Of a stretch of DNA of 64,000 nucleotides, positions 1-64,000 are shown piece after piece. The first letter of the stretch is position 1. Every line of letters starts with the position of its first letter. This DNA is from Stachybotrys elegans (Eukaryota; Ascomycota; Sordariomycetes; Hypocreales; Stachybotryaceae). The stretch covers positions 62,001 to 126,000 of the forward strand of contig JAGPNK010000017.1 of assembly GCA_020746835.1 (NCBI GenBank), given 5' to 3'. Both the position numbers and the translations under genes were made by a program. The notes beneath the pieces were generated by a model. The model ran no database searches and was not told the origin of the DNA. It saw nothing but the letters and a program-made list of their open reading frames with translations.

Positions 1-82
1 AGAGTCAGGGTGGCTAAAGTGAGATGTGTTTTCCTGTTAGTAGAGTGTCTTGCTTCCAAATAGAGAATCTCGGTCTCGTGAC

Positions 83-1993
83 TTACAACTCGTCGCTCCT
101 ACTTCGCTGCTGTGAGTACAACTCTAAAACAAGACAAAAGATCTCAGAGACAGGCGTGGACCGATCAAACCTGGCTATCCCAAGTATTCGACTTGTATCA
201 TCCACATCGAAGATGAGGAACGCATCCATGTTGCAACCTTGTGTCGGGTCCGATGGTAGTACATCTGCCTCGGGCTGCCAGCGGTCCCCAGGAATGCATT
301 GACGGTAGTACTGGATACAGCATTCCTTAATGGGCGATGAGGCTGTCTTTGCTCTGAGGAGCGGGCCCCGCGCAGTTGCAGTCCCGTTAGCTCCCAGGGT
401 AATGGTTTGCGCCGTATCAGTCACCTTATCCTTGACCCTGGCTTCGTGGAGGAAACTATCTCTCGGCACCCGGCGTTTTCCCCCTCCAGTGGCTGCCCAG
501 CACCAGGACGGCAGATGATGCAAGTCGTCCGCGGTACGATGGGCGGCCGTCACAGGTGTCCACAGTAGCTGACCTTCAAACCAGCTCTCCCATACTCCCA
601 AATCCGCCACAAAGCCAGTATTTCTTTCGCTCTCATACTCGCAGGCAATCCCACTGACAGCTATGATGCGGTCCGAAGGGAAAGTTAGGCTCTTTGACGT
701 GTAGACTTGCAGACATTTCAGCCACGGCAATGGCCTGTCGAAGTTCAGGTCTGTGTTTGTTCCACGCTCATTCCACTGTCGGAATCGGCACCCCCAGGAC
801 ACGCCCTTTGACGTGAAGAATACGACCCTTCGACCAATGGACCATTCTTGAAGTGCCCAGGCACGCTGCTTCAACGGTCCCTCGCTTCCAGCCTCACCAC
901 TTGTATCCAATGCTATGTTGTAGCTGCCAGCAGTGACACCTTCAGAATCGCGGTGCACGAGGCGGAAAGCAAGCGGGTCTGGTCTTTCGGCTTTGTGAAG
1001 CCCCTCGGTAGAGTCATTGGCACTTACAGCAGCAATGACGACTGTGGCCCGTTTACACACAAAGGCCATCTGCTTTGACTCAATCTCCCAGTCCTTCAGA
1101 TCGTCCTGGATGATGCAGAGAGAATCAATCCACAGGTAGCTGATGCCCAGTTGTTGCGTTAGAGCAGTAGCGTCGCGGAACGTTTTTGGCAATTTATTCC
1201 ATGGTATCGTGGTCAGGTGCTGCCTCAAGTTGTTCAGTGTGGTTTTCAGTGGACGTCTGTCCTCCGGACCCCAACAGTGGCTCAAGGCACAATAACTCCC
1301 TCTTAGTCCACGGGACTCGGCGAGTTTGACGGAGATGCGGCTGCCTTGCTTTCCGATAGCGAGAACCCGGGAAGGAAGTTCCACATTGGAATCTTCAGCA
1401 GCGGGATCTTCAGAAGCACCAAGCGTACAACTTTCATGCTGAGTTCGACAAGCAGATAGACATTGTAGAATGAAGGGTGCAGTGTCTGCAGTATCGCTGC
1501 GAAAGATTGGAGGATAGGTGACGTACATGTCTGCAGCAGGTGTTCCTAATGATAGCGAATGTTTCATATAGTTAGGTCGAATGGCTTGCAAGACACTATA
1601 CAGTAACGTACCTTCATCCGCCCAGATGGAAAACTCGAAACTACCAGCCGATTGCAAATAGACCAGATCCTCATCTCGGAAGGAGAAATTCATTTTGGAA
1701 AATGATTTCTCGTTACCCTGTATGGCGCTGGGAAACATACAAACACTCATCAGCAGGTACGTGCCTCTCTCGTCGAAGCCATTGCCGTAGGCTCGTCTCA
1801 GTCGTGTGTAAAGAATTTCGCAAAGCTTGCAATGTTTTGAGGACTCCCTGACTCTTTGCCGCTCCTCCAGCTCGCATTCCCGCGACCCGAGCTTGGTAGG
1901 TTCAAAATGCCGATGCTCCAGCTTGGCGAGACAGAGACGAAAGAAGTCGTTGCAAGTACCACAACCCCCTAGAAGTGACCCCATATTGTGCAT
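83..1993 (-). CDS. HET-domain (heterokaryon incompatibility) protein
   Basis: The protein carries a HET domain, a family known to trigger incompatibility cell death in fungi. The hallmark blocks are visible: YCALSHCWG, then the LPKTFRDA block, then LGISYLWIDSLCIIQDD, then the region around AVSAND. The whole stretch is open (636 codons), but a canonical intron at 1611-1546 (66 nt, GTACGT...TTAG) removes 22 codons in frame. Splicing restores the usual family sequence DEG-TPAADMY, so the mature protein is probably 614 residues. The N-terminus is Cys-rich (CGTC, CLAK, CKLCE), as in many HET proteins, and there is no N-terminal NACHT or other sensor domain. The start is the first ATG; a second ATG lies three codons in. 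It sits 0.9 kb from a gasdermin/protease pair, fitting a cell-death island. The HET call is firm; partner and trigger are unknown. Confidence 0.93.
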   Translation of the reverse strand: MHNMGSLLGGCGTCNDFFRLCLAKLEHRHFEPTKLGSRECELEERQRVRESSKHCKLCEILYTRLRRAYGNGFDERGTYLLMSVCMFPSAIQGNEKSFSKMNFSFRDEDLVYLQSAGSFEFSIWADEGTLLYSVLQAIRPNYMKHSLSLGTPAADMYVTYPPIFRSDTADTAPFILQCLSACRTQHESCTLGASEDPAAEDSNVELPSRVLAIGKQGSRISVKLAESRGLRGSYCALSHCWGPEDRRPLKTTLNNLRQHLTTIPWNKLPKTFRDATALTQQLGISYLWIDSLCIIQDDLKDWEIESKQMAFVCKRATVVIAAVSANDSTEGLHKAERPDPLAFRLVHRDSEGVTAGSYNIALDTSGEAGSEGPLKQRAWALQEWSIGRRVVFFTSKGVSWGCRFRQWNERGTNTDLNFDRPLPWLKCLQVYTSKSLTFPSDRIIAVSGIACEYESERNTGFVADLGVWESWFEGQLLWTPVTAAHRTADDLHHLPSWCWAATGGGKRRVPRDSFLHEARVKDKVTDTAQTITLGANGTATARGPLLRAKTASSPIKECCIQYYRQCIPGDRWQPEADVLPSDPTQGCNMDAFLIFDVDDTSRILGIARFDRSTPVSEIFCLVLELYSQQRSRSDEL

Positions 1994-2905
1994 GCCGGAT
2001 AGGTTTCAGTTTCAATGGTGTAAGACACGCTCGGGACAGAACCCAGCCTCGCTTTCGAAGGAAGAGGGGTATGCGCGGTTGCTTGGCCCACGAGCCATTT
2101 TCAATACGTATGCCAGGCCCACTACTACAGGAGGTAAAGCGAGGTGAAATCCGGTTGTGAATACCCCAAGAATGGAATGCTTCGTTGCTGAGGGACCCGA
2201 CAGGGCGACATGTGACATAATAACTTCTTATTACTCGCCTCACTTTGTACGATCCAACCAGGTAGTCCGATATTTTCATTTACTCTTTGTTTGTCTACAG
2301 AAAACTATGCATTCTGAACGATGCATCGTCATGGTGTTCTGGGGGCTTGCAGCCGCCTCCAATTACACCAAAAGCACCGACGACTGTGACGTGACCCTCA
2401 CCCTTCCTAGGCTAATCACTACCATCACACTTCCTCCTGTGAGTATCTTTGTTTATGAACCATTTATTCAAAGCGAAGTCCTTGATTCTTTGGTGATTAT
2501 AGGCAACATGGATGCAAAGAGAGAGAGGCTACAGCTCAAGCTACCAGTCTCCGCGACACCATCCAAGCGACCGGAGGGCGAAATATCATCATCTAACCAA
2601 ACAATATTACATGACATATATTTTTCGAATTCTGGACGGCGAGCTGTAAATGAACCTGCTATCAAGTGTATAGCACTGCTAGTCTTCTTCTGCCTATTAT
2701 ATTATATTTATTAATAATATTTATATTTTACCTTTGTCAAAAAGTCTATTAGACTGCTGCCTAACTTATATATTAGGCACTATTAGTAATAGGCTAAGTC
2801 CTCTATAGTCAAAATTCCCCTCCCCCCTCACTTACTATGAAGCCTTACCATGCCCTCAATCAGAGCTAGATCATCTCTCTCACTCGCCTCCTAACATCCC
2901 CACCA
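1994..2905. other. gene-less interval with a short TA-rich relic
   Basis: This stretch separates the HET gene from the gasdermin gene. An open frame at 2157-2714 on the plus strand has no recognisable domain and runs into TA-rich DNA, so I do not call it. Between about 2685 and 2815 the base composition changes abruptly to TA-rich with a small inverted repeat (GCCTAA...TTAGGC around 2760-2779). The style resembles the degraded block at the right end of the window. The last 100 bases are a pyrimidine-rich leader ahead of the gasdermin start codon. Confidence 0.6.
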
Positions 2906-3751
2906 ATGACAAAGACGTGGTTCCTGCCGCCCGATTTTAACTTCTTCCCCGAAGGCGAGATCCGCCTGGGAACGCTTCTCAAGTATCCCCATCGTCCGAC
3001 TCTTGCTCTTGCGTCTCTTGACGAGACGCCGCATATCCCGCTCCCCGAGGTCACGACAATCACAGAGACGGGCCACGCCCACTCGGCCGGCTCGGGCCGT
3101 TCCGCAGGTGCCGGCGTCTTTGCCAAGTTCATCGACCTTGCTTCTGCCTCTGGAAGCGCCGATGTTTCCAGCTACAAGAATCGCGAGTTTGGCGCCGTTG
3201 ACCATGAGGTGCGGCTCTTTTCTCGTGCTCTGGGCCCAGAGGCCCTCCGGGATATCGTTCAGCTGGATGCCATCAAGGAGTTTATCAACGGCGGACCTTT
3301 CGGGCGCTTCCGGAAGCGGCCCGTCTATCTCGTCTCCGGCCTGCGAGTGGCAAAAGACTCGTTCTCCGTGACCGACACGACGGGGTCGGCAGCTTCACTG
3401 GCAGCTGAGGCGTCAGCTTCAGTCGTGGCTGCGCCGCTTGAAGCTGGCGGCGGCGTCTCGACTACTAACGAGCGGCACGAGTTGCACAGCTACAACACGG
3501 CCCCTGGCGTGGTGTTTGCCTACCGGTTGCACGTTATCCGGCCCAAGTCCAATGGCAGCGCTGAATTAGACTTGTTTTCAGACACAGCTGCCTTTTACAC
3601 AGGCGAGAAGGAGGATGAAGACGATCAAGACCAAGAGATGGAGCTTGCTGATGTAACTGGTGCATCTATCAAGGTGATCAAGGGCGTTAAATGCGCCGTG
3701 GAGGAGTACAGTCTTGGGGATGAGGCTATTGTCATCTTCAAGAGCAAGTAG
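2906..3751 (+). CDS. fungal gasdermin-like pore-forming protein (HET-Q1/RCD-1 family)
   Basis: An intronless gene for 281 residues. It matches what I know of fungal gasdermin-like proteins: an N-terminal WFLPPDFNFFPEGEIRLGT block, a PTLALAS block, TGHAHSAGSGRSAG (55-68), FAKFIDLASASGSADVSSYK (72-91), FGAVDHEVRLFS, KRPVYLVSGLRVAKDSFSVTD (from 138) and GVVFAYRLHVIR (201-212). No signal peptide or classical membrane helix is present, as expected for a soluble pre-pore protein. An acidic linker at 233-246 (EKEDEDDQDQEMEL) separates the pore-forming part from a C-terminal piece of about 35 residues. In Podospora HET-Q1 a C-terminal piece of about 5 kDa is cut off by the HET-Q2 subtilase to start killing. 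The convergent neighbour here, 208 bp away, is a subtilase, so this is probably the executioner of that pair. The family call rests on motif recall, not on a search. Confidence 0.85.
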   Translation: MTKTWFLPPDFNFFPEGEIRLGTLLKYPHRPTLALASLDETPHIPLPEVTTITETGHAHSAGSGRSAGAGVFAKFIDLASASGSADVSSYKNREFGAVDHEVRLFSRALGPEALRDIVQLDAIKEFINGGPFGRFRKRPVYLVSGLRVAKDSFSVTDTTGSAASLAAEASASVVAAPLEAGGGVSTTNERHELHSYNTAPGVVFAYRLHVIRPKSNGSAELDLFSDTAAFYTGEKEDEDDQDQEMELADVTGASIKVIKGVKCAVEEYSLGDEAIVIFKSK

Positions 3752-3959
3752 ATGGCCTGCTGGACCGACAGGAAGCATGTCACATTAATAGGTACATCTT
3801 TTCCATCTCTCATCTGGCTTTTGTACAACGTCAAGTTCCAGCGCTTACATGGGGGGTTATCGACATCTTCATCTGCGTCCTCCAGCACCCAAAAGCTATT
3901 TTACCACTACCAGCTTGCCATCGCTGGCATCGGCAGAGGCAGCAGTCATGCCATTTTCC
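3752..3959. other. shared 3' intergenic region of the convergent gasdermin/protease pair
   Basis: Only 208 bp separate the two stop codons, so the 3' untranslated regions probably meet or overlap. I see no open frame of interest here. The tail-to-tail spacing is compact compared with the 0.9 kb between the gasdermin and the HET gene. Confidence 0.55.
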
Positions 3960-6743
3960 CTACATATATCTGTCCACGTCCCATAGCAAATGAGAAATAG
4001 CATGGAATTTGGCCTCGTTCGGGTAGCTGACTCCCCAGAAATGGACCGGGTTTATAAAGAACCGACCATCCGACGACTTCGTTGCCATCCCCCGAAGCAG
4101 TGCCTGCATACCCCGTGAGCAATGTGCCCGTCGCAAAGCCTGCAGTGTTTTGCTATCGCAGGACGAAGCAAAAAGCTGGGGTAGCGCGGCGATGTATGCC
4201 AGCATTGTGGCGGCCATACCAGCTGTCACAGCTGTCGCAACGGATGACCCTGGCCGGCACACGCCGCGATACTCCCTTTCAAACTCGGCAGCGATATCAG
4301 GGGGGATACCATCGCCAAAGGTTCCTAGGATATTAGCCCCGTCATTGGGACGCTGAGAGTTGAACTCGAGAAAGGTGCCGTAGCGGTTCGTCGCGTAGAT
4401 GGAGATGACCTCTGGGTGTCGAGCTGGGAATGTCTCTGCGTGATCAGCCGAGTTTCCAGCACTGGCGAGGAAGATTGCGCCGCCTTCGCGTGAGGATACC
4501 TCGTGGATGGCTTGTGATATTCCTTGATGCGTCTTTGGGAATCCGAATGACATGGAAATGATATCAGCTCCTTCTCTGCCTGCCCATTGTATAGCCTATT
4601 TACGCGGGTCAGAGTGAAAGCTATTATAGTATCATGTCGAGTGTCGGTACCTCGGCGATCTTATCCTGACACTTTGCCAGGTCCCTGGTGTTTCTCGCAA
4701 CTCGGGCAACCATGATGGTTACGAATGGAGTCGACTCGAATGGAGTCGACTCTGCAACCAGTCTCGCCATCAGACTCCCATGACCAAAGTCATCCCTCTT
4801 GGAGGACGAATCCAGAGTTAGAAAGTCTCGAAAATATTCGACTTGCTGCAAACGATCGTCTCCGTATTCTTCATCCTGGTAAAAGGGCATCTCGCAGTTG
4901 ACACCCGTGTCTAATATGGCAACTCGAACAGGAGTCGTGATTCCAAGCTCGCTCCATATACGGTCTACATGCGCGCTCATGCCTTTGAGATTTTGCATCC
5001 AGTTGCTGGGAGTGGTCAAGCCGCTATGGAAATTGACCTCCCTGGTGTTCGTCTGCGCATGAGGAGTCAGGCCAACTGTCGCGGTGGCTCTTGCGTTTGC
5101 CATCTTGTTGATGTATGTCGTCCCCGCCGAGTTGCTGTTGAAACCCTTGACAGCCAGCCATGCCAAGGGCCTGACTACTCTGTTGTAGAGATTCTTCCTC
5201 CTCATAGAAAAGTCGTTCTGATTCTCCGAGAGCTGCGGTTTCCTGCGGCCATAGTCGAGGTCATTTGCGTTCTGGATGAAGTTCCCGCCATCGAGGCAAT
5301 ATTCCACAGCGTCAATAAAGTACCTCATGTGGGAGAAGCCGTCCCACTTGGACTTGCGAAGTGTCTGGAGCAAATTCATTGCCGTCGTGTGATCAGAATT
5401 GGCCTGCGAGTTGAGGTCCTTGAAGCGCCGCGTCGGGAATGGCCTGGCAAGTCCGATCTCGAGGAGAAGGATGCCGAGGGCGAAGACACGGGGGCAGCGG
5501 TGGTTGAGGGGTATTCTCAGATCGTGGATGAATTCTTGGACGTGGTCGCTGTGAGCGTCAAATGGGAACGATATAAACGCCTGTAGAGGCAACGCATCCT
5601 TGCACTCGCTGTTGGTGGTGGGCATGAACCAGATGGTTTCGCTGTTCCATTTTCTGCGCATCAATTCTGAGTCGTAAAACTGCCAATAGGTTCGTGCCAC
5701 CGAGTACGATAGCAGGATTCTGTCTCGGGGAGTCAGCCAGTAATGCCGTAGAATGCTGGCAAGGGATTCGCCCTGTCCAGCTGCTGGGATCAACTCCTGG
5801 GCTTCTGAGCGAGGAAGCTGATAGAGGCCATATTCGGGCTTGAACTCGAACCGGATGCGGGCGAACATCTTCTCCTCAACCAGAGCGCATATTCGGCCAT
5901 GATCCAGTATCTCCGAGTCCGTGGTGGCGCCCAAATCGCTTAGTGGTCTCACATCTGTCAGTTGGGTCTCGGTAACGCGATCAAAGGGTATCTCACACAG
6001 TTAACCGAAGCTCCTGCCAATGGGACATGTCCAACGATGATACAAGGATGCCAAAGGAAGCGCCGTCGGAATCCCCCTCTAAACAGAGCCTAGTAGGATG
6101 CCATGACGGATCGCCGTTGGGTGTTCCGTGGAAGTTTGGAAGACACTGGCAGTGCTTCTGAAGAACTTCAAAGAGTGCCCGGTTATGCTTGGAATGGTCA
6201 TGCTGGGCGATGCTTTGAAGACTCGGTGGAGGACCCTGGGCCTCTTCAGCACCAGTTGGGGCGAGGCTCTCATGAAGCTTGCGGCAGCCCTGTCTGAAGC
6301 TATCGATGTCCTCCTTAGTCCCTGGGCGAGAAAAGTATTCGGAGATGGACCGCTTCATGCTGGATCCGGTTGTCTTGGCTAAGAAGTCGTTACACTGGGC
6401 AACAATGAAACCTGGCAGGATGTGCATCTTTTCCGGCCACTGGGTTGCGAAACAGACTTTTTAGCATCAAGTAGAAGCGCCAAACTGTTCGACATACCAG
6501 GCATATTGTCACTAGGTCCTTGAGCAAGTCACAGCAGAGTTGGTTGACATCTGGCTCGATCCAGTACCGTGGGAGTGACTCGATGTATGGACAGACGATC
6601 TGCAGCCTCGTGGCAATTTCGCCTGCCTGGCAGAGCACGTCGCCGGATAGCTTCTTTCGCTTGCTGCGGCAGATGTCGAGGAGATGGCGTGTAAACTGCT
6701 TGGCCCATGATGCCAACATGTACGCCGCATCGTCATCAGCCAT
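3960..6743 (-). CDS. multidomain subtilisin-like serine protease (HET-Q2-like, DUF7580-S8)
   Basis: Modelled as four exons: 6743-6498, 6439-5997, 5947-4651 and 4595-3960, giving 873 residues. Residues 1-90 are helical. Residues about 90-460 resemble the fungal DUF7580 region (ALFEVLQKHCQC..., LSYSVARTYWQFYD, PRVFALGILLLEIGLARPF). Residues about 570-800 are a peptidase S8 domain: Asp576 in VAILDTGVN, His619 in DDFGHGSLMA, oxyanion Asn710 in LASAGNSAD and Ser780 in PGSSVATAV. Splicing at 4650-4596 creates AIQWAGREGADIISMSFGF, a typical subtilase strand. There is no signal peptide, so it is intracellular. The intron at 5996-5948 has a GAG acceptor; an alternative ending nine bases later (CTAAG) keeps the frame. 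A likely 5'UTR intron (GTGAGC...ACCAG) lies just upstream of the start. The convergent gasdermin gene suggests this protease activates it by cleavage. Confidence 0.85.
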
Positions 6744-6976
6744 TTCAAGCTCTGGTATCCAGTGACATGTAGAAGAAACAGGCTGAGGGACTTGAGAAAA
6801 GAAGCTGGGGTGCTCACATGGCAGCTGAAGTGGTTTCCCCGCCCAGTCAGCGCCGAGGACGAATAGAAGTGTTGCAATAAGCGCCGGGTGGATGCGCCTG
6901 GTCTCTGTCCAAGCCCGAGGCATATTCTCATATTATCTTCCGTCAGGTCCTATGCAAGCTTCATTGGCGTGGCATC
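6744..6976. promoter_or_regulatory. divergent promoter between protease and zinc-finger gene
   Basis: The protease start (6743, minus) and the zinc-finger gene start (6977, plus) lie 233 bp apart, head to head, so their promoters must overlap. A GTGAGC...TACCAG intron at about 6818-6756 on the minus strand would be in the protease 5' leader: joining it to any upstream frame either meets a stop or shifts the MADDD frame. This layout would allow co-regulation of the two genes, but nothing in the sequence proves it. Confidence 0.4.
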
Positions 6977-9900
6977 GTGGACATGTCAAGTCGAGCATCA
7001 TCGCCAGACTCGGATCGAGCTGCAGCCTCGATCCTTGAACTCACGCAACAGTGTATCTCACTGCTCGAGGGCTGTTCCGCTTCACACCAGAATGGAGACA
7101 ACTTTACCATGGAAACGAGGCTGGCTGATCTGCGTCTCTGGGCCGACGGTGTCGGGGCAACATCCAAAGGGAGTGCCTCGCTAGACTGGAGATTCAGGAG
7201 CAGGCCTGACGACCTATTGCTAGTAAAGACGATTCTGATTATGCTGGCCGACTTTGTAGAGCACTACTCAACTCTGCTGCAAGAGGGCCAGCCGACTGAT
7301 GACGGCGTCGAACGAATTGATTCAACCATTGAGAACCTGGCATTGATTGGTGTGGCAATCAGACGCACTGGAAAGGGATCACGGCGTCGGAGGACCGACA
7401 ACCGATTTGATCCGCGGGACTATGAAGACTTGAGACGACACCTGGAATGTATCATTCTTCTTCGACCCAGCAAGGCAGGCCTTCAGAAAGAACTCAGCCT
7501 TGTGGGCTTGACCACAGTCCAGAAGCGGCTGATCGAAGCAAACCTCAAGAGACGGCATCGCTTCGTGATTGCCCAGAAGCGTTCCCGCAAACCAAAAGAC
7601 GACACATCACAACGGAACGTGAGCGACCATCCTTCACAGGGAGATGCATCATTGAAAGAGGAGGGTCAAGTTGTATCTCAAACAAGCAAGTCCCCAAGAA
7701 TCAGATTGAAACAAGGGCAGCATCAACGAGCACCGCCCACTAGAGGGGGTCTCACAGCGGCTTCGACGGCTGAGGGAACTCTTCAGTATGGTGAAAAGAG
7801 GAGATACATCCCTGGAGCTGCGAGAACGCAGATCACGGCTCTCGCAGCAGATGCCGAGTTCCCCAGGCCACCCCCAAATCCAGAGGGCCGTCGTATCGGG
7901 AAATGCCCTTGTTGTTGTCAGTCAATTCTCGTCGAGGATATGATGGATCCTGGCAAATGGAGGTATGAAGAATACCACTCGCTTGGCCCCTTCTGTCGAT
8001 TAACAAATACTAGGCAACATATTATCGAGGACTTGTTGCCATATACCTGCGTCATAGAAGAGTGTCCAGCACAAACTCCCCTTTTTAGCACCCGAAAGGA
8101 ATGGGAGGCTCACGTCGAAGCTGAACACGGGGTTCAATGGCGCTGCCCCCTATGCGAGGAGAACGACCTGATATTCGAGACCGAGGAGGGAATCACGCAT
8201 CATCTTGAAGCAGAGCACCAAGACGATGTGAGGGAGCTCACTTTGGAAACTCTATTGCCATGGTCTGAAATACGGCGTATGGGAATCGCTTCTTGTCCAT
8301 TATGCTCCTCATTTGGAAGAGAAGACTCCCCAGAGATCATCCACCATGTGCTGAGACACGTTTACGAGTTTTCTCTGCGAGCTCTTCCCTGGACCAAACC
8401 ATTTAAGCACCCTTCTGCAAAGCCCACCGGAACTTATTCTCTACCAAAGAATAAAGGTGCTGCAGAAAGATTGGTAGAATGGATAGACAAGGCACACTGC
8501 GGTACTGCCATGCATCTCCACCTCTCCACACTAGAAATCGACAACGAGGAGATGGAAGCACCAGAAACTGGAGATGATACGGGCTACGTTCCAGACGACG
8601 AATACTTTGACGATGAGTCGGTGGGCAAGTCTTCGAGGCCCCAAGGGCCACAAAGTAAGCCCTCCAGAGACTCTAATTCCGTGCGCCTCCCATCCTCTTC
8701 CGAGGCCCTGGACCCCATCTCCGAACAGCCAACAGCTTCAGGGACGTCCAGAGACGAACTTGACGAAGATGACGATCGAGGATCGGGAAATCGGATTCCC
8801 GGGTCACATGACCTGCTCGACCTCCTTAAGAGGAATCAATCCGGCTTGGAGGAGTCATCGAACGTTATCCACTCCCCTGTGCTTCCTAAACCTCCTGAGT
8901 TTGATAACACCTCGGTTGTAAGTTCGCTTGCAAGTTCTGGACTCAGTCATGGGACGTGGTCAGGAATGAGTGCGCCAAAATCGGAGTCAGGGGCCAATAC
9001 TCACCCCCCGGAGAATGCTGCTGAAAACAGAAGAAGACGTCGCATAGAGCGACGTCTGCAATCCGGCTCAGAGAAGTCATTAAACGCTATCCACTCCCCT
9101 GGGGTTCCTGAACTTCCTGAGTTTACTGACACCTCGGCTGGAAGTTCTGAATCCAGTCGTGGGACGTGGTCAGGAATGAGTGAGACAAAACCGGAGTCAG
9201 AGGCCAATACTCACCCGCCGGAGAATGCCGCTGACAACAGAAGAAGACGTCGCATAGAGCGACGTCGGCAATTCGAGCTCGAAGCTGCCAGCGAGAGTGA
9301 CGCTGTCGGCATCTTCGAACGGGAGGACGACCGTAATACTAACAGCTCTCGCCCCCCGGAAGATCTTACCGCCAGTCAACATGCCTACAGCCCATCCAGG
9401 AAGAGCAAGGGATATTCCCGAGAAGGAAGCGTTGATACCCCAATAATGGGCAGCAGCTTCAGTAATCTGGGTGGTATGAACTCGTGATGTATTCCGCTGG
9501 CTGGCTTTTCTAATTCGTCTGATAGATTCGGAAGATGATTCGCAAGAACGACTAGCTGCTGAACTAGCCAAGCTCGCCACCGAAGAGGCTAAGGAGTCAG
9601 CCAGCATAACGGCGGAAGCGGCCAAGCCGTTCCCGGAAGGACAAGACAACGTGAATCTCGCTGGGGAAGAACAACACGCTACTGGAATAGTAAAACTGGG
9701 AACTCGGAGGCCTAGGCGAGCTAAGCGTGAAGCTGCTGAAGCGGGCCAGGATGACAACGAATTTCAGCGCACTTGGAGGGCTGCTCCTGAGGCTAAAGAT
9801 ACTCCTACAGATGAAGACTCCATAGCCGACGAGCACGTACCCACCAGCAATAGGGGCATGAAGCTCAACGAAGCAAAGAAGCTCAAGAGAGAGGCTCTGG

Positions 9901-10271
9901 CCAAGCTCGCCGCCGAAGAGGCCGAGGAGTCAGCCCGCAAGACGGCGGAAGCGGCCAAGCTGTTTTTGGGAGGACAAGACAACGTGAATCTCGCTGGGGA
10001 AGAACAAGACGCTGCTGAAATAGCAGAACGGGAAACTCGGAGAGCTGCCCGGAGGGCTGCCCGGAGAGCCGAGCGTGAAGCTGCTGAAGCGGACCAGGAT
10101 GACGACGAAGCTCGGCGCGCTCGGCGCGCTTGGAGGGCTGCCTGGAGAGCCGAGCGTGAAGCTGCTGAAGCGGACCAGGATGACAACGAAGCTCAGCGCG
10201 CTCGGGGCGCTCGGAGAGCTGCCCGGAGAGCCGAGCGTGAAGCAGCTGGTGCGAGTCAAGATGCGCCATAG
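6977..10271 (+). CDS. C2H2 zinc-finger protein with repeat-rich C-terminus
   Basis: Two exons, 6977-9473 and 9526-10271, join across a 52-nt intron (GTATGA, CTAAT branch, GATAG) to give 1080 residues. The first 120 residues match the helical N-terminus common in fungal 'acuF-like' C2H2 proteins. Residues about 294-475 hold Cys/His clusters: KCPCCCQSI, CVIEECPAQ...HVEAEH, WRCPLCEEND...HHLEAEH and ASCPLCSSFG...HHVLRHV. From about 620 the protein is repetitive: a 74-residue unit occurs twice (GTWSGMS..., RRRRRIERR), a 111-residue unit twice (GQDNVNLAGEEQ), and a 27-residue Arg/Ala/Glu unit at the end. The tail is probably a long charged helix or coiled coil. Such proteins often lie in HET/NLR gene islands. 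A role with the neighbouring protease is possible but unproven. Confidence 0.8.
8847..9275 (+). repeat. 222-bp tandem duplication inside the zinc-finger gene
   Basis: Two in-frame copies, offset by 222 bp (74 codons), each carry the segments NxIHSP, GTWSGMS, NTHPPENAA and RRRRRIERR. The copies have diverged by several percent, so the duplication is not brand new. The arginine clusters could be nuclear-localisation-like. Confidence 0.75.
9565..10035 (+). repeat. 333-bp spaced in-frame duplication
   Basis: The block encoding LAKLA(T/A)EEA followed by GQDNVNLAGEEQ occurs at about 9565-9700 and again 333 bp later at about 9898-10035. Over 40 nearly identical bases surround the GTGAATCTCGCTGGGGAAGAACA core (9651 and 9984). 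The offset is 111 codons, so the reading frame is kept. Confidence 0.75.
10063..10271 (+). repeat. 81-bp tandem minisatellite, 27-residue unit
   Basis: The start GGAGAGCCGAGCGTGAAG recurs at 10063, 10144 and 10225, an exact 81-bp period. The unit encodes an Arg/Ala/Glu-rich helix of the type RAEREAAEADQDD. A degenerate ancestral copy is visible near 9715. The last copy is cut short by the stop codon. Confidence 0.85.
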
Positions 10272-10449
10272 GGAAAGTAGGAAGGCGGGAGAGCCGATGG
10301 CGAATCTCAAGATGCCAGACCAACAACCTCGTGGTGGAAAAGGCTTTCGGGTGCTTGATAAGCCGGAAGATGGGTTCGGAGCCATGCAAGGGGCAGAACG
10401 GCGATTCCCTCGTGCATAGCCGCTTTCCAACCCAGCCAAGAGACAGACA

Positions 10450-10764
10450 CTACTCAGCCAGGTGCTGGGTAGATAGTCCGGCGCGCTGCCTAACAAGCAA
10501 TGCATTTAACTCCAACCGCTTGTCTTTGCTGTCGGCATCCTTAGCAGTTATATAGCGGTGGCCCTTCTTCCATTCGATGGACGAATCCAGTCCCATTGCC
10601 TCGTCACTTATGGTAGCATATGCAACAAGAGCCTGCGCAAGCTTTTCCAGTTCGCGATGAACATCGAACCACTGAAAATAGCTAGAATACGAATGAAAGA
10701 GGCCTAGATTGGATTTAGCATACTGATACGCACACAAAGCCGCGTCTTCATGGCACTTATTGTC
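10450..10764 (-). pseudogene. orphan coding-like fragment, family not recognised
   Basis: On the minus strand an open frame reads ...CHEDAALCAYQYAKSN, LGLFHSYSSYFQWFDVH, RELEKLAQALVAYATISDEA and WKKGHRYITAKDADSKDKRL. It has helical, gene-like composition but no start ATG; it opens after a TAA at about 10762. A splice acceptor or lost 5' part is possible. I do not recognise the family. It may be the 3' end of a decayed gene. Confidence 0.25.
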
Positions 10765-10848
10765 TTCTTATCCTTGATAGCCATGAAAGTCACTACTTGG
10801 TTGAGTTTGAGAATGACTACAAGGAAAACAAGATCATCACTCTCTATA

Positions 10849-10926
10849 TGCACGCAGGCGAATAGCCCTCACATGGGGAGAATATTTTTTTGACATAAGA
10901 AATCTATGACATGACATAGGAGCAGA
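10849..10926 (+). repeat. 78-bp direct repeat, copy A
   Basis: It begins TGCACGCAGGCGAATAGCCC and ends ATGACATAGGAGCAGA. A second copy with about 90% identity lies at 13826-13904, in the same orientation and 2.98 kb away. I see no terminal inverted repeat or clear target-site duplication. Confidence 0.85.
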
Positions 10927-11542
10927 TGGCGGCCTTGTTGTTCTTGGTGGAGGATTCTTGACTATCCTTGCGAGTGCAATCACGGTGTGTTGGCCAAGAA
11001 TGCAATCCGTTGATCCCCGCTATCCGTGCCACTCGCATAGGACGAACCTTGTGTCCAAGGAGCCTATGAGAGACGAAGAACCGGGAGGGGCTAGCCAATT
11101 TGGCGCTGAGGCTCTAGTCAGCCTATCACAAGTGTATGACCGGCTGGATAGCAGAAAGAGGAAAGGGAAGGGGATAGTAAGACGTAGAGAACGAAAAATA
11201 GATGGAAACAAAAACATAAAAATAAATAAAAATAGAGCAAAACAGAACAAGTAAATAGGAAGAAAACAGACCAAGAATGCAGAGTGACGCGGAGGAGGAG
11301 CAACAAGAAATGCAAATAAACAAGGTGAGAAGGCTAGCAACCAAAACAGTCCTATTAGTGTAGGGTAGAGATTTATGCTTCAACCATGGGTTCGAGAAAA
11401 GAGGGACCAAAAACAATCACCTTACTCGTGAGTCACCACACCAATCCTGTTCGGGATTGTCATGCAATATCCCTCACAACGCACGCCATAGAGTAGTCTT
11501 ATCTTTTTCCACTCTTTTGTCTCGCTGCTTCTTGAGATCAAA

Positions 11543-12550
11543 ATGGAGTCAGCTTACGATCGACAGCAGGTTCAACAATACTTTGAGTATGTCGGATTAC
11601 CGCAGCATCTTCGCGGGGAACCGCCTTCCTTGGTCCTCTTGAAAGCGCTCCACATCCATACATTATCCACCCTCCCATATGAGAACCTCTCTATTCACTA
11701 CAATCCTGCCCACCAAATTGAACTCGACCCTCAACGCCTATTCCAAAAGATGGTTGTTGAGGCCCGAGGAACGGGTGGTTTCTGTATGGAGATTGCCATC
11801 TTGTATAATCACGTCCTGCGCGCAGTAGGCTTTGACGCCTACACTGCAGGAGTTCGAACTCGGGGTAGGCTCGATGGAGTTCCGCATGGAGAGTACCCTG
11901 GTTGGTAAGACAAGTGCTCCCAGACACAGTACCGCAAATCCGAGCTTACGGATCCCAGGAACCATATTATTAATATCGTCACATTTCCCGACGGAAGCAA
12001 GTATCATGTGGATGTTGCCTTCGGCGGCGATGGTGCCACAATGCCAATGCCACTCATTGATGGGCTTATACATCCAAACTTAGGAACTCAACATATCCGG
12101 CTCGTGCGAGATTGGGTACCTCGTCAAGTGCATCGAAGCGAAGAGACGAAGCTATGGATCTATCAGTACCGTAATCGGGAAGATGCAGAATGGAACTCCT
12201 ACTACTCCTTTCCAGGGATCGAGTTCATGGATCATGACTGGGGTGTCGTTAATTGGTGGATCAACACGAACCCTGATAGCCACCAGAGAAAGAACGCCTT
12301 GGTGATCAAGTTCCTGAGGAGACGTAAGGAAATAGAGCATGGGGCGCAAGCCAGTGAAGACTACGAGATCTACGGCAAGCGCATGCTGGTCAATGAGGTT
12401 TTTAAGGAGAATCTAGGAGGAAAGACACAGGTGATTGCTATATGCAAGAGCGAGAATGAACGGTGTAGCGCACTGGAACAGTACTTTGGGATTCGTCTCT
12501 CTGAAGATGAGAAGGAAGGCATCCGGGGTTACATAACAGAATTAGTTTAG
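11543..12550 (+). CDS. arylamine N-acetyltransferase
   Basis: Two exons, 11543-11904 and 11959-12550, are joined across a 54-nt intron (GTAAGA, CTTAC branch, CCCAG); the product has 317 residues. It is an acetyl-CoA-dependent arylamine N-acetyltransferase. The catalytic triad is visible as Cys81 in ARGTGGFCME, His123 in GWNHIINIV (restored by splicing) and Asp139 in YHVDVAFG. Fungal relatives acetylate aromatic amines, and in Fusarium one (FDB2/NAT1) detoxifies plant benzoxazolinone products; that substrate here is only a possibility. The protein is cytosolic, with no signal peptide. The gene stands alone between two copies of a 78-bp repeat, so it could have arrived or moved as a unit. Confidence 0.92.
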
Positions 12551-13939
12551 TCGCATTACTCTCAGAGAGCTTTTCCTTGGAAATAGAGCATGTTCTTAGT
12601 TAGACCGGGCGGTAAAGAATGGGAAGGTTCGTTATGTAACAGCTAACGCGATTTCTTGTTACTGCTAGCATCCTTGTAGTAGCCATCTCATCTATGGGCA
12701 AGTTTAGCTAGTTTGAAGAGAGGTATATTATCATAAAGTCAAGCTGACTACCGATTTCTTCTCTAAATGGAATGAGACAATAGTCCACCTGAGCTGGACC
12801 GTGACGAGAAAAGCACATTCCGTGCCGTGGCGTTTGCATGGCATATAGGACAAGTCATTCAAGATCATAGTAGGATGATGGGAAGAAGAAAAAAAAGAAA
12901 CAGGATTGGTGAATAATTTAGTTGATGACACATTCCCTCGCTACACTTGCGTGATGCATAACGATTCAAGCATGTGGCATGTTATTAAAGAGATGACCTC
13001 CACGGACTGCACAGTTCCCACAGCTGAACCACCTCCTGGGAGGCAGAACCTTGATGGTTGCAATGGCGATGGTTATGCAAGCGCCTACTTTGCATCGCCT
13101 GAAAAGAACTAAACAAAGGAGCCGCACAATCTCGAGACGCCTCCAAACTCAACTGTAGGAGTTATCCACGCTGGATGACGATAAAAGCATGCCCACGGTT
13201 GCCTTTCAAGCTAACGACGAAACAAAATGGAAAAACGCTCGGAGTTGGGATATGTAAATTTCGACCAATGAAACATTCTAGAAACAACTACTCGAGTCTT
13301 CGAAGACATCAAAGAGCTCAGCATCCCTTCCCCCGAGTTGCTTTAGTTGTGAAGAGAGACCGGATACACCGACACCACTGACTTGAGCTCAATAGCTTCG
13401 CTGAGTAGCACCAGTACACTCATAATGACTTTGGTGGGATTGAAAGGCATCAAAGCGTCATGTATTTGGTCGAGCAGTGGCAGTAGAATAGACAAGACTG
13501 TGATTACTGGCTTCCATTTTATTCTTCCCGGCCTCGCACGATTTTCCAATCTCACAACAGCCATCCTCAGTTGAGCATGTCCTATGGAAGGTTATATATG
13601 CCAGCCACGTATCCACAAAGAGCTTTGCGATGGGTACAGTGAAGACAGCAATTGTAGTTGGAGACTTGCATAGAATGAAGACCAAACTAAACCTAAGTAT
13701 TCCTAAATGTACCCTAAGTAAAAGCAGTAATACCTTATATAAGCAGATAGTTATAAGAGAGTCTGGTTAGGGTGTTATTACAGTCTATACAATGCAAAAC
13801 AGACAAGTCTTATGTTACTGTTCATTGCACGCAGGCGAATAGCCCTCACATAAGGAGAGTATTTTTATTGACATAAGAAATCTATAACATGACATAGGAG
13901 CAGAGACATTAATGACATACAGGGCCCATGGTCAAATCG
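12551..13939. other. gene-less interval carrying repeat copy B
   Basis: Short open frames here have no recognisable domain or splice partner. Moderately AT-rich stretches occur near 13680-13800. The only clear structure is the second copy of the 78-bp repeat at its right end, 35 bases beyond the stop codon of the SDR gene. Confidence 0.5.
13826..13904 (+). repeat. 78-bp direct repeat, copy B
   Basis: This copy is almost the same as 10849-10926; differences cluster in CACATAAGGAGAGTATTTTTATTG and at ATAAC versus ATGAC. It lies in the probable 3'UTR of the minus-strand SDR gene, so copy A could be the 3' end of a lost paralogue. Confidence 0.85.
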
Positions 13940-14830
13940 TTACTGTTCCGTCGTGTGGTCGGTGCTGTTGATGAGATCCTTCCACTCGTCGAGAATCGCC
14001 AGCGTCGACTTGAACTTCCCCCGGATGGTCTGGTCGCAGTCTGTACCCAGCACGATTCTCACCGGCACTTGTCGACCCTCGGCAGGACCTTGCTTGGTCA
14101 GAATGTCCACTATAACGGCACATCCTTTCTTGACATCACCAGGCTGGTTTTGATGAATTTTCTTGAGCGCTGTTCGAACTTGGCCAGTTGGCGTGTTCTC
14201 GTCGTTGTACGCAGCGAGGGCGTGCTTCGTATGGACCATGGCATCTCCGCCAAGAAAGTTGGTCCGGAAATAGCCAGGCTCAACAACCGTCGCCACAATA
14301 TTAAAGGGCTTCAACTCAATCGCAAGCGACTCTGCCAACGATGACATGGAGGCTTTGGCCATCCCGTACAGGGCGTAGGAAGCACCGCCTTCCCAGCTTC
14401 CCAGGCTTCCGAACGTCACAACGGTACCTCGGGTCCCGTCAGGCCCTACAGGCTGTGATCGCATTCCTGGTAGAAACGACTTGATGGTATTGACGATGCC
14501 GAAGACGTTTGTGTTGAAGGATTGATACATCTCCTCTGGGGACACCTCTTCGACAGCAGCATCGAGGATAAAGCCAGCGGCGTTGATGAGATAGTCGACA
14601 CGACCATATTTGGAGTAGACATCGTTGGCGACATCTGCAATCTTGGCAACAGGCCAGGTGACGTCGAAGGCCAGAGTGTGTGCGCCGAGCTGAGCAAGGT
14701 CGTCGATCTTGGAAGGGTTGCGGGCGGTCGCGATGACAGTGTGACCTCTTTCAAGAGCGATTCGGGCAATCTCGTGGCCAAAGCTAGAGGAGGATGCGGT
14801 GATGAACCAAACGGGCGTGGGGGTGGTCAT
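13940..14830 (-). CDS. short-chain dehydrogenase/reductase
   Basis: An intronless classical SDR of 296 residues. It shows the Rossmann start VWFITASSSSFGHEIA, a GHTVIATAR strand, NAAGFIL (the NAG motif), a serine strand around TFGSLGSWEGG and the catalytic YGMAK (YxxxK), then VEPGYFRTNF. It probably reduces or oxidises a small carbonyl or alcohol using NADP(H), in the cytosol. The start MTTPTP is preferred over an ATG 29 codons upstream because the fold begins right after it. The gene is divergent from the DsbA-like gene across 0.89 kb. The substrate cannot be told from sequence. Confidence 0.9.
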   Translation of the reverse strand: MTTPTPVWFITASSSSFGHEIARIALERGHTVIATARNPSKIDDLAQLGAHTLAFDVTWPVAKIADVANDVYSKYGRVDYLINAAGFILDAAVEEVSPEEMYQSFNTNVFGIVNTIKSFLPGMRSQPVGPDGTRGTVVTFGSLGSWEGGASYALYGMAKASMSSLAESLAIELKPFNIVATVVEPGYFRTNFLGGDAMVHTKHALAAYNDENTPTGQVRTALKKIHQNQPGDVKKGCAVIVDILTKQGPAEGRQVPVRIVLGTDCDQTIRGKFKSTLAILDEWKDLINSTDHTTEQ

Positions 14831-15719
14831 ATTGGTAGTTATTGATGATGAACTTGTAAGATCGTTTAGGTATCCGGAATTGGACACTGAATGGGTTCTA
14901 TAACAACTAAGGTTCAATTGGAGGTGAGAGGCAAGAGGAGAGTATTGGATTCAACCTGTGGATGAACTTGTTGGTGATGGGAAAACATGCTTGATGTTGG
15001 CCAACCTTTTGCTTTAAATAATAAAATCCAGTCCCACAGAACAGTTCCGCTAGATTGCATCACAAATCCGTTGGTGAAGACCTATGGCCGATGGCCTAAC
15101 GCCGTGATTTTGGCTTTGCATACTCTTGTCTAATGACGTATCCAATGCAGATCTTAAGTCCGACGGGATGCCTGGTGGAAGGTTCCTTGGCAATTCGTCC
15201 ACTAATATTGGCACCCCAATCGCCGAAGGGGGGCCGTAAACGCCTAACTCATCGGTCTAGTGCTGGAGCTTTCGGCGATAACTGATAGATATTCATATGA
15301 TGACCCCGCCGCCACCTAAACGCCGAGAGACTGGCAAAATCAAGTATGCCGTTGCTCGCTGGTATTCTATCTCTTCTCCAGTTGAGGTGCCGGGGGAGGA
15401 ATTCCTATATTACAGCTCTTCTATTCTCGACGTCCCGTCTCATTAGCGAGACAGTACCTGGCTTGGCTTTGTGTATTGCGTATTACGTATTACGTTTCAT
15501 CGAGGCGGAATTCCGCCCATCTATTCGACCTCTTCCCCACTTGGCCTTGCCTCTTATTCGTGGTTTGGCGTTCGCCTACGCAAGCCGGTTTGGCTGTTGC
15601 CTGATTAATTTCCGCAGACAACATGCATTTAAGACGATTTGTCCGCCGTCCTACTTTGTAGAGGAATCCATCAGACATTTTCCAGTAATAAGAAGAGATC
15701 GTACATCCCCTTTGTCAAA
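14831..15719. promoter_or_regulatory. divergent intergenic region, SDR and DsbA-like genes
   Basis: Both genes point away from this 0.89-kb region. On the minus strand a TATTTAAA-like element is near 15013-15020, about 185 bp from the SDR start. A plus-strand open frame at 15346-15723 has no recognisable features and overlaps the next gene start, so it is not called. Confidence 0.35.
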
Positions 15720-16435
15720 ATGACCGTGATTGAGATCGACGTCATTTCGGACTTCGTTTGCGCGGTAAGAAGCTGACATGGTTGGATGGGCTGATCAATC
15801 ACTAAACTTCCTAGTGGTGTTATGTCGGGAAGCGACAACTAGAAAAGGCCATCGGGCTCTATCAGCGGGTGTACCCGGGCGGCAAGGACGATGTATTCGA
15901 GATTCGTTACAGGCCCTACTTTCTGAATCCAGACCTATACGCCGAGAGCATCGACAGGAGCATATTGGTAAAAAAGAAGTTCGCCGGTGTCAGTCATGAA
16001 CGGAAAGCCGCCATCACTCAACGTATGAACCAAGTTGGCCAATCCGTCGGCATCAATTTCAAATGGGGCGGAAAGATGGGCTCGACTCTGAATGCCCATC
16101 GTCTGATGCATCTTGCGAGAAGCAAGCCCAAGGACATACAAAGCGCACTACTTGAGAGGATCTTCAGAGCGTTTCATGAGCAAGAGGAGGATATCGCGTC
16201 TCCCGCACTGCTCATCCAGCTTGCAGTGGAGTCTGGAATTGATGAAGCAGAGGCAACCACCTGGATGAACTCTGACATGGGCAGCGACGCTGTCATTGAG
16301 GAGGCGCAGAAATATCGGGACATTCGGGCACAGACAGGTGTTCCGGCGTATATTGTACAGGGGGAACACCGCTTGGAAGGATCACAAGATGCTCAGGACC
16401 TTTTGGAGCTTTTTATCAAGATCAAAGAGGCTTAG
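15720..16435 (+). CDS. DsbA/FrnE-like thioredoxin-fold oxidoreductase
   Basis: Two exons, 15720-15764 and 15815-16435, are joined across a 50-nt intron (GTAAGA, CACTAAAC branch, CTAG) to give 221 residues. The start MTVIEIDVISDFVCA joins to WCYVGKRQLEKAI, rebuilding the active-site start of the FrnE/2-hydroxychromene-2-carboxylate isomerase-like family. The C-terminal TGVPAYIVQG holds the cis-proline loop. The usual CPWC motif reads CAWC here. Relatives are cytosolic thiol oxidoreductases of poorly known role. The very short first exon depends on the splice, but the fit to the family is exact. Confidence 0.88.
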
Positions 16436-16545
16436 TGGGCGGCAAGGACAGAGCTATCTGAAGAAGATGGTGAGGTCTTTACGAGAGCTCGGTAACGCAA
16501 TTCTGCATTGTTCAATCGTTAATTCATTATTCGTCTCTGGTGTTA

Positions 16546-18058
16546 CTACCAGGTATCTGGAAACCCATGATTCAACCGGTGCTCCATCATACTACTTCTG
16601 TTCTCTGTCGTGATGTGGAACTCGTTCGAAACAATTATGCCTCCTGAATGCTCCATATTAGGCGTTCCAAGATACACCTTTATAGCCTGAGGATATGTGA
16701 TATCCTCCTCGCTATTCATGAGCGTCGTCTCCGAGAATGGATATGAACCGTGAGTCTTGCGGCAGCTCCGTGAGTATGAAGCTCCACCGCTACCACCAAT
16801 TGTTCTGACACTTCCGCTTCTGGGCTTGAGCTTGGCCTCCGCAGAAGTCCGTCTCTTGGATTGCTTCCAGGGCTTCAACATTGTCTTAAAGAGAGGGAAG
16901 ATGACTGGGAGGTTTGTCGTTACCAATGCTACAAAGCTCTCCCGGGCACCCCATCGACCGGCGGATTCGGGCCCGTTGTCCGGCTCCTGCATACTAGGTC
17001 AGACAAAGACTGAAGTATTATGTCATTTAGCTTACCAAGAGGAGGATGATGCTTTTAATGGTTGAGCAGACCAGGACGAATAAGCCTGCTCCCAAGATGA
17101 AGGTTGCAGCGAGTTTCTTGGAGAGCTTCAAGGTTGACTCCCATAGCAAAGGCATTGGAATCAGAATAAGGTAGATATCGGTGACAATGTTACCCGCGTA
17201 GGATGTCCAAATAATCGGCTTCGAGATAGCAGGTTGGCAGTTGCCTGTAGGGCGGTTAGCTCAGGGCACCGGAAAGCTCCTCTGAGCAAGACTCACGACC
17301 GGGGTTTGGGTAAATCTGCCAGTATCTCTCAAATGGCCGGCACCCTATGAACAGGGCTCCAAGGAAGAAGAGAAATGTAGCAATAACAAGTGTGAATCCG
17401 ATCCATATCCCTCGGCGGTAACGCGATCCAAGGCCAGACTGTCTGCGGTTTAGTATGTGCGAGAGGTATGCCGACGTGAAAACCTTACCGTAAGCCTCAC
17501 GTAGAACACCAACATAGCCAGCTTGAGTAGGAGCAGCAGTGCCGTATATATGAAGATTCCAGCAACCTGAATCTTAGAACCAAACACCCTGTCACCATGA
17601 TCAGTCGTCATTGGCGCCATGTATCCACGCACTTCAGCGTACCTGGAGTCCCATTCCGCTGAGCCCTGTATAATAGCCATTCGTTGGCCATTGGAGATGC
17701 TGTTATTTGCCAGCCCGTGAGCACTGTTTCCAATTTCGTAGGCAAGGACAGACTGCGCCGTAAAGAATAGCTACTAATGATGAGCAAGGGTGATCACTGG
17801 CGAAGACGGCATTCAACGCACCACGGCAGCCCATACGAGGTACTCATCAGCCTGGAATCCTTGAAAGCCCACGGCTTTGTAGCGAGCAAATGTTCGTAGG
17901 GCTGATATCAAAACGCCGATCCCGTACATCGTCCATATTTCAACGTTCGTATCTTGGGAATGCGACTGTCCGGATGGAACGTCCGCCATCCTTCGTTGGT
18001 AGTGGCGGTTATCTTCACGAGGGATATTGGCTGAGATGTTTTGCAATGGCAGATGCAT
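16546..18058 (-). CDS. Pth11-like/SAT4-type integral membrane receptor (rhodopsin domain)
   Basis: Six exons (18058-17822, 17770-17643, 17588-17489, 17438-17297, 17244-17036, 16986-16546) give 418 residues. The order is typical of the fungal rhodopsin-fold family: a helix MYGIGVLISALRTFARY with ADEYLVW, later GRNCQPAISKPIIWTS (created by a splice), IVTDIYLILIPMPLLW, LGAGLFVLVCSTIKS, then ESFVALVTTNLPVIFPLFK before a long cytoplasmic tail. Seven hydrophobic helices can be drawn. Relatives are plasma-membrane receptors or sensors such as Magnaporthe Pth11, but most have no known ligand. There is no N-terminal CFEM domain. The 54-nt intron at 17642-17589 keeps the frame open if retained. The start could be at the ATG 23 codons further in. 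Confidence 0.87.
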
Positions 18059-19583
18059 TAGTCAAAAACATGGCTTCAACAGAGGGATATGGCGAGGTAA
18101 GTAAATCATGGGTAGACCAATCTTTTGGGTCGGCCGCCCAGCTATCAGGTTTGACTTTGCCGTCCATCCTAGTGATCATTGCCGGGTGGCGCTGTCGCTT
18201 AACTACGAGACAGCAGCACTTAGCTCGATACGCAGTCGATTTAGAAATAAGCTCGAGAAGTAGATGTGTTCATCTACATGAATGACAACTGTGTACATAT
18301 TGACTTTTCTTCTAGCAACGAATGGTCACTGGATGCGGCGTTCCCAGTCCGTGTGATACGTCAACAGCCGGCTTCGGCTGTCCTTGCCTAGCTCCTCGGC
18401 TTCCAGACTGTTCTGAAATATGGCCAAAGTTAAATGTTGGCTGGAATGTTGCCGAGAGCTACGCCTCTCATCCATGAGTTGTTTTTTCTGTCGTACGGGG
18501 GGCTGACATCCGTCGTCATGAGCTATCGGTATGTGCCTTGGAGACTAACATGAGTTAGCCCAGCCACACTCTGCGTCACCTGAGAAAACATCCGATGCGA
18601 GCAGCGCGAGCATGGCGGGATCTAGTTCCCTTCAGGATAGTACCTACTCCTAGCAGCGGCTGTTTCCATTTTTTACCATGGACGGCGAATTTCGGTTGCC
18701 TTTACCCCTTAGACAGGTAAGGGTTGAGGCTCTGCATTCCTCCGACTCCCAAGCCGAAGTTTCACTCTGAGCCTGGAATGTTATGTCAGTCGAGCCTTTG
18801 CAAAGCTTATGTGTCTCACTGTGTAGCAGGGAAATCGCAGCATTCCACTCGGCGGCGACGTGGTTTCGACCTTGAATTTGCTCCATTAACTGGAAAGATC
18901 AGATGATATGTCGTGGTCACATGGAAAGCTCATGCCGAGGAACAGGCTATGCTCCTCTAGTTCAGCCAAGGCTTCGGTTGAGATAAATCCCATACTTATG
19001 AATAGTCATTATGGGGATGTAAACAATTCGAGAAAGAAATGCGCTTTCTACGGGGTTGTCCCGTAGCAATGCCGATCAACTGGCCGGCGGTGGCGTATGG
19101 TCTCGGCGACTGTCATCTGGCACCGTTGCTGGATATGGGAAGCGCCCAGGCTAAGATTCCGAATCGAAGCGAGGCTGGACCTGCTTTTGGAAACATGTGG
19201 CGTTTTGGTTTGCCCTACATACAGTATTCTCGTCGGAACATGTCCATCAGGCTGTCCGATTAACAGTTGGCATCGTGCCATCCCTCTTCAGAAGCAAAAG
19301 TATATCATTAGTCGTGATGTCATGACTACCCAGCTCGTGCGGTCGCACACAGTTCAATTCACGCAAATTCTTTGCATCCTTTCCGAGCACACGACATACT
19401 AATATGTATAACCCGGTTTGGCAGATCCATTCCATGTGTCTTGTCTGGGTTTACTGTTCTGTGAATCTCAACCAAACATCTCTCCATCCCCCCGCACCAA
19501 CTGCGTACACATTACCAACATGGACCAGATCTTGATCTTGAAAGAGGCCTTCCTATACCCCTTTCATAAACGTCATTATGTGA
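18059..19583. other. gene-less interval
   Basis: About 1.5 kb upstream of the receptor gene and downstream of the next SDR. Several open frames of 60-100 codons overlap one another on both strands without domains or splice partners. I see no repeats. Confidence 0.5.
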
Positions 19584-20486
19584 TCAAAACTTCTCTACAT
19601 AGGGTCTCAAGTCAATCTCCTGGGTAAAGGCAGAGCGATGCTGTGTGTGAAGATGCCAATAGCTCTCTGCGATCTGTTGTACATCTGTTAGCTTAAGATG
19701 TATCGCTGCTCACAAGTGTACCTACCGCTTCTGGTTTCATAATTGCATCCTCGACAGTAGATGAGGAGTAGGAACGAGATCGAGGCGTGTCAATGACTCC
19801 ATCTATGATGGCGTGCGCAACGTGGACACCTTGCGGACCGAACTCTCGAGCCAATGACTGGCCGAGTGCCCGCAGAGCGAATTTTCCCGCAGCAAATGTG
19901 CCGAACCTTGCAGAACCTCTAACCGATGCTGTGGCACCGGTGATGATCAAGGATGGAGGATGGGGAGAAGTCGGAACCGACTCGAGAAGCAAAGGAAGAG
20001 CCTTTTGCGCCAGCGTGAAGAAAGCACCCCTGCGGTTGACATTAGCGCATGTTTCCAAGCTGGAGGATGATCATGATAAGCCATACGCCGATGCATGGAA
20101 CCCCTCGTCCAATTCCTCTCGTGTAAGCTCTAAAAATGGCTTCCTCGCGAAGCCACCGTTGACATTGAATACGGCTGCAGCAAGCTTACTGTTCGGCAAT
20201 TCTTTCGCGATGGTTTCGAATGCCGACGTGAGCGACTCGGGATTGGATACATCGGATGTAATGCCAATGGCTTGACCTCCAGCCTTTTGGATCTCCGCTA
20301 CCGTATCCTGGTAGTTCTCGGGTTTCCGGGCGAGTAGCACTACGGCATATTCTTTGGCGAATCGGATTGCTGTGGCGCGGCCTAACAAATATGTCAGTGG
20401 TCATCCCGACCGATCCGCCTAGAGGGGTCACTACCGGTGCCAGGGCCAACGCCTGCGACAATTGCAAAGAATGGACGGGGGCTCAT
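19584..20486 (-). CDS. SDR-family oxidoreductase with Phe in place of the catalytic Tyr
   Basis: Four exons (20486-20435, 20381-20087, 20029-19726, 19673-19584) give 246 residues. The first exon ends in GVGPGTG, the dinucleotide-binding loop, and continues as RATAIRFAKEYAVVLLAR after splicing. Later come SLIITGATASVRG and GTFAAGKFALRALGQSLARE, where the active-site YxxxK reads FAAGK. The last two exons join as MKPEA-IAESYWHLHTQHRSAF and end in DLRPYVEKF. This subfamily is widespread in fungi and usually has no known activity. Loss of the Tyr hydroxyl suggests weak or altered catalysis, or a binding role. Confidence 0.88.
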
Positions 20487-21713
20487 GATGGATTTACGGC
20501 AAGGCTATGTGAAGAAAGTCACAATGAGTTGAAGTGGCTTCAGGGTCGTTGACCTTGTAATAAATATATCTGCAGGTGCGGGGTGGAATTGTCAGCGTGA
20601 CGTGCTCGAGAGCCCCGATGCCGTGGCAGCCAGCGTAGGTGTGATTTGTCAGGCGCGGAGATTGTAATAAGCATTATTATCCCACCATCAAAGCACGCAA
20701 GATGGCACCATTCGGGATCACGGGAGATAGTGGCCAGTCACCACCAGGACCCCAATGAGGCGAGTTTCGATGCTGTCACCAGAACGTGTCTGTTATTTTG
20801 TACGTTTTGTATAGTGTAGGCGAGCTAAACGGAAAGCCACGCGATGTTCCATTCACTGCAGGAGAATACTCCGCGCCTAGGTTACATATGTTGTAAGCTG
20901 CCAGACGGAACATAATAATATCATTTGTAATCCTTGTTAAGAAAGCTTATGATTCCGGTTCTTCCGGCCATGTGCAGCGAACCGTAGGAAGAGACAAGCA
21001 CCAGCATTCACTCGGCATAACATCAACCGAACGCGTCCAATCTACCACGTTGGTCCATTGTCACTCCTGATCTTCATGGGGTACGCGTGTATGCGCACCT
21101 CAAGCAATGCCGAAGACACCAAATGTTAGTTGTTTATTGGGCTGAAACCCTCTGGAACATTCGGCATCCTCCAAAGAGCACCATGATGACGTCCAGCACC
21201 GGCTAACAATGGGCCATCGCCTGACTAGAGCAATCTATCGCGGGGCTGCACCGATGCCTAATTAACCGAATACCTGATTAACTGAGTAGTTTGGCAGACG
21301 AAGCTGGGGAAACCCTGTCAACTTCCCAGCCACATGTTTAATATCGTGACGTTGGGTAGGTTGATGGTGGCACTAGGGCCCCAACTCAGCACCAAGTGGG
21401 CTGTGTTATTGCACTGCAAAGCTCTGGCCAGCTTCTACCCCTGACTAGAAGCCATGACGGCCCGACGACAATTCGTTCCGGCCTTGGTCGATCTGGGCTT
21501 TGGAGGGGGGTTTCTTCGCATCGCCAGGCTTCGGCAGCCTCACCTGTCCAAATCGCTGTGGGACTTTGAGCACAGAACTCCGCGAGTAGAAAATGAGATG
21601 GCTGGGACTGGTCAAGAAATGCTCAACTATTTATCAACACAATGGTTCTGTTCAAGTCATCTTGTAACTTCACACAAGACCAATTCCAAAGTTCATTTCT
21701 TTACTTCGTCACA
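20487..21713. other. gene-less interval
   Basis: 1.2 kb between the SDR gene and the Rossmann-fold gene, whose starts face each other. No convincing coding region is present; the frame at 21454-21747 has no homology I recognise. The region should hold both promoters. Confidence 0.5.
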
Positions 21714-22466
21714 ATGGTTCTACCAGTATTGGTGTTGGGCGCGTTGAGCTCGGCGGGGAGCTGCCTTCTAAGAGAACTGTTGTTCCGCAAGCAGCCAGTC
21801 ATTGCACTTGTTACCGACCCGGGAAGAGTACCAGCTGATCTTTGGGCAAGCCCACTCCTCACAGTACGTGTTCAAAGGTCCCGTCCTATGACAGTTTGGC
21901 TTACATGTTTCGTTCAGCTAGTACAAGGGGAGATCACTAATGAGGAAGCCCTTGCGAAAGCAATGGGACCGTGTCTGGCCGTCTTTTCCCTCCTGTCTCC
22001 CAGCTTCAGGACAAGAAAGCTGGACCCCTCACATTACTCCGATATATACCGAGACCACATCTTCCCAACCATGCGGAAATATGGCATCCGCAGAATCATT
22101 GCCATCGGTAATATCTGCATCGCCCGTCCGAATGATCAGGACACTCTCATGCCTCGTGTGCTTCGAGGCTCACTCAAACTCCTCGCACGATCGATGTATC
22201 AAAATACACAGAACCTGGCGCGTACATTCGAGGAGGAAGGCGATGAACTCAAGTGGACACTTGCCAGGGTATCCCTAGTTCCCACAGAGCTAGAAGAGGA
22301 AGAGTGGAAGATCAGCCGAGACGAAGAGTTATATGAAGGAAATCTTGGAGACAAGGGATGGGGGTTCATTACACCGACGGCAGCCATGACCAAATGGATG
22401 GTTGATAATATCTGGGGAAGCCAGTGGATCAGCGAGATGCCTGCATTAAGCGCTCATGTCCATTAA
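21714..22466 (+). CDS. NAD(P)-binding Rossmann-fold protein (NmrA/epimerase-like)
   Basis: Two exons, 21714-21863 and 21918-22466, give 232 residues after removal of a 54-nt intron (GTACGT, CTTAC branch, TTCAG). The intron keeps the frame open, but splicing gives the better sequence SPLLT-LVQGEITNEEAL. The N-terminus VLPVLVLGALSSAG is a Rossmann strand-loop, with the usual GxxGxxG relaxed to GALSSAG. IRRIIAIGNICIAR and LKWTLARVSLVP resemble the later strands of atypical SDR/NmrA-like proteins. The start chosen is the ATG directly before the Rossmann strand rather than one 24 codons earlier. Function is unknown: such proteins can be reductases or redox sensors. Confidence 0.8.
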   Translation: MVLPVLVLGALSSAGSCLLRELLFRKQPVIALVTDPGRVPADLWASPLLTVRVQRSRPMTVWLTCFVQLVQGEITNEEALAKAMGPCLAVFSLLSPSFRTRKLDPSHYSDIYRDHIFPTMRKYGIRRIIAIGNICIARPNDQDTLMPRVLRGSLKLLARSMYQNTQNLARTFEEEGDELKWTLARVSLVPTELEEEEWKISRDEELYEGNLGDKGWGFITPTAAMTKWMVDNIWGSQWISEMPALSAHVH

Positions 22467-22918
22467 GCAACTTGGGTTGCGTCAGATATCACGATATCGT
22501 AGACATTTGTAAATTAGCTCAAATACTGTACATAAAGGTCATTGGAGGACATGACTGACTGTATCATCAATTTGCACTTGTTGGTCTAGTGAAAATAAAA
22601 CTGCCTCCATGACATGGCAGTTTACCCCAACATCATTTCTGGAATCAGAACTCAACACATCAAAGGAAGCGGCAAACCCCGAACATCTATCCACTCGGAG
22701 TTCCCTCAAAAGTAGGGCACAACAGTGATCTGATCAACGTCCTGGGTATCTGTATAGGATTGAGGGGGTCTTACACCTTAAAGCACGTTTTTCAAAGCAC
22801 TGGTGGTTTTAATTTGAGTCATTCATCAGTCATCAATAACCATGTAGGTGGAAGAACTGCTATCGAGGCATCCTGTCCAGTAACATATGACCGATGTTCT
22901 TGCCTTCATCTCATTGCG
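22467..22918. other. convergent intergenic region
   Basis: 452 bp between two convergent genes. I see no gene, only probable 3' untranslated sequence. Confidence 0.45.
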
Positions 22919-24707
22919 TTACACATCTCGCTTCAGCTCCATTTCCTGAACACCACTGCGCTCCTCCTCAGCCATTCGCTGCTTTTCGTCATAGGCCATA
23001 TCCTTCTGGTCAGCGTCCTTGTTACCGTGAAGCCCGATCCTGTACCAGGGCAGATCAAACAGACGGTCCATAGACTCAAGCGAGCGACCGCTAGTCTCTG
23101 GGACGAAGAACCAGACCCAAGCGCCGCCGACAATAGTAACTGCAGCAAAGCACCAGAACGTGCCCTTGGGGGAGATGCCACCGTCTACATTAGGCAATAG
23201 CATGTTAGGTACAGCCCTAGAGTTACCATACTGGTTCGCAAAGTGCAGCGTCATAGCCCAGGAAGTAGCCAGGGCTCGGATACGCAGAGGGAACAACTCA
23301 GCAGTAAGAAGGTACTGCATCGAGTTCCAGCCAAGAGCCCAACCAAAGCCAGAGACGTAAATCATTGCAATAGCACCGCGGCTGGCTCCCTTCTGATGGT
23401 CTGGCAGGACGAAGTCCTCAACAACTCCCAGCTCAGGCACAGCCGTCAGGAAGGCAGCAACGTAGATCATAGCAAGCGACTGAAGGGTGATACCAGTCAA
23501 CAGCGCGCGCTTTCGGCCGATGACATCGACAAGGAAGAGGGCACACATCAATGCCGCAAACAGCTTGACTAGACCGAATACCGCAGTAACCAGCAAGCCC
23601 TCTTCACTTCCGGTGATTCCGAGGATAGCGAAGAGATCAGGGGCATAAAGCGTAATCGATCCTGCACCGGACCACTGGGAAAGAAACTGGACCATGCTGG
23701 TCAGGTAGATTCTGTAAAGGTTGCTGGGTACAAGGAACATTTCCTTGAAGGATCCGAGCCAACCAACGCCCTTGAGTGCCTCCATCTCGTGGTCCAGTGC
23801 AGCCTGAATGTTGGAGATTTCAGAAACAATGTATTCGCTGTCTGCGGGCTGCTGTCGGAGCCAAGACATGACTTCGGTAGCCTTGTCGGACTTTCCTTGC
23901 TTGACAAGGTAGCGAGGCGATTCATGTTGGAAGATTGAAAGGATCAAGATGATACCCGAGAACATGATGTGAAGGCTGGTAGGAACAAGCCACTGGTTGT
24001 GGCTGCTATCTGGAAGGTTGATATGGCAGCCATAGTTGGTAAAGTATGCCAGAACAATGCCGATGTAGACGGCACCGGTGAAGAAGCAGGTGCAGAGACC
24101 ACGGATAGATGCGGGCGCAATCTCGGCAATGTAGATGGGACTGTGCACCATGTCAGCCAACAGATGTCTTGCAAAGGGTCTCTAACACCACTTACCCAAC
24201 AACAGGAGTCTGTCCAACGCCCAGACCAGCAATGAATCTACCAGCATAGATGGCTCCAAGGTTTCCCTGGGCACCACCAACCATGAAGACGGCGATTCCG
24301 ATGGCCCAGATAGTACAGAGAACCCGCGTCGCCCAGATGCGACCAATACGATCGCAGAGCAAGAATGCACTGCAGAGAATGAGTCAGTTTCTTGTTGGTA
24401 CTTTAGGGGGCAAGGCATTGCGGACTTACATCAGTGCTCCTCCCACTGAACCGATTTGAACCATTGCCGAAACATTGGCCTTGATGTTGGCTTGGTCGAC
24501 AGCATCGTAACTCTCGTAGTCGATGGAAGCCTTGAAGTCGGCCGAGTTGAAGGCGCCGGAGATGAGGCCTTCATCGATACCGCGGGCAGCGCCCAGCAGG
24601 GCGAATGAAATGACGGCAAACCATAGTCTCCAGTTGAAGACACCTTGGGGCTCATCAAGGTCCTTCAGCTTGAAGATGTTCACAGGCTTCTTGACACCAC
24701 CGGCCAT
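22919..24707 (-). CDS. MFS sugar/quinate-type transporter
   Basis: Three exons (24707-24430, 24369-24196, 24140-22919) give 557 residues with about 12 membrane helices. Sugar-porter signatures are present: CDRIGR (restored by splicing), AGRFIAGLGVGQTP, PIYIAEIAPASIRG, ESPRYLVKQGK, VDVIGRKRALL, TAELFPLRIRALAT and the final VPETSGRSLESMD. It is a plasma-membrane proton-coupled sugar or polyol/quinate transporter; the substrate cannot be assigned. A TATAAA element lies at 24838-24843 on the minus strand, about 131 bp upstream of the ATG. The gene converges on the Rossmann-fold gene. Confidence 0.93.
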
Positions 24708-26823
24708 GTCTGTGGATTGATGCTTCGCTCCCTTGTTATGAATTGAACTGCTAGGGAAAGCAAGCGACCTTGGGGCGGAGGATAAGAGAGCACTGGTGGG
24801 TGGTAGACGTAGATGAAAAGCAGCTTGGAAGGGCACATTTATACCCTCATTTCTTCCCTGGGCATCGCCCTTCTCTCCCCCACGCATCTCGTACCCCGGC
24901 TTCTGGGGATAAGGCTAAGGTCAACTAAGGCGGAGGCCTCAACCTGGGGGAGTGGCAACGCCAGCATCAGCTGCCTGCTGGGTGAATATCCCGCAGGATA
25001 TTTGCTCGCTCCCTAGCGAACCGGACCTCTTGACCCCCACAACTTAATAATGTTTAATGCTCGCGACTAATCCATGGTCGCATCCGACACGAGGAGCCCC
25101 TCACCACCCTCCCTCTCTTGTCAATACTCAAAACCCCGATGGGCTTGCAGACAAAATAGCCTACCCTTACTGGGTAAAAGGTTTGTGGTGTTCCTGAGGA
25201 TGAGATGTTCAATATCATATTGAGCCATCACGGGACAAATAGCAGAAGATTTCACAGCAGGTCTTTGCTCTCTGTGATTATTCTGCAGAACACTGCACAA
25301 CAATTAGCTAGTCGGTGATATGCCAGTCTGGTCACGAGGCTCTCTCGGACAAGTTCCGTGCGTAAATTTGTGGATGTTGTCTGTATTAAGGTAACAGTTC
25401 CCTCTCTCTAGGCTGAAAAGTTAAAACTGTGGTTCTGGAGAACCTCACGGTTCCAATTTCTGGCCTCCTCGGACCATGTCTAATCGGCAAACCGGCACGC
25501 TGTTGTCATACTCGAACCATGGACACTAGCCTGTATAGCTGATCCATGCCATGACGGGCATCATGGGGCTCCATCAGACACGGCCGAGGCTCAATCTTTA
25601 TCCACTTGGATGGGTCACTAGCTTTTTCTTGCACTCGGATTGTCCCCGAGAAATCGGCCAGTGAGTGATAACAACGGGAGAGAAACCAGGGGCCTTGGCA
25701 CGGAGCCAGGCCGAGCTTGACTCACACGAGTTAAGCTTTGTAAGAGTTTCCAGCTCACCGGCCCCGGCCTTGGCTCGGTCGGGCCTCCACGATTTCAATA
25801 CAATTTCCCCACGGAGATAAAGTATGCTTAATCTCGAGACGCTGGCCCCAAGTCGCAATTAAGAGCAGCACCAGAAAGCCGTCCCACTTTCTCATGGGTA
25901 CTTCAATGAAGCAAGGATTGCAGCATCCGAAGATTGCCAAACCCGCCCCTATCTCCTCCCCTCCCAGCTCGCGTATCTGTATGAAGTGAGGCCTATCTCA
26001 ACATAATGGGAGAAATTTGGCTTTGCAGTGCTGGGGTGATGCTTCTGGCCAGAGCAGACTAGTGGAAGCTTCCAACGTGATGTGGATTTGAACGTCGCAT
26101 ACCAAGTTTGAACAATATTTGGGTGGACTATCCCATTCCACTTCTTCTAAAGTACGGAGTAATCTGTTAGCGAAGGGTGTCATGATCGCAGTTGGCTAGC
26201 CAACTCTCGCACTTGTGATTTCGGCATCATGAGAAAGATACGTGAGGCATGACCTACCCTATAGGTGTCCAGGCCGGTTCTACATAAGGTTGGCGTGGGT
26301 AAAGTAGTTGAGCATGCGAAGAAAGAGTTGGTGATTTCTTTTCAATATGCACATCACGGCTAAGATATAAGGTGCGTATCGCCGAATGCATCACGTGTGA
26401 TTTGCCTTGTTCAGTCATCTCAAAGTCCGCCTTTTCTGCCAAAAATGTGGCTGCCTGGAAAGCCTGTGTGGATACGCGTAAGTGTAGATAAGACGTCGTG
26501 AATAGGCCAGACAGAACGTCTGCTTACCAAACAGACGTTCTTGTCCATTCAAAGCGAACCCAATTTCAGGAACTTGCTGAAATGGGATTTTAGAACTATC
26601 ATCAATCTTTCAACTCTACTTCATGGATCCAGAGCGGCTGTGATTTCTTACGCATTAAGAAAGGCCTTCCAACAACCTGGTCTGAAACAGGCTTGGCCAC
26701 GAGCATACGGCGTGCCTTATTATCGCACGATGCGAAATTATCTTGTGCTTTTAAGAAACGAGGTTTTCAGATAGGGATGCGTTACGGGATAAACAATTTC
26801 ATTGACTATAAGTATCATCAATA
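24708..26823. other. gene-less interval (promoter of the transporter, then nothing clear)
   Basis: The left part holds the transporter promoter with its TATAAA (24838-24843) and a CT-rich leader. The remaining two kilobases contain only short overlapping open frames without domains. The RNase H gene ends at 26824 on the minus strand. Confidence 0.5.
24838..24843 (-). promoter_or_regulatory. TATA box of the MFS transporter
   Basis: TATAAA on the minus strand, 131 bp upstream of the ATG at 24707, at a usual distance for a fungal core promoter. Confidence 0.5.
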
Positions 26824-27858
26824 CTAGATTGGTACACCCATGACCTCTACCCATCCTTCAGGAGCTTCCTCAATTTCGGCAGCCCTCTTTGCGTGTTCAT
26901 CAACGAGCTCATTCCATTCACGTGGGATCTTCCAGAACCGGACAGCCATGCCATTACCGTGTGCCCTCTCGCACTCTCCCAGGAGTACTTCCCACAAGTC
27001 TTTATTCTTCACGCTCATATAGCCTCCCTCCCTGCTTCTGCTTCGTGTCTTCCAATTATTCCGCACCCAGGTCTTAGACCACCGCGTCGAGCCTTCCACT
27101 ACATATTCAGAGTCGGTAGCGATGACGACTGTGTGGAAGCCCTCGCCCGGCCAGTGTCGGGAGCGGAGGGCGGCGATGACAGCCCGCAGCTCAGCCCGGT
27201 TGCTGGTTTGCATGCCATCATCACCCCAAGGACCCTGCTGTTCGAGGCGGCCAGAGACGACAACCCGGTTGCCCTCATGATTCAAACCCTGAAAAAATGC
27301 CCAGCCTGCCCTCGGATTGGCTTGGCCGTTGTTGAGACACGCCCCGTCGGTCATAAGAAGGAGGATAGAGTTATCGCTGGGATACGTGTACCTGCGGGCA
27401 CGGGTTATCAGAATGCATGCATGATGCAGTAAAGAATCGAGGGAGCCTTACCTGGTCGCTAAGATGTGACGTCTCCTGCCGCTAAACAGCTCCAGTGGCG
27501 GCTGCGTATTGGCCCGAGGTTCAAACGTAGTGGGAAACACGATGCCTGTGCCCCTAATCATGTCATGTCCGACGCGAAAGGCAGATGGGGGGGGAATATT
27601 GGGCAAATTGACTTCGTCCTTGAAGTCTTTGTTATCCGCGCGTTCTTCGTCATCCTCAGCATCTTCGTCATCTTCGTCATCTTCACCCAGGACGTCTTCC
27701 ATAAAGCTATAATCGGTGCAGCATTTACCACAGGTCACTAATCCGTGGGGACCACAGACAAGTCTACCGTCCGGCAGCTCACATGGGCCTTCTTCGTCAT
27801 CGCTGCTGCTGTACCCGAGCGGTATGAGGCCCTGGGCGAGGTAGTATCCGCGAGGCAT
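26824..27858 (-). CDS. ribonuclease H (type 1) with Cys-rich and acidic N-terminus
   Basis: Two exons, 27858-27452 and 27391-26824, give 324 residues; splicing across GTAAGG...CGCAG yields HILATR-YTYPSDNSILLLMTDGA. The C-terminal half is an RNase H fold that cuts RNA in RNA-DNA hybrids using two metal ions: Asp in MTDGACLNNG, Glu in SNRAELRAVI, Asp in IATDSEYVVEG and Asp in ELVDEHAKRA. The N-terminal half is unusual: a Cys/His cluster LVCGPHGLVTCGKCCTDYSF that could bind zinc, followed by an acidic run (DVLGEDDEDDEDAEDDEE). A lineage-specific nuclear accessory RNase H is one reading; a domesticated element-derived domain is another. Confidence 0.9.
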
Positions 27859-28569
27859 CGTGAGGCTTCTGTTCTCTGCGGGGTTGTTGTTGCAAGGTTT
27901 TGTGTACGACTCAAATGACGGTCAAGCGTTGGCCAGGTAGGCCTAGCCGGAGCCGGAGCATAGTGTTTGTCCGTGGTCTATCGTCATGTGGCGTGTTGTG
28001 GCTGTTGTCACACGTGAAGATGTTGATTATGACCTGTCAGTGCAAGCCAAGGATCCAGCTTCTAGAGTCTGTTTGGGCTTTTGCTATTGGACAAGATGTG
28101 ACCCTAGAGCCGGTCCTGAACAAAATGGGGTTTGCCCGACGATGACAGAATCCACCATGCTCCAAGACTCCATTATATGTACGTGCGTCTCATATAATAG
28201 TTGGCAAGATGTAATGAGCCGTTCTGTCTACGTACGCTTCTCGGGATTGTAGCGCAGGATGGTTGCCAGCATACTCATCAGTCTCGCGGGTTTCTCGGAC
28301 ATTACTCGCGTTCAGTGATAGGTGAATCCCTGCAGTTATTCACATCGTGGGGCGCGATGCTCTTGGTTCCGCGCCAAGGCATCACGGGGTTGGTTTCGCT
28401 CAAACCTCGGTTCAAGATAACCTATCTTACTCGCATAAACCGGCGGATGCCTAGAATAGACCCCGCCGAATGGGAGTAACATATATTTGGGCCATGTCTT
28501 TGCCATTTTTTATTCAGGATCTTCCATTGCACTTATCACAGCCATCTCGCAAATTACCACGTCAAGGCC
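27859..28569. other. gene-less divergent interval
   Basis: 0.71 kb between the divergent RNase H and SRPBCC genes. Open frames at 27900-28480 have no recognisable features. Both promoters should lie here. Confidence 0.45.
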
Positions 28570-29130
28570 ATGGCAGTCACCGTGTCTAAACAGATCGAAA
28601 TCTTGGCTTCGCCAGCCAAAGTCCGTTCCATTGTGCGCGCAACCATCCAGGAAACAATGAAGACAAAGCTGATGACGAGGATAGTTTTTGGAATTTCAGG
28701 AATATAAGCAATGGCAACAAGGTTGGGCCATTGACCTCCCTACCACTGCAGCCAACGGAGCCGAATTGAAGGCTGGCGATCGCCTCAAAGTCAGCATGAA
28801 TGGCATGAACTTTCCTACCACAGTCATCGTGCGTGTTCACAAGAATAACTCTTCACCCTCCGGAGTCTAATGTCTCTCCAGGAAAACTCGCCCGATGTGT
28901 TTGGATGGAAAGGCTCACTGGGACCCCTCTTCTCCGGTCAGCACTACTTTCAGTTCAACCCAAGCCAGCAAAACCCCGGAGGAACCACATTCGTACAGAA
29001 AGAAGACTTTGGCGGCATCTTGACGACAATGCTATCGCCCTTTGTCCACTACTTCAAACTACAAGACCGCCCTAACGTCGGCTGGGAAACATTTAATGCC
29101 GATCTTAAGCGACAGGCTGAAAAGAAATAA
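28570..29130 (+). CDS. small SRPBCC/START-like fold protein
   Basis: Three exons (28570-28632, 28685-28828, 28882-29130) give 151 residues. Both introns use GTGCG donors and are 52-53 nt long. The joined protein reads MAVTVSKQIEILASPAKVRSI-FLEFQEYKQW, then GDRLKVSMNG, FGWKGSLGPLFSGQHYF and GWETFNADLKRQAE. This is the ligand-binding helix-grip pattern of fungal SRPBCC ('polyketide cyclase/dehydrase-like') proteins, which are often near metabolic genes, but none is adjacent here. It has no signal peptide, and a ligand cannot be predicted. Confidence 0.8.
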
Positions 29131-29736
29131 GGGAAAATTTTACGTTTTGCGAGGACCGTCTGAAGGCGATCAGACCTCGCGACTGGAAGATGAATTCGTC
29201 GTTTGCGTCGTCAAAGATTGCAATGGCACCGGCCTGGGGTCCGCGTACCGTGACGAGCAGCGGGCCTGAAACAAGAGCATTTCCTCCATTCCAAGCCTTG
29301 CCTGTTCAGCCGTTGATCACGAACACTGCCATGACCTATCGGAATGCAATGCCACGAATTTAATCTTTGGGGATATCAATGCTTCGTGATAGCGCAAGCC
29401 GAGTGCGATTACGCGGTACTTCTTCTCAATTTCAGCGGACTTGGGTTTAGTCCATGAAGAAACCGTCGAGGGTAGAAGGCAGGGAGGCTGTATACATATA
29501 TCTTTAATAATTCGATACCCAAGTATTAGCCGATTGCGTTCCCTGTGGTTCCAAGGGTTTTGTTGCTATGGACAAAGGTCATGTCGGGTTAAGATCCACA
29601 TTCCGTCCATCACTCGGGTAGCTGCTGAGACAAGGGGCGGCGCGATCCGTCGCTCCATGGTGACCAGGATTCTAGCTTAGTTGCTGGTTTTCTTCGTGGC
29701 AAAGCTGCTTTCGAGGTATTCCTGCAATGCTTCGCT
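29131..29736. other. gene-less interval
   Basis: 606 bp upstream of the giant wall-protein gene. I see no coding region; its right part is probably that gene's promoter. Confidence 0.4.
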
Positions 29737-32700
29737 ATGGTTGCGGCCATGAAGCTCCGCGGCCATGCATCATTCGCCTTGCTTTGGGTTGGTGCTTGGG
29801 CATTACCACCGTCATACGCGCCAGGAGAGCCTCGATGTCCACCCAAGCAAAGGACGATAGAGCTCCAAGTAGCAGAGGTGGTGTATGATGTTCCAGTGAT
29901 TCTGAGCGCCTTGGTGGCCAAAAACACTGTGATCACCCTTGACACCAGCTTGACTCTCAGCATTACAGATGCTCCTCGTATGCTGGTAACAGAATTCAAC
30001 TCATTGCGAACATCAACAACCACATTGACAAGGTATGCATGGAACCTTCTTGCATAATCACCCTGACATGGAGCAGGGTTCACACAAAATCCCTGCCGCC
30101 GGATGATGCCCACAAACTCTTCTGCATGTGTCCGGAAAGAGCTTCGCAGATATACTCCAAACAGGAGACTGGAAGCCCTGCAAATACGTACGATGTATTT
30201 CATCCAGTGGAAGAACTATTGAATGGCTTCTTCCACAACTGTACAATTCGAGAAATGCAGTCTGGCTACGACACTCATGACTGTTCGGGGGTTGGGGAGT
30301 ATGCTACTGGTATTCCTGACCAGACTTACGATGGAGTATCAACGAGTCCGACGATCACCACCAGGCCAGATCTGGGGTCTATGCCATGCAATCTGGCTGG
30401 CGGCTGCTGGGTAACAGAGCTTCATTCGCCAGAGATTTTGTCTGTGGCATCACCCCCAGAAATCGTTAAAATCACACACGTGTTCTACGAAGAGAAGGTG
30501 TCGATAACACATCACAAGAGTCTGGGTGTGCCAAGTCATGTAACTGGCACACAAGAATGGAAAGCATCGGCTCAGCACGAGAACTCCACAACATCACATG
30601 CTTCGGATTCTGTGAGCAGACCCAACAGAACATGGACAGTCGAGCAACCTCAAAAACATGGCATTACAAGCGAGTGGGACTCAGCCGTGCCTTTTACAAT
30701 AATCGGAATTCTGGAAGAACCCGCAATCACTGGCAATCTCCCATACACTCAACGAAGCCCACTCGTGGATGTGTCCAGCAGGCCGACATTGGAATCGCAT
30801 GGGATCACAACCACTGCAAGAGCTCACACCTCATCCTTCGAAGCGACGACATTCCTCTCCGGAAATGCGAGTTGGACATTTTCTGGTAGCACTGAGAGAG
30901 ATCCAACGGGCGGTATCGTCAAACAGACTACAATACAGCAAGTTATCTCCTCCAACAGCAACTCTGGTCTGCTGTCTGCTTCACCCACGACGGGTTTATC
31001 CACCGTGTCAGGGTATTCAGTCACAACGAGTGGCTATGCAATTACGGAGAGCGCTGTCTCTTATGTTGGTTCGTCTGATTCTATCAGGCCAGATGTCTTG
31101 ACCAGGGAGACAATGTATTCGACTACCTCGCAGAGGCTGAGAATTTCCTCCAGCCAGTCATCCAGCATCACTATGATGCCCATTAACACGCAGGACATGT
31201 CGACTTCAAGCCCCTCTCCTCCCTCTATAACAAGTTCCACCGAACCATTTAGCGAGGAAAATGTGCAAACGAGTTCACTATCACCGACATCAGCCGCTGA
31301 GACTAATGGTGACCCGACCTCAGACAAGAACACCTCTGACATCTCTTCTACGACTCAGCACCCCAGCTCCCTCCACAATACAAGCACCTATCCAGAGGCC
31401 ATCGAATCGTACCATGAGAGCTCAGAAGCCCCCAGTAACTCATCAAGCACTATCCGGAGCGACACAGGCGACACGTACTCGGCATCACTCACGTTGGATC
31501 AGCCATCAAGCGAAGGCTTCGAGAACATAGACACAACCACAGACGCACCAACGCTTTCAACAACAGGTATTTGGACAGCCTGGGAGACAAACTGGTCGCT
31601 TTCAAACAAAGAGAGCAGTGCAGCACCATCCGAAGGAAGCAGCCCAATATTTGTATCATCAAGCTTGATGCTCGGTCAAACCGAGACAGTGTCAATCTCT
31701 GCAACTGCTCAAAGGCCAAGCACCACCTCCGTCTCAACACTGAGTTTCCCTGCCACCGCACAAAGTGAGGCATCTACGGATTCATCAGATACTTTCAATA
31801 GCCTTGACACGAGCTACTTATTTGTCCCTACTCTCACCAGCAGCGAAACGTCGTACTCGAGCCCGGAGACGGGAGAGTCAGGAGCTTCAGGTTCATCGGG
31901 ATATTCCGAAACAGCCTCGCTTAGTACCTTTCAATTAGAATCAACAGTGAATATAAATCCCGGGAACGATACGACTGCCTCGGTAGGATCTATCACCACA
32001 ACGCCATCATCCTTAGACTTAGGCACCACAACGTCAAAAATTTTGCTGGAGGTCAGCGCATCAACTACCACCGACAGTCCTCGAAGCTCATCTTCAATGA
32101 CTGGAGAAAATGGATCCTATTCTTCATCAAGTGTTGCTAGTGCCGCAGACTCTTCTATGAGAACATCCGATACGGTTGAGGCGTTTACTTCTACCTCTTC
32201 ATCAGCGGGTTCAAGTCCTGCAAATTCAAGCGTCAATTCATTTTCAAGCTATACAGACTCAATATCCGCCTCTAAAACTACAATGGAAGCACCATCTTCG
32301 CCACAAATGGAATCTTCCAGCACTACTTGCTGTGGAACTACTGATGATACGAGCGGCTCATCTCAGGAATGGAGTGGTACATTGAGCACACCAAGCACAG
32401 AATCATCATCCTCGTACACGATGTCTCTATCCAGCCATGAGGATCTAGCCATCACGTCATCAATGATCAACATGTCTTTCACAACGCCCTCAGTCACAAG
32501 CATACCGAGTTCGTCGGATGTTACCAGTGACATCACAACAATCAGCACTCAACCAGAAGGCGCAGAAGACTCTACATCAGCCTCAAGGGAAGAAGAATCG
32601 GCGGTATCGAATACTATTCTATCCTCAACCTTTACTTCTACGACTTCTCTCTTTTCAACTACCGAGGTTAATTCTCGAGATCCGTTGACGCCTCAGAGCT

Positions 32701-35700
32701 TGACCATAATGACGGATTTTTCAACAACCCTTTTGAGTGCTTCTTCGCAGCAACTGAGCAGTCCGGAGCTCAGCTCAGTGCCAGAAGGTCCAGAGGGCAC
32801 GGAAATTCACTCGTCGGAATCAACACCAAACTTTACTCAGTCATCAGATGTCCAGTCAACTAATGACATCATTGAGTCGTTCACAAGCCTATTGGCCGAA
32901 AATTCTACCTTCCTAAATACTGTCACATCCAACAGCACCGAGATCAGCCAGCTCAGCGCCTTTTACACGCACTCTACTTACGATGATCAATCAATCATCA
33001 GTTTGACTAGTATCACAGACAGTGCTTCCCCATCCCCTATTTCGGAGACGTCGATGCCCTATATTTCCGCCAACTCAACGGCAGCATCTCCCACAATCAG
33101 CAATACAGATATTTCTGCTGTCGTCTCAGAAACACACTCGGATGATGTAGGAACCACGAGCATCACACCATCTCCCGATTCAACGACGCAGGAGATTGCT
33201 CCTTCCGATGGGACTTCGCAAAAGACCAGCACAGCATCTCTCCAGTCGACATCGCCATCAGAGTCTACGGACCATGCCGTCACTACTGATTATTCGACTT
33301 TCGACACTGCAATCAATACTGGTGGGGCACAAGATAACAGCACCTCATCAGAGGCCATGTCACTGGCTACAATATCGACATCGACGATGGAATTGGGCAC
33401 AACCACCGACTGGTCTAGTGGCAGTGCTGCATGGGTGTCAGTAACCGGCCAGAGCTCGCCAGTGGTGAATTCAGAGGGAGCATTAACCAGTACCGCTTCC
33501 GACATCTCATCTGCTGTCACCGACATTAGCACAGGTAGTGACAGTGCTGTAGCTGACATAACCACAGAAGAAAGCTCCGTGATAGACACCTCGGAATCAT
33601 TTAGCATTTCTATGGTCACAACGGCCGTGGTTACAGAATTGGATACTTTGCGAACTAGTTCAAAGTTCACAATCATCCCATCTGAACAAACGTCCATGGG
33701 CACTTTACAGGAAACATCCATAATGGCAACCGAATCCTCTCCTTTGACAAGCTCGATATTGCCCACCCTCTCAACCTCTATCATGACAGTGGTTCCTTCA
33801 TCATCTACTCTTCTCAGTTCAATGGGTATACCTACACCAGATAGCACAACGATTCCAAAAACCGAGACATTCCAGACCCCGAGTGTCTCCGATACCGCCA
33901 CGAGCTTATCTTGGACTGTCAGCAATGCTTCTTTTGACACAGTACTCAGTACATGCAGTAGCCCTGTGAGCGAAAGCCAATCATCGACAATGGGCGAGGT
34001 CATTAGCCCATCAACAATTGCTTCAAGCGAAGATCCTACCAGCTACACCAGAGGCTCGAGCACGTTGGCCAACATGCTGTCGGAGGACACCACCGTTCCG
34101 ACAGTAACCCTCTCCGTAGATCCTCCATATGCATCCTCAAACATGGAATCGATATTGTATTCAACCGAGCTGTCAAACCCCAATTCTTCTAGGGAATCAA
34201 TGGTTCCGGCAAGTGAAACAGCCAGCCTCATCTCAACATCTTCTCTCACTACGAAACCATGGCCTGCTATCACTGAGACTGTCAACCAAACCTTCCAGAG
34301 TTTCTCGTCACCCTCATCATTAGCAACATTTCTATCCGATGACCTCATCTCAAATACAACCTTTCAGATATCTTCGACTGCCACTGGAGAGGCAACCGCG
34401 TTACCTGTGTCAAGCACAACCTCACTTGCGGGTATTTCGTCTTCCTTTATGGTATCCATTTTCACCACCGAATCTCCAGAATATTCATCAATTTCGCCTA
34501 ATTCATCGGAGACCTCAACATTATTGACTTCTCTTGGCGCTATTCCCACATCAGACTCTTCGTCAAACACATCCAGTGCCATATCAGATTCTCTCGTCTC
34601 CGCCTCTGCATCTTATACCTCGTCGTCCTTTTCGGAAAATTTTCTTTTGTCATCTTCCGCATCTAACACGAGCATCGGTATCTCCTTGAGTTTTTCAGCA
34701 TCAAGTCCAATTACGCCTATGTCAAGCGACAGTGTGTCCACAATCAACTCTTCCGCAGTTTATTATCTCACCTCGTCTTTAGCCTCCTCTACCTCCAATA
34801 GCTCTACTATTTACTATTCTATCAGCAGCCCACAAAGCACGGTTCCTGCTACAACATTTCCTATGTCTGAAAACCTTACTGGTCAGTCGAGCATCTTTAC
34901 CGGGTACTTTGAACAGACTACCACACTCTCCCCTCCCATAACAGCTATCTCTAGCCCTTTACTATCTGTTTCGTCCATTTCCTCTGTTTCGTCTATTTCG
35001 TCTATTCCTTCTTCTGCCTCTTCTATCTCTATTCTCTCTATGGTTTTAACTACTTCCACAACTTCCCTTTTCTTGTCTCCTTCTTCAACCATATCAACAT
35101 TGATAGTCGTATCCACTTCTACAACTTCTACAGTCTCTATACCACCTACTACCCCTACCGCTTCTACAATCCCTACTGCTTCTACTGCTTCAACTGCTTC
35201 AACTCCTTTCACTACCATGACTACCTCGACCACTTCGATTACGACTACTTCAATAACCTCAACAACCTCGATTCACTTAACAACCTCAATAACCTTAACC
35301 AGTTCTATGTCCCTTGGCTTATTCCTATCTTCTCTCTCTACTATCTCTAACACTCCAATGACTTCACCCTCATCGATTTCATCTACCTTACCAATCTCGT
35401 CTACTTTCTTCAATCAATCCACCTTATCTATATTGTCAAACTCACCTACCTCTATGCCTGTTACCATGTCTATACCCTCTACCTTTTCTATATCTTCTTT
35501 AGATACTACCCGTATTCTCCCAAGATCATCTACCTCATCTATCTCGTCTGTCTTATCTACATTATCCACTTTATCTACATCTACATCTACATCTACCCTT
35601 ATATACACCTCTTCTACCATTTCGAGTCGTACCACAACATCATCTGCAACCAGCTTCGCCGCATTGACATCGACATTGTCGTCTTCTCGCACTTCACCAA

Positions 35701-36236
35701 CTACCAGCTCAATAACAGCGTCATCGGCTTCCTCCTGTCTCACAGCTCCAACAGCCACTGCCACGGTCTGCTATTCTGGCACGGCTCTCCCTGGCAGATG
35801 CTCTCAGCTTGCCGGTCAGGCTGGGTTGTCGTTAGTTCCAATTATTGCCGGCTGCCTGACTGACCTGGGACCATACGCAACCACAGTGTCTAGCTGCCTC
35901 ACTGTTGTTGTGACCACTCTCACAACAGGAAACAGCATCCGCGATTGCATCGCAGCCGGCCTTCGAGGTCAATGCATCACACGACTCCCATCCGCGTGTG
36001 CAAACCTCGAGCAAGCAGTCTCCGCAGTTGATGTTACAGTCCAGGCGGGTCTCTGCAGCATAGCATTGGGACCTTTCGCAACTGGTACGGCCGCTCTCTG
36101 CCTCACAGCTTCCGCATTGGCTGGAAGTACAGGCTTGAATGTCATAAATTGTCTGGAAAATGCTCTTGGTCTCACTCCGGGCAGTACACGGGCAACTGGT
36201 ACTCGAGTATGCAGTGCAGCAACCAGAACAGGTTAA
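29737..36236 (+). CDS. giant Ser/Thr-rich secreted wall or adhesin-like protein
   Basis: Two exons, 29737-30032 and 30077-36236, are joined across a short 44-nt intron (GTATGC, CTGAC branch, AGCAG); the product is about 2151 residues. An N-terminal hydrophobic stretch (MKLRGHASFALLWVGAWALP) is a likely signal peptide, with the start perhaps at the second ATG (29749). Residues up to about 250 have mixed composition with a few Cys. Residues about 250-1990 are mostly Ser, Thr and small residues, so heavily O-mannosylated and extended. The last 150 residues are Cys-rich and contain two related segments (CLTDLGPYATTVSSCLT and CSIALGPFATGTAALCLT). No GPI signal is evident. An extracellular adhesive or mucin-like role is inferred from composition only. 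Confidence 0.75.
34740..35640 (+). repeat. G-poor pyrimidine-rich low-complexity tract
   Basis: In this 0.9-kb part of the Ser/Thr-rich gene the coding strand is almost free of G and dominated by TCT/ACT/ACC/ATC triplets, with short arrays such as (TCTACA)n at about 35570-35600. It is still in frame. The contrast with the codon use further upstream in the same repeat region is clear by eye. Confidence 0.6.
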
Positions 36237-37522
36237 AATGGGTATGTAGCATGAACCAAGACATTGGAGACCAGGGTTTCTGGATTGGTCGGACATACCA
36301 TAGCACCAATTGATCCAATACTATCAGCATTCCACTGAAGGATCAAAGTAGCAGGCCCTTCTCGGGGTGTGCACAGGGCACCTTCGCGAGGTGATTTGTA
36401 TGCGTTCATAATATGACTGCATCGGAATTGTATGTACATTTGGGCAATAGCAAACATACATAGCTCGGTTCTTGACGCAATGGTCGAACTCCGAGCAGAG
36501 CAAAGTCCCAAGCGAATGCCTAACTAGGCTACCAACATTAAAATCTAGGCTCTTTCTGGAAGGTCCACAGCCCATGCATACAGGCGTCATTACGCGAAGC
36601 AGGGCTTCTGCCTCGTAGGTCTTCAAGCTCCAGCAGTATCTCAGGTAGGATCAAATAAGGCTACCCCTCCCCACCCGCATAAGCCGTTCTGCTGCTTACC
36701 ATGCTGGCCGAACATCATTTACTACAGCTGGTACTCCAACAAAAACCTTAACGTAGTTAACATGTATGGAGAGGATCAAAGTGAAAACTAGGCATAACTA
36801 CGCCAAGTACGCCAACCACAGAGCGACTTCCCTTTTGGGCCATAACGATATAAACTGGCATCGGGGATGCAGAGGCCCATCCTCTAGCGTCATCAAATTG
36901 AACCACGTGCATCGCTGACGGCTTCAGATTGCATGGGGATCATTGTGTCCACTTGGCATCTTCCCATCTTGATCGGGCTATGTTTCTACCCTTACAGCGG
37001 GTTTAAATAGCGAATCACAAGTCCTCTCTGTACACATGCCAGGAGAGGCTGCATGGCAGAGGATTGACAATGTTTCTTCATCGCTGTCCAAGAGTCGGCA
37101 TCTCCGCTACTCAGCAGCTGTAACGGGTAATATTTCTCTCATAAACAAAATTGCAAGCTTCTGCATTCGGCTGCGTTTCCATCCGATCAGCAGATCCTCG
37201 TTCTCCTTTCCTAAATTGGTTGGTGGTGTAGCATTGCTGGCAATTGGGCTCGTATTTTAACCCCATATCAGGCAGGTGGTGCTGCTGATGGGATTTGCTG
37301 TATGGATGTTCACCATAATGATGGCATAATCTGATCAACGCCTCCTTCTGATGCTGGCTTAACCTCCTTGCCGAAAACGCTACAGACCATTACCAGATGG
37401 GAAATCTCGACATTCTGGTATTGAGGCAAATTGTGCATATATCAAGTAGGTCTCCCTAGTGATTATTGTTATTATTCACTCCAATTGCCACCTCTTCCCA
37501 CCCCATTCAATCAGTACGCAAC
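36237..37522. other. gene-less interval with NLP promoter
   Basis: 1.3 kb with no convincing coding region. An ATATAT element at 37437-37442 lies about 81 bp before the NLP start codon and may be its TATA box. Confidence 0.45.
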
Positions 37523-38281
37523 ATGCAGTCAAGCCTAAAAGCCATCGTTATTCTCGGAGCCCTCTCTGTGACGCAGGCATTTCCTGCCAAAAGAGACATT
37601 ATATCGGCCTTGCCGGGGAGCGCAGATGAAATCGACCTCAGATTCCAGCCTCTCCTTGACTTTGATCGAGATGGTTGCTATAATACGGCCGCCATAGATT
37701 CATCCGGCTACACCAACCCTGGTCTCTCTGCTACGGGAACCCCAGAGGGCAGATGTCGAGACCCCCCTCAGCTCCAGAACAGCAACGTATACTCCCGCCG
37801 TCGATGCAACAACGGCTACTGTGCAGTCATGTACGAATATTACTTTGAAAAGGACCAAGCCGTCAGAGGCAGCTTCCTCGGCGGTCATCGCCATGACTGG
37901 GAGAACATTGTTGTCTTCTCTCAAGGCAACTCGATCATTCGCGTTGCAGCGTCATGTCATGGAGGGTACGGCGATGCCAGCAATTCGTTTCCGGCCAGTG
38001 GAACAAGGCCCTATCTCGTCTATCACAAAGACGGCATCAGCACGCACTGCTTCCGTTTTGCCAATGGCGACGATATTGCTGGCCCCGAGAACCACTTTGG
38101 CCAGTTCTATACCAGCCCCTTGATTAGTTGGGATAGGTGGCCTAGCGTCGACCTTCGCAATAGGATGCTCGCGGCTTGGTCTGGCGGTGTTGGGCCCAAG
38201 CTTGATGGCGAGTTTGGTGACAACCTGCGCAATGCAGCTGGCGACGGTGTTCCTGGGTTTGATCCATATCTCGATGCATGA
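37523..38281 (+). CDS. NPP1/NLP-family (necrosis- and ethylene-inducing-like) secreted protein
   Basis: An intronless gene for 252 residues. The first 19 residues (MQSSLKAIVILGALSVTQA) are a signal peptide. The family heptapeptide GHRHDWE is intact at residues 121-127 within GGHRHDWENIVV, preceded by FDRDGCYNTAAID and Cys78/Cys95/Cys100. In plant-associated fungi and oomycetes NLPs bind plant sphingolipids and damage membranes; many fungal members are not toxic, and activity cannot be judged from sequence. The start codon is placed at the ATG before the signal peptide, not at an upstream one in the same frame. Confidence 0.93.
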   Translation: MQSSLKAIVILGALSVTQAFPAKRDIISALPGSADEIDLRFQPLLDFDRDGCYNTAAIDSSGYTNPGLSATGTPEGRCRDPPQLQNSNVYSRRRCNNGYCAVMYEYYFEKDQAVRGSFLGGHRHDWENIVVFSQGNSIIRVAASCHGGYGDASNSFPASGTRPYLVYHKDGISTHCFRFANGDDIAGPENHFGQFYTSPLISWDRWPSVDLRNRMLAAWSGGVGPKLDGEFGDNLRNAAGDGVPGFDPYLDA

Positions 38282-38498
38282 TTCTGGATAGTTACTCACA
38301 TGGTGGGGAGACTGAGACAGTTTAAGATGTACATATTGTTATTTCAACATATTCACTACGAGGGCCATCGTTCTTAGCCCTCGCCTTGTATTCACAACCG
38401 CTGCTTCTTATAGGAAATACTTCAAGGGTTTAGTGCTGCGTCATGCAGCAGAAACGAACAATAGGACCCTCAATTGAGTGCTGCACCGTGCTTCCACA

Positions 38499-38879
38499 TC
38501 AATCTTTCTCTTCTACCTTTGGCTCGTAAAACGTAATTCGATTGCCGAAAGGGTCGATAATACACATCTCCATCCTGCCATCAACCTCCTCAAGTCCAGG
38601 CCTCAGGTAGCGATATGTTTTGGCGACAAGAGCGGCCTGGTAACTTTGAAGGTTCCTGGCCAGCACGCGGACATGGGATCCTGGACTCCCATCACCGTGG
38701 TGCTCTGATAGATGAAGAATCAAGCCTTCCTTGGATATTTGGCGATACAGAGGCAGGGTTTCGTCGAACCGGTGGTCCCAATCAATGTCGAAGCCCAGGA
38801 AGCCAACGTAGAATTCATCGGCTTTGGCGACATCAAATATCCTCAACACTGGGACAACTGAGTGGAAAGTGACGGACAT
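38499..38879 (-). CDS. glyoxalase/bleomycin-resistance-like (VOC) protein
   Basis: An intronless 126-residue protein with the VOC fold: VVPVLRIFDVAKADEFYVGF, LGFDIDWDHRF, GLILHLSEHHGD and a C-terminal MEMCIIDPFGNRITFYEP. The first two metal-site positions are not clearly conserved, so it may bind a drug or metabolite without being a glyoxalase. The start MSVTF is preferred to an ATG 30 codons upstream. It converges on the NLP gene at a distance of 217 bp. Confidence 0.87.
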   Translation of the reverse strand: MSVTFHSVVPVLRIFDVAKADEFYVGFLGFDIDWDHRFDETLPLYRQISKEGLILHLSEHHGDGSPGSHVRVLARNLQSYQAALVAKTYRYLRPGLEEVDGRMEMCIIDPFGNRITFYEPKVEEKD

Positions 38880-39292
38880 GTTGCTTGGACAAAACGTTGG
38901 GCTGGTAGACTGGCTGTACTGTGAGGAAATGGTCAGAAATATTCCCAACACGTTACAATGGAAGACCATATTTATAGATTAGAGAGCGGCTAGCTTGTGC
39001 CCATCAACGCTGCTGCCTAATATGCCTGCCAATAGCATGGCTTGATTCGGATCCCCTCATTCACGGAAAATGACAAACTTACACAGGGTTTTGGCAAACG
39101 AGCAGTCAAATAAACGCCACGAATAGAGGATCGCAGCATTAATGCCGGATTTGTGTTATTATCTTGTGAGCTGGTCGCTCAGTTGACAGTAATGTGCTAG
39201 GAATCATGGTATATCATGCCCATACATAAGGGCCGCCATGGAGACATGCTCACGGACTCGAAAAGCTTAGTGAGGTATCCAAACCCGACAAT
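38880..39292. other. gene-less interval
   Basis: 413 bp between the glyoxalase-like gene start and the stop codon of the second transporter; both genes are on the minus strand. No gene is seen. Confidence 0.4.
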
Positions 39293-41232
39293 CTAGACCT
39301 TCCTATCGTTGTCGACAACCACTTCCTTGTGCTCTGTCTCAAACGCCTCACCATGGATGACCTTCTCGACTGCGCTTGTCATACGATCGGCAGCTTCCTT
39401 GCCTTCGAAGAGGAAGGAAAGCTCCTCGAGGGTCTTGTTGGCAGTCTCCGGGAAGAAGAAGAATACGAAGACGCATTCGAATCCGAGCCAACAGCAGTAG
39501 GAGATGAGGTAGCGCCACGTGACATTTCGTATTCCTACACATCCATGTTAGAAAGCGTCCTCGGGACCGGATAGCAAGGACATACCAATGGGGTTCACGA
39601 AAATGGTCATGAAACCGGCCAGACGGCCGAAAAGTTGGAAGAAGGCAATACCGCGAGAGCGGAGAGCATAGGGCCACAGCTCAACAAGGTAGGTATAAGT
39701 CAGAGCGTTGTATCCTGTTGCCTTCTGTTAGTCTGTAGCAATGTGAGTAGACAGAATGATGGTACGTACCAATGTTGTAGCAAGGATTGTAGAGGAAGAT
39801 AAAGACCAAAACGGCCCATCCAGCAGCTTCGTTACGCTCTCCAGCTTCATTTGCCTCGACGGCATATCTCATGGAGATGGTCCAACCTGAGCAACTCAGT
39901 CAGTACAGTGTGTTATGGACACGCGGTGTGAGGAATGCTTACCGATGTAGACGAAGAGAAGCCTATGAAAACAATGCGGTTAGTGTTGCTGGTGCGTGGA
40001 GGGTTCCGTGCATGTCAAACTTACGAAATGACACAAGTCATATACATGACTCGACGTCGGAAGCGCGTGACAAGCAAGGCAACAGTAGAACCCATAAGCA
40101 GCGCCCAGCAAGAGTTGGCCAGGTTAATCTCCTGGATCTGGCTGTCCCTCGTGTATCCAATCATGCGCGTGATGTCACCGAGATAGTACGAGATGAGTGT
40201 GTTTCCGGACCACTGAGTGAAGAGGCCGAGCATCATGGTGACGAGAGCGCGGCGACGCATACCAACGGTGCTAAGGAGATCCATCCAGGACTCCTGGGCA
40301 GCCTCGTACTCCATCTGGTGGGTCGTGGTAAGCTGGGCAATTTCTGCCTTGACAAAGTCCGAGTTCATGTCTCCCTCAGCGTGGAACCTGGCCAGGATCT
40401 CGTGGGCCTCCTGGGTGCGGTCCTTGGAAATGAGCCAACGCGGAGACTCAGGGAGGAAGAGAACCAGGCTGATCTGCAAGAGCGAGGGCCCAATCTGCAT
40501 CAGAGATGGCACGCGCCAGCCCCAGTCACCCACGATACGATTGGTACCGTAGCAGGCTGCAGCAGCAACGATCTGGCCGACAAAGTAGCTCACGTTGAAG
40601 AATGAGGTGAGAATGGGACGCTCCTTGGGGTAGGCAAGCTCGCCGATGAGGGCGGAACCTGCAACGATACACATGGGAATGCCGAATCCGAGAATCATGC
40701 GGGCGATGATGTAGTTGGCGGCTGCGGGTTTACAGTCAGTCATGTGCGCGCCGTTACTCGCTCTTGCTTTCGGGACACCCACTGTTCTGAGCAAAGCCCT
40801 GGATGATAGCGCCGGCAACCATGATCCACGATCCAATGAAGATGGCATAGCGACGGCCAAACTTGCGGTTTATGATTGGCACAAAGGGGAGGGAGAGGAT
40901 GGCGCCAAGAGAGTAAGAGGCAGCAATAATACCCTGGCGAGGACCTGTAGGGTTATCATAGACTGAGGGAGGGCCGAGTTAGCAACCTTGGTGAAGCCGC
41001 GATGCGCTTTGGACCGGCACCTACAATCTCTCCAAGCAGTCATGATTTGAAGGGCATTGATGAGCTGCGAGTCGAAACCCGATGTGATCTCGACACCCAT
41101 GCATGTTGGCATGAGCATGAAGTAGAGATAGCGCAGGTTCGGCTTCTTGTACCACGGGACCTTGTCCTCCTGGACAATGCGGGTGAGGACGGGGTCGACC
41201 TCGGTCTCCTGGTGGCGGTTGGTGAAACCCAT
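39293..41232 (-). CDS. MFS sugar transporter (hexose/lactose-permease type)
   Basis: Seven exons (41232-41025, 40962-40783, 40721-40025, 39962-39943, 39886-39770, 39714-39586, 39534-39293) give 530 residues. A 20-nt microexon encodes part of LLFVYIG. Twelve helices and sugar-porter signatures are present: NRKFGRRYA, ARMILGFGIPMCIVAGSALIGEL, ESPRWLISKD, TYLVELWPYALRSRG and a final FFPETANKTLEEL. It should import a sugar or disaccharide at the plasma membrane; the closest well-known types are fungal lactose/hexose permeases. It is unlike the transporter at 22919-24707 in sequence and intron positions, so the two are not a recent duplication. Confidence 0.93.
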
Positions 41233-43056
41233 GGTGATGGCGACGAGTCGAAGGGAGTAGAGCAGCACCAAGTCTGTCAGGACATGTCGAGGTCCGTGGA
41301 GCGAGGAGGACCACGGTACATATACCACCACCACGACATGCTAGCTCTGTCTCTTTAGGGAACTGTTGCCAGCCCAAGAGTTTGGCCGATCCAAGGCCGC
41401 CGCTCCGGCGGGATTTTAGGCTATTGTGCAGCAAGCGAAAGGGGGGGGGGGGGATCTGGGGCCATCTGGGGCCATCTGGGGCGAATGGACCTTTACCCCA
41501 GACCGTCAGCACGGTACTGGTTGGCCACCACTCCGCAGAAGCTGGGGATTGTTGTGCTGCCAGTGGAGCTCAGGCTCTCTCATCGCCCTAGGTGCAACGG
41601 TAACGAGAACCTTAACAACCTTAATCTGAGGGCTGGGCTTACATACGCACTCTGTTCTGCAGGATTCAGCCAAGCTCAGTCGCTCGATGCTCCTCCTGGC
41701 AACCGCCGCTTGACTCTGCCATGTCAGATTCCGCACATTTCCCCTCACGGCGCTAACGGAAAGCTCTACAATTACCCGACTCTCGTTTTTTCCCTTGGCA
41801 CGCCCAGATACTCGGTCTTTCTTGTCACGGGGAGGAGAATGGGGGCGTCTGACCAACAGATATGCGTAGCCAAGCTCCTCACCTCTCACAAACCCAGCAT
41901 GCCAAGGCCGTGTCGGGTCATGCCAAGGTGGAGGCCATTGCTTGCTCGACCAAATCATCATGTCGTCTCGGTGACTTTTCACCCGCCCAGAGTCTTAACC
42001 TGGCTCCTTTGGCCCACCCCCGGCTTTACTCCCCCCTCAAATCACTCAGGTTTCTCGAGGGGGGAGTCGACTTGTCATGCTTGACGCGTCTTGGCCAGAG
42101 CTCGCAACGGGCCGCACCTCCGTTAACGCCTTTTTTTTCTTGTCCCGGGGCCTGGCACTGCGGGCAGGGAGGCAGATGGGAGACGAGTTTGGTCGCAGTC
42201 GGAAAGTGTATGCGAGATCCGAAAGCATGGCTAGATCCTCGCCCCGCCTTTGGGGCTGCAATGTGCGCAAGCTGTGCTGTACATACTATATGAGGGCGCC
42301 AACAGACGCTCGCAAGGCTCGCTTGCTGTCTCCACCGGACCTGCTTTGACAGGGCGATCAGTAAGCGTCACATCCCATTTCTGGGGAGCTGAGCCAATAA
42401 TTTGCAAATAAACGAGTATCTGGGGTATTGCCGGACGCTTCCTTGTCCGGATTTGTTGCGACAGCTCATGTGCTCACGAGCACGGTGCCATGGCAGGTCC
42501 CTGTAGGCTGGCCCTCGCACACATCACCTGGATGTCCTCGGAGAAGCTTGCTGGTAGCAGTTTCATCGGTATTAATTCATCTGCATCAAGTCATCGGAGA
42601 GGTCACCGGCGTTGGGGGCCAAAGAACAGATTTCGATTCTAGACTAGCACAGTGGGAAAGGCCAAAAAAGATTGGGCGAGGTTTGCCAAGATGATCGAGA
42701 ACATGGGCTTCGAGACGAAAATGGTTAATTTCACCGTTGTTTGTCTGCAGGCTCGGAGCAACGGCTGCATTGGGCCAGGATCATCGCCGTCATGGTTGGG
42801 CACACCTACCACATACCACAGCTCGCACCGGCACGAATATGCAAGCTCGCTGTAACCTCACGTACACAAATACGGAAGCAATAAAATCCTTTCAAAAGTT
42901 CTTTACAAATGTACTCAATTTTAGGGTCCTGACCATGCGCTGCAACCCCTCAGCGTCACCGACTTACTAAGTATCAAGACACTAGAATACACACTACCCA
43001 GAAATGCATAGCATGATGCAGGTCCTTCATGGGGGATGGTTTCATGTAACCCACCA
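41233..43056. other. gene-less interval with simple repeats
   Basis: 1.8 kb upstream of the transporter and beyond the stop of the next minus-strand SDR. It contains a G13 run and a 10-bp tandem repeat (listed). Overlapping open frames on both strands lack domains. Confidence 0.5.
41441..41483. repeat. G13 run followed by three 10-bp repeats
   Basis: Thirteen G at 41441-41453 are followed by three tandem copies of ATCTGGGGCC, the last with a final G (41454-41483). The G runs could form a G-quadruplex in the transporter upstream region. Confidence 0.8.
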
Positions 43057-44212
43057 TCAGTATTGGAACTTCTCTCCAACCATCTCTTCCGAGAGCCGCC
43101 ACAGCTTTTCAGCTTCCACTGGGCTGGTGGCCCAGGGTTGTACCATATCTTTGAAAGGATCGCTCAGCCGACTCTGGAGCAGGTAGGCACCATTGTGATC
43201 TAATGCTTGTCAGCCCATTCTTGTCGTAAGTGGCAATCCTGACTCACCCTTCAGGCCAGGCTCAAAGGATGCATAGATGGATGTGGCTGCACCCTGCTCT
43301 ACCGTCAGGCTCTTAACCACGCCCAATCCTTGGCCAAAACCGTAGCGGTTGCCCATTTGTCGGTCCGCCTCGCCTGGCAATTGTTAGAATAACTTTGCTT
43401 CAGTCAGGAGAGTAGCCATGACTTACGTAGTGATGCCATGTCACTGTCCCTGCTGTCGTCAAACTTGAGGTGAGCCCCGAGACCGGTTGTCATGATGAGA
43501 CCCGGGTGGAGGCTGAGAGCAAGCAGGCCACGCGAGCCCAGCTTCTCAGCAAGGGATAGGGCCATCAGCATGTTTGCCGTTTTGGACTGCCCATAAGCAT
43601 ACCACTTGTTGTAGACGGAGCCACCCTGCATTGGTTTAGTCATGCTTCGTTGCAGGTTGATGGGCTCTGACTTACATCAAAGTTGATGTCGGCCCAGCGG
43701 ATGAAATGGACCCGGTGGCCGTCGCTCGAAACATTGACGACTCGAGGCTCCGGTGCCGCTAGAATCTTGGCCATGATCAAATTGGTGAGGAGGAAATGGC
43801 TCAAGTGGTTTGCGGTGAACTGGTGCTCGTAGCCATCCTCGCCTAGAACGTAGGGGACTGCCATAATTCCGGCGCAGTTCATGACAACGTCAATGCTAGG
43901 CACGTCTTGCCACGAGTTGACTTCCTCGGCAGCCTGGCGGACAGACTTGAAGCTGAGAAGATCAGAAATGACGGTACGCACCGCCACATCGGGGTTCTTG
44001 GACTTGATGATTTCGGACTCCTTGGCGAGCTTGTCCGCACTTCGTCCCACTAGGATGAGTAGAGCCGGAGAGGCTGCGGCGATGGCTTCGACATAGGCAG
44101 CACCAACACTACCGGGAGTTACACCAGTAGTGAGGATGGTCTTGCCCTTGGCGATGGGAGCATACTCGACCATAAGGTCGGAAGCAGTGTTGTCCTCAGT
44201 CCAGCGAGACAT
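43057..44212 (-). CDS. short-chain dehydrogenase (retinol dehydrogenase/WWOX-like)
   Basis: Four exons (44212-43676, 43625-43427, 43373-43248, 43199-43057) give 334 residues. Motifs in order: ILTTGVTPGSVGAAYVEA (TGxxxGxG-type loop), VGRSADKL, NCAGIMAVPY, VNVSSDGHRV and YAYGQSKTANMLMA (YxxxK), then LHPGLIMTTG. The final exons read YASFEPGLK-DHNGAYLLQSR, as in many fungal retinol-dehydrogenase-like SDRs. The substrate is unknown. It lies 0.46 kb from an alpha/beta hydrolase transcribed in the same direction; linked metabolism is possible but unsupported. Confidence 0.92.
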
Positions 44213-44673
44213 GGTGTACTTGTAAGTGATGCAATGGTGTAGGGTGGGTAAGTATAAGTGGTTTACGGACCAAGAGTCAGAAAGGCAAACTCTCTGTCGC
44301 GGCTGGATATTGATACTGGGACTTGGAGACTTGTTGAGATAATTGATACTTGCAACAACGGTCTTCCAGACGATTTATATAGACATTGCGTTCAGAAATG
44401 ATTTGTCGTTATAGAACTCATTTGTAAACATTGAGTGCTGCTCTGTATAGCGTCAGCAATCCGGCTGGTGGGCTCCCATTTGTTGGATGGTGAGCTGGCG
44501 GGTCTTGCTGGCGTCAGCAAAGCCCTGCCATGCTCCAGTTTTGGGTGGCTCCAACAGGAGTAAAATCCGGATTCCGGTCTTAACACTGATCAGAAGGCAG
44601 GAGATAGCGATGGCGGCCCAGTGGTAGTGGTAGTTGAAGCTGGAATGATCCCATCTTGCTTACACTACCTCAT
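44213..44673. other. gene-less interval
   Basis: 461 bp between two minus-strand genes, presumably the promoter of the SDR. No coding region or repeat is seen. Confidence 0.4.
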
Positions 44674-45528
44674 CTAATTCACTAGAAAGGAAAGTACAGT
44701 CTCAAGAAATTGTTCTTTGCCATCGATGAAGCAAACATGGCCGGCGTTCTTGATAACGACAAGATCCAGCTGTTTCGGCTTTCCGGCAGCTGCGAAGCCC
44801 TGTTGAACCTCTTCTCTCATCTTGTCCATTGCCTGCGGGAGGTTGGCATCCTTCTCCCCGACAACGAAGAGGGCATCGTCCACGCCCCCAGCTACCTTTT
44901 CGTAAAGAGGATGCAAGTCGAATGACGAGCTGCGAAGGGCGTGACAGCACGTCTCAAACCCGTCGATGGTGGTGCTCAGCATGATGCTGCGCATGCGCTC
45001 CGCTTCGTCCTTGTTGGCGGCGATGAAGTCGTTGCCAAACCAGCGCTCCATGGTCTCTTGCACGGCCTTTTCCATGGTGCGGGATTGTCTCACCGCTGCG
45101 ACCCGCGGGCCAAAGGCATCTTCGACGCCAGCATTGACAGGTGAGCTTGCGATGGTGTCGCAGACGACGAATTTGCTGACGATGCCAGGGTATCGGGTGA
45201 CAAAGTAGAAGCCCTCAGCTGCGCCCATAGATACGCCGACCCAGGCGTGTAGCTTGGTAATCTTGAGTGCCTTTAGCAGCTCGCTCACGTCGTCGGCCAT
45301 AGAATCGAACGTGGTGTCGAGCGCAGGTGGCGCAGACGATCCGCCATGGCCAGGCTGGTCGTATCGCAAGGTCCGGAAGCCTTTTTGATTGATGGCAGGG
45401 ACTACATGATCCCATACTTGGAGGGGCGCACATAGGGGATTCGACAGCAGGACGATGGGGGCATCGGTGGGCGCTGCGTCCAAGGCGTAGGACAGCTTTC
45501 GCGAATCCGGGAGGATGATGGAGGGCAT
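44674..45528 (-). CDS. alpha/beta hydrolase, 3-oxoadipate enol-lactonase-like
   Basis: An intronless 284-residue hydrolase. The triad is visible: Ser100 in WVGVSMGAAEG (GxSxG), Asp227 in VVGEKDANLP and His264 in NAGHVCFIDG; the oxyanion region is SNPLCAPLQVWD and the strand before it is RTLRYDQPGHGGSS. This arrangement is typical of PcaD-like enol-lactonases and related esterases. Assignment to the beta-ketoadipate pathway is not supported by neighbours. The start MPSII is chosen because the fold begins there; an upstream ATG adds 72 residues of non-conserved sequence. Confidence 0.88.
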   Translation of the reverse strand: MPSIILPDSRKLSYALDAAPTDAPIVLLSNPLCAPLQVWDHVVPAINQKGFRTLRYDQPGHGGSSAPPALDTTFDSMADDVSELLKALKITKLHAWVGVSMGAAEGFYFVTRYPGIVSKFVVCDTIASSPVNAGVEDAFGPRVAAVRQSRTMEKAVQETMERWFGNDFIAANKDEAERMRSIMLSTTIDGFETCCHALRSSSFDLHPLYEKVAGGVDDALFVVGEKDANLPQAMDKMREEVQQGFAAAGKPKQLDLVVIKNAGHVCFIDGKEQFLETVLSFLVN

Positions 45529-46247
45529 GGCGGTTATTCTGATACTACGGATGCGCTGTTGCAAGAATGGTGGCTGTTGATGTGTGACGGATAGATGAGA
45601 TGGATAGGTAGATGAAGCGATGGAGCTCGCCGACGGAAAGCAATGATGGAATATCTCGGCACCCCGCACTTTGAACCTTACATACAGAGTACGTATGTGT
45701 AGTAATGCGGGCTTGTTGACACAGCCAAGCAATGAAGCCACCACTGTCCGGTTACTACTCTATATCCCCATCTGTTGATGAGCACCTCATTGCTGTCGAT
45801 ACTCGATAGCGACCCCGGAACCGAACCACGGACCCTGCCCTATCTTGACGCGTAGCTTGGATCCTTCACTCTGCCTTGCATCAGCAGCCACATCTAACCC
45901 ATGGATGCTGCTGCTGTCGCCAATCTGCACGTGGCGCCCCGTCAGCCAGAGGCTTGTCGCCCTTCATGACGCATTACGATTGTGGCTGGGCCGTCTGGCT
46001 CCCATGATTGGTTTGGGCTGCCAAGTCGCCACACACACTCCGGTCGATCACCACCCAAGGATGGGTCAAATCAAGGAAGATACGCCAGGTGTGCGTCTTC
46101 TTAATGATGCAATCCGCGAAGCGCAGCGGAATAAAGAGCTGGCCCAAGACGTAGACTCGGCATCAGGCTCACCAGAATCCGAACCAGACCATTTACCAGT
46201 AATTCTATAATTTTTATCCAACGCTGGCCGTGGCTCTAATACCCAAC
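45529..46247. other. divergent interval with a possible uORF
   Basis: This region separates the enol-lactonase-like gene (minus) from the lipase-like gene (plus). A 49-codon open frame, 46061-46210, starts MGQIKEDTPGVRLLND and ends 37 bp before the next start codon. It has coding-like composition and could be an upstream ORF or a tiny separate gene. Confidence 0.3.
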
Positions 46248-48121
46248 ATGTCCCGAGTTTTGCTTCTGTGTTTCATCCATGGGTTCAAGGTACAGATTTG
46301 CCGGTCGCATTCTTCAGCCCTCCCGTTAACACGACCCCAGGGAACCGACAACACTTTTCACGAATTCCCTCAAGTAAATCCACCTACTGAACGCTCTTCG
46401 GCTTGTCTAATTCTTGCAGGACCTGAAAGAGGCCGTCGGCAAGCAGATTCCCGACCACCATGTCGAGTCCATTGTCTACCCCAAGTACGAGACCAAGGGC
46501 GAGCTGCCTATGGCTTCCGCCGCCTTTCTAGAATGGTGCGCTTCTCAGGTCCATCTGTTGGCAGGGTGCTGATGGAAGCAGGCTCAAGGAGAGGGTGATT
46601 GAGACGCGAAAGGCTCACTTTGACAACCCGTGGCCGCCTCATGACAACAAAGTCGGTGTTGTACTTGTTGCTCACTCCATGGGGTGAGTTCTTCGCTGGA
46701 ATGCCTATGCGATGCCTGTCCCTCGGCTAACATTATTTAGAGGATTTGTCGCTGCCGATGCTCTTTTTCTCGCCCTCGAAGAAAGCGCGTCGAACCCCTC
46801 GGCCGATGGTAACATGTTCCCTCTGATACAGGGCATACTGGCATTTGACACGCCCTACAACGGCCTCTCCAGAGCCATGTTTGTCTACGGTGCCTTTTCC
46901 AACTACCAAAAGGTCAATGGCGTCTTCAACGCCATGACGGCTTTGTCGGCGGCCGCACCCGCGACACTCTCACGGCTCAGCGGACGAAGCGCGACCGCTG
47001 CTGTGCCGACACAACGAACAGTAACGGCGAGCAGCTCCAAATGGAGTGCATGGCAGCTTCTTGCGGTGCGTACTGGCACGGTCGGCGCCATTGCCGCTGG
47101 TGGCGTGGCCGCATACCGACATCGCGAGGCCATAATGCAAGGAGTGCAGAGTCTGAGAGGCCTGAATCGCGAATCCATCACCGAAGGATACCGGCAAGGG
47201 CTGGACACGATCGGTCAAGGCCTGGCCTACATCAACCGCGGCAACGTTGGCAAGTCGTTTGCCTGGCTCTCGGATCACTTCACGTTTGTAGGAGCCCTGC
47301 TGAAGCCGCAGGAGCTTTGCCGACGTCTGGACCGGCTCGAGGCAGTCAAGGGTGTCGGCATCCACGACTTCTACTGCTCCCTCGGGGTGAATGGGTACTG
47401 GAGCGGCGGGTACTTTGTGCCCGAGAGGACGTTCTGCGCTGTCCCAGAGACGGAAGAATCCGCCAATCGCCTCTTCTCTCGTCTCGTCATGGGCGACGCC
47501 GAAGATGAAGTCCAGGCCCACATGAGCCTCTTCAAGCCCAAGCAGCACAAGGGCTACGGCGCCATGGTCGACAAGTCTGCGGAGCTCGTGCAAACGTGGT
47601 TCCTTGACGAATCCAAGGCCGTCGATGATGCTCGTTTCAAGGAGAAGACGGCAGAGGAGGCGGCTGAGGATACCAACATTGAGCAAGCTGTCGACGGGGA
47701 GGCCGAAAACATCGAGAAGCAGGCCGAAGCGACCGGAACCGAGACGCCAGAGGGCGACGAGAAATTGCCCGAGGGCTCTCCGATTGACATTGCCGCCGCG
47801 GCATCCATGGTTCCGCTGCCGGAGGACGAGGGCGTCGCAGGCGTGGTGGATGCCGACGACCCTGAGCTGAGGAAGACTTACACGCAGTATCTGATGCAAG
47901 TGGCTCAACAAGCTGGGACCGGCGTCAAGGGGTGGTGGCCTACCAAGGCGCCGCAGGTGCCGACCATGCCAACCATGCCGACCATGCCCAATCTCCCCTC
48001 ATCGGTCTCCTCCTTGACAAATGTATCGATTCCGGGCGCAGGCTTCTTTGGTAAGAAGAAGGACGCAGGGAATACTTCACCGGCGACTGAGAAGCTGGAG
48101 ACGGAGAAGAAGGAAGCATGA
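46248..48121 (+). CDS. lipase-like alpha/beta hydrolase (DUF676 type)
   Basis: Five exons (46248-46289, 46341-46373, 46420-46535, 46582-46683, 46741-48121) give 557 residues. Splicing gives MSRVLLLCFIHGFKGTDNTF (oxyanion loop), then FLEWLKERVIE, and VVLVAHSMGGFVAAD with the GxSxG nucleophile Ser. The next segment GILAFDTPYNGLS fits the family. Residues beyond about 330 are acidic and low-complexity, with PTMPTMPTMP and a final Lys/Glu-rich tail. No signal peptide is present. DUF676-like proteins include putative serine esterases; the substrate is unknown. It converges on the next gene with a 246-bp gap. Confidence 0.88.
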
Positions 48122-48367
48122 CGGCCATGACGCAGGGCAACGCGAACATGATTATGGAACAAGTTGTTTTTTAAAGCGGTGTATTGGTGATTTAGACGTT
48201 CTGATTATTCAAGAGTAGGAAAATAACTACAATGCTGTCTTCGTAACGACATCAAGTTTGAACGCATCGCGCGTGGGATATTCAACAAGAGACAAAGGAA
48301 AGCCACACTGGACAGTAGAGGAACCAGCCCCATTCACACACCTCATAAGCGTAAAGCCGGCCTCAGT

Positions 48368-49570
48368 CTAAGAGAGGCGGTAGACGACATCCTTGCTGAA
48401 ATACCTCGTAATGTCATTGTCGTGGCCGCAGTGCTGGCATCGGTGCAGGACCTTTGCGCCGGCGTGGCCGGGGCCGTAGTGCTCGTCGGTCATGGGCTTC
48501 ACGGGCCCGCCGCTGCCGTTCTCCGAGTTGCCCATGGGGCTGCCGTCGTAGCCCCGGGCCGGCTGGTCGGCAAGCTTGCGGCCCGTCTGGTAGGCGTTGC
48601 CGTTGTGGTCGCCGGCCGAGTAGCCGTTGGAGGGGTAGTAGTACTCGTCGACGGGCTGGGCGTGGTACGTGTTGGCCATGGCGTTCATCGTCTTGGGCCA
48701 CGTCTGGGAGGGCTTCTGGGGCTGCGGGCTGAAGGGCTGCTGCTCGGCGCCGTCGTAGGTGGGCGAGCCAAAGGTGCCGCGGCCGTTGCTGGCCATGCCG
48801 GCCTTGCCGTTGACCGTGGCAGATCTCTGGACGCCGTAGTCGTTGTACTGGTTGTACTGGTCGGCGGCCTGGGAGTGGCCGTTTACAGCACCGTTGGTGG
48901 CGCCGTTTGTGGCCCCGTTGGAGGCGCCGTTGGATGGGTAGCTGAGGCCGGCGGCCTTGTACTCTGCCTCGTAGTCGGTGGGCTGGGACAAGTGAGAGAC
49001 GGCCATGCTGGTGGCTCGGGCCGCCTCGTCGTCAACGAGCTGAGGCTGGCCTCGGTTGACGTTGCCCACGGGACCGTCAAACTGGTCAGTGTGCTTGCCA
49101 GTAATGGTTCCGTTGCGGCCTAGGCCGTTGGTGTCGGCAGCGCCGTTAGACTCAAGAGTGGTCTGACCATTGGCCGTTGGACTGGCCAGGCCTCTCTCCT
49201 TCCTGCCGACGTCGCCCCAGTACGGGTGCTGGGCGCCATCCTTTGAGAAGGCTCCGTTCTGGTTGCCGGCGATTCTCGAGTCAGGGCTGGGGACGAACTC
49301 GTCGTCATTCTGCACCGGCGAGGTGGGCTTGTCGGCGACGGGGGGAGCGTGGGTATACTCGTCCGACTCGTCGCCCTCGGTCAGGTTTCCGTCCTTGGTC
49401 TTGGACATGTCCTTGGGCATGGTAGACTCCCAGGTGTTGGTGCGGGTGGTTCGCGGGATGTCGACGGTGGACTCGGGGTATGCGCCGGGAGCGACCGTCT
49501 TTCGGCGCTGCGAGCCATGGCTGTGCTTGTCGCCGCTGAGGGCCTCCTTGATCTTGGTTCCCAAGCCCAT
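48368..49570 (-). CDS. Asn/Gly-rich hypothetical protein with C-terminal CxxC tail
   Basis: An intronless 400-residue protein that I do not recognise. It is largely disordered: Asn/Gly repeats (NGASNGATNGATNGAVNG), Gln/Tyr patches (QYNQYNDYG) and many Pro. The start MGLGTKIKEALSGDKH is helical and amphipathic-looking, and MG could be N-myristoylated. The last 24 residues form a compact module CQHCGHDNDITRYFSKDVVYRLS with a possible zinc-binding CxxC. Conservation of start and tail around a variable middle is my inference. The high GC of this gene produces long antisense frames, which are not genes. Confidence 0.75.
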   Translation of the reverse strand: MGLGTKIKEALSGDKHSHGSQRRKTVAPGAYPESTVDIPRTTRTNTWESTMPKDMSKTKDGNLTEGDESDEYTHAPPVADKPTSPVQNDDEFVPSPDSRIAGNQNGAFSKDGAQHPYWGDVGRKERGLASPTANGQTTLESNGAADTNGLGRNGTITGKHTDQFDGPVGNVNRGQPQLVDDEAARATSMAVSHLSQPTDYEAEYKAAGLSYPSNGASNGATNGATNGAVNGHSQAADQYNQYNDYGVQRSATVNGKAGMASNGRGTFGSPTYDGAEQQPFSPQPQKPSQTWPKTMNAMANTYHAQPVDEYYYPSNGYSAGDHNGNAYQTGRKLADQPARGYDGSPMGNSENGSGGPVKPMTDEHYGPGHAGAKVLHRCQHCGHDNDITRYFSKDVVYRLS

Positions 49571-50148
49571 GATGGGTGTGTGAGTTGCAAATGAAGCGTG
49601 ATGCGTGATGCGTGTCTGCTTGTAAGGGTTACTTTGTGCGTAGACTGGTTAACTGGCAACCTCGGCGCGGGAGACGAGACTCTGGCTTTATTGTCCTCTC
49701 AGCATCTGTATGCAACCCGAAACTTGGAATCCCAGGGTCTCGAGTGACATCAGAATCCAGGGTCTTGGAGCATTGGCCAATGAGCCAGCCAACGGTTCCA
49801 CGGCGGCGCCGATCCATACTGTGTCAGTCCAGCTCTTGGGCCTCTGTGGGGAAGGATGACGTTGGGGGTCTCGCTCAGTCTCCCTCTGTCTGTGGCACTT
49901 TTCCGTCTTGAGAGCGTCATTGCAGGGATCGTGGCCAAGTTCTTTAGCACATCCACACCACATCCTGCTCTGTCAAGGAAGGGCTCGGGCGATGAGTCAA
50001 ACGAGGAAGAAAGCTTGGCAAGACTGCAACAGGCGAGGTTGGCGCACCTTATTTACCGCTAAGAATAGAAATCATGAACCTGAACTGCACAACGGCTAGC
50101 CATACCTCCCAGCTGGACGGTGGATCTATCCATATCTATCTCTATCAT
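49571..50148. other. gene-less interval
   Basis: 578 bp between two minus-strand genes. No gene is visible. It should include the promoter of the Asn/Gly-rich gene. Confidence 0.4.
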
Positions 50149-51269
50149 CTAGTTTAAACACTGGTAATGCCACTGATTCAACACTCTGCATGTGCCCTCG
50201 GCGCAACAAGTCGGGCCTGACCAGTTTTGCCCCCCGCACTGTCCCCAGAGAGGCGCGCAGCCCGTCGGCTGAGGAGTTCCCGGTTGCGTGGTCGTGGCAG
50301 GCTGCGAGGTGGTGGTCGTAGGCCGGGGCGAAGGACCTCCGCCCGTGATGCCGAACCACTGGAGGTCCTGGTCCTCGACGGCGGGGACGACGTGGCCGAC
50401 GCCCTGGGCCGTGATGCCGATCAGCTTGGTGCCGTCGCCGTAGATCATCTGCGTGTATCCGGCGCGGGGCGTGTTGGTCACATTGCGCGAGAAGGACACG
50501 CCCTGGACGGCCGACCACTGCTTGAGCTGCTCGCCCAGGTTGCGCCAGTGCACAAACGTGTCGGACAGCCCGTGGTAGGTCATCAGCCGGGGGTACGCTC
50601 CGGTGTAGCCGGGGTACATGGCGCGGGCCTGTGCTGCCCACTGCTCGGCCGACTTGATGTTGTTCCCGTTGGCGCACGTCGGGTTCGCCGAGCCGGGGCT
50701 CGATCCGGGAGAGCCCGCGAGGCATCCGGCCGAGACGCCCGAGTAGCACGTGGCGGCGGCAAAGGTGTCCGGGTAGGTGGCCATCATGACGTTGGTCATC
50801 ATGCACCCGGAGCTGGTGCCCGTGACAAAGACACGCGAGGCGTCGGCGTTGTATGTCGTCTTGGCCCAGTTGACCATGGTGTTGAGGCCCTGGCTGTGGC
50901 CGCCGCCGTTTCGCGTCAGCGTCCGGGTCGTCGCCACGTCCCAGCAGTTGGAGTCCTGCACCGAGCTGGGGAATAGCACCAGGAAGCCGTACTGCTCGGC
51001 GAGCTGTCCATAGCGAGTCGACTGAGCGTAACCAGGACCAGAGCCGCCGCAAGGATGAAGCTGAGGGGTTAGTGCATACAAGAATACACTCCGCAGGGTG
51101 GGACACGTACGGCAAGAATCACAGCCGGCCTCGAAGCAACATTGTTGGGAATGTAGGCATGGAGCGTCAGGCCGCCGGGGTTCGTTCCCCAATTGCTAAT
51201 CTGCTGCAGGGCCGCGTCGGCGCCAGAGAGGAGCAGCGACACGGCTGCGAATGCACTCGTCAGCCTCAT
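50149..51269 (-). CDS. CE1 acetyl xylan/feruloyl-type esterase with CBM1
   Basis: Two exons (51269-51111, 51060-50149) give 356 residues. A signal peptide ([19 protein letters not shown]) precedes a CE1 esterase: [15 protein letters not shown] (created by splicing), [11 protein letters not shown], the nucleophile in [16 protein letters not shown], Asp in [10 protein letters not shown] and His in [12 protein letters not shown] Thr/Pro linker ([17 protein letters not shown]) leads to a C-terminal fungal cellulose-binding module CBM1 ([15 protein letters not shown]...WHYQCL). It removes acetyl or feruloyl groups from xylan outside the cell while tethered to cellulose. A TTTATAAA box at 51332-51339 lies about 65 bp upstream. 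Confidence 0.95.
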
Positions 51270-51801
51270 GGTAGGACAGTAATGAGAACGGCGATGAGCC
51301 GTCGAGCCAAGACTTGGACGATCCGTGGCATTTTATAAATCTGGCGTGAGATTTGGCAATCTAAACCGCGTGTTCCAAGTGAATCAGCAATATCAGATGA
51401 ATGGTACCCTAACCAGAAGAGGCACCTCGGAGCCAAGTGAAAAAGGCACGGAATTGTCGATATTTTTCCAATTGGAGCGGTATTTGAGCCGCGAGCCAAG
51501 GAAAAACAGGGGATGCTGTGGGTTGGGAGTTGGGGAAATGGAGATATAGGCATGATAAGATTGAGGATTGGGGTTGAGGATCCACGGTAGCTCAACGTAA
51601 ACTTGGCTCTTCTATGCCAGTTACGATGCTGCTGTTAATGATGAAAGGTGTCGGATGTCTCTAGAGGTCCTGCAAGCCGAAATAGCACCGCCCTCCATGA
51701 TCAACCAGCGTGTCTCCAGTTACCATGATTGGACAATGGGCGATGTGTGCCCAATCCGGGGTCATTCAAGACGAATATATTATCTCTCCTGTCCATGCCT
51801 A
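51270..51801. promoter_or_regulatory. CE1 gene promoter and convergence region
   Basis: 532 bp upstream of the CE1 esterase gene. TTTATAAA at 51332-51339 is the probable TATA box. No coding region is supported. Confidence 0.45.
51332..51339 (-). promoter_or_regulatory. TATA box of the CE1 esterase gene
   Basis: TTTATAAA, self-complementary, about 63-70 bp before the ATG at 51269. Confidence 0.5.
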
Positions 51802-53750
51802 TCATGCCAATGTTCCGTAGTCGTTTGCAGCCTCGCCCAAGAGCGCCTGTCGCTGGTCTGTCTCCTTTTCCAGTCTATGCTCTTCAAACGCCTTGCCTCT
51901 GATTGCCACAAAGATGGTCAGAACAAGCCCGACAAGCGCTCCTACCAAACCCAGCGCTCCATTCACGGGGGTCGGGTTGCCGCGCAGAGGACCATGTGTC
52001 AAAGCATCGAGCCCGGACTGGACCAAGTTGACCAGGCCAGAGACGCACGTCAATGTACCGTATATGCGGCCAAAGGTGGCGAAGCCGAATACCTTGGTGC
52101 TGTAGTCCCTGCAAGCCGTCAGCACGGTTCCAGCATGACTTTCTGTCTGTGTATCTGGGTTCTACTTACGAGATGGCTGAGTAGTACAGTGGCCGAAAGA
52201 CGACAAAGACAATGACGGTGGCATATCCTGCCCAGAGGTAGGGCAGGCAGTTGAGCACACCAATGGCAATGATGCAGACGGTAAGCACACCAAACGTAAG
52301 CGGCACGCTGAGGTTGTTGAGAAGAAGTCCAATAAACGGAGTCGATGCCACGCCACCTGCGTACGTTAATGCCAGTCCTTAGCAAACTCGGAGGGGGTGT
52401 TACCAATTGGGAGAGCAACGTCGAAAAAGTCATTGATGATGCTTGCCTGGTCGACAGATCCGAGCATGTAGGTGTACTGGGCGCGGATGGTGGCAATAAA
52501 GTAATTCATCCTCAGCATCTGCAGTATGGTGAGCAGCAGGATGAGGATGAACCACGGGGTGAGCATCTGCCGATGGGCCGGGACGCCGTGCAGCACACCC
52601 CATACGACACTCGTCTCCTGCCTCTCCTCCTCGAGCTTGACGCGCTCGTCGCGCTGCTCAGCGTCGCCGGCCAGGGTCTCGAGCTGGTCGAGCTTGGACA
52701 TGCGGCGCTGCTCGCGGATGCTGCGCCTCCGAGTGACTTCGCGGGCGTCGGCAATGTCCTCGTCCGACTCGTGTATGTCGCGCGTGCCGTCGACGGCCTT
52801 TTCGATCTTGCGCTCCAGCTCCGGCATGGTGTGGTAGGCGTGGGCGGGCATGTAGGCCATCTCGGCGACTAGGATGAGGACCGGCACGGCCGTGTAGCCG
52901 AAGAAGAACTTGTCGAGGGAGAAGGCGCCGTCTGTGGCCTCGTAGGCCATGCGGTAGAAGAGGAAGACGGCGGCGGAGGCGTCAAAGGACCCCGTGATGA
53001 GGGCGACGATGAGGCCCGAGTATTTGGGAAAGGCATTGGCGAGCTGGAAGCTGGGCACGAAGATGAAGGTGCCGCCCAAGGCGAGGAAGAAATTGCCGAC
53101 GAGATAGCCGTCGAACTCGTCAATGGCAAAGGAGGATGCCAGGAGGATGCAGCCCACGACGAGAAAGGCACAGGCGGCGATCCAGCAGGTCCGCCGGCCG
53201 TAGCGATCGAGACAGGCGCCGGCAAAGAGAGACGAGACGTTGCAGGTAATGGATGCCACGATGAAGAAGAGGTTCAATCGCATGTCCTGCTCGACGCAGG
53301 GCAAGCGGGAGGTATCCTCGCTGTGGGGGCAGAGGTCATGGTAGACGCCCTCGGCGATGAGGACGGGCTTGAGCGCTGCGAAGCCGAAGACGATGCCCGA
53401 CGCCAACCAGCAGGCAACGACTCCCGTTGCTATCTGGGCTGCAAGAAGTCAGGGTCCTCATGTTCCGGGAAATGGCGGCGGCGTGTCGGCAACGTACCGT
53501 ATCGGAGTGCATTGGACGTCTTGTATGCGGCGATGCGCGGCTCCGCGGGGATCTCGACGGGCGCAAAGTCGATCTGGCGCCACTCGGACTTGTTGTCTGC
53601 GGCCGAGGACCACGGCTGCAACGGGTTGACGAGGGTGTCGGCGTCGGCGTCGCTGGGCGACCGAGCCAGCAGCGACTGGGAGCTGGCGTCGGGGGTGGCC
53701 GGGCCCTCGTAGTCGAAGCCCTCCGAGGTGACGTGCTGGGCGAGGGACAT
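51802..53750 (-). CDS. FMP42-like MFS membrane protein
   Basis: Four exons (53750-53498, 53438-52404, 52356-52170, 52108-51802) give 593 residues. After an acidic N-terminus of about 85 residues the first helix is rebuilt by splicing as RYAQIATGVVACWLASGIVFGF. A conserved block LDRYGRRTCWIAACAF and a long charged central loop (about residues 280-350) separate two six-helix halves. The layout matches yeast FMP42/YMR221C-like transporters, poorly known membrane proteins often placed at vacuole or mitochondria. The substrate is unknown. Confidence 0.87.
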
Positions 53751-54792
53751 GTCAGAATGCCAAATGAATAAAGGGAGGGTGAGGTGAAGGAGAAGAAGTT
53801 GGGAGAAGGAGGAGGGGAATACACGAGTCGGGCAGACCACCGGGCTGGAGGGGGGAGAACCTGGAGGTGCATGGCTTGAAGATGGCCTGCCTGCCACGAG
53901 GAGCACCGTCGGGGCCGGTGTGCGTGAATGGGTGCGATGGGGAGGATACACGGCGATCTTGATGGTACGAGAATCTTCTGTTGACGTAAAGAGTCCGTCA
54001 TTCATGGGCCGGCGGGGGCTGCAGGGGATCGATGCCGATAGATACAGACAAGATGGGATGTGTATTTTTTCTCTCTCTCCCTCTCTACCCTCTTCCTACT
54101 TATATGTCTTTTCTACAGACCCTCTCTAAAGACTGACAATGCTGGTGTAGATGGCCTGTCGGTGAGTGGCATGTATCATCGGAGATGGATGCTGGTATTG
54201 GCGGGGCGATGGAGCGCGTCGATGGGGAATGTCCCCGGCTGCATCGTGCGGCTGAAGGAGGTTTCTGTCGATTACGAGGCCGTCCAAGAGCCATCAAGAG
54301 CGAATTGTGAGCATGGTTCAATTCTTTGTCTTGTCAACTCGTCAGACTCGAGTTGTTGATCGTGTTCTTATAAGCGGACAGCAACGGCATCGGTTCTTGA
54401 CCAAGCAGTAAAACTCGGCCGTCTCTGCAATGAACAGTAGGTCGTGTTTCACCCCGCACAGAGTCTAGAACCGTCTGCTTCCCATGCACGCCTGTTTGTT
54501 TGTGGAAGGTCAGTGAATGCACAGCACCGCGGAAGCATTGTCCCGGTCAACATGCACAACATGTCGAAACGGATACCAATTGGGACTACGCTGCTGCACC
54601 TCGACCGGCTCGTCGCTACGCATCGGCGATGATCCGGCAATTAGACAAGGGATAACAGTCAAGCAAGTTGTATTCACTAGTATTACCCAACCCTCGACGC
54701 CATATATACACCAACCCATCCATCCAACCCATCCATCCAACCCATCCATCCATCCATCCATCCATCATCACCTAAGATCCGTCATTCGAAGC
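53751..54792. other. gene-less interval with CCAT microsatellite
   Basis: About 1 kb. A pyrimidine-rich leader for the MFS gene is near 53760-53900. A (CATC)n-type microsatellite lies at 54714-54768. No gene is seen. Confidence 0.45.
54714..54768. repeat. CATC/CCAT microsatellite
   Basis: Imperfect tandem repeats of CCATCCAAC and then (CATC)n run directly ahead of the copper amine oxidase stop codon. Confidence 0.85.
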
Positions 54793-57459
54793 TCATCCCA
54801 CCACGATAGTACCGCGGTACGCGTCATCCGGCTCGTAGGGCAGCTTGCGCACAATCACGTCGCCGTGGTACTCCCACAGGTCCGGGCTGTGCGGCTCATA
54901 GTCGAGCGCGCACGTCTGGTTGTCGGACCCGAAGAGCAGCACCTCGGTCGCCGCGATGGCCGTGTAGTCGATGCGCACCATGTTGACCGTCTCGATGTTG
55001 ATGCCCTGGTTGAAGTAGTTGACGGGTGTGAAGTAGAGGCCCGAGTGCGCCGTCGTGAAGACGGTGTTGGGGAGGTCGGCCTGGAAAGTCAGCAATTTAT
55101 TCTCTATGCACATTTTTACGGGGACAAACCGTGTTGGGCACGTGGTGCATGCCCAGGTTCAGCCACAGGACGAGATCCGTCTGGTTGAGGCTCTCGCCGT
55201 CAAAGAACTCGGCAAAGTTGATGGGCGGGTTGGGCGTGTCCTGGTTGTTGTAAGGGTGGGCGCTGCGCGGCTCCGTGTCCTTGCGCTTGGAGACGGACAC
55301 GTCGAACTCGGCCCAGCGCGCCGAGTTCTTGATGACGGTCGAGTCGAGGACCGTCAGGTGGGCGGTGCCGCCGTTGCCCGGCAGGACGCGGTAGCCACGG
55401 AGCTCGCCGTACCTGTTGCGCTCCTCCTGGTTGACGACGAGGACCTGCTGCTGGCCGTTGTAGCCCCAGTTGAAGCGGCCGTGGTTCTCGTTCTCGAGGA
55501 ACTTGCGCTGCACCTGCATCGTGTTGAAGACCTTACCCTGGGAGGAGTTAGCATGCTGTCTAGTCTCTGTAGATGTTGTCATACATTTGACCACGGGTAC
55601 GCAGTGGTGACGGGCACGACATCCATGGTCTGCACCGTGTTGTTGGTGCCGAGAATGTCAAAGTCGGCCTTGAAGTTGAGGACGTGGTCGTGCATGGATC
55701 CCGAGAGGAAGTCGTGGATGTGGAAGCCATAGTCCTCGTTCTTGGCGTAGAAGGCGGCCTGGATGTATCCCGAGGCGCGGACCTCGACGCCCAGGGTGCC
55801 GTCCATGTGGAACGTGTACGAGAACATGTAGTCGTAGTTGCCGACGGTGGAGACGGAGCGCACCGTCAGCAGCACGTTCTTGCTGACGGCCACGTAGTCG
55901 GCGGCGCTGTGGCGCATCATGGGGTAGTCGGCGAGCGACTCGAAGACGCAGATGCTGTTGAGGTGCGTGTGCGTCGTCTCGGCCACGTAGAAGCTCGTGT
56001 TGAGGTAGGTGGCGTAGGCCGGGCAGTCGTAGCCCTTGACGAGCTCAAAGGCGTAGGGGCCGAAGCCGTAGAAGGTGTCGAGGTAGGCCGTGTGCGACTG
56101 CGTCGGGTCGCTGCCGGCGTAGTGCGCGAGCGCCTCCTGCAGGCCCAGCTCGTACAGGATGCGCTGGCCCTTGAGCCGGATGTCGTACAGCGCCATGCCC
56201 GTGTCGCGCGTGAAGCCGATGTAGAAGCTCCAGCCCATCCACTCGACGTACTTGCGCTCCTGGTCCACGGCGTACCGCGCGCCCTGGGGCGTCACCTCGA
56301 CGGGGGGAGCGCGCTCGTCGAACCTGGGCACGGGGCCGCGCTGGTCCGTCCAGGCCCAGGGGCCGTCAAAGTTGCCCCCGAGCTTCTCGACCTCGCCGCC
56401 CCAGAAGGCGCTGCGGAAGTCGTCGGTCGACTCGTAGAAGACGCCGTTGTAGTACCATCCATCGAGCGTCCAGTCGGACACGTTGCGTCCCGTCACATCC
56501 GACATGAAGAACAAGCCCATGGGCGTGATGGAACCCGTGTCGAAGATGGAATCGGCAATGCTGAAGAAGGTGTCCCATCGCTTGATGCGGCCGTCTCCAT
56601 CTTGCTACACCAAGTCAGCATACACCCATTCAAATAAGTATCCATCACGTACGTAGAGAGGGTCAATCCCCCAGATGGTGAGCGTATCATTAGCCAAGCC
56701 CAGGGCCGTGCCGTTCCACAGATCCAGCGTGATGTCGGCGACCAGGCTGCCCACCCACGCGTGCCATTCGTCGTACAGAAAGTCATCGTCGGCGCCCAGG
56801 TTGCGCACCTTGCCCTCCGTCTTGCGCGTGTACGGGTACTCGAGCGGCTCCCACTTGGTCGTGCCGTTGACCACGGGCAGAGGTCCAACCAGTATGTCCT
56901 GGAAGTAGGCCTCGTCGCTCGATCCGTGGCTGATGATGGCGTGGGCATAGCGAGCCGGTGGCGCCGCGCTTCCGTCAATGTAGGCCAAGGCGTCTGTCTT
57001 GTTGGGGTGGTTCAGCTCGACCAGCTGCCTGATTGATGAATTCCGCGTCAGCCACATCCTTGGTTCGGCACGTTTCCCCCCCGGACGCCAAGCTCCTCGC
57101 CTCGGCACGGATACTCACAGGGTGTTGTCCCACGACGTGGCGTTCTCCGACGCCGTCAGGTTGAGGTCGGGCTGCGAAAACAGCCACGCTGTCACGCTGA
57201 CAGCCTCCTCGGTCGTCAGCCCGCCCCAGATGTTGTCCTTGGGCGCGTTGACGTCCTTTGCGCCGACAATGTCGCACTCGCCCGTCGAGTTGGCGGCGCG
57301 CCGAATGAGGTCTCGGTTGTAGATCTTGCGACCGCGGCCGCCCGCGCGCTCACGAGCCCACGGCGTCTTGGGCACGGCGAGAGCACCGGGCACCAGCTCG
57401 GCGAGGAGCAGGAGCCCGAGGGCCAGGCCATTGGCAGTAGTAGATGCGAGGCACTTCAT
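54793..57459 (-). CDS. secreted copper amine oxidase
   Basis: Five exons (57459-57119, 57028-56653, 56604-55585, 55537-55130, 55080-54793) give 810 residues. A signal peptide (to about residue 28, ALA-VPKTPW) leads to a copper amine oxidase. The TPQ cofactor tyrosine is Tyr496 in STVGNYDYMFSY. The proton-abstracting Asp is probably Asp415 in AYLDTFYGF. Copper ligands are His536 and His538 in GFHIHDF and a third His in NLGMHHVPNT, which is completed by splicing to ADLPNTV. It oxidises primary amines to aldehydes with release of H2O2 and ammonia, here outside the cell. It is somewhat longer than the usual 650-700 residues, mainly from the N-terminus. Its upstream region has an ATAAAAA element near 57545-57551. 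Confidence 0.95.
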
Positions 57460-59433
57460 CGCGACGGCTTCAGCTAGTCAATTGGCGACGAGCGAGGCAA
57501 GCGAGATGCATAGGCTGGCCAGGATGAGCGGGAGGGATGGCCTCTTTTTATCCCCCGCCTCCTCTCCCCTCACTGCTTACACCTTCTCGGGTCCGCGATA
57601 AGTGAGTGGCACATGGCGCAGGTGCAGATACAGCCCAGACTCCGCAAAGATAGGCCGAATTCCGTCCATGATGCTGCATGCAGAAATGACGCGCCATAAG
57701 CCCCGGCGTGCATTTGTCGACCTGCAGCCTAGCGAGGGACCCCAGCAGCGCACACCTTCTCGCCCTGCCGATGGCCAGGCTTGGATAAACTTCGATAGAA
57801 GCCAGCGTGACCGAGATCCATCTATCCAGTATCATCCCTCCATCATCGGCGTTGCCATCCGATCCTCACCAAGCCTTGTTCGGAGCCGCCTTGCACTGCG
57901 CCTTGAGCGCTCGCTCTGCTCCCGGCCACCTAGTGACGTAGGTATCGGCTTTGGCGGGACGACCGCTCAGGATCTTATTCCTTGATCCGGCACCCCTGTT
58001 GACCTGTCGTCTTAGTGGCATCGTTATCTGCGGGAACAGACAACGGTAAAGTCCCCGGCGGTCAGCCTTGCCCGCATCATGGTTCCCCGCCGTTGGACAC
58101 GCCGCTTACCTTTGCCTAAACCGGCGTGGTAGATCGGGTTCTGATGCTTTTCAGCTTGCGCGGGGTTGAGGCAAAAAAGAGAAGGGGAAGAAGGGCCGTC
58201 TATCATGTTCCTGGAGGCGCCTGGCTTGGCTTCCACGGCGCCGGATTGCCGGTAGCCACAGTGCCTGACCAAAGACCCATTTTACACATTCCAGTCCTGC
58301 CGCATTACCATGGTAAACTCAATTGCGTTGGACCCTGATATCCGTCTCAGTGTAAATCTTTGGCGCACGAGCTGTGAACACACATGTTCGACTTCACCCG
58401 GATTTCCGGTATACGTAGCCTCCATCTTCACCAACATGTATCTTCTTCCACTCTTCCCGAGCATCTATCGTATACCCAGTGCTCACTTTCCTCCTCAATT
58501 GCCGCATAGGCTTGAAGCCAATGGCACTAGTCCGCGAGTTGGTCCGCAAGCAGCTCCAAAGACACCATGGTGCCAGCCTCTAGTGACTCTTATTCCTCAC
58601 TAGTTAGTGGTCTGTATCCCATTGGGGCACACGAACGGGAAATCCCACATTTCTCACTAGTTAGTTCTCCAAATCGTCTAATCGCTGCCTCATTGAGCAT
58701 ACCCCCAGCCGAACTTCCGGGTTGGGTCATCTGTCTACTAAATGATGCGTAAAGGAGGGCGCTATTAAACCTAGCCTTCCCCTTCAACGGCATCAACGCC
58801 AGACTTATCCCAATGCCGTTCGGTCTCGAATCCTTTAGGCCATCTGCGGTCCTCGCCCACAGCCTCATCCTCGGTGAGAAGCTCACCTTGCTCCGCGTCA
58901 TCTGGGCTGACGTGACATTCGCCACTGCCTGATATGCCTCCTCGCCACTGTCCAATTATGCCTAAGCCGAGTTGACTGCCCCAAGACGGTACTGATCGAG
59001 GCCGTCGTTAGCGTGGACTGCCCACAGAAGCAGAGTTATCATTCCTGTAAAGGCGCGTTGCTTTCGAGCGTTATCAACCTGATCTCTTGATGCCGGCTTT
59101 ATTGGACCGCACCATGCGGCAATTCATGGGCGCACATCACCCGAGCCTGTCAAAATAATAGGTCACAACAGAGAAAAGATACCGGCATCGGCATATTAAG
59201 CAGGAATGATTGATTGACATTTGTAACATAAGTGACGCGGTGCCAAACAACCATTTCCTCACTCCCGACTTCATCCCTCATCGTCCCTGGACCTTTCCTC
59301 ATCACACCACCCTATAGTGCCCATCGGGTGCTTCCACTTGTCGAGCTCTCCTCAATGGGGCAACCGCTGCACAATGTCTGCATCCAGGCGAACACATGCC
59401 ACACTTCTCGTCGACCCCAATGCCGGGCGGCTC
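57460..59433. other. gene-less interval
   Basis: About 2 kb. A plus-strand frame at 58758-58934 reads LLNLAFPFNGINARLIPMPF... and looks coding-like for about 55 codons but is preceded by a stop and has no start or partner. The 13-mer CTCACTAGTTAGT occurs twice, at 58596 and 58653. Nothing else stands out. Confidence 0.4.
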
Positions 59434-60198
59434 TTAGTCAAAAAATTCGAAGTGATGAATCTGATTGTATTCGATGTGTACAGTCACTGGGTCTGGCAGT
59501 GACAGACTTGCCATCAAGCTGTCAACGTCGGCGGCTATATGGGAAAACTCTTCCTCGGGGCAGGCGTAGTCCAGTGCGATGAACACTCCGATTGGGTTAT
59601 CCTGTCGAATAGGGTTGTGGCCGATCCGATCGAGAGAAACCATCACCATGGTGCCCCTGGCGCGGGCGTTGCGATTAATGATGCCCACAACTTCGGAGTC
59701 AATCCCCTTCCAAGCCGTCTCGAGCTCAGGTTGATCAATGATAGCACCGAAGTATTGGAACCTCGTTAGGTGTGTTGAGATTATTTCAACCTCCATGTCA
59801 AATTCGGGAAACTTGTCGTCGACCATGTGTTTGAGTTCCCAGACCGTCTTCTCCCAGCTATCAGCACAGCCATCCTCCCACTCTGTCTCGATCAGGAGGG
59901 TAAGACGCTTGTACTTGTCATATCCAATAGTTGACTCCACAACCCTGATGTGCCATAAAAACTCGCTTGTACCGCCTAGTAATCCTTTTTCATAAGTCGG
60001 CGGCTCTTTGATACCCTCGGATTCCAGTATGGTGGCGGCGGCACGCTTCATCGTCTCGATCTTGTCATCGCCAACAAGTTGCCGTGCTGCAGACACGTCA
60101 CGCTTTATTGGCAAGGGCAGGACACCGTTTGCTCCAGCGCGGTACCTTACGACGGTATCTCGTGTGCGTCGGATTTCGCGGACTGGCCGTGCTTTCAT
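59434..60198 (-). CDS. conserved hypothetical protein, 254 residues
   Basis: An intronless open frame. It starts MKARPVREIRRTRDTVV, with a basic N-terminus, and ends in EYNQIHHFEFFD. Alternating beta-like segments (YKRLTLLIETEWED, DMEVEIISTHLTRF, RGTMVMVSLDRIG, NPIGVFIALDYACP) suggest an alpha/beta fold. I recognise no family or catalytic motif and no signal or membrane segment. Composition and length support a real gene, and similar small hypothetical proteins occur in related fungi, but that is recollection only. Confidence 0.65.
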   Translation of the reverse strand: MKARPVREIRRTRDTVVRYRAGANGVLPLPIKRDVSAARQLVGDDKIETMKRAAATILESEGIKEPPTYEKGLLGGTSEFLWHIRVVESTIGYDKYKRLTLLIETEWEDGCADSWEKTVWELKHMVDDKFPEFDMEVEIISTHLTRFQYFGAIIDQPELETAWKGIDSEVVGIINRNARARGTMVMVSLDRIGHNPIRQDNPIGVFIALDYACPEEEFSHIAADVDSLMASLSLPDPVTVHIEYNQIHHFEFFD

Positions 60199-60879
60199 TC
60201 AATGAGGGCGAGTCCATTGTCGGTAGCTGGTGAGTTGATGCTTCACAATGTAGAATCAGGGTGAGAGAATCGAAGACTGGGGGCAGCCTGGAAGGAAATA
60301 AATACCCAATATACCGGTATCTGATATCAAGCTAAATGAGAGTTCAAAGTTAAACTGGTCTGCAGCTCGACACTTGTGAGTCAACCGGCGTTCGCCCAAA
60401 GGGGCATTGCGGATACATTGTATTGTGGCTTGGGAGTGCGCCAATGGGATATAGATCAGAGGTCACGAGGAGGCACTCCGTGGTGGTAAAGACGGTATCA
60501 GATTAATAATAAATAATTGGTAGGAAAATCCGTACCTGCGGATGGGGCTATGGCGATGTTAAGGTTTTCCTAGCCATACGCTGTAATTGGTTGGAAGCTC
60601 CCTTGATTGGCAGTGGCGGCATCTGGCGTGCAAAGGCATCTGCCCGGTGACTCAAATCAAAGGAGAAGACTTCGGCGAGTGACGTGTTCAAGGTTGCCAC
60701 GAGAAGGTGGCCTCTACGCCTCTCCCATGATGCAAGGCGGGCGGGCCTGGACGCTGGATATCCTGCGCGACAACAAGACGCTGTTCCAGGCCTCTTCGCC
60801 CTCATCTTGTCAAGCAGGGACGTCTCAGGGTACGGGAGATGAAGGCGGAACGTCTGGAATCCGCTTGAGGTGTATGCAA

Positions 60880-61093
60880 ACTCTGCATCAAAAGCTTGCG
60901 AAAGGATGTGCTAGCCATCAGCCAGCAGAGATGCAAGGCGACACTGCTGCAGCAGGCCCGTGTCATGGAAGGCATCACACAATTGATGGTTGAACAAACA
61001 AACATCAAATTGACCGCCGAGGCCCTCGCCGACCGGGGAGGTGAGGTCTACGGGGCACTTCAGGACGGCCTGAGAGGACTCGAGAGCGCCTAA
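60880..61093 (+). pseudogene. coding-like helical fragment, family unknown
   Basis: An open frame reads CKLCIKSLRKDVLAISQQ, then QQARVMEGITQLMVEQTN, IKLTAEALADRGGEVYGALQ and ends DGLRGLESA-stop. It looks like the helical C-terminus of a real protein, but it is preceded by a stop about seven codons upstream and has no start ATG. Upstream sequence could supply an exon by splicing. I cannot name the family. Confidence 0.25.
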
Positions 61094-61150
61094 GGAAGAG
61101 AGGCAGCCTGGCGGCATTTTGCACATCTTCTATCAGTCCAGTGACACAAA

Positions 61151-61540
61151 TCAAGCCGCCCAGAAAGCTGCGGCGACCCGCATCTGGGCGTCCGCTGCGT
61201 GCATATACCTCTCAGTAGTGACGCTCGGCTGGTAGCCACAGCACCCGGCCATCCGTGAGAGGACCTCTGAATCAGAGGTAGGCGTATCAAGGACCCAAAC
61301 GGGTGAGATGATGGCCAGTGAGTCGACTTCACTATCATCGATAGGGATGGTGGGAGCAGAGACCTCAGAAGTATCCAAGGTCTATGTCCGTTAGATGGCT
61401 GTCCCTCTTTACGGCGCAATAACTGGCCCTGGATATCTCACCTTGCGTGCTTGAACAATAGTCGTCCAGCGAGGATTTTGCAGCAGCGGGCCCACGCCGC
61501 CAGCCCCTCCAGCTACAGCAACGACAACTATATTGAAGAT
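61151..61540 (-). pseudogene. NAD(P)-binding (NmrA-like) fragment
   Basis: Two exons can be joined (about 61540-61442 and 61381-61151, intron GTGAGA...CATAG). They read NIVVVAVAGGAGGVG, a Rossmann strand with GxxGxxG, then PLLQNPRWTTIVQARK-TLDTSEV and IPIDDSEVDSLAII. This is the start of an NmrA-like NAD(P)-binding protein, but there is no ATG before it, the usual helix after GVG is shortened, and the frame ends after about 75 more residues that do not fit the fold. I read it as a truncated relic. Confidence 0.4.
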
Positions 61541-62465
61541 TGGGTTTGGGAACTGAAGGTGAAGAGAATGAAGATTGCGCTTCCACTGTCAAGTCCGACT
61601 GATATTTGACTGAAATGTCGGTGCGGACCAGCCAACACTCAATTTAGGACCAGCCTGCTCTTATGATGAGGAAAAGAGTGTGCAGTGTGGGGTGTAAGCA
61701 GTAGAGAGCAAATAAACAGTAGAGGTGGTGCCTAGTGCCCCGGCAACCAATGCAGTCGTAAACAGTAGAGAAGAAGCCTACTCTTATACTTGAAAGCCAG
61801 CCTGGCATTTCTACTCTCAAGACGCCCTCGAATTATGGACCCGGCAAGAGCGCGCGTTGTACTAACTAAGCATCGTGTGGCCTAGTTTTAATAGAGTAGG
61901 TGCGTGCAGTGTAGAAAAAGGAACAATAGTATATATGAACAATAGTAGCCTTGCTACCGATAGAACCAAAGAACAGAGTCAAACAATAGAGGGATCATCA
62001 GTCTACTAACATCACCAATTAGCCAGAGCCAGAGAACAATAAGGGGTTACGGTAGCGGCAGCAAAAGTGGCAGCAAAAGCGTGTGTAGTCAGGGGGACCT
62101 GCGGTTAGCAGACTGGCCTCGATGTGTGTACATACCGTTCGTCGGCCTATTCATGTAGCCCTTACGTGGGTTCTGATGAGGCGAAGGTGACGTACCGAGT
62201 TCTTTCTATATACAAAATTGAAGAAAAAGAATATGGCTTTTGAAATATAGGGTAGTGCCAATGGTAGGTTCCTGTCATTGATCACTCTATCTCAGCACAA
62301 CGATGTGGCTTCTCTTGGCACAACGATCAGCCATACTTATGTCTAAAAACTCATCCTACCCTTTCGTACAAAGCCCAGAATATAAACTTTCCGCTCGTCA
62401 AAGATTCTCAATGAACATCGCGGCAGAACAGATCTTCCGTGGGAAACCGGGAAAATCTATAAATA

Positions 62466-62478
62466 CCCCCCCCCCCCC
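62466..62478. repeat. C13 homopolymer
   Basis: Thirteen C within an otherwise mixed stretch; likely to be variable in length. Confidence 0.85.
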
Positions 62479-62699
62479 TTCTTTCTTCCTTCTTCATCCT
62501 TCCTCCCAATCATCACGGCGGCCGCCTTCGGTTTCTGTCGCTGTCGAAAGGCCGACACCAGCGTCGCTAAGCACAGGGCGTATATCAGCGTACATTCTGT
62601 GTTAGTGGCTACAATATCCCTTTAAGTGTGCAAAGGTAGCATGCATGTATTGGCCCCATAACTGCTTAATCAGCCCCCACGTATAGAGGGGACCCCATA

Positions 62700-64000
62700 G
62701 AGGCACTAGGGTTAGTATAATTAAGATATTATACCTACCTTAGTGTAAATAAGATATTTTATATAAGCTTTATATTAGGACTACATCTATAGATTTATCT
62801 TCCAATATTAATTTAAAGGCTTTATATTATTAAAATAAATAGAATATAAACTACTAATTGATTTTCTAATAATTATATTCTTTTTAAGGCTACCTATAAC
62901 TTTTAGAATACTCTCTATACTATAATTAATGCCTAAATAGCTCTATAGAAATATACCTTTATAATTAAAAAATTAAGAAAGCTATTAACTAGTAAACTAA
63001 CTACTAAGTTTAACTATAACTATAGTGCTAAATAAAGATCTATAAATATAAAACCTTATAAATAAAGGACCTTAATACATTATATAGAATACTATTTCTC
63101 TATTTTTATAAAGGGAAGCTAGAATAAAAAGACCTAGGTTATTTAATACTAAAATACCTTTAAGTATAAATAGTATAACTATAGCCTAAGTCTAGCTATA
63201 GTAGTATATCTAAGCCATTATTAGATATTAAATACTAATTAAATCCTTATATATAATATAGCTATAGTAGGAATTCTTCTAAGAGATATTAGTAGCTTTT
63301 TATAGATATAGTTTATATCTTCCCTTAATGTTATATAATAAAATATCTATAACTATATTATATAAAGAAAGAGAGATCTTTTAAAGAGTTAAAGCTATAT
63401 ATATATCCTTACTAATAAGCTTAATAAAAAGAGATTTTAAAGCTAGATAAAGCTAAATTTAAGTAATTAAGTTATATATATAATATTTATATATTTAAAG
63501 TCCTTAAAATACCTTAAGGTATACCTAAATATAGTTATTCTTAACTATATATATAAGATTAATAAATATAAAATACCTTTTCTTAATATTATTAGTATTA
63601 ATACTTATTAATATTCTTTCTATATTACTTTTGCTTTTCTTAATAGTAAGAAAGAATATAACTATATTTAAGCTATAGAGTAGCTATATTCTATCTATAA
63701 GCTTACTAAAGTATAACTCCTATCTATAATAATAATAGACTAATATCTTATCTCTATAAATACTATAGAATAAGTTTTCTCTAAGTCTTTCTCTCTATTA
63801 TACCTTTAGTATATTAATAAAACTATTCTTTACTATTATTAATCTAGCTTTATATAAGGTATAATAAATACTAAGAGAGTTAAAGTCTAAAAGAAGTTCT
63901 ATAGTATATAGTATATACTTATAGCCTTATATAATAAAGAGATCTATAAAAGTCTCTTTAATAACTTTAAAAAGAAATATCTAATCTCTTATATAGTAGA
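62700..64000. mobile_element. TA-saturated block, probable RIP-destroyed repeat
   Basis: From about 62700 to the window end the sequence becomes dominated by TA, AT, TAT and CTA steps, with almost no GC-rich words and no open frame of useful length. The change from normal composition is abrupt. In ascomycetes this is typical of repeat-induced point mutation, in which C-to-T changes on both strands destroy duplicated transposons. No terminal repeat can be defined because the block runs off the window, and the original element type cannot be recognised. Confidence 0.75.

Follow-up and report, generated by a model that had tools for sequence, protein, structure and literature searches.

A gasdermin-like gene and a DUF7580-bearing subtilase gene as a probable cell-death switch in Stachybotrys elegans

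Introduction

Does a gasdermin-like gene lying beside a subtilase gene in Stachybotrys elegans constitute a cell-death switch, and does the pair conform to any of the fungal systems already described? Clave et al. 2022 is reportedly the original paper on this subject. In reviews, about 80% of fungal gasdermin genes are stated to cluster with proteases, and about 60–63% with S8 proteases (PMC10197012, PMC10989679). For Podospora anserina the literature describes HET-Q1, of 278 aa, which the 388-aa S8 protease HET-Q2 is suggested to cut at F238, removing 40 residues (PMC10989679); the two are encoded by idiomorphs, that is, different genes at one locus (PMC12881547), and are cited to illustrate how a constitutively active sensor can arise by rearrangement (PMC10197012). 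Activation of RCD-1 is described as the encounter of two alleles, with no cleavage (PMC12881547).

Results

The locus lies in a window of 64,000 nucleotides, by which we mean the whole stretch of DNA that was analysed. The original prediction had placed in it a gasdermin homologue and, tail to tail with it at a distance of 208 bp, a subtilase with all four catalytic positions, and each of these elements was recovered (Table 1): the former is one open frame, the latter an S8 protease with intact catalytic residues, and the two convergent genes are separated by a gap at 3752–3959.

Table 1 Features of the gasdermin–subtilase locus and its HET-domain neighbour in the window.
Feature	Position	Strand	Basis
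HET-domain gene (PF06985), just upstream of gasdermin	83-2005	-	Pfam, E 1.1e-27
Gasdermin-like gene, 281 aa, intronless	2906..3751	+	Single ORF, 77 homologues, profile and fold matches
Predicted pore-forming part, residues 1-230	2906..3595	+	Structural matches cover model residues 1-228
F230 codon, candidate P1 cleavage residue	3593..3595	+	Putative counterpart of HET-Q1 F238
Acidic C-terminal tail, 51 residues, predicted inhibitory	3596..3748	+	Charge
HET-Q2-like protease gene, 873 aa	3960..6743	-	Splice scan and deposited protein P0078
Protease exons	6743-6498, 6439-5997, 5947-4651, 4595-3960	-	Splice scan and P0078
Three protease introns	6497-6440, 5996-5948, 4650-4596	-	All in frame
DUF7580 (PF24476), residues 163-491, possible degenerate kinase-like regulatory module	5164..6199	-	Pfam, E 1.5e-26
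Peptidase S8 domain, residues 570-796	4194..4929	-	S8 match, E 7.8e-21
Catalytic D576 codon	4909..4911	-	D in 37/37 homologues
Catalytic H619 codon	4780..4782	-	H in 35/37 homologues
Oxyanion N710 codon	4452..4454	-	N in 36/37 homologues
Catalytic S780 codon	4242..4244	-	S in 36/37 homologues

Homology of the 281-aa protein to gasdermins was assigned from profile and fold. The protein gave zero matches in Pfam, NCBIfam or PADLOC, and a single-sequence search with it found no gasdermin among PDB sequences; a profile of 29 of its homologues matched RCD-1-1 (8jyz_A) with an E-value of 8.2e-4, and kinship to a characterised fungal gasdermin (fGSDM) is hence reached via the profile and not by the single sequence. 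The first-round protein search yielded 77 homologues, the best other one at 77% to the window gasdermin. The predicted model, of low confidence with a mean pLDDT of 56.6 and a tail mostly below 50, adopts the gasdermin N-terminal fold, as gasdermins were its leading structural matches (Foldseek, VIA), with Neurospora crassa RCD-1 as the best and bacterial gasdermins (8sl0, 9a84) among them.

Position F230 is occupied by F in 28 of the 29 sequences of alignment A1, with T in the remaining one, and in 35 of 36 linked homologues, with a gap in the other. From its position and conservation, in an alignment comprising homologues other than HET-Q1 itself, F230 may correspond to HET-Q1 F238. The residues past it form a short C-terminal tail, as in fGSDMs; it is acidic, with a net charge (K+R minus D+E) of −8, compared with a range of −7 to −18 across the 29 aligned sequences. 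The deposited S. elegans gasdermin P0001 (2906–3751) lacks ten residues present in most aligned homologues, probably owing to an annotation error in the form of a 30-base false intron.

For the protease gene, introns 1 and 3 were taken from the splice scan, whereas the end of intron 2 was set by the deposited protein P0078 (873 aa) together with the homologue P0079; an alternative intron 2 acceptor, leading to an 870-aa model, was dropped in their favour. The corrected gene model retains the S8 triad, and D576, H619, N710 and S780 are all intact and conserved across alignment A2, which holds 37 of 120 listed proteins, picked mainly for full length. Among the matches listed, the best other homologue stands at 67% to the window protease. 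With its intact S8 domain, encoded well inside the 10 kb from an fGSDM gene that delimits Q2-like (Q2L) proteins, the protease is of the Q2L type. Pfam returned none of the ANK, TPR, WD40 or NB domains in P0078 at E up to 1, and PADLOC gave no match for the protease. Given the strength of the S8 match, the 77 gasdermin homologues and the gasdermins heading the structural matches, the observation cannot be attributed to chance.

The S8 domain is preceded by an N-terminal part of about 560 residues, including DUF7580, of which the original prediction made no mention. Comparing the whole protease model with a viral structure library gave a list headed mainly by subtilases, with protein kinases making up most of what followed; a kinase name appeared in 30 of 50 rows at weak E-values (5e-4 to 0.2), and since the output lists no aligned ranges, that the kinase match falls on DUF7580 is our inference. 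A profile of DUF7580 only (11 sequences) retrieved no kinase among PDB sequences, and the best 50 rows of both PDB fold lists for the protease model are filled by subtilases, with kinases absent. The HRD and DFG motifs of protein kinases were not recognised in DUF7580 by eye. We regard a degenerate kinase-like fold for DUF7580 as likely, though not proven.

We next turn to the genome as a whole (43.4 Mb, 61 contigs), which was searched with the window gasdermin and two paralogues, followed by profile checks of pieces. This gave nine gasdermin ORFs, denoted C9 (the window), C7, C21, C34, C6, C60, C23, C4 and C3. Those at C34, C6 and C60 were first located beside a protease, and the later genome-wide paralogue search also matched all three; two ORFs are weak in the single-protein search (C34, E 0.011; C4, E 0.005) and rest on the profile. 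For eight of the nine the nearest S8 match lies within 5 kb, at 304 to 2240 bases, compared with a chance expectation of 0.017 per gene (67 merged S8 loci in 43.4 Mb; tail 6e-14), and for the ninth, C3, it lies 13,251 bases off. CHAT proteases yielded five matches genome-wide, none of them, by coordinates, near the nine gasdermins.

Matching by coordinates placed DUF7580 and S8 side by side at six loci (C9, C7, C21, C34, C6 and C60), and a gasdermin ORF neighbours every one of these six DUF7580-S8 loci found. Five of the six pairs are convergent according to their coordinates, and C60 is divergent. As a control, we sampled 20 (L011–L030) of the 61 DUF7580-free S8 loci among the 67 merged, and a gasdermin ORF was present in one of the 20 pieces centred on them, L013, which is the C23 place. 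There, the gasdermin is flanked on one side by a secreted-looking subtilase, on which the piece is centred and whose S8 match is 986 bases away, and on the other by a further S8 locus that the piece enters, a gene with ankyrin-like repeats, recognised by eye, whose S8 match is 1847 bases away; the ankyrin-like S8 gene is taken as its partner. C4 (L031), also one of the 61, was added after the protein search had already shown a gasdermin there; the partner of this gasdermin is an S8 gene, the upstream part of which appears DUF7580-like by eye and is outside the PF24476 matches. An ORF in L027 was dismissed as a gasdermin (E 0.77 with the A1 profile).

Correlating gasdermin with protease distances within the genome gave r −0.41 for six pairs, with 674 of 720 permutations as high or higher, and r −0.09 for seven pairs, with 3104 of 5040 as high or higher. 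As the paralogous gasdermins differ by 0.75–0.86, this test, in which some protease columns are also missing, is probably saturated and hence uninformative rather than supportive. Eight of the nine gasdermin ORFs are single-frame; that of C60 (L010:2868–3880, − strand) comprises two overlapping frames, implying an intron or a frame break. The C3 gasdermin (L032:1776–2666, − strand), with no S8 match within 5 kb and no CHAT match on its contig, is adjoined by a HET-domain gene (L032:3032–4999; C3:892878–893333).

Likewise, linkage is found in other fungi. In the first round, with equal length taken as contig identity, at least 26 of the 77 gasdermins lie on one contig with a protease listed for the window family; locus tags were judged for 13 of these 26, with 11 near each other (nine within two numbers) and two distant. 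Near-tag homologous pairs occur in, for example, Fusarium, Neonectria, Orbilia and Xylaria, such as CEP51_000028/000029 of Fusarium floridanum and AK830_g7030/7031 of Neonectria ditissima. Including the second search, at least 40 of 142 gasdermins and at least 41 of 120 proteases share a contig, counted on the best 120 of 128 and the best 120 of 182 proteins; with lists of this extent and many short metagenome contigs among the sources, pairs are missed, and a shared contig by itself is no proof of adjacency. Distance matrices across species for 36 of the 40 linked gasdermins and their partners correlated with r 0.84 (0 of 5000 permutations as high), a value that is confounded in that species history alone could cause it, and only 15 of the 36 pairs share the same nearest neighbour. 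Four linked gasdermins were left out of this test: P0003, whose partner is a fragment; P0049 and P0060, whose partners carry remote locus tags; and P0220, for which there were two possible partners.

Discussion

Both genes, the predicted folds, the intact catalytic residues, the linkage elsewhere and the repeated pairing in the genome make it highly probable that the two window genes form a cell-death switch of the gasdermin/HET-Q2-like kind already known from fungi, operating by the full mechanism proposed here. The 281-aa gasdermin would be produced as an inactive precursor, and the subtilase would be restrained by its N-terminal helical and DUF7580 region, possibly kinase-like. Upon a signal sensed by this N-terminal region, the S8 domain would cut the gasdermin near F230 and strip the acidic tail of about 51 residues, and the freed part would insert β-hairpins into the plasma membrane and assemble into a ring pore, resulting in cell death. 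As both genes reside in one genome, the protease, if it cleaves its neighbour, is not constitutively active against it, and the obvious place for a latch and sensor would be the N-terminal region of 560 residues. The architecture suggests that DUF7580 may autoinhibit the protease, and we tentatively, with more doubt than confidence, regard this uncharacterised fungal domain as a degenerate kinase-like sensor or latch keeping gasdermin-activating subtilases off. A kinase-like regulator is not a new idea, as a 2025 review already mentions that gasdermin-controlling proteases can carry fused predicted kinase-like domains (PMC12881547).

The original prediction had left open whether the pair is a regulated-cell-death or an allorecognition module, and the former part stands on the fold, the family, the catalytic residues, the linkage elsewhere and the similar pairs in the genome. 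The latter would make it an active het locus at which strains differ and hyphal fusion triggers death. The relatives HET-Q1 and HET-Q2 indeed act in allorecognition (PMC10989679), and a HET-domain gene lies next door. However, het-Q1 and het-Q2 are described as idiomorphs (PMC12881547), whereas the S. elegans genes both occur in one genome and on one contig, and the protease is longer by about 560 residues, which include DUF7580. The HET neighbour means little in a genome with at least 150 HET matches (150 of 309 candidates scored) and may be there by chance. We therefore consider an allorecognition locus unlikely and favour a regulated death switch of the defence type, since with both genes in one genome the protease must normally be held inactive.

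Cleavage could also be dispensable, with the gasdermin activated like RCD-1 and the neighbouring protease acting on other substrates. This reading draws on RCD-1, which is described as cleavage-independent (PMC12881547), being the best structural match, and on the C3 paralogue having no S8 match inside 13 kb; yet the acidic tail behind a conserved Phe fits the HET-Q1 mode, and the pairing of gasdermins with S8 in the genome is strong, which renders it quite unlikely. That the pair is a relic, with one or both genes inactive and a merely historical linkage, is very improbable in the face of two open frames, four preserved catalytic positions, in-frame introns and close homologues for both proteins (77% and, among the matches listed, 67%).

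Compared with known systems, the window pair resembles HET-Q1/HET-Q2 in gasdermin size (281 versus 278 aa), the short C-terminal tail and the S8 subtilase, and differs in having adjacent genes in one genome, where those of Podospora are described as idiomorphs (PMC12881547), and in an 873-aa protease with DUF7580, where HET-Q2 is given as 388 aa (PMC10989679) and is thus too short for the 560-residue DUF7580-bearing part. With the Q2L two-gene clusters of other fungi it shares a gasdermin beside a multidomain S8 protease, although P0078 carries DUF7580 instead of ANK, TPR, WD40 or NB domains. RCD-1, the best structural match, shares the gasdermin fold predicted for the 281-aa protein and differs in the cleavage-free, two-allele activation reported for it (PMC12881547). 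Bacterial gasdermin–protease defence pairs have the same two-gene layout (PMC10197012) and gasdermin fold, but belong to another kingdom, and PADLOC matched neither S. elegans protein. The window pair represents a standard cluster of a fungal gasdermin with a HET-Q2-like protease, a further case of a type whose roughly 80% clustering is already covered in reviews, and adds a clean, intact member to the known set.

What may be added to knowledge is the tight DUF7580-S8/gasdermin link (six of six in the S. elegans genome), which suggests that one fungal genome keeps eight gasdermin–S8 pairs, six with a DUF7580 regulator. Our literature search, with most subscription papers outside its reach, retrieved neither a mention of DUF7580 nor a stated DUF7580-S8/gasdermin link. 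Annotated architecture is reported for only about one third of some 1500 Q2L proteins (PMC10197012); DUF7580 could fill part of the other two thirds and, if it is indeed a latch, would supply the annotation that many Q2L proteins lack. The adjacency also provides a simple route to divergent gasdermins, which searches with one protein may overlook. It can now be tested what activates DUF7580-S8 proteases, and whether loss of the regulatory region turned HET-Q2 into an incompatibility gene.

Additional features of the window

Beyond the protease gene, a long ORF of 868 codons from stop to stop (6881–9487, + strand) contains Arg-rich segments that recur and, by eye, stretches rich in Cys and His that resemble zinc fingers, with only weak, sub-cutoff Pfam matches. 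An 81-base unit is repeated in tandem at 10050–10248 (2.5 copies, 92% matches). The arylamine N-acetyltransferase gene (PF00797; 11492–12550, + strand) is one frame broken by a stop at 11906–11908, perhaps located inside an intron. A Ser/Thr-rich ORF of 2097 codons with a Cys-containing end (29943–36236, + strand) has no Pfam match, and its product resembles a mucin-like protein, either secreted or of the cell wall; a strong GC skew at 32–36 kb falls inside this ORF.
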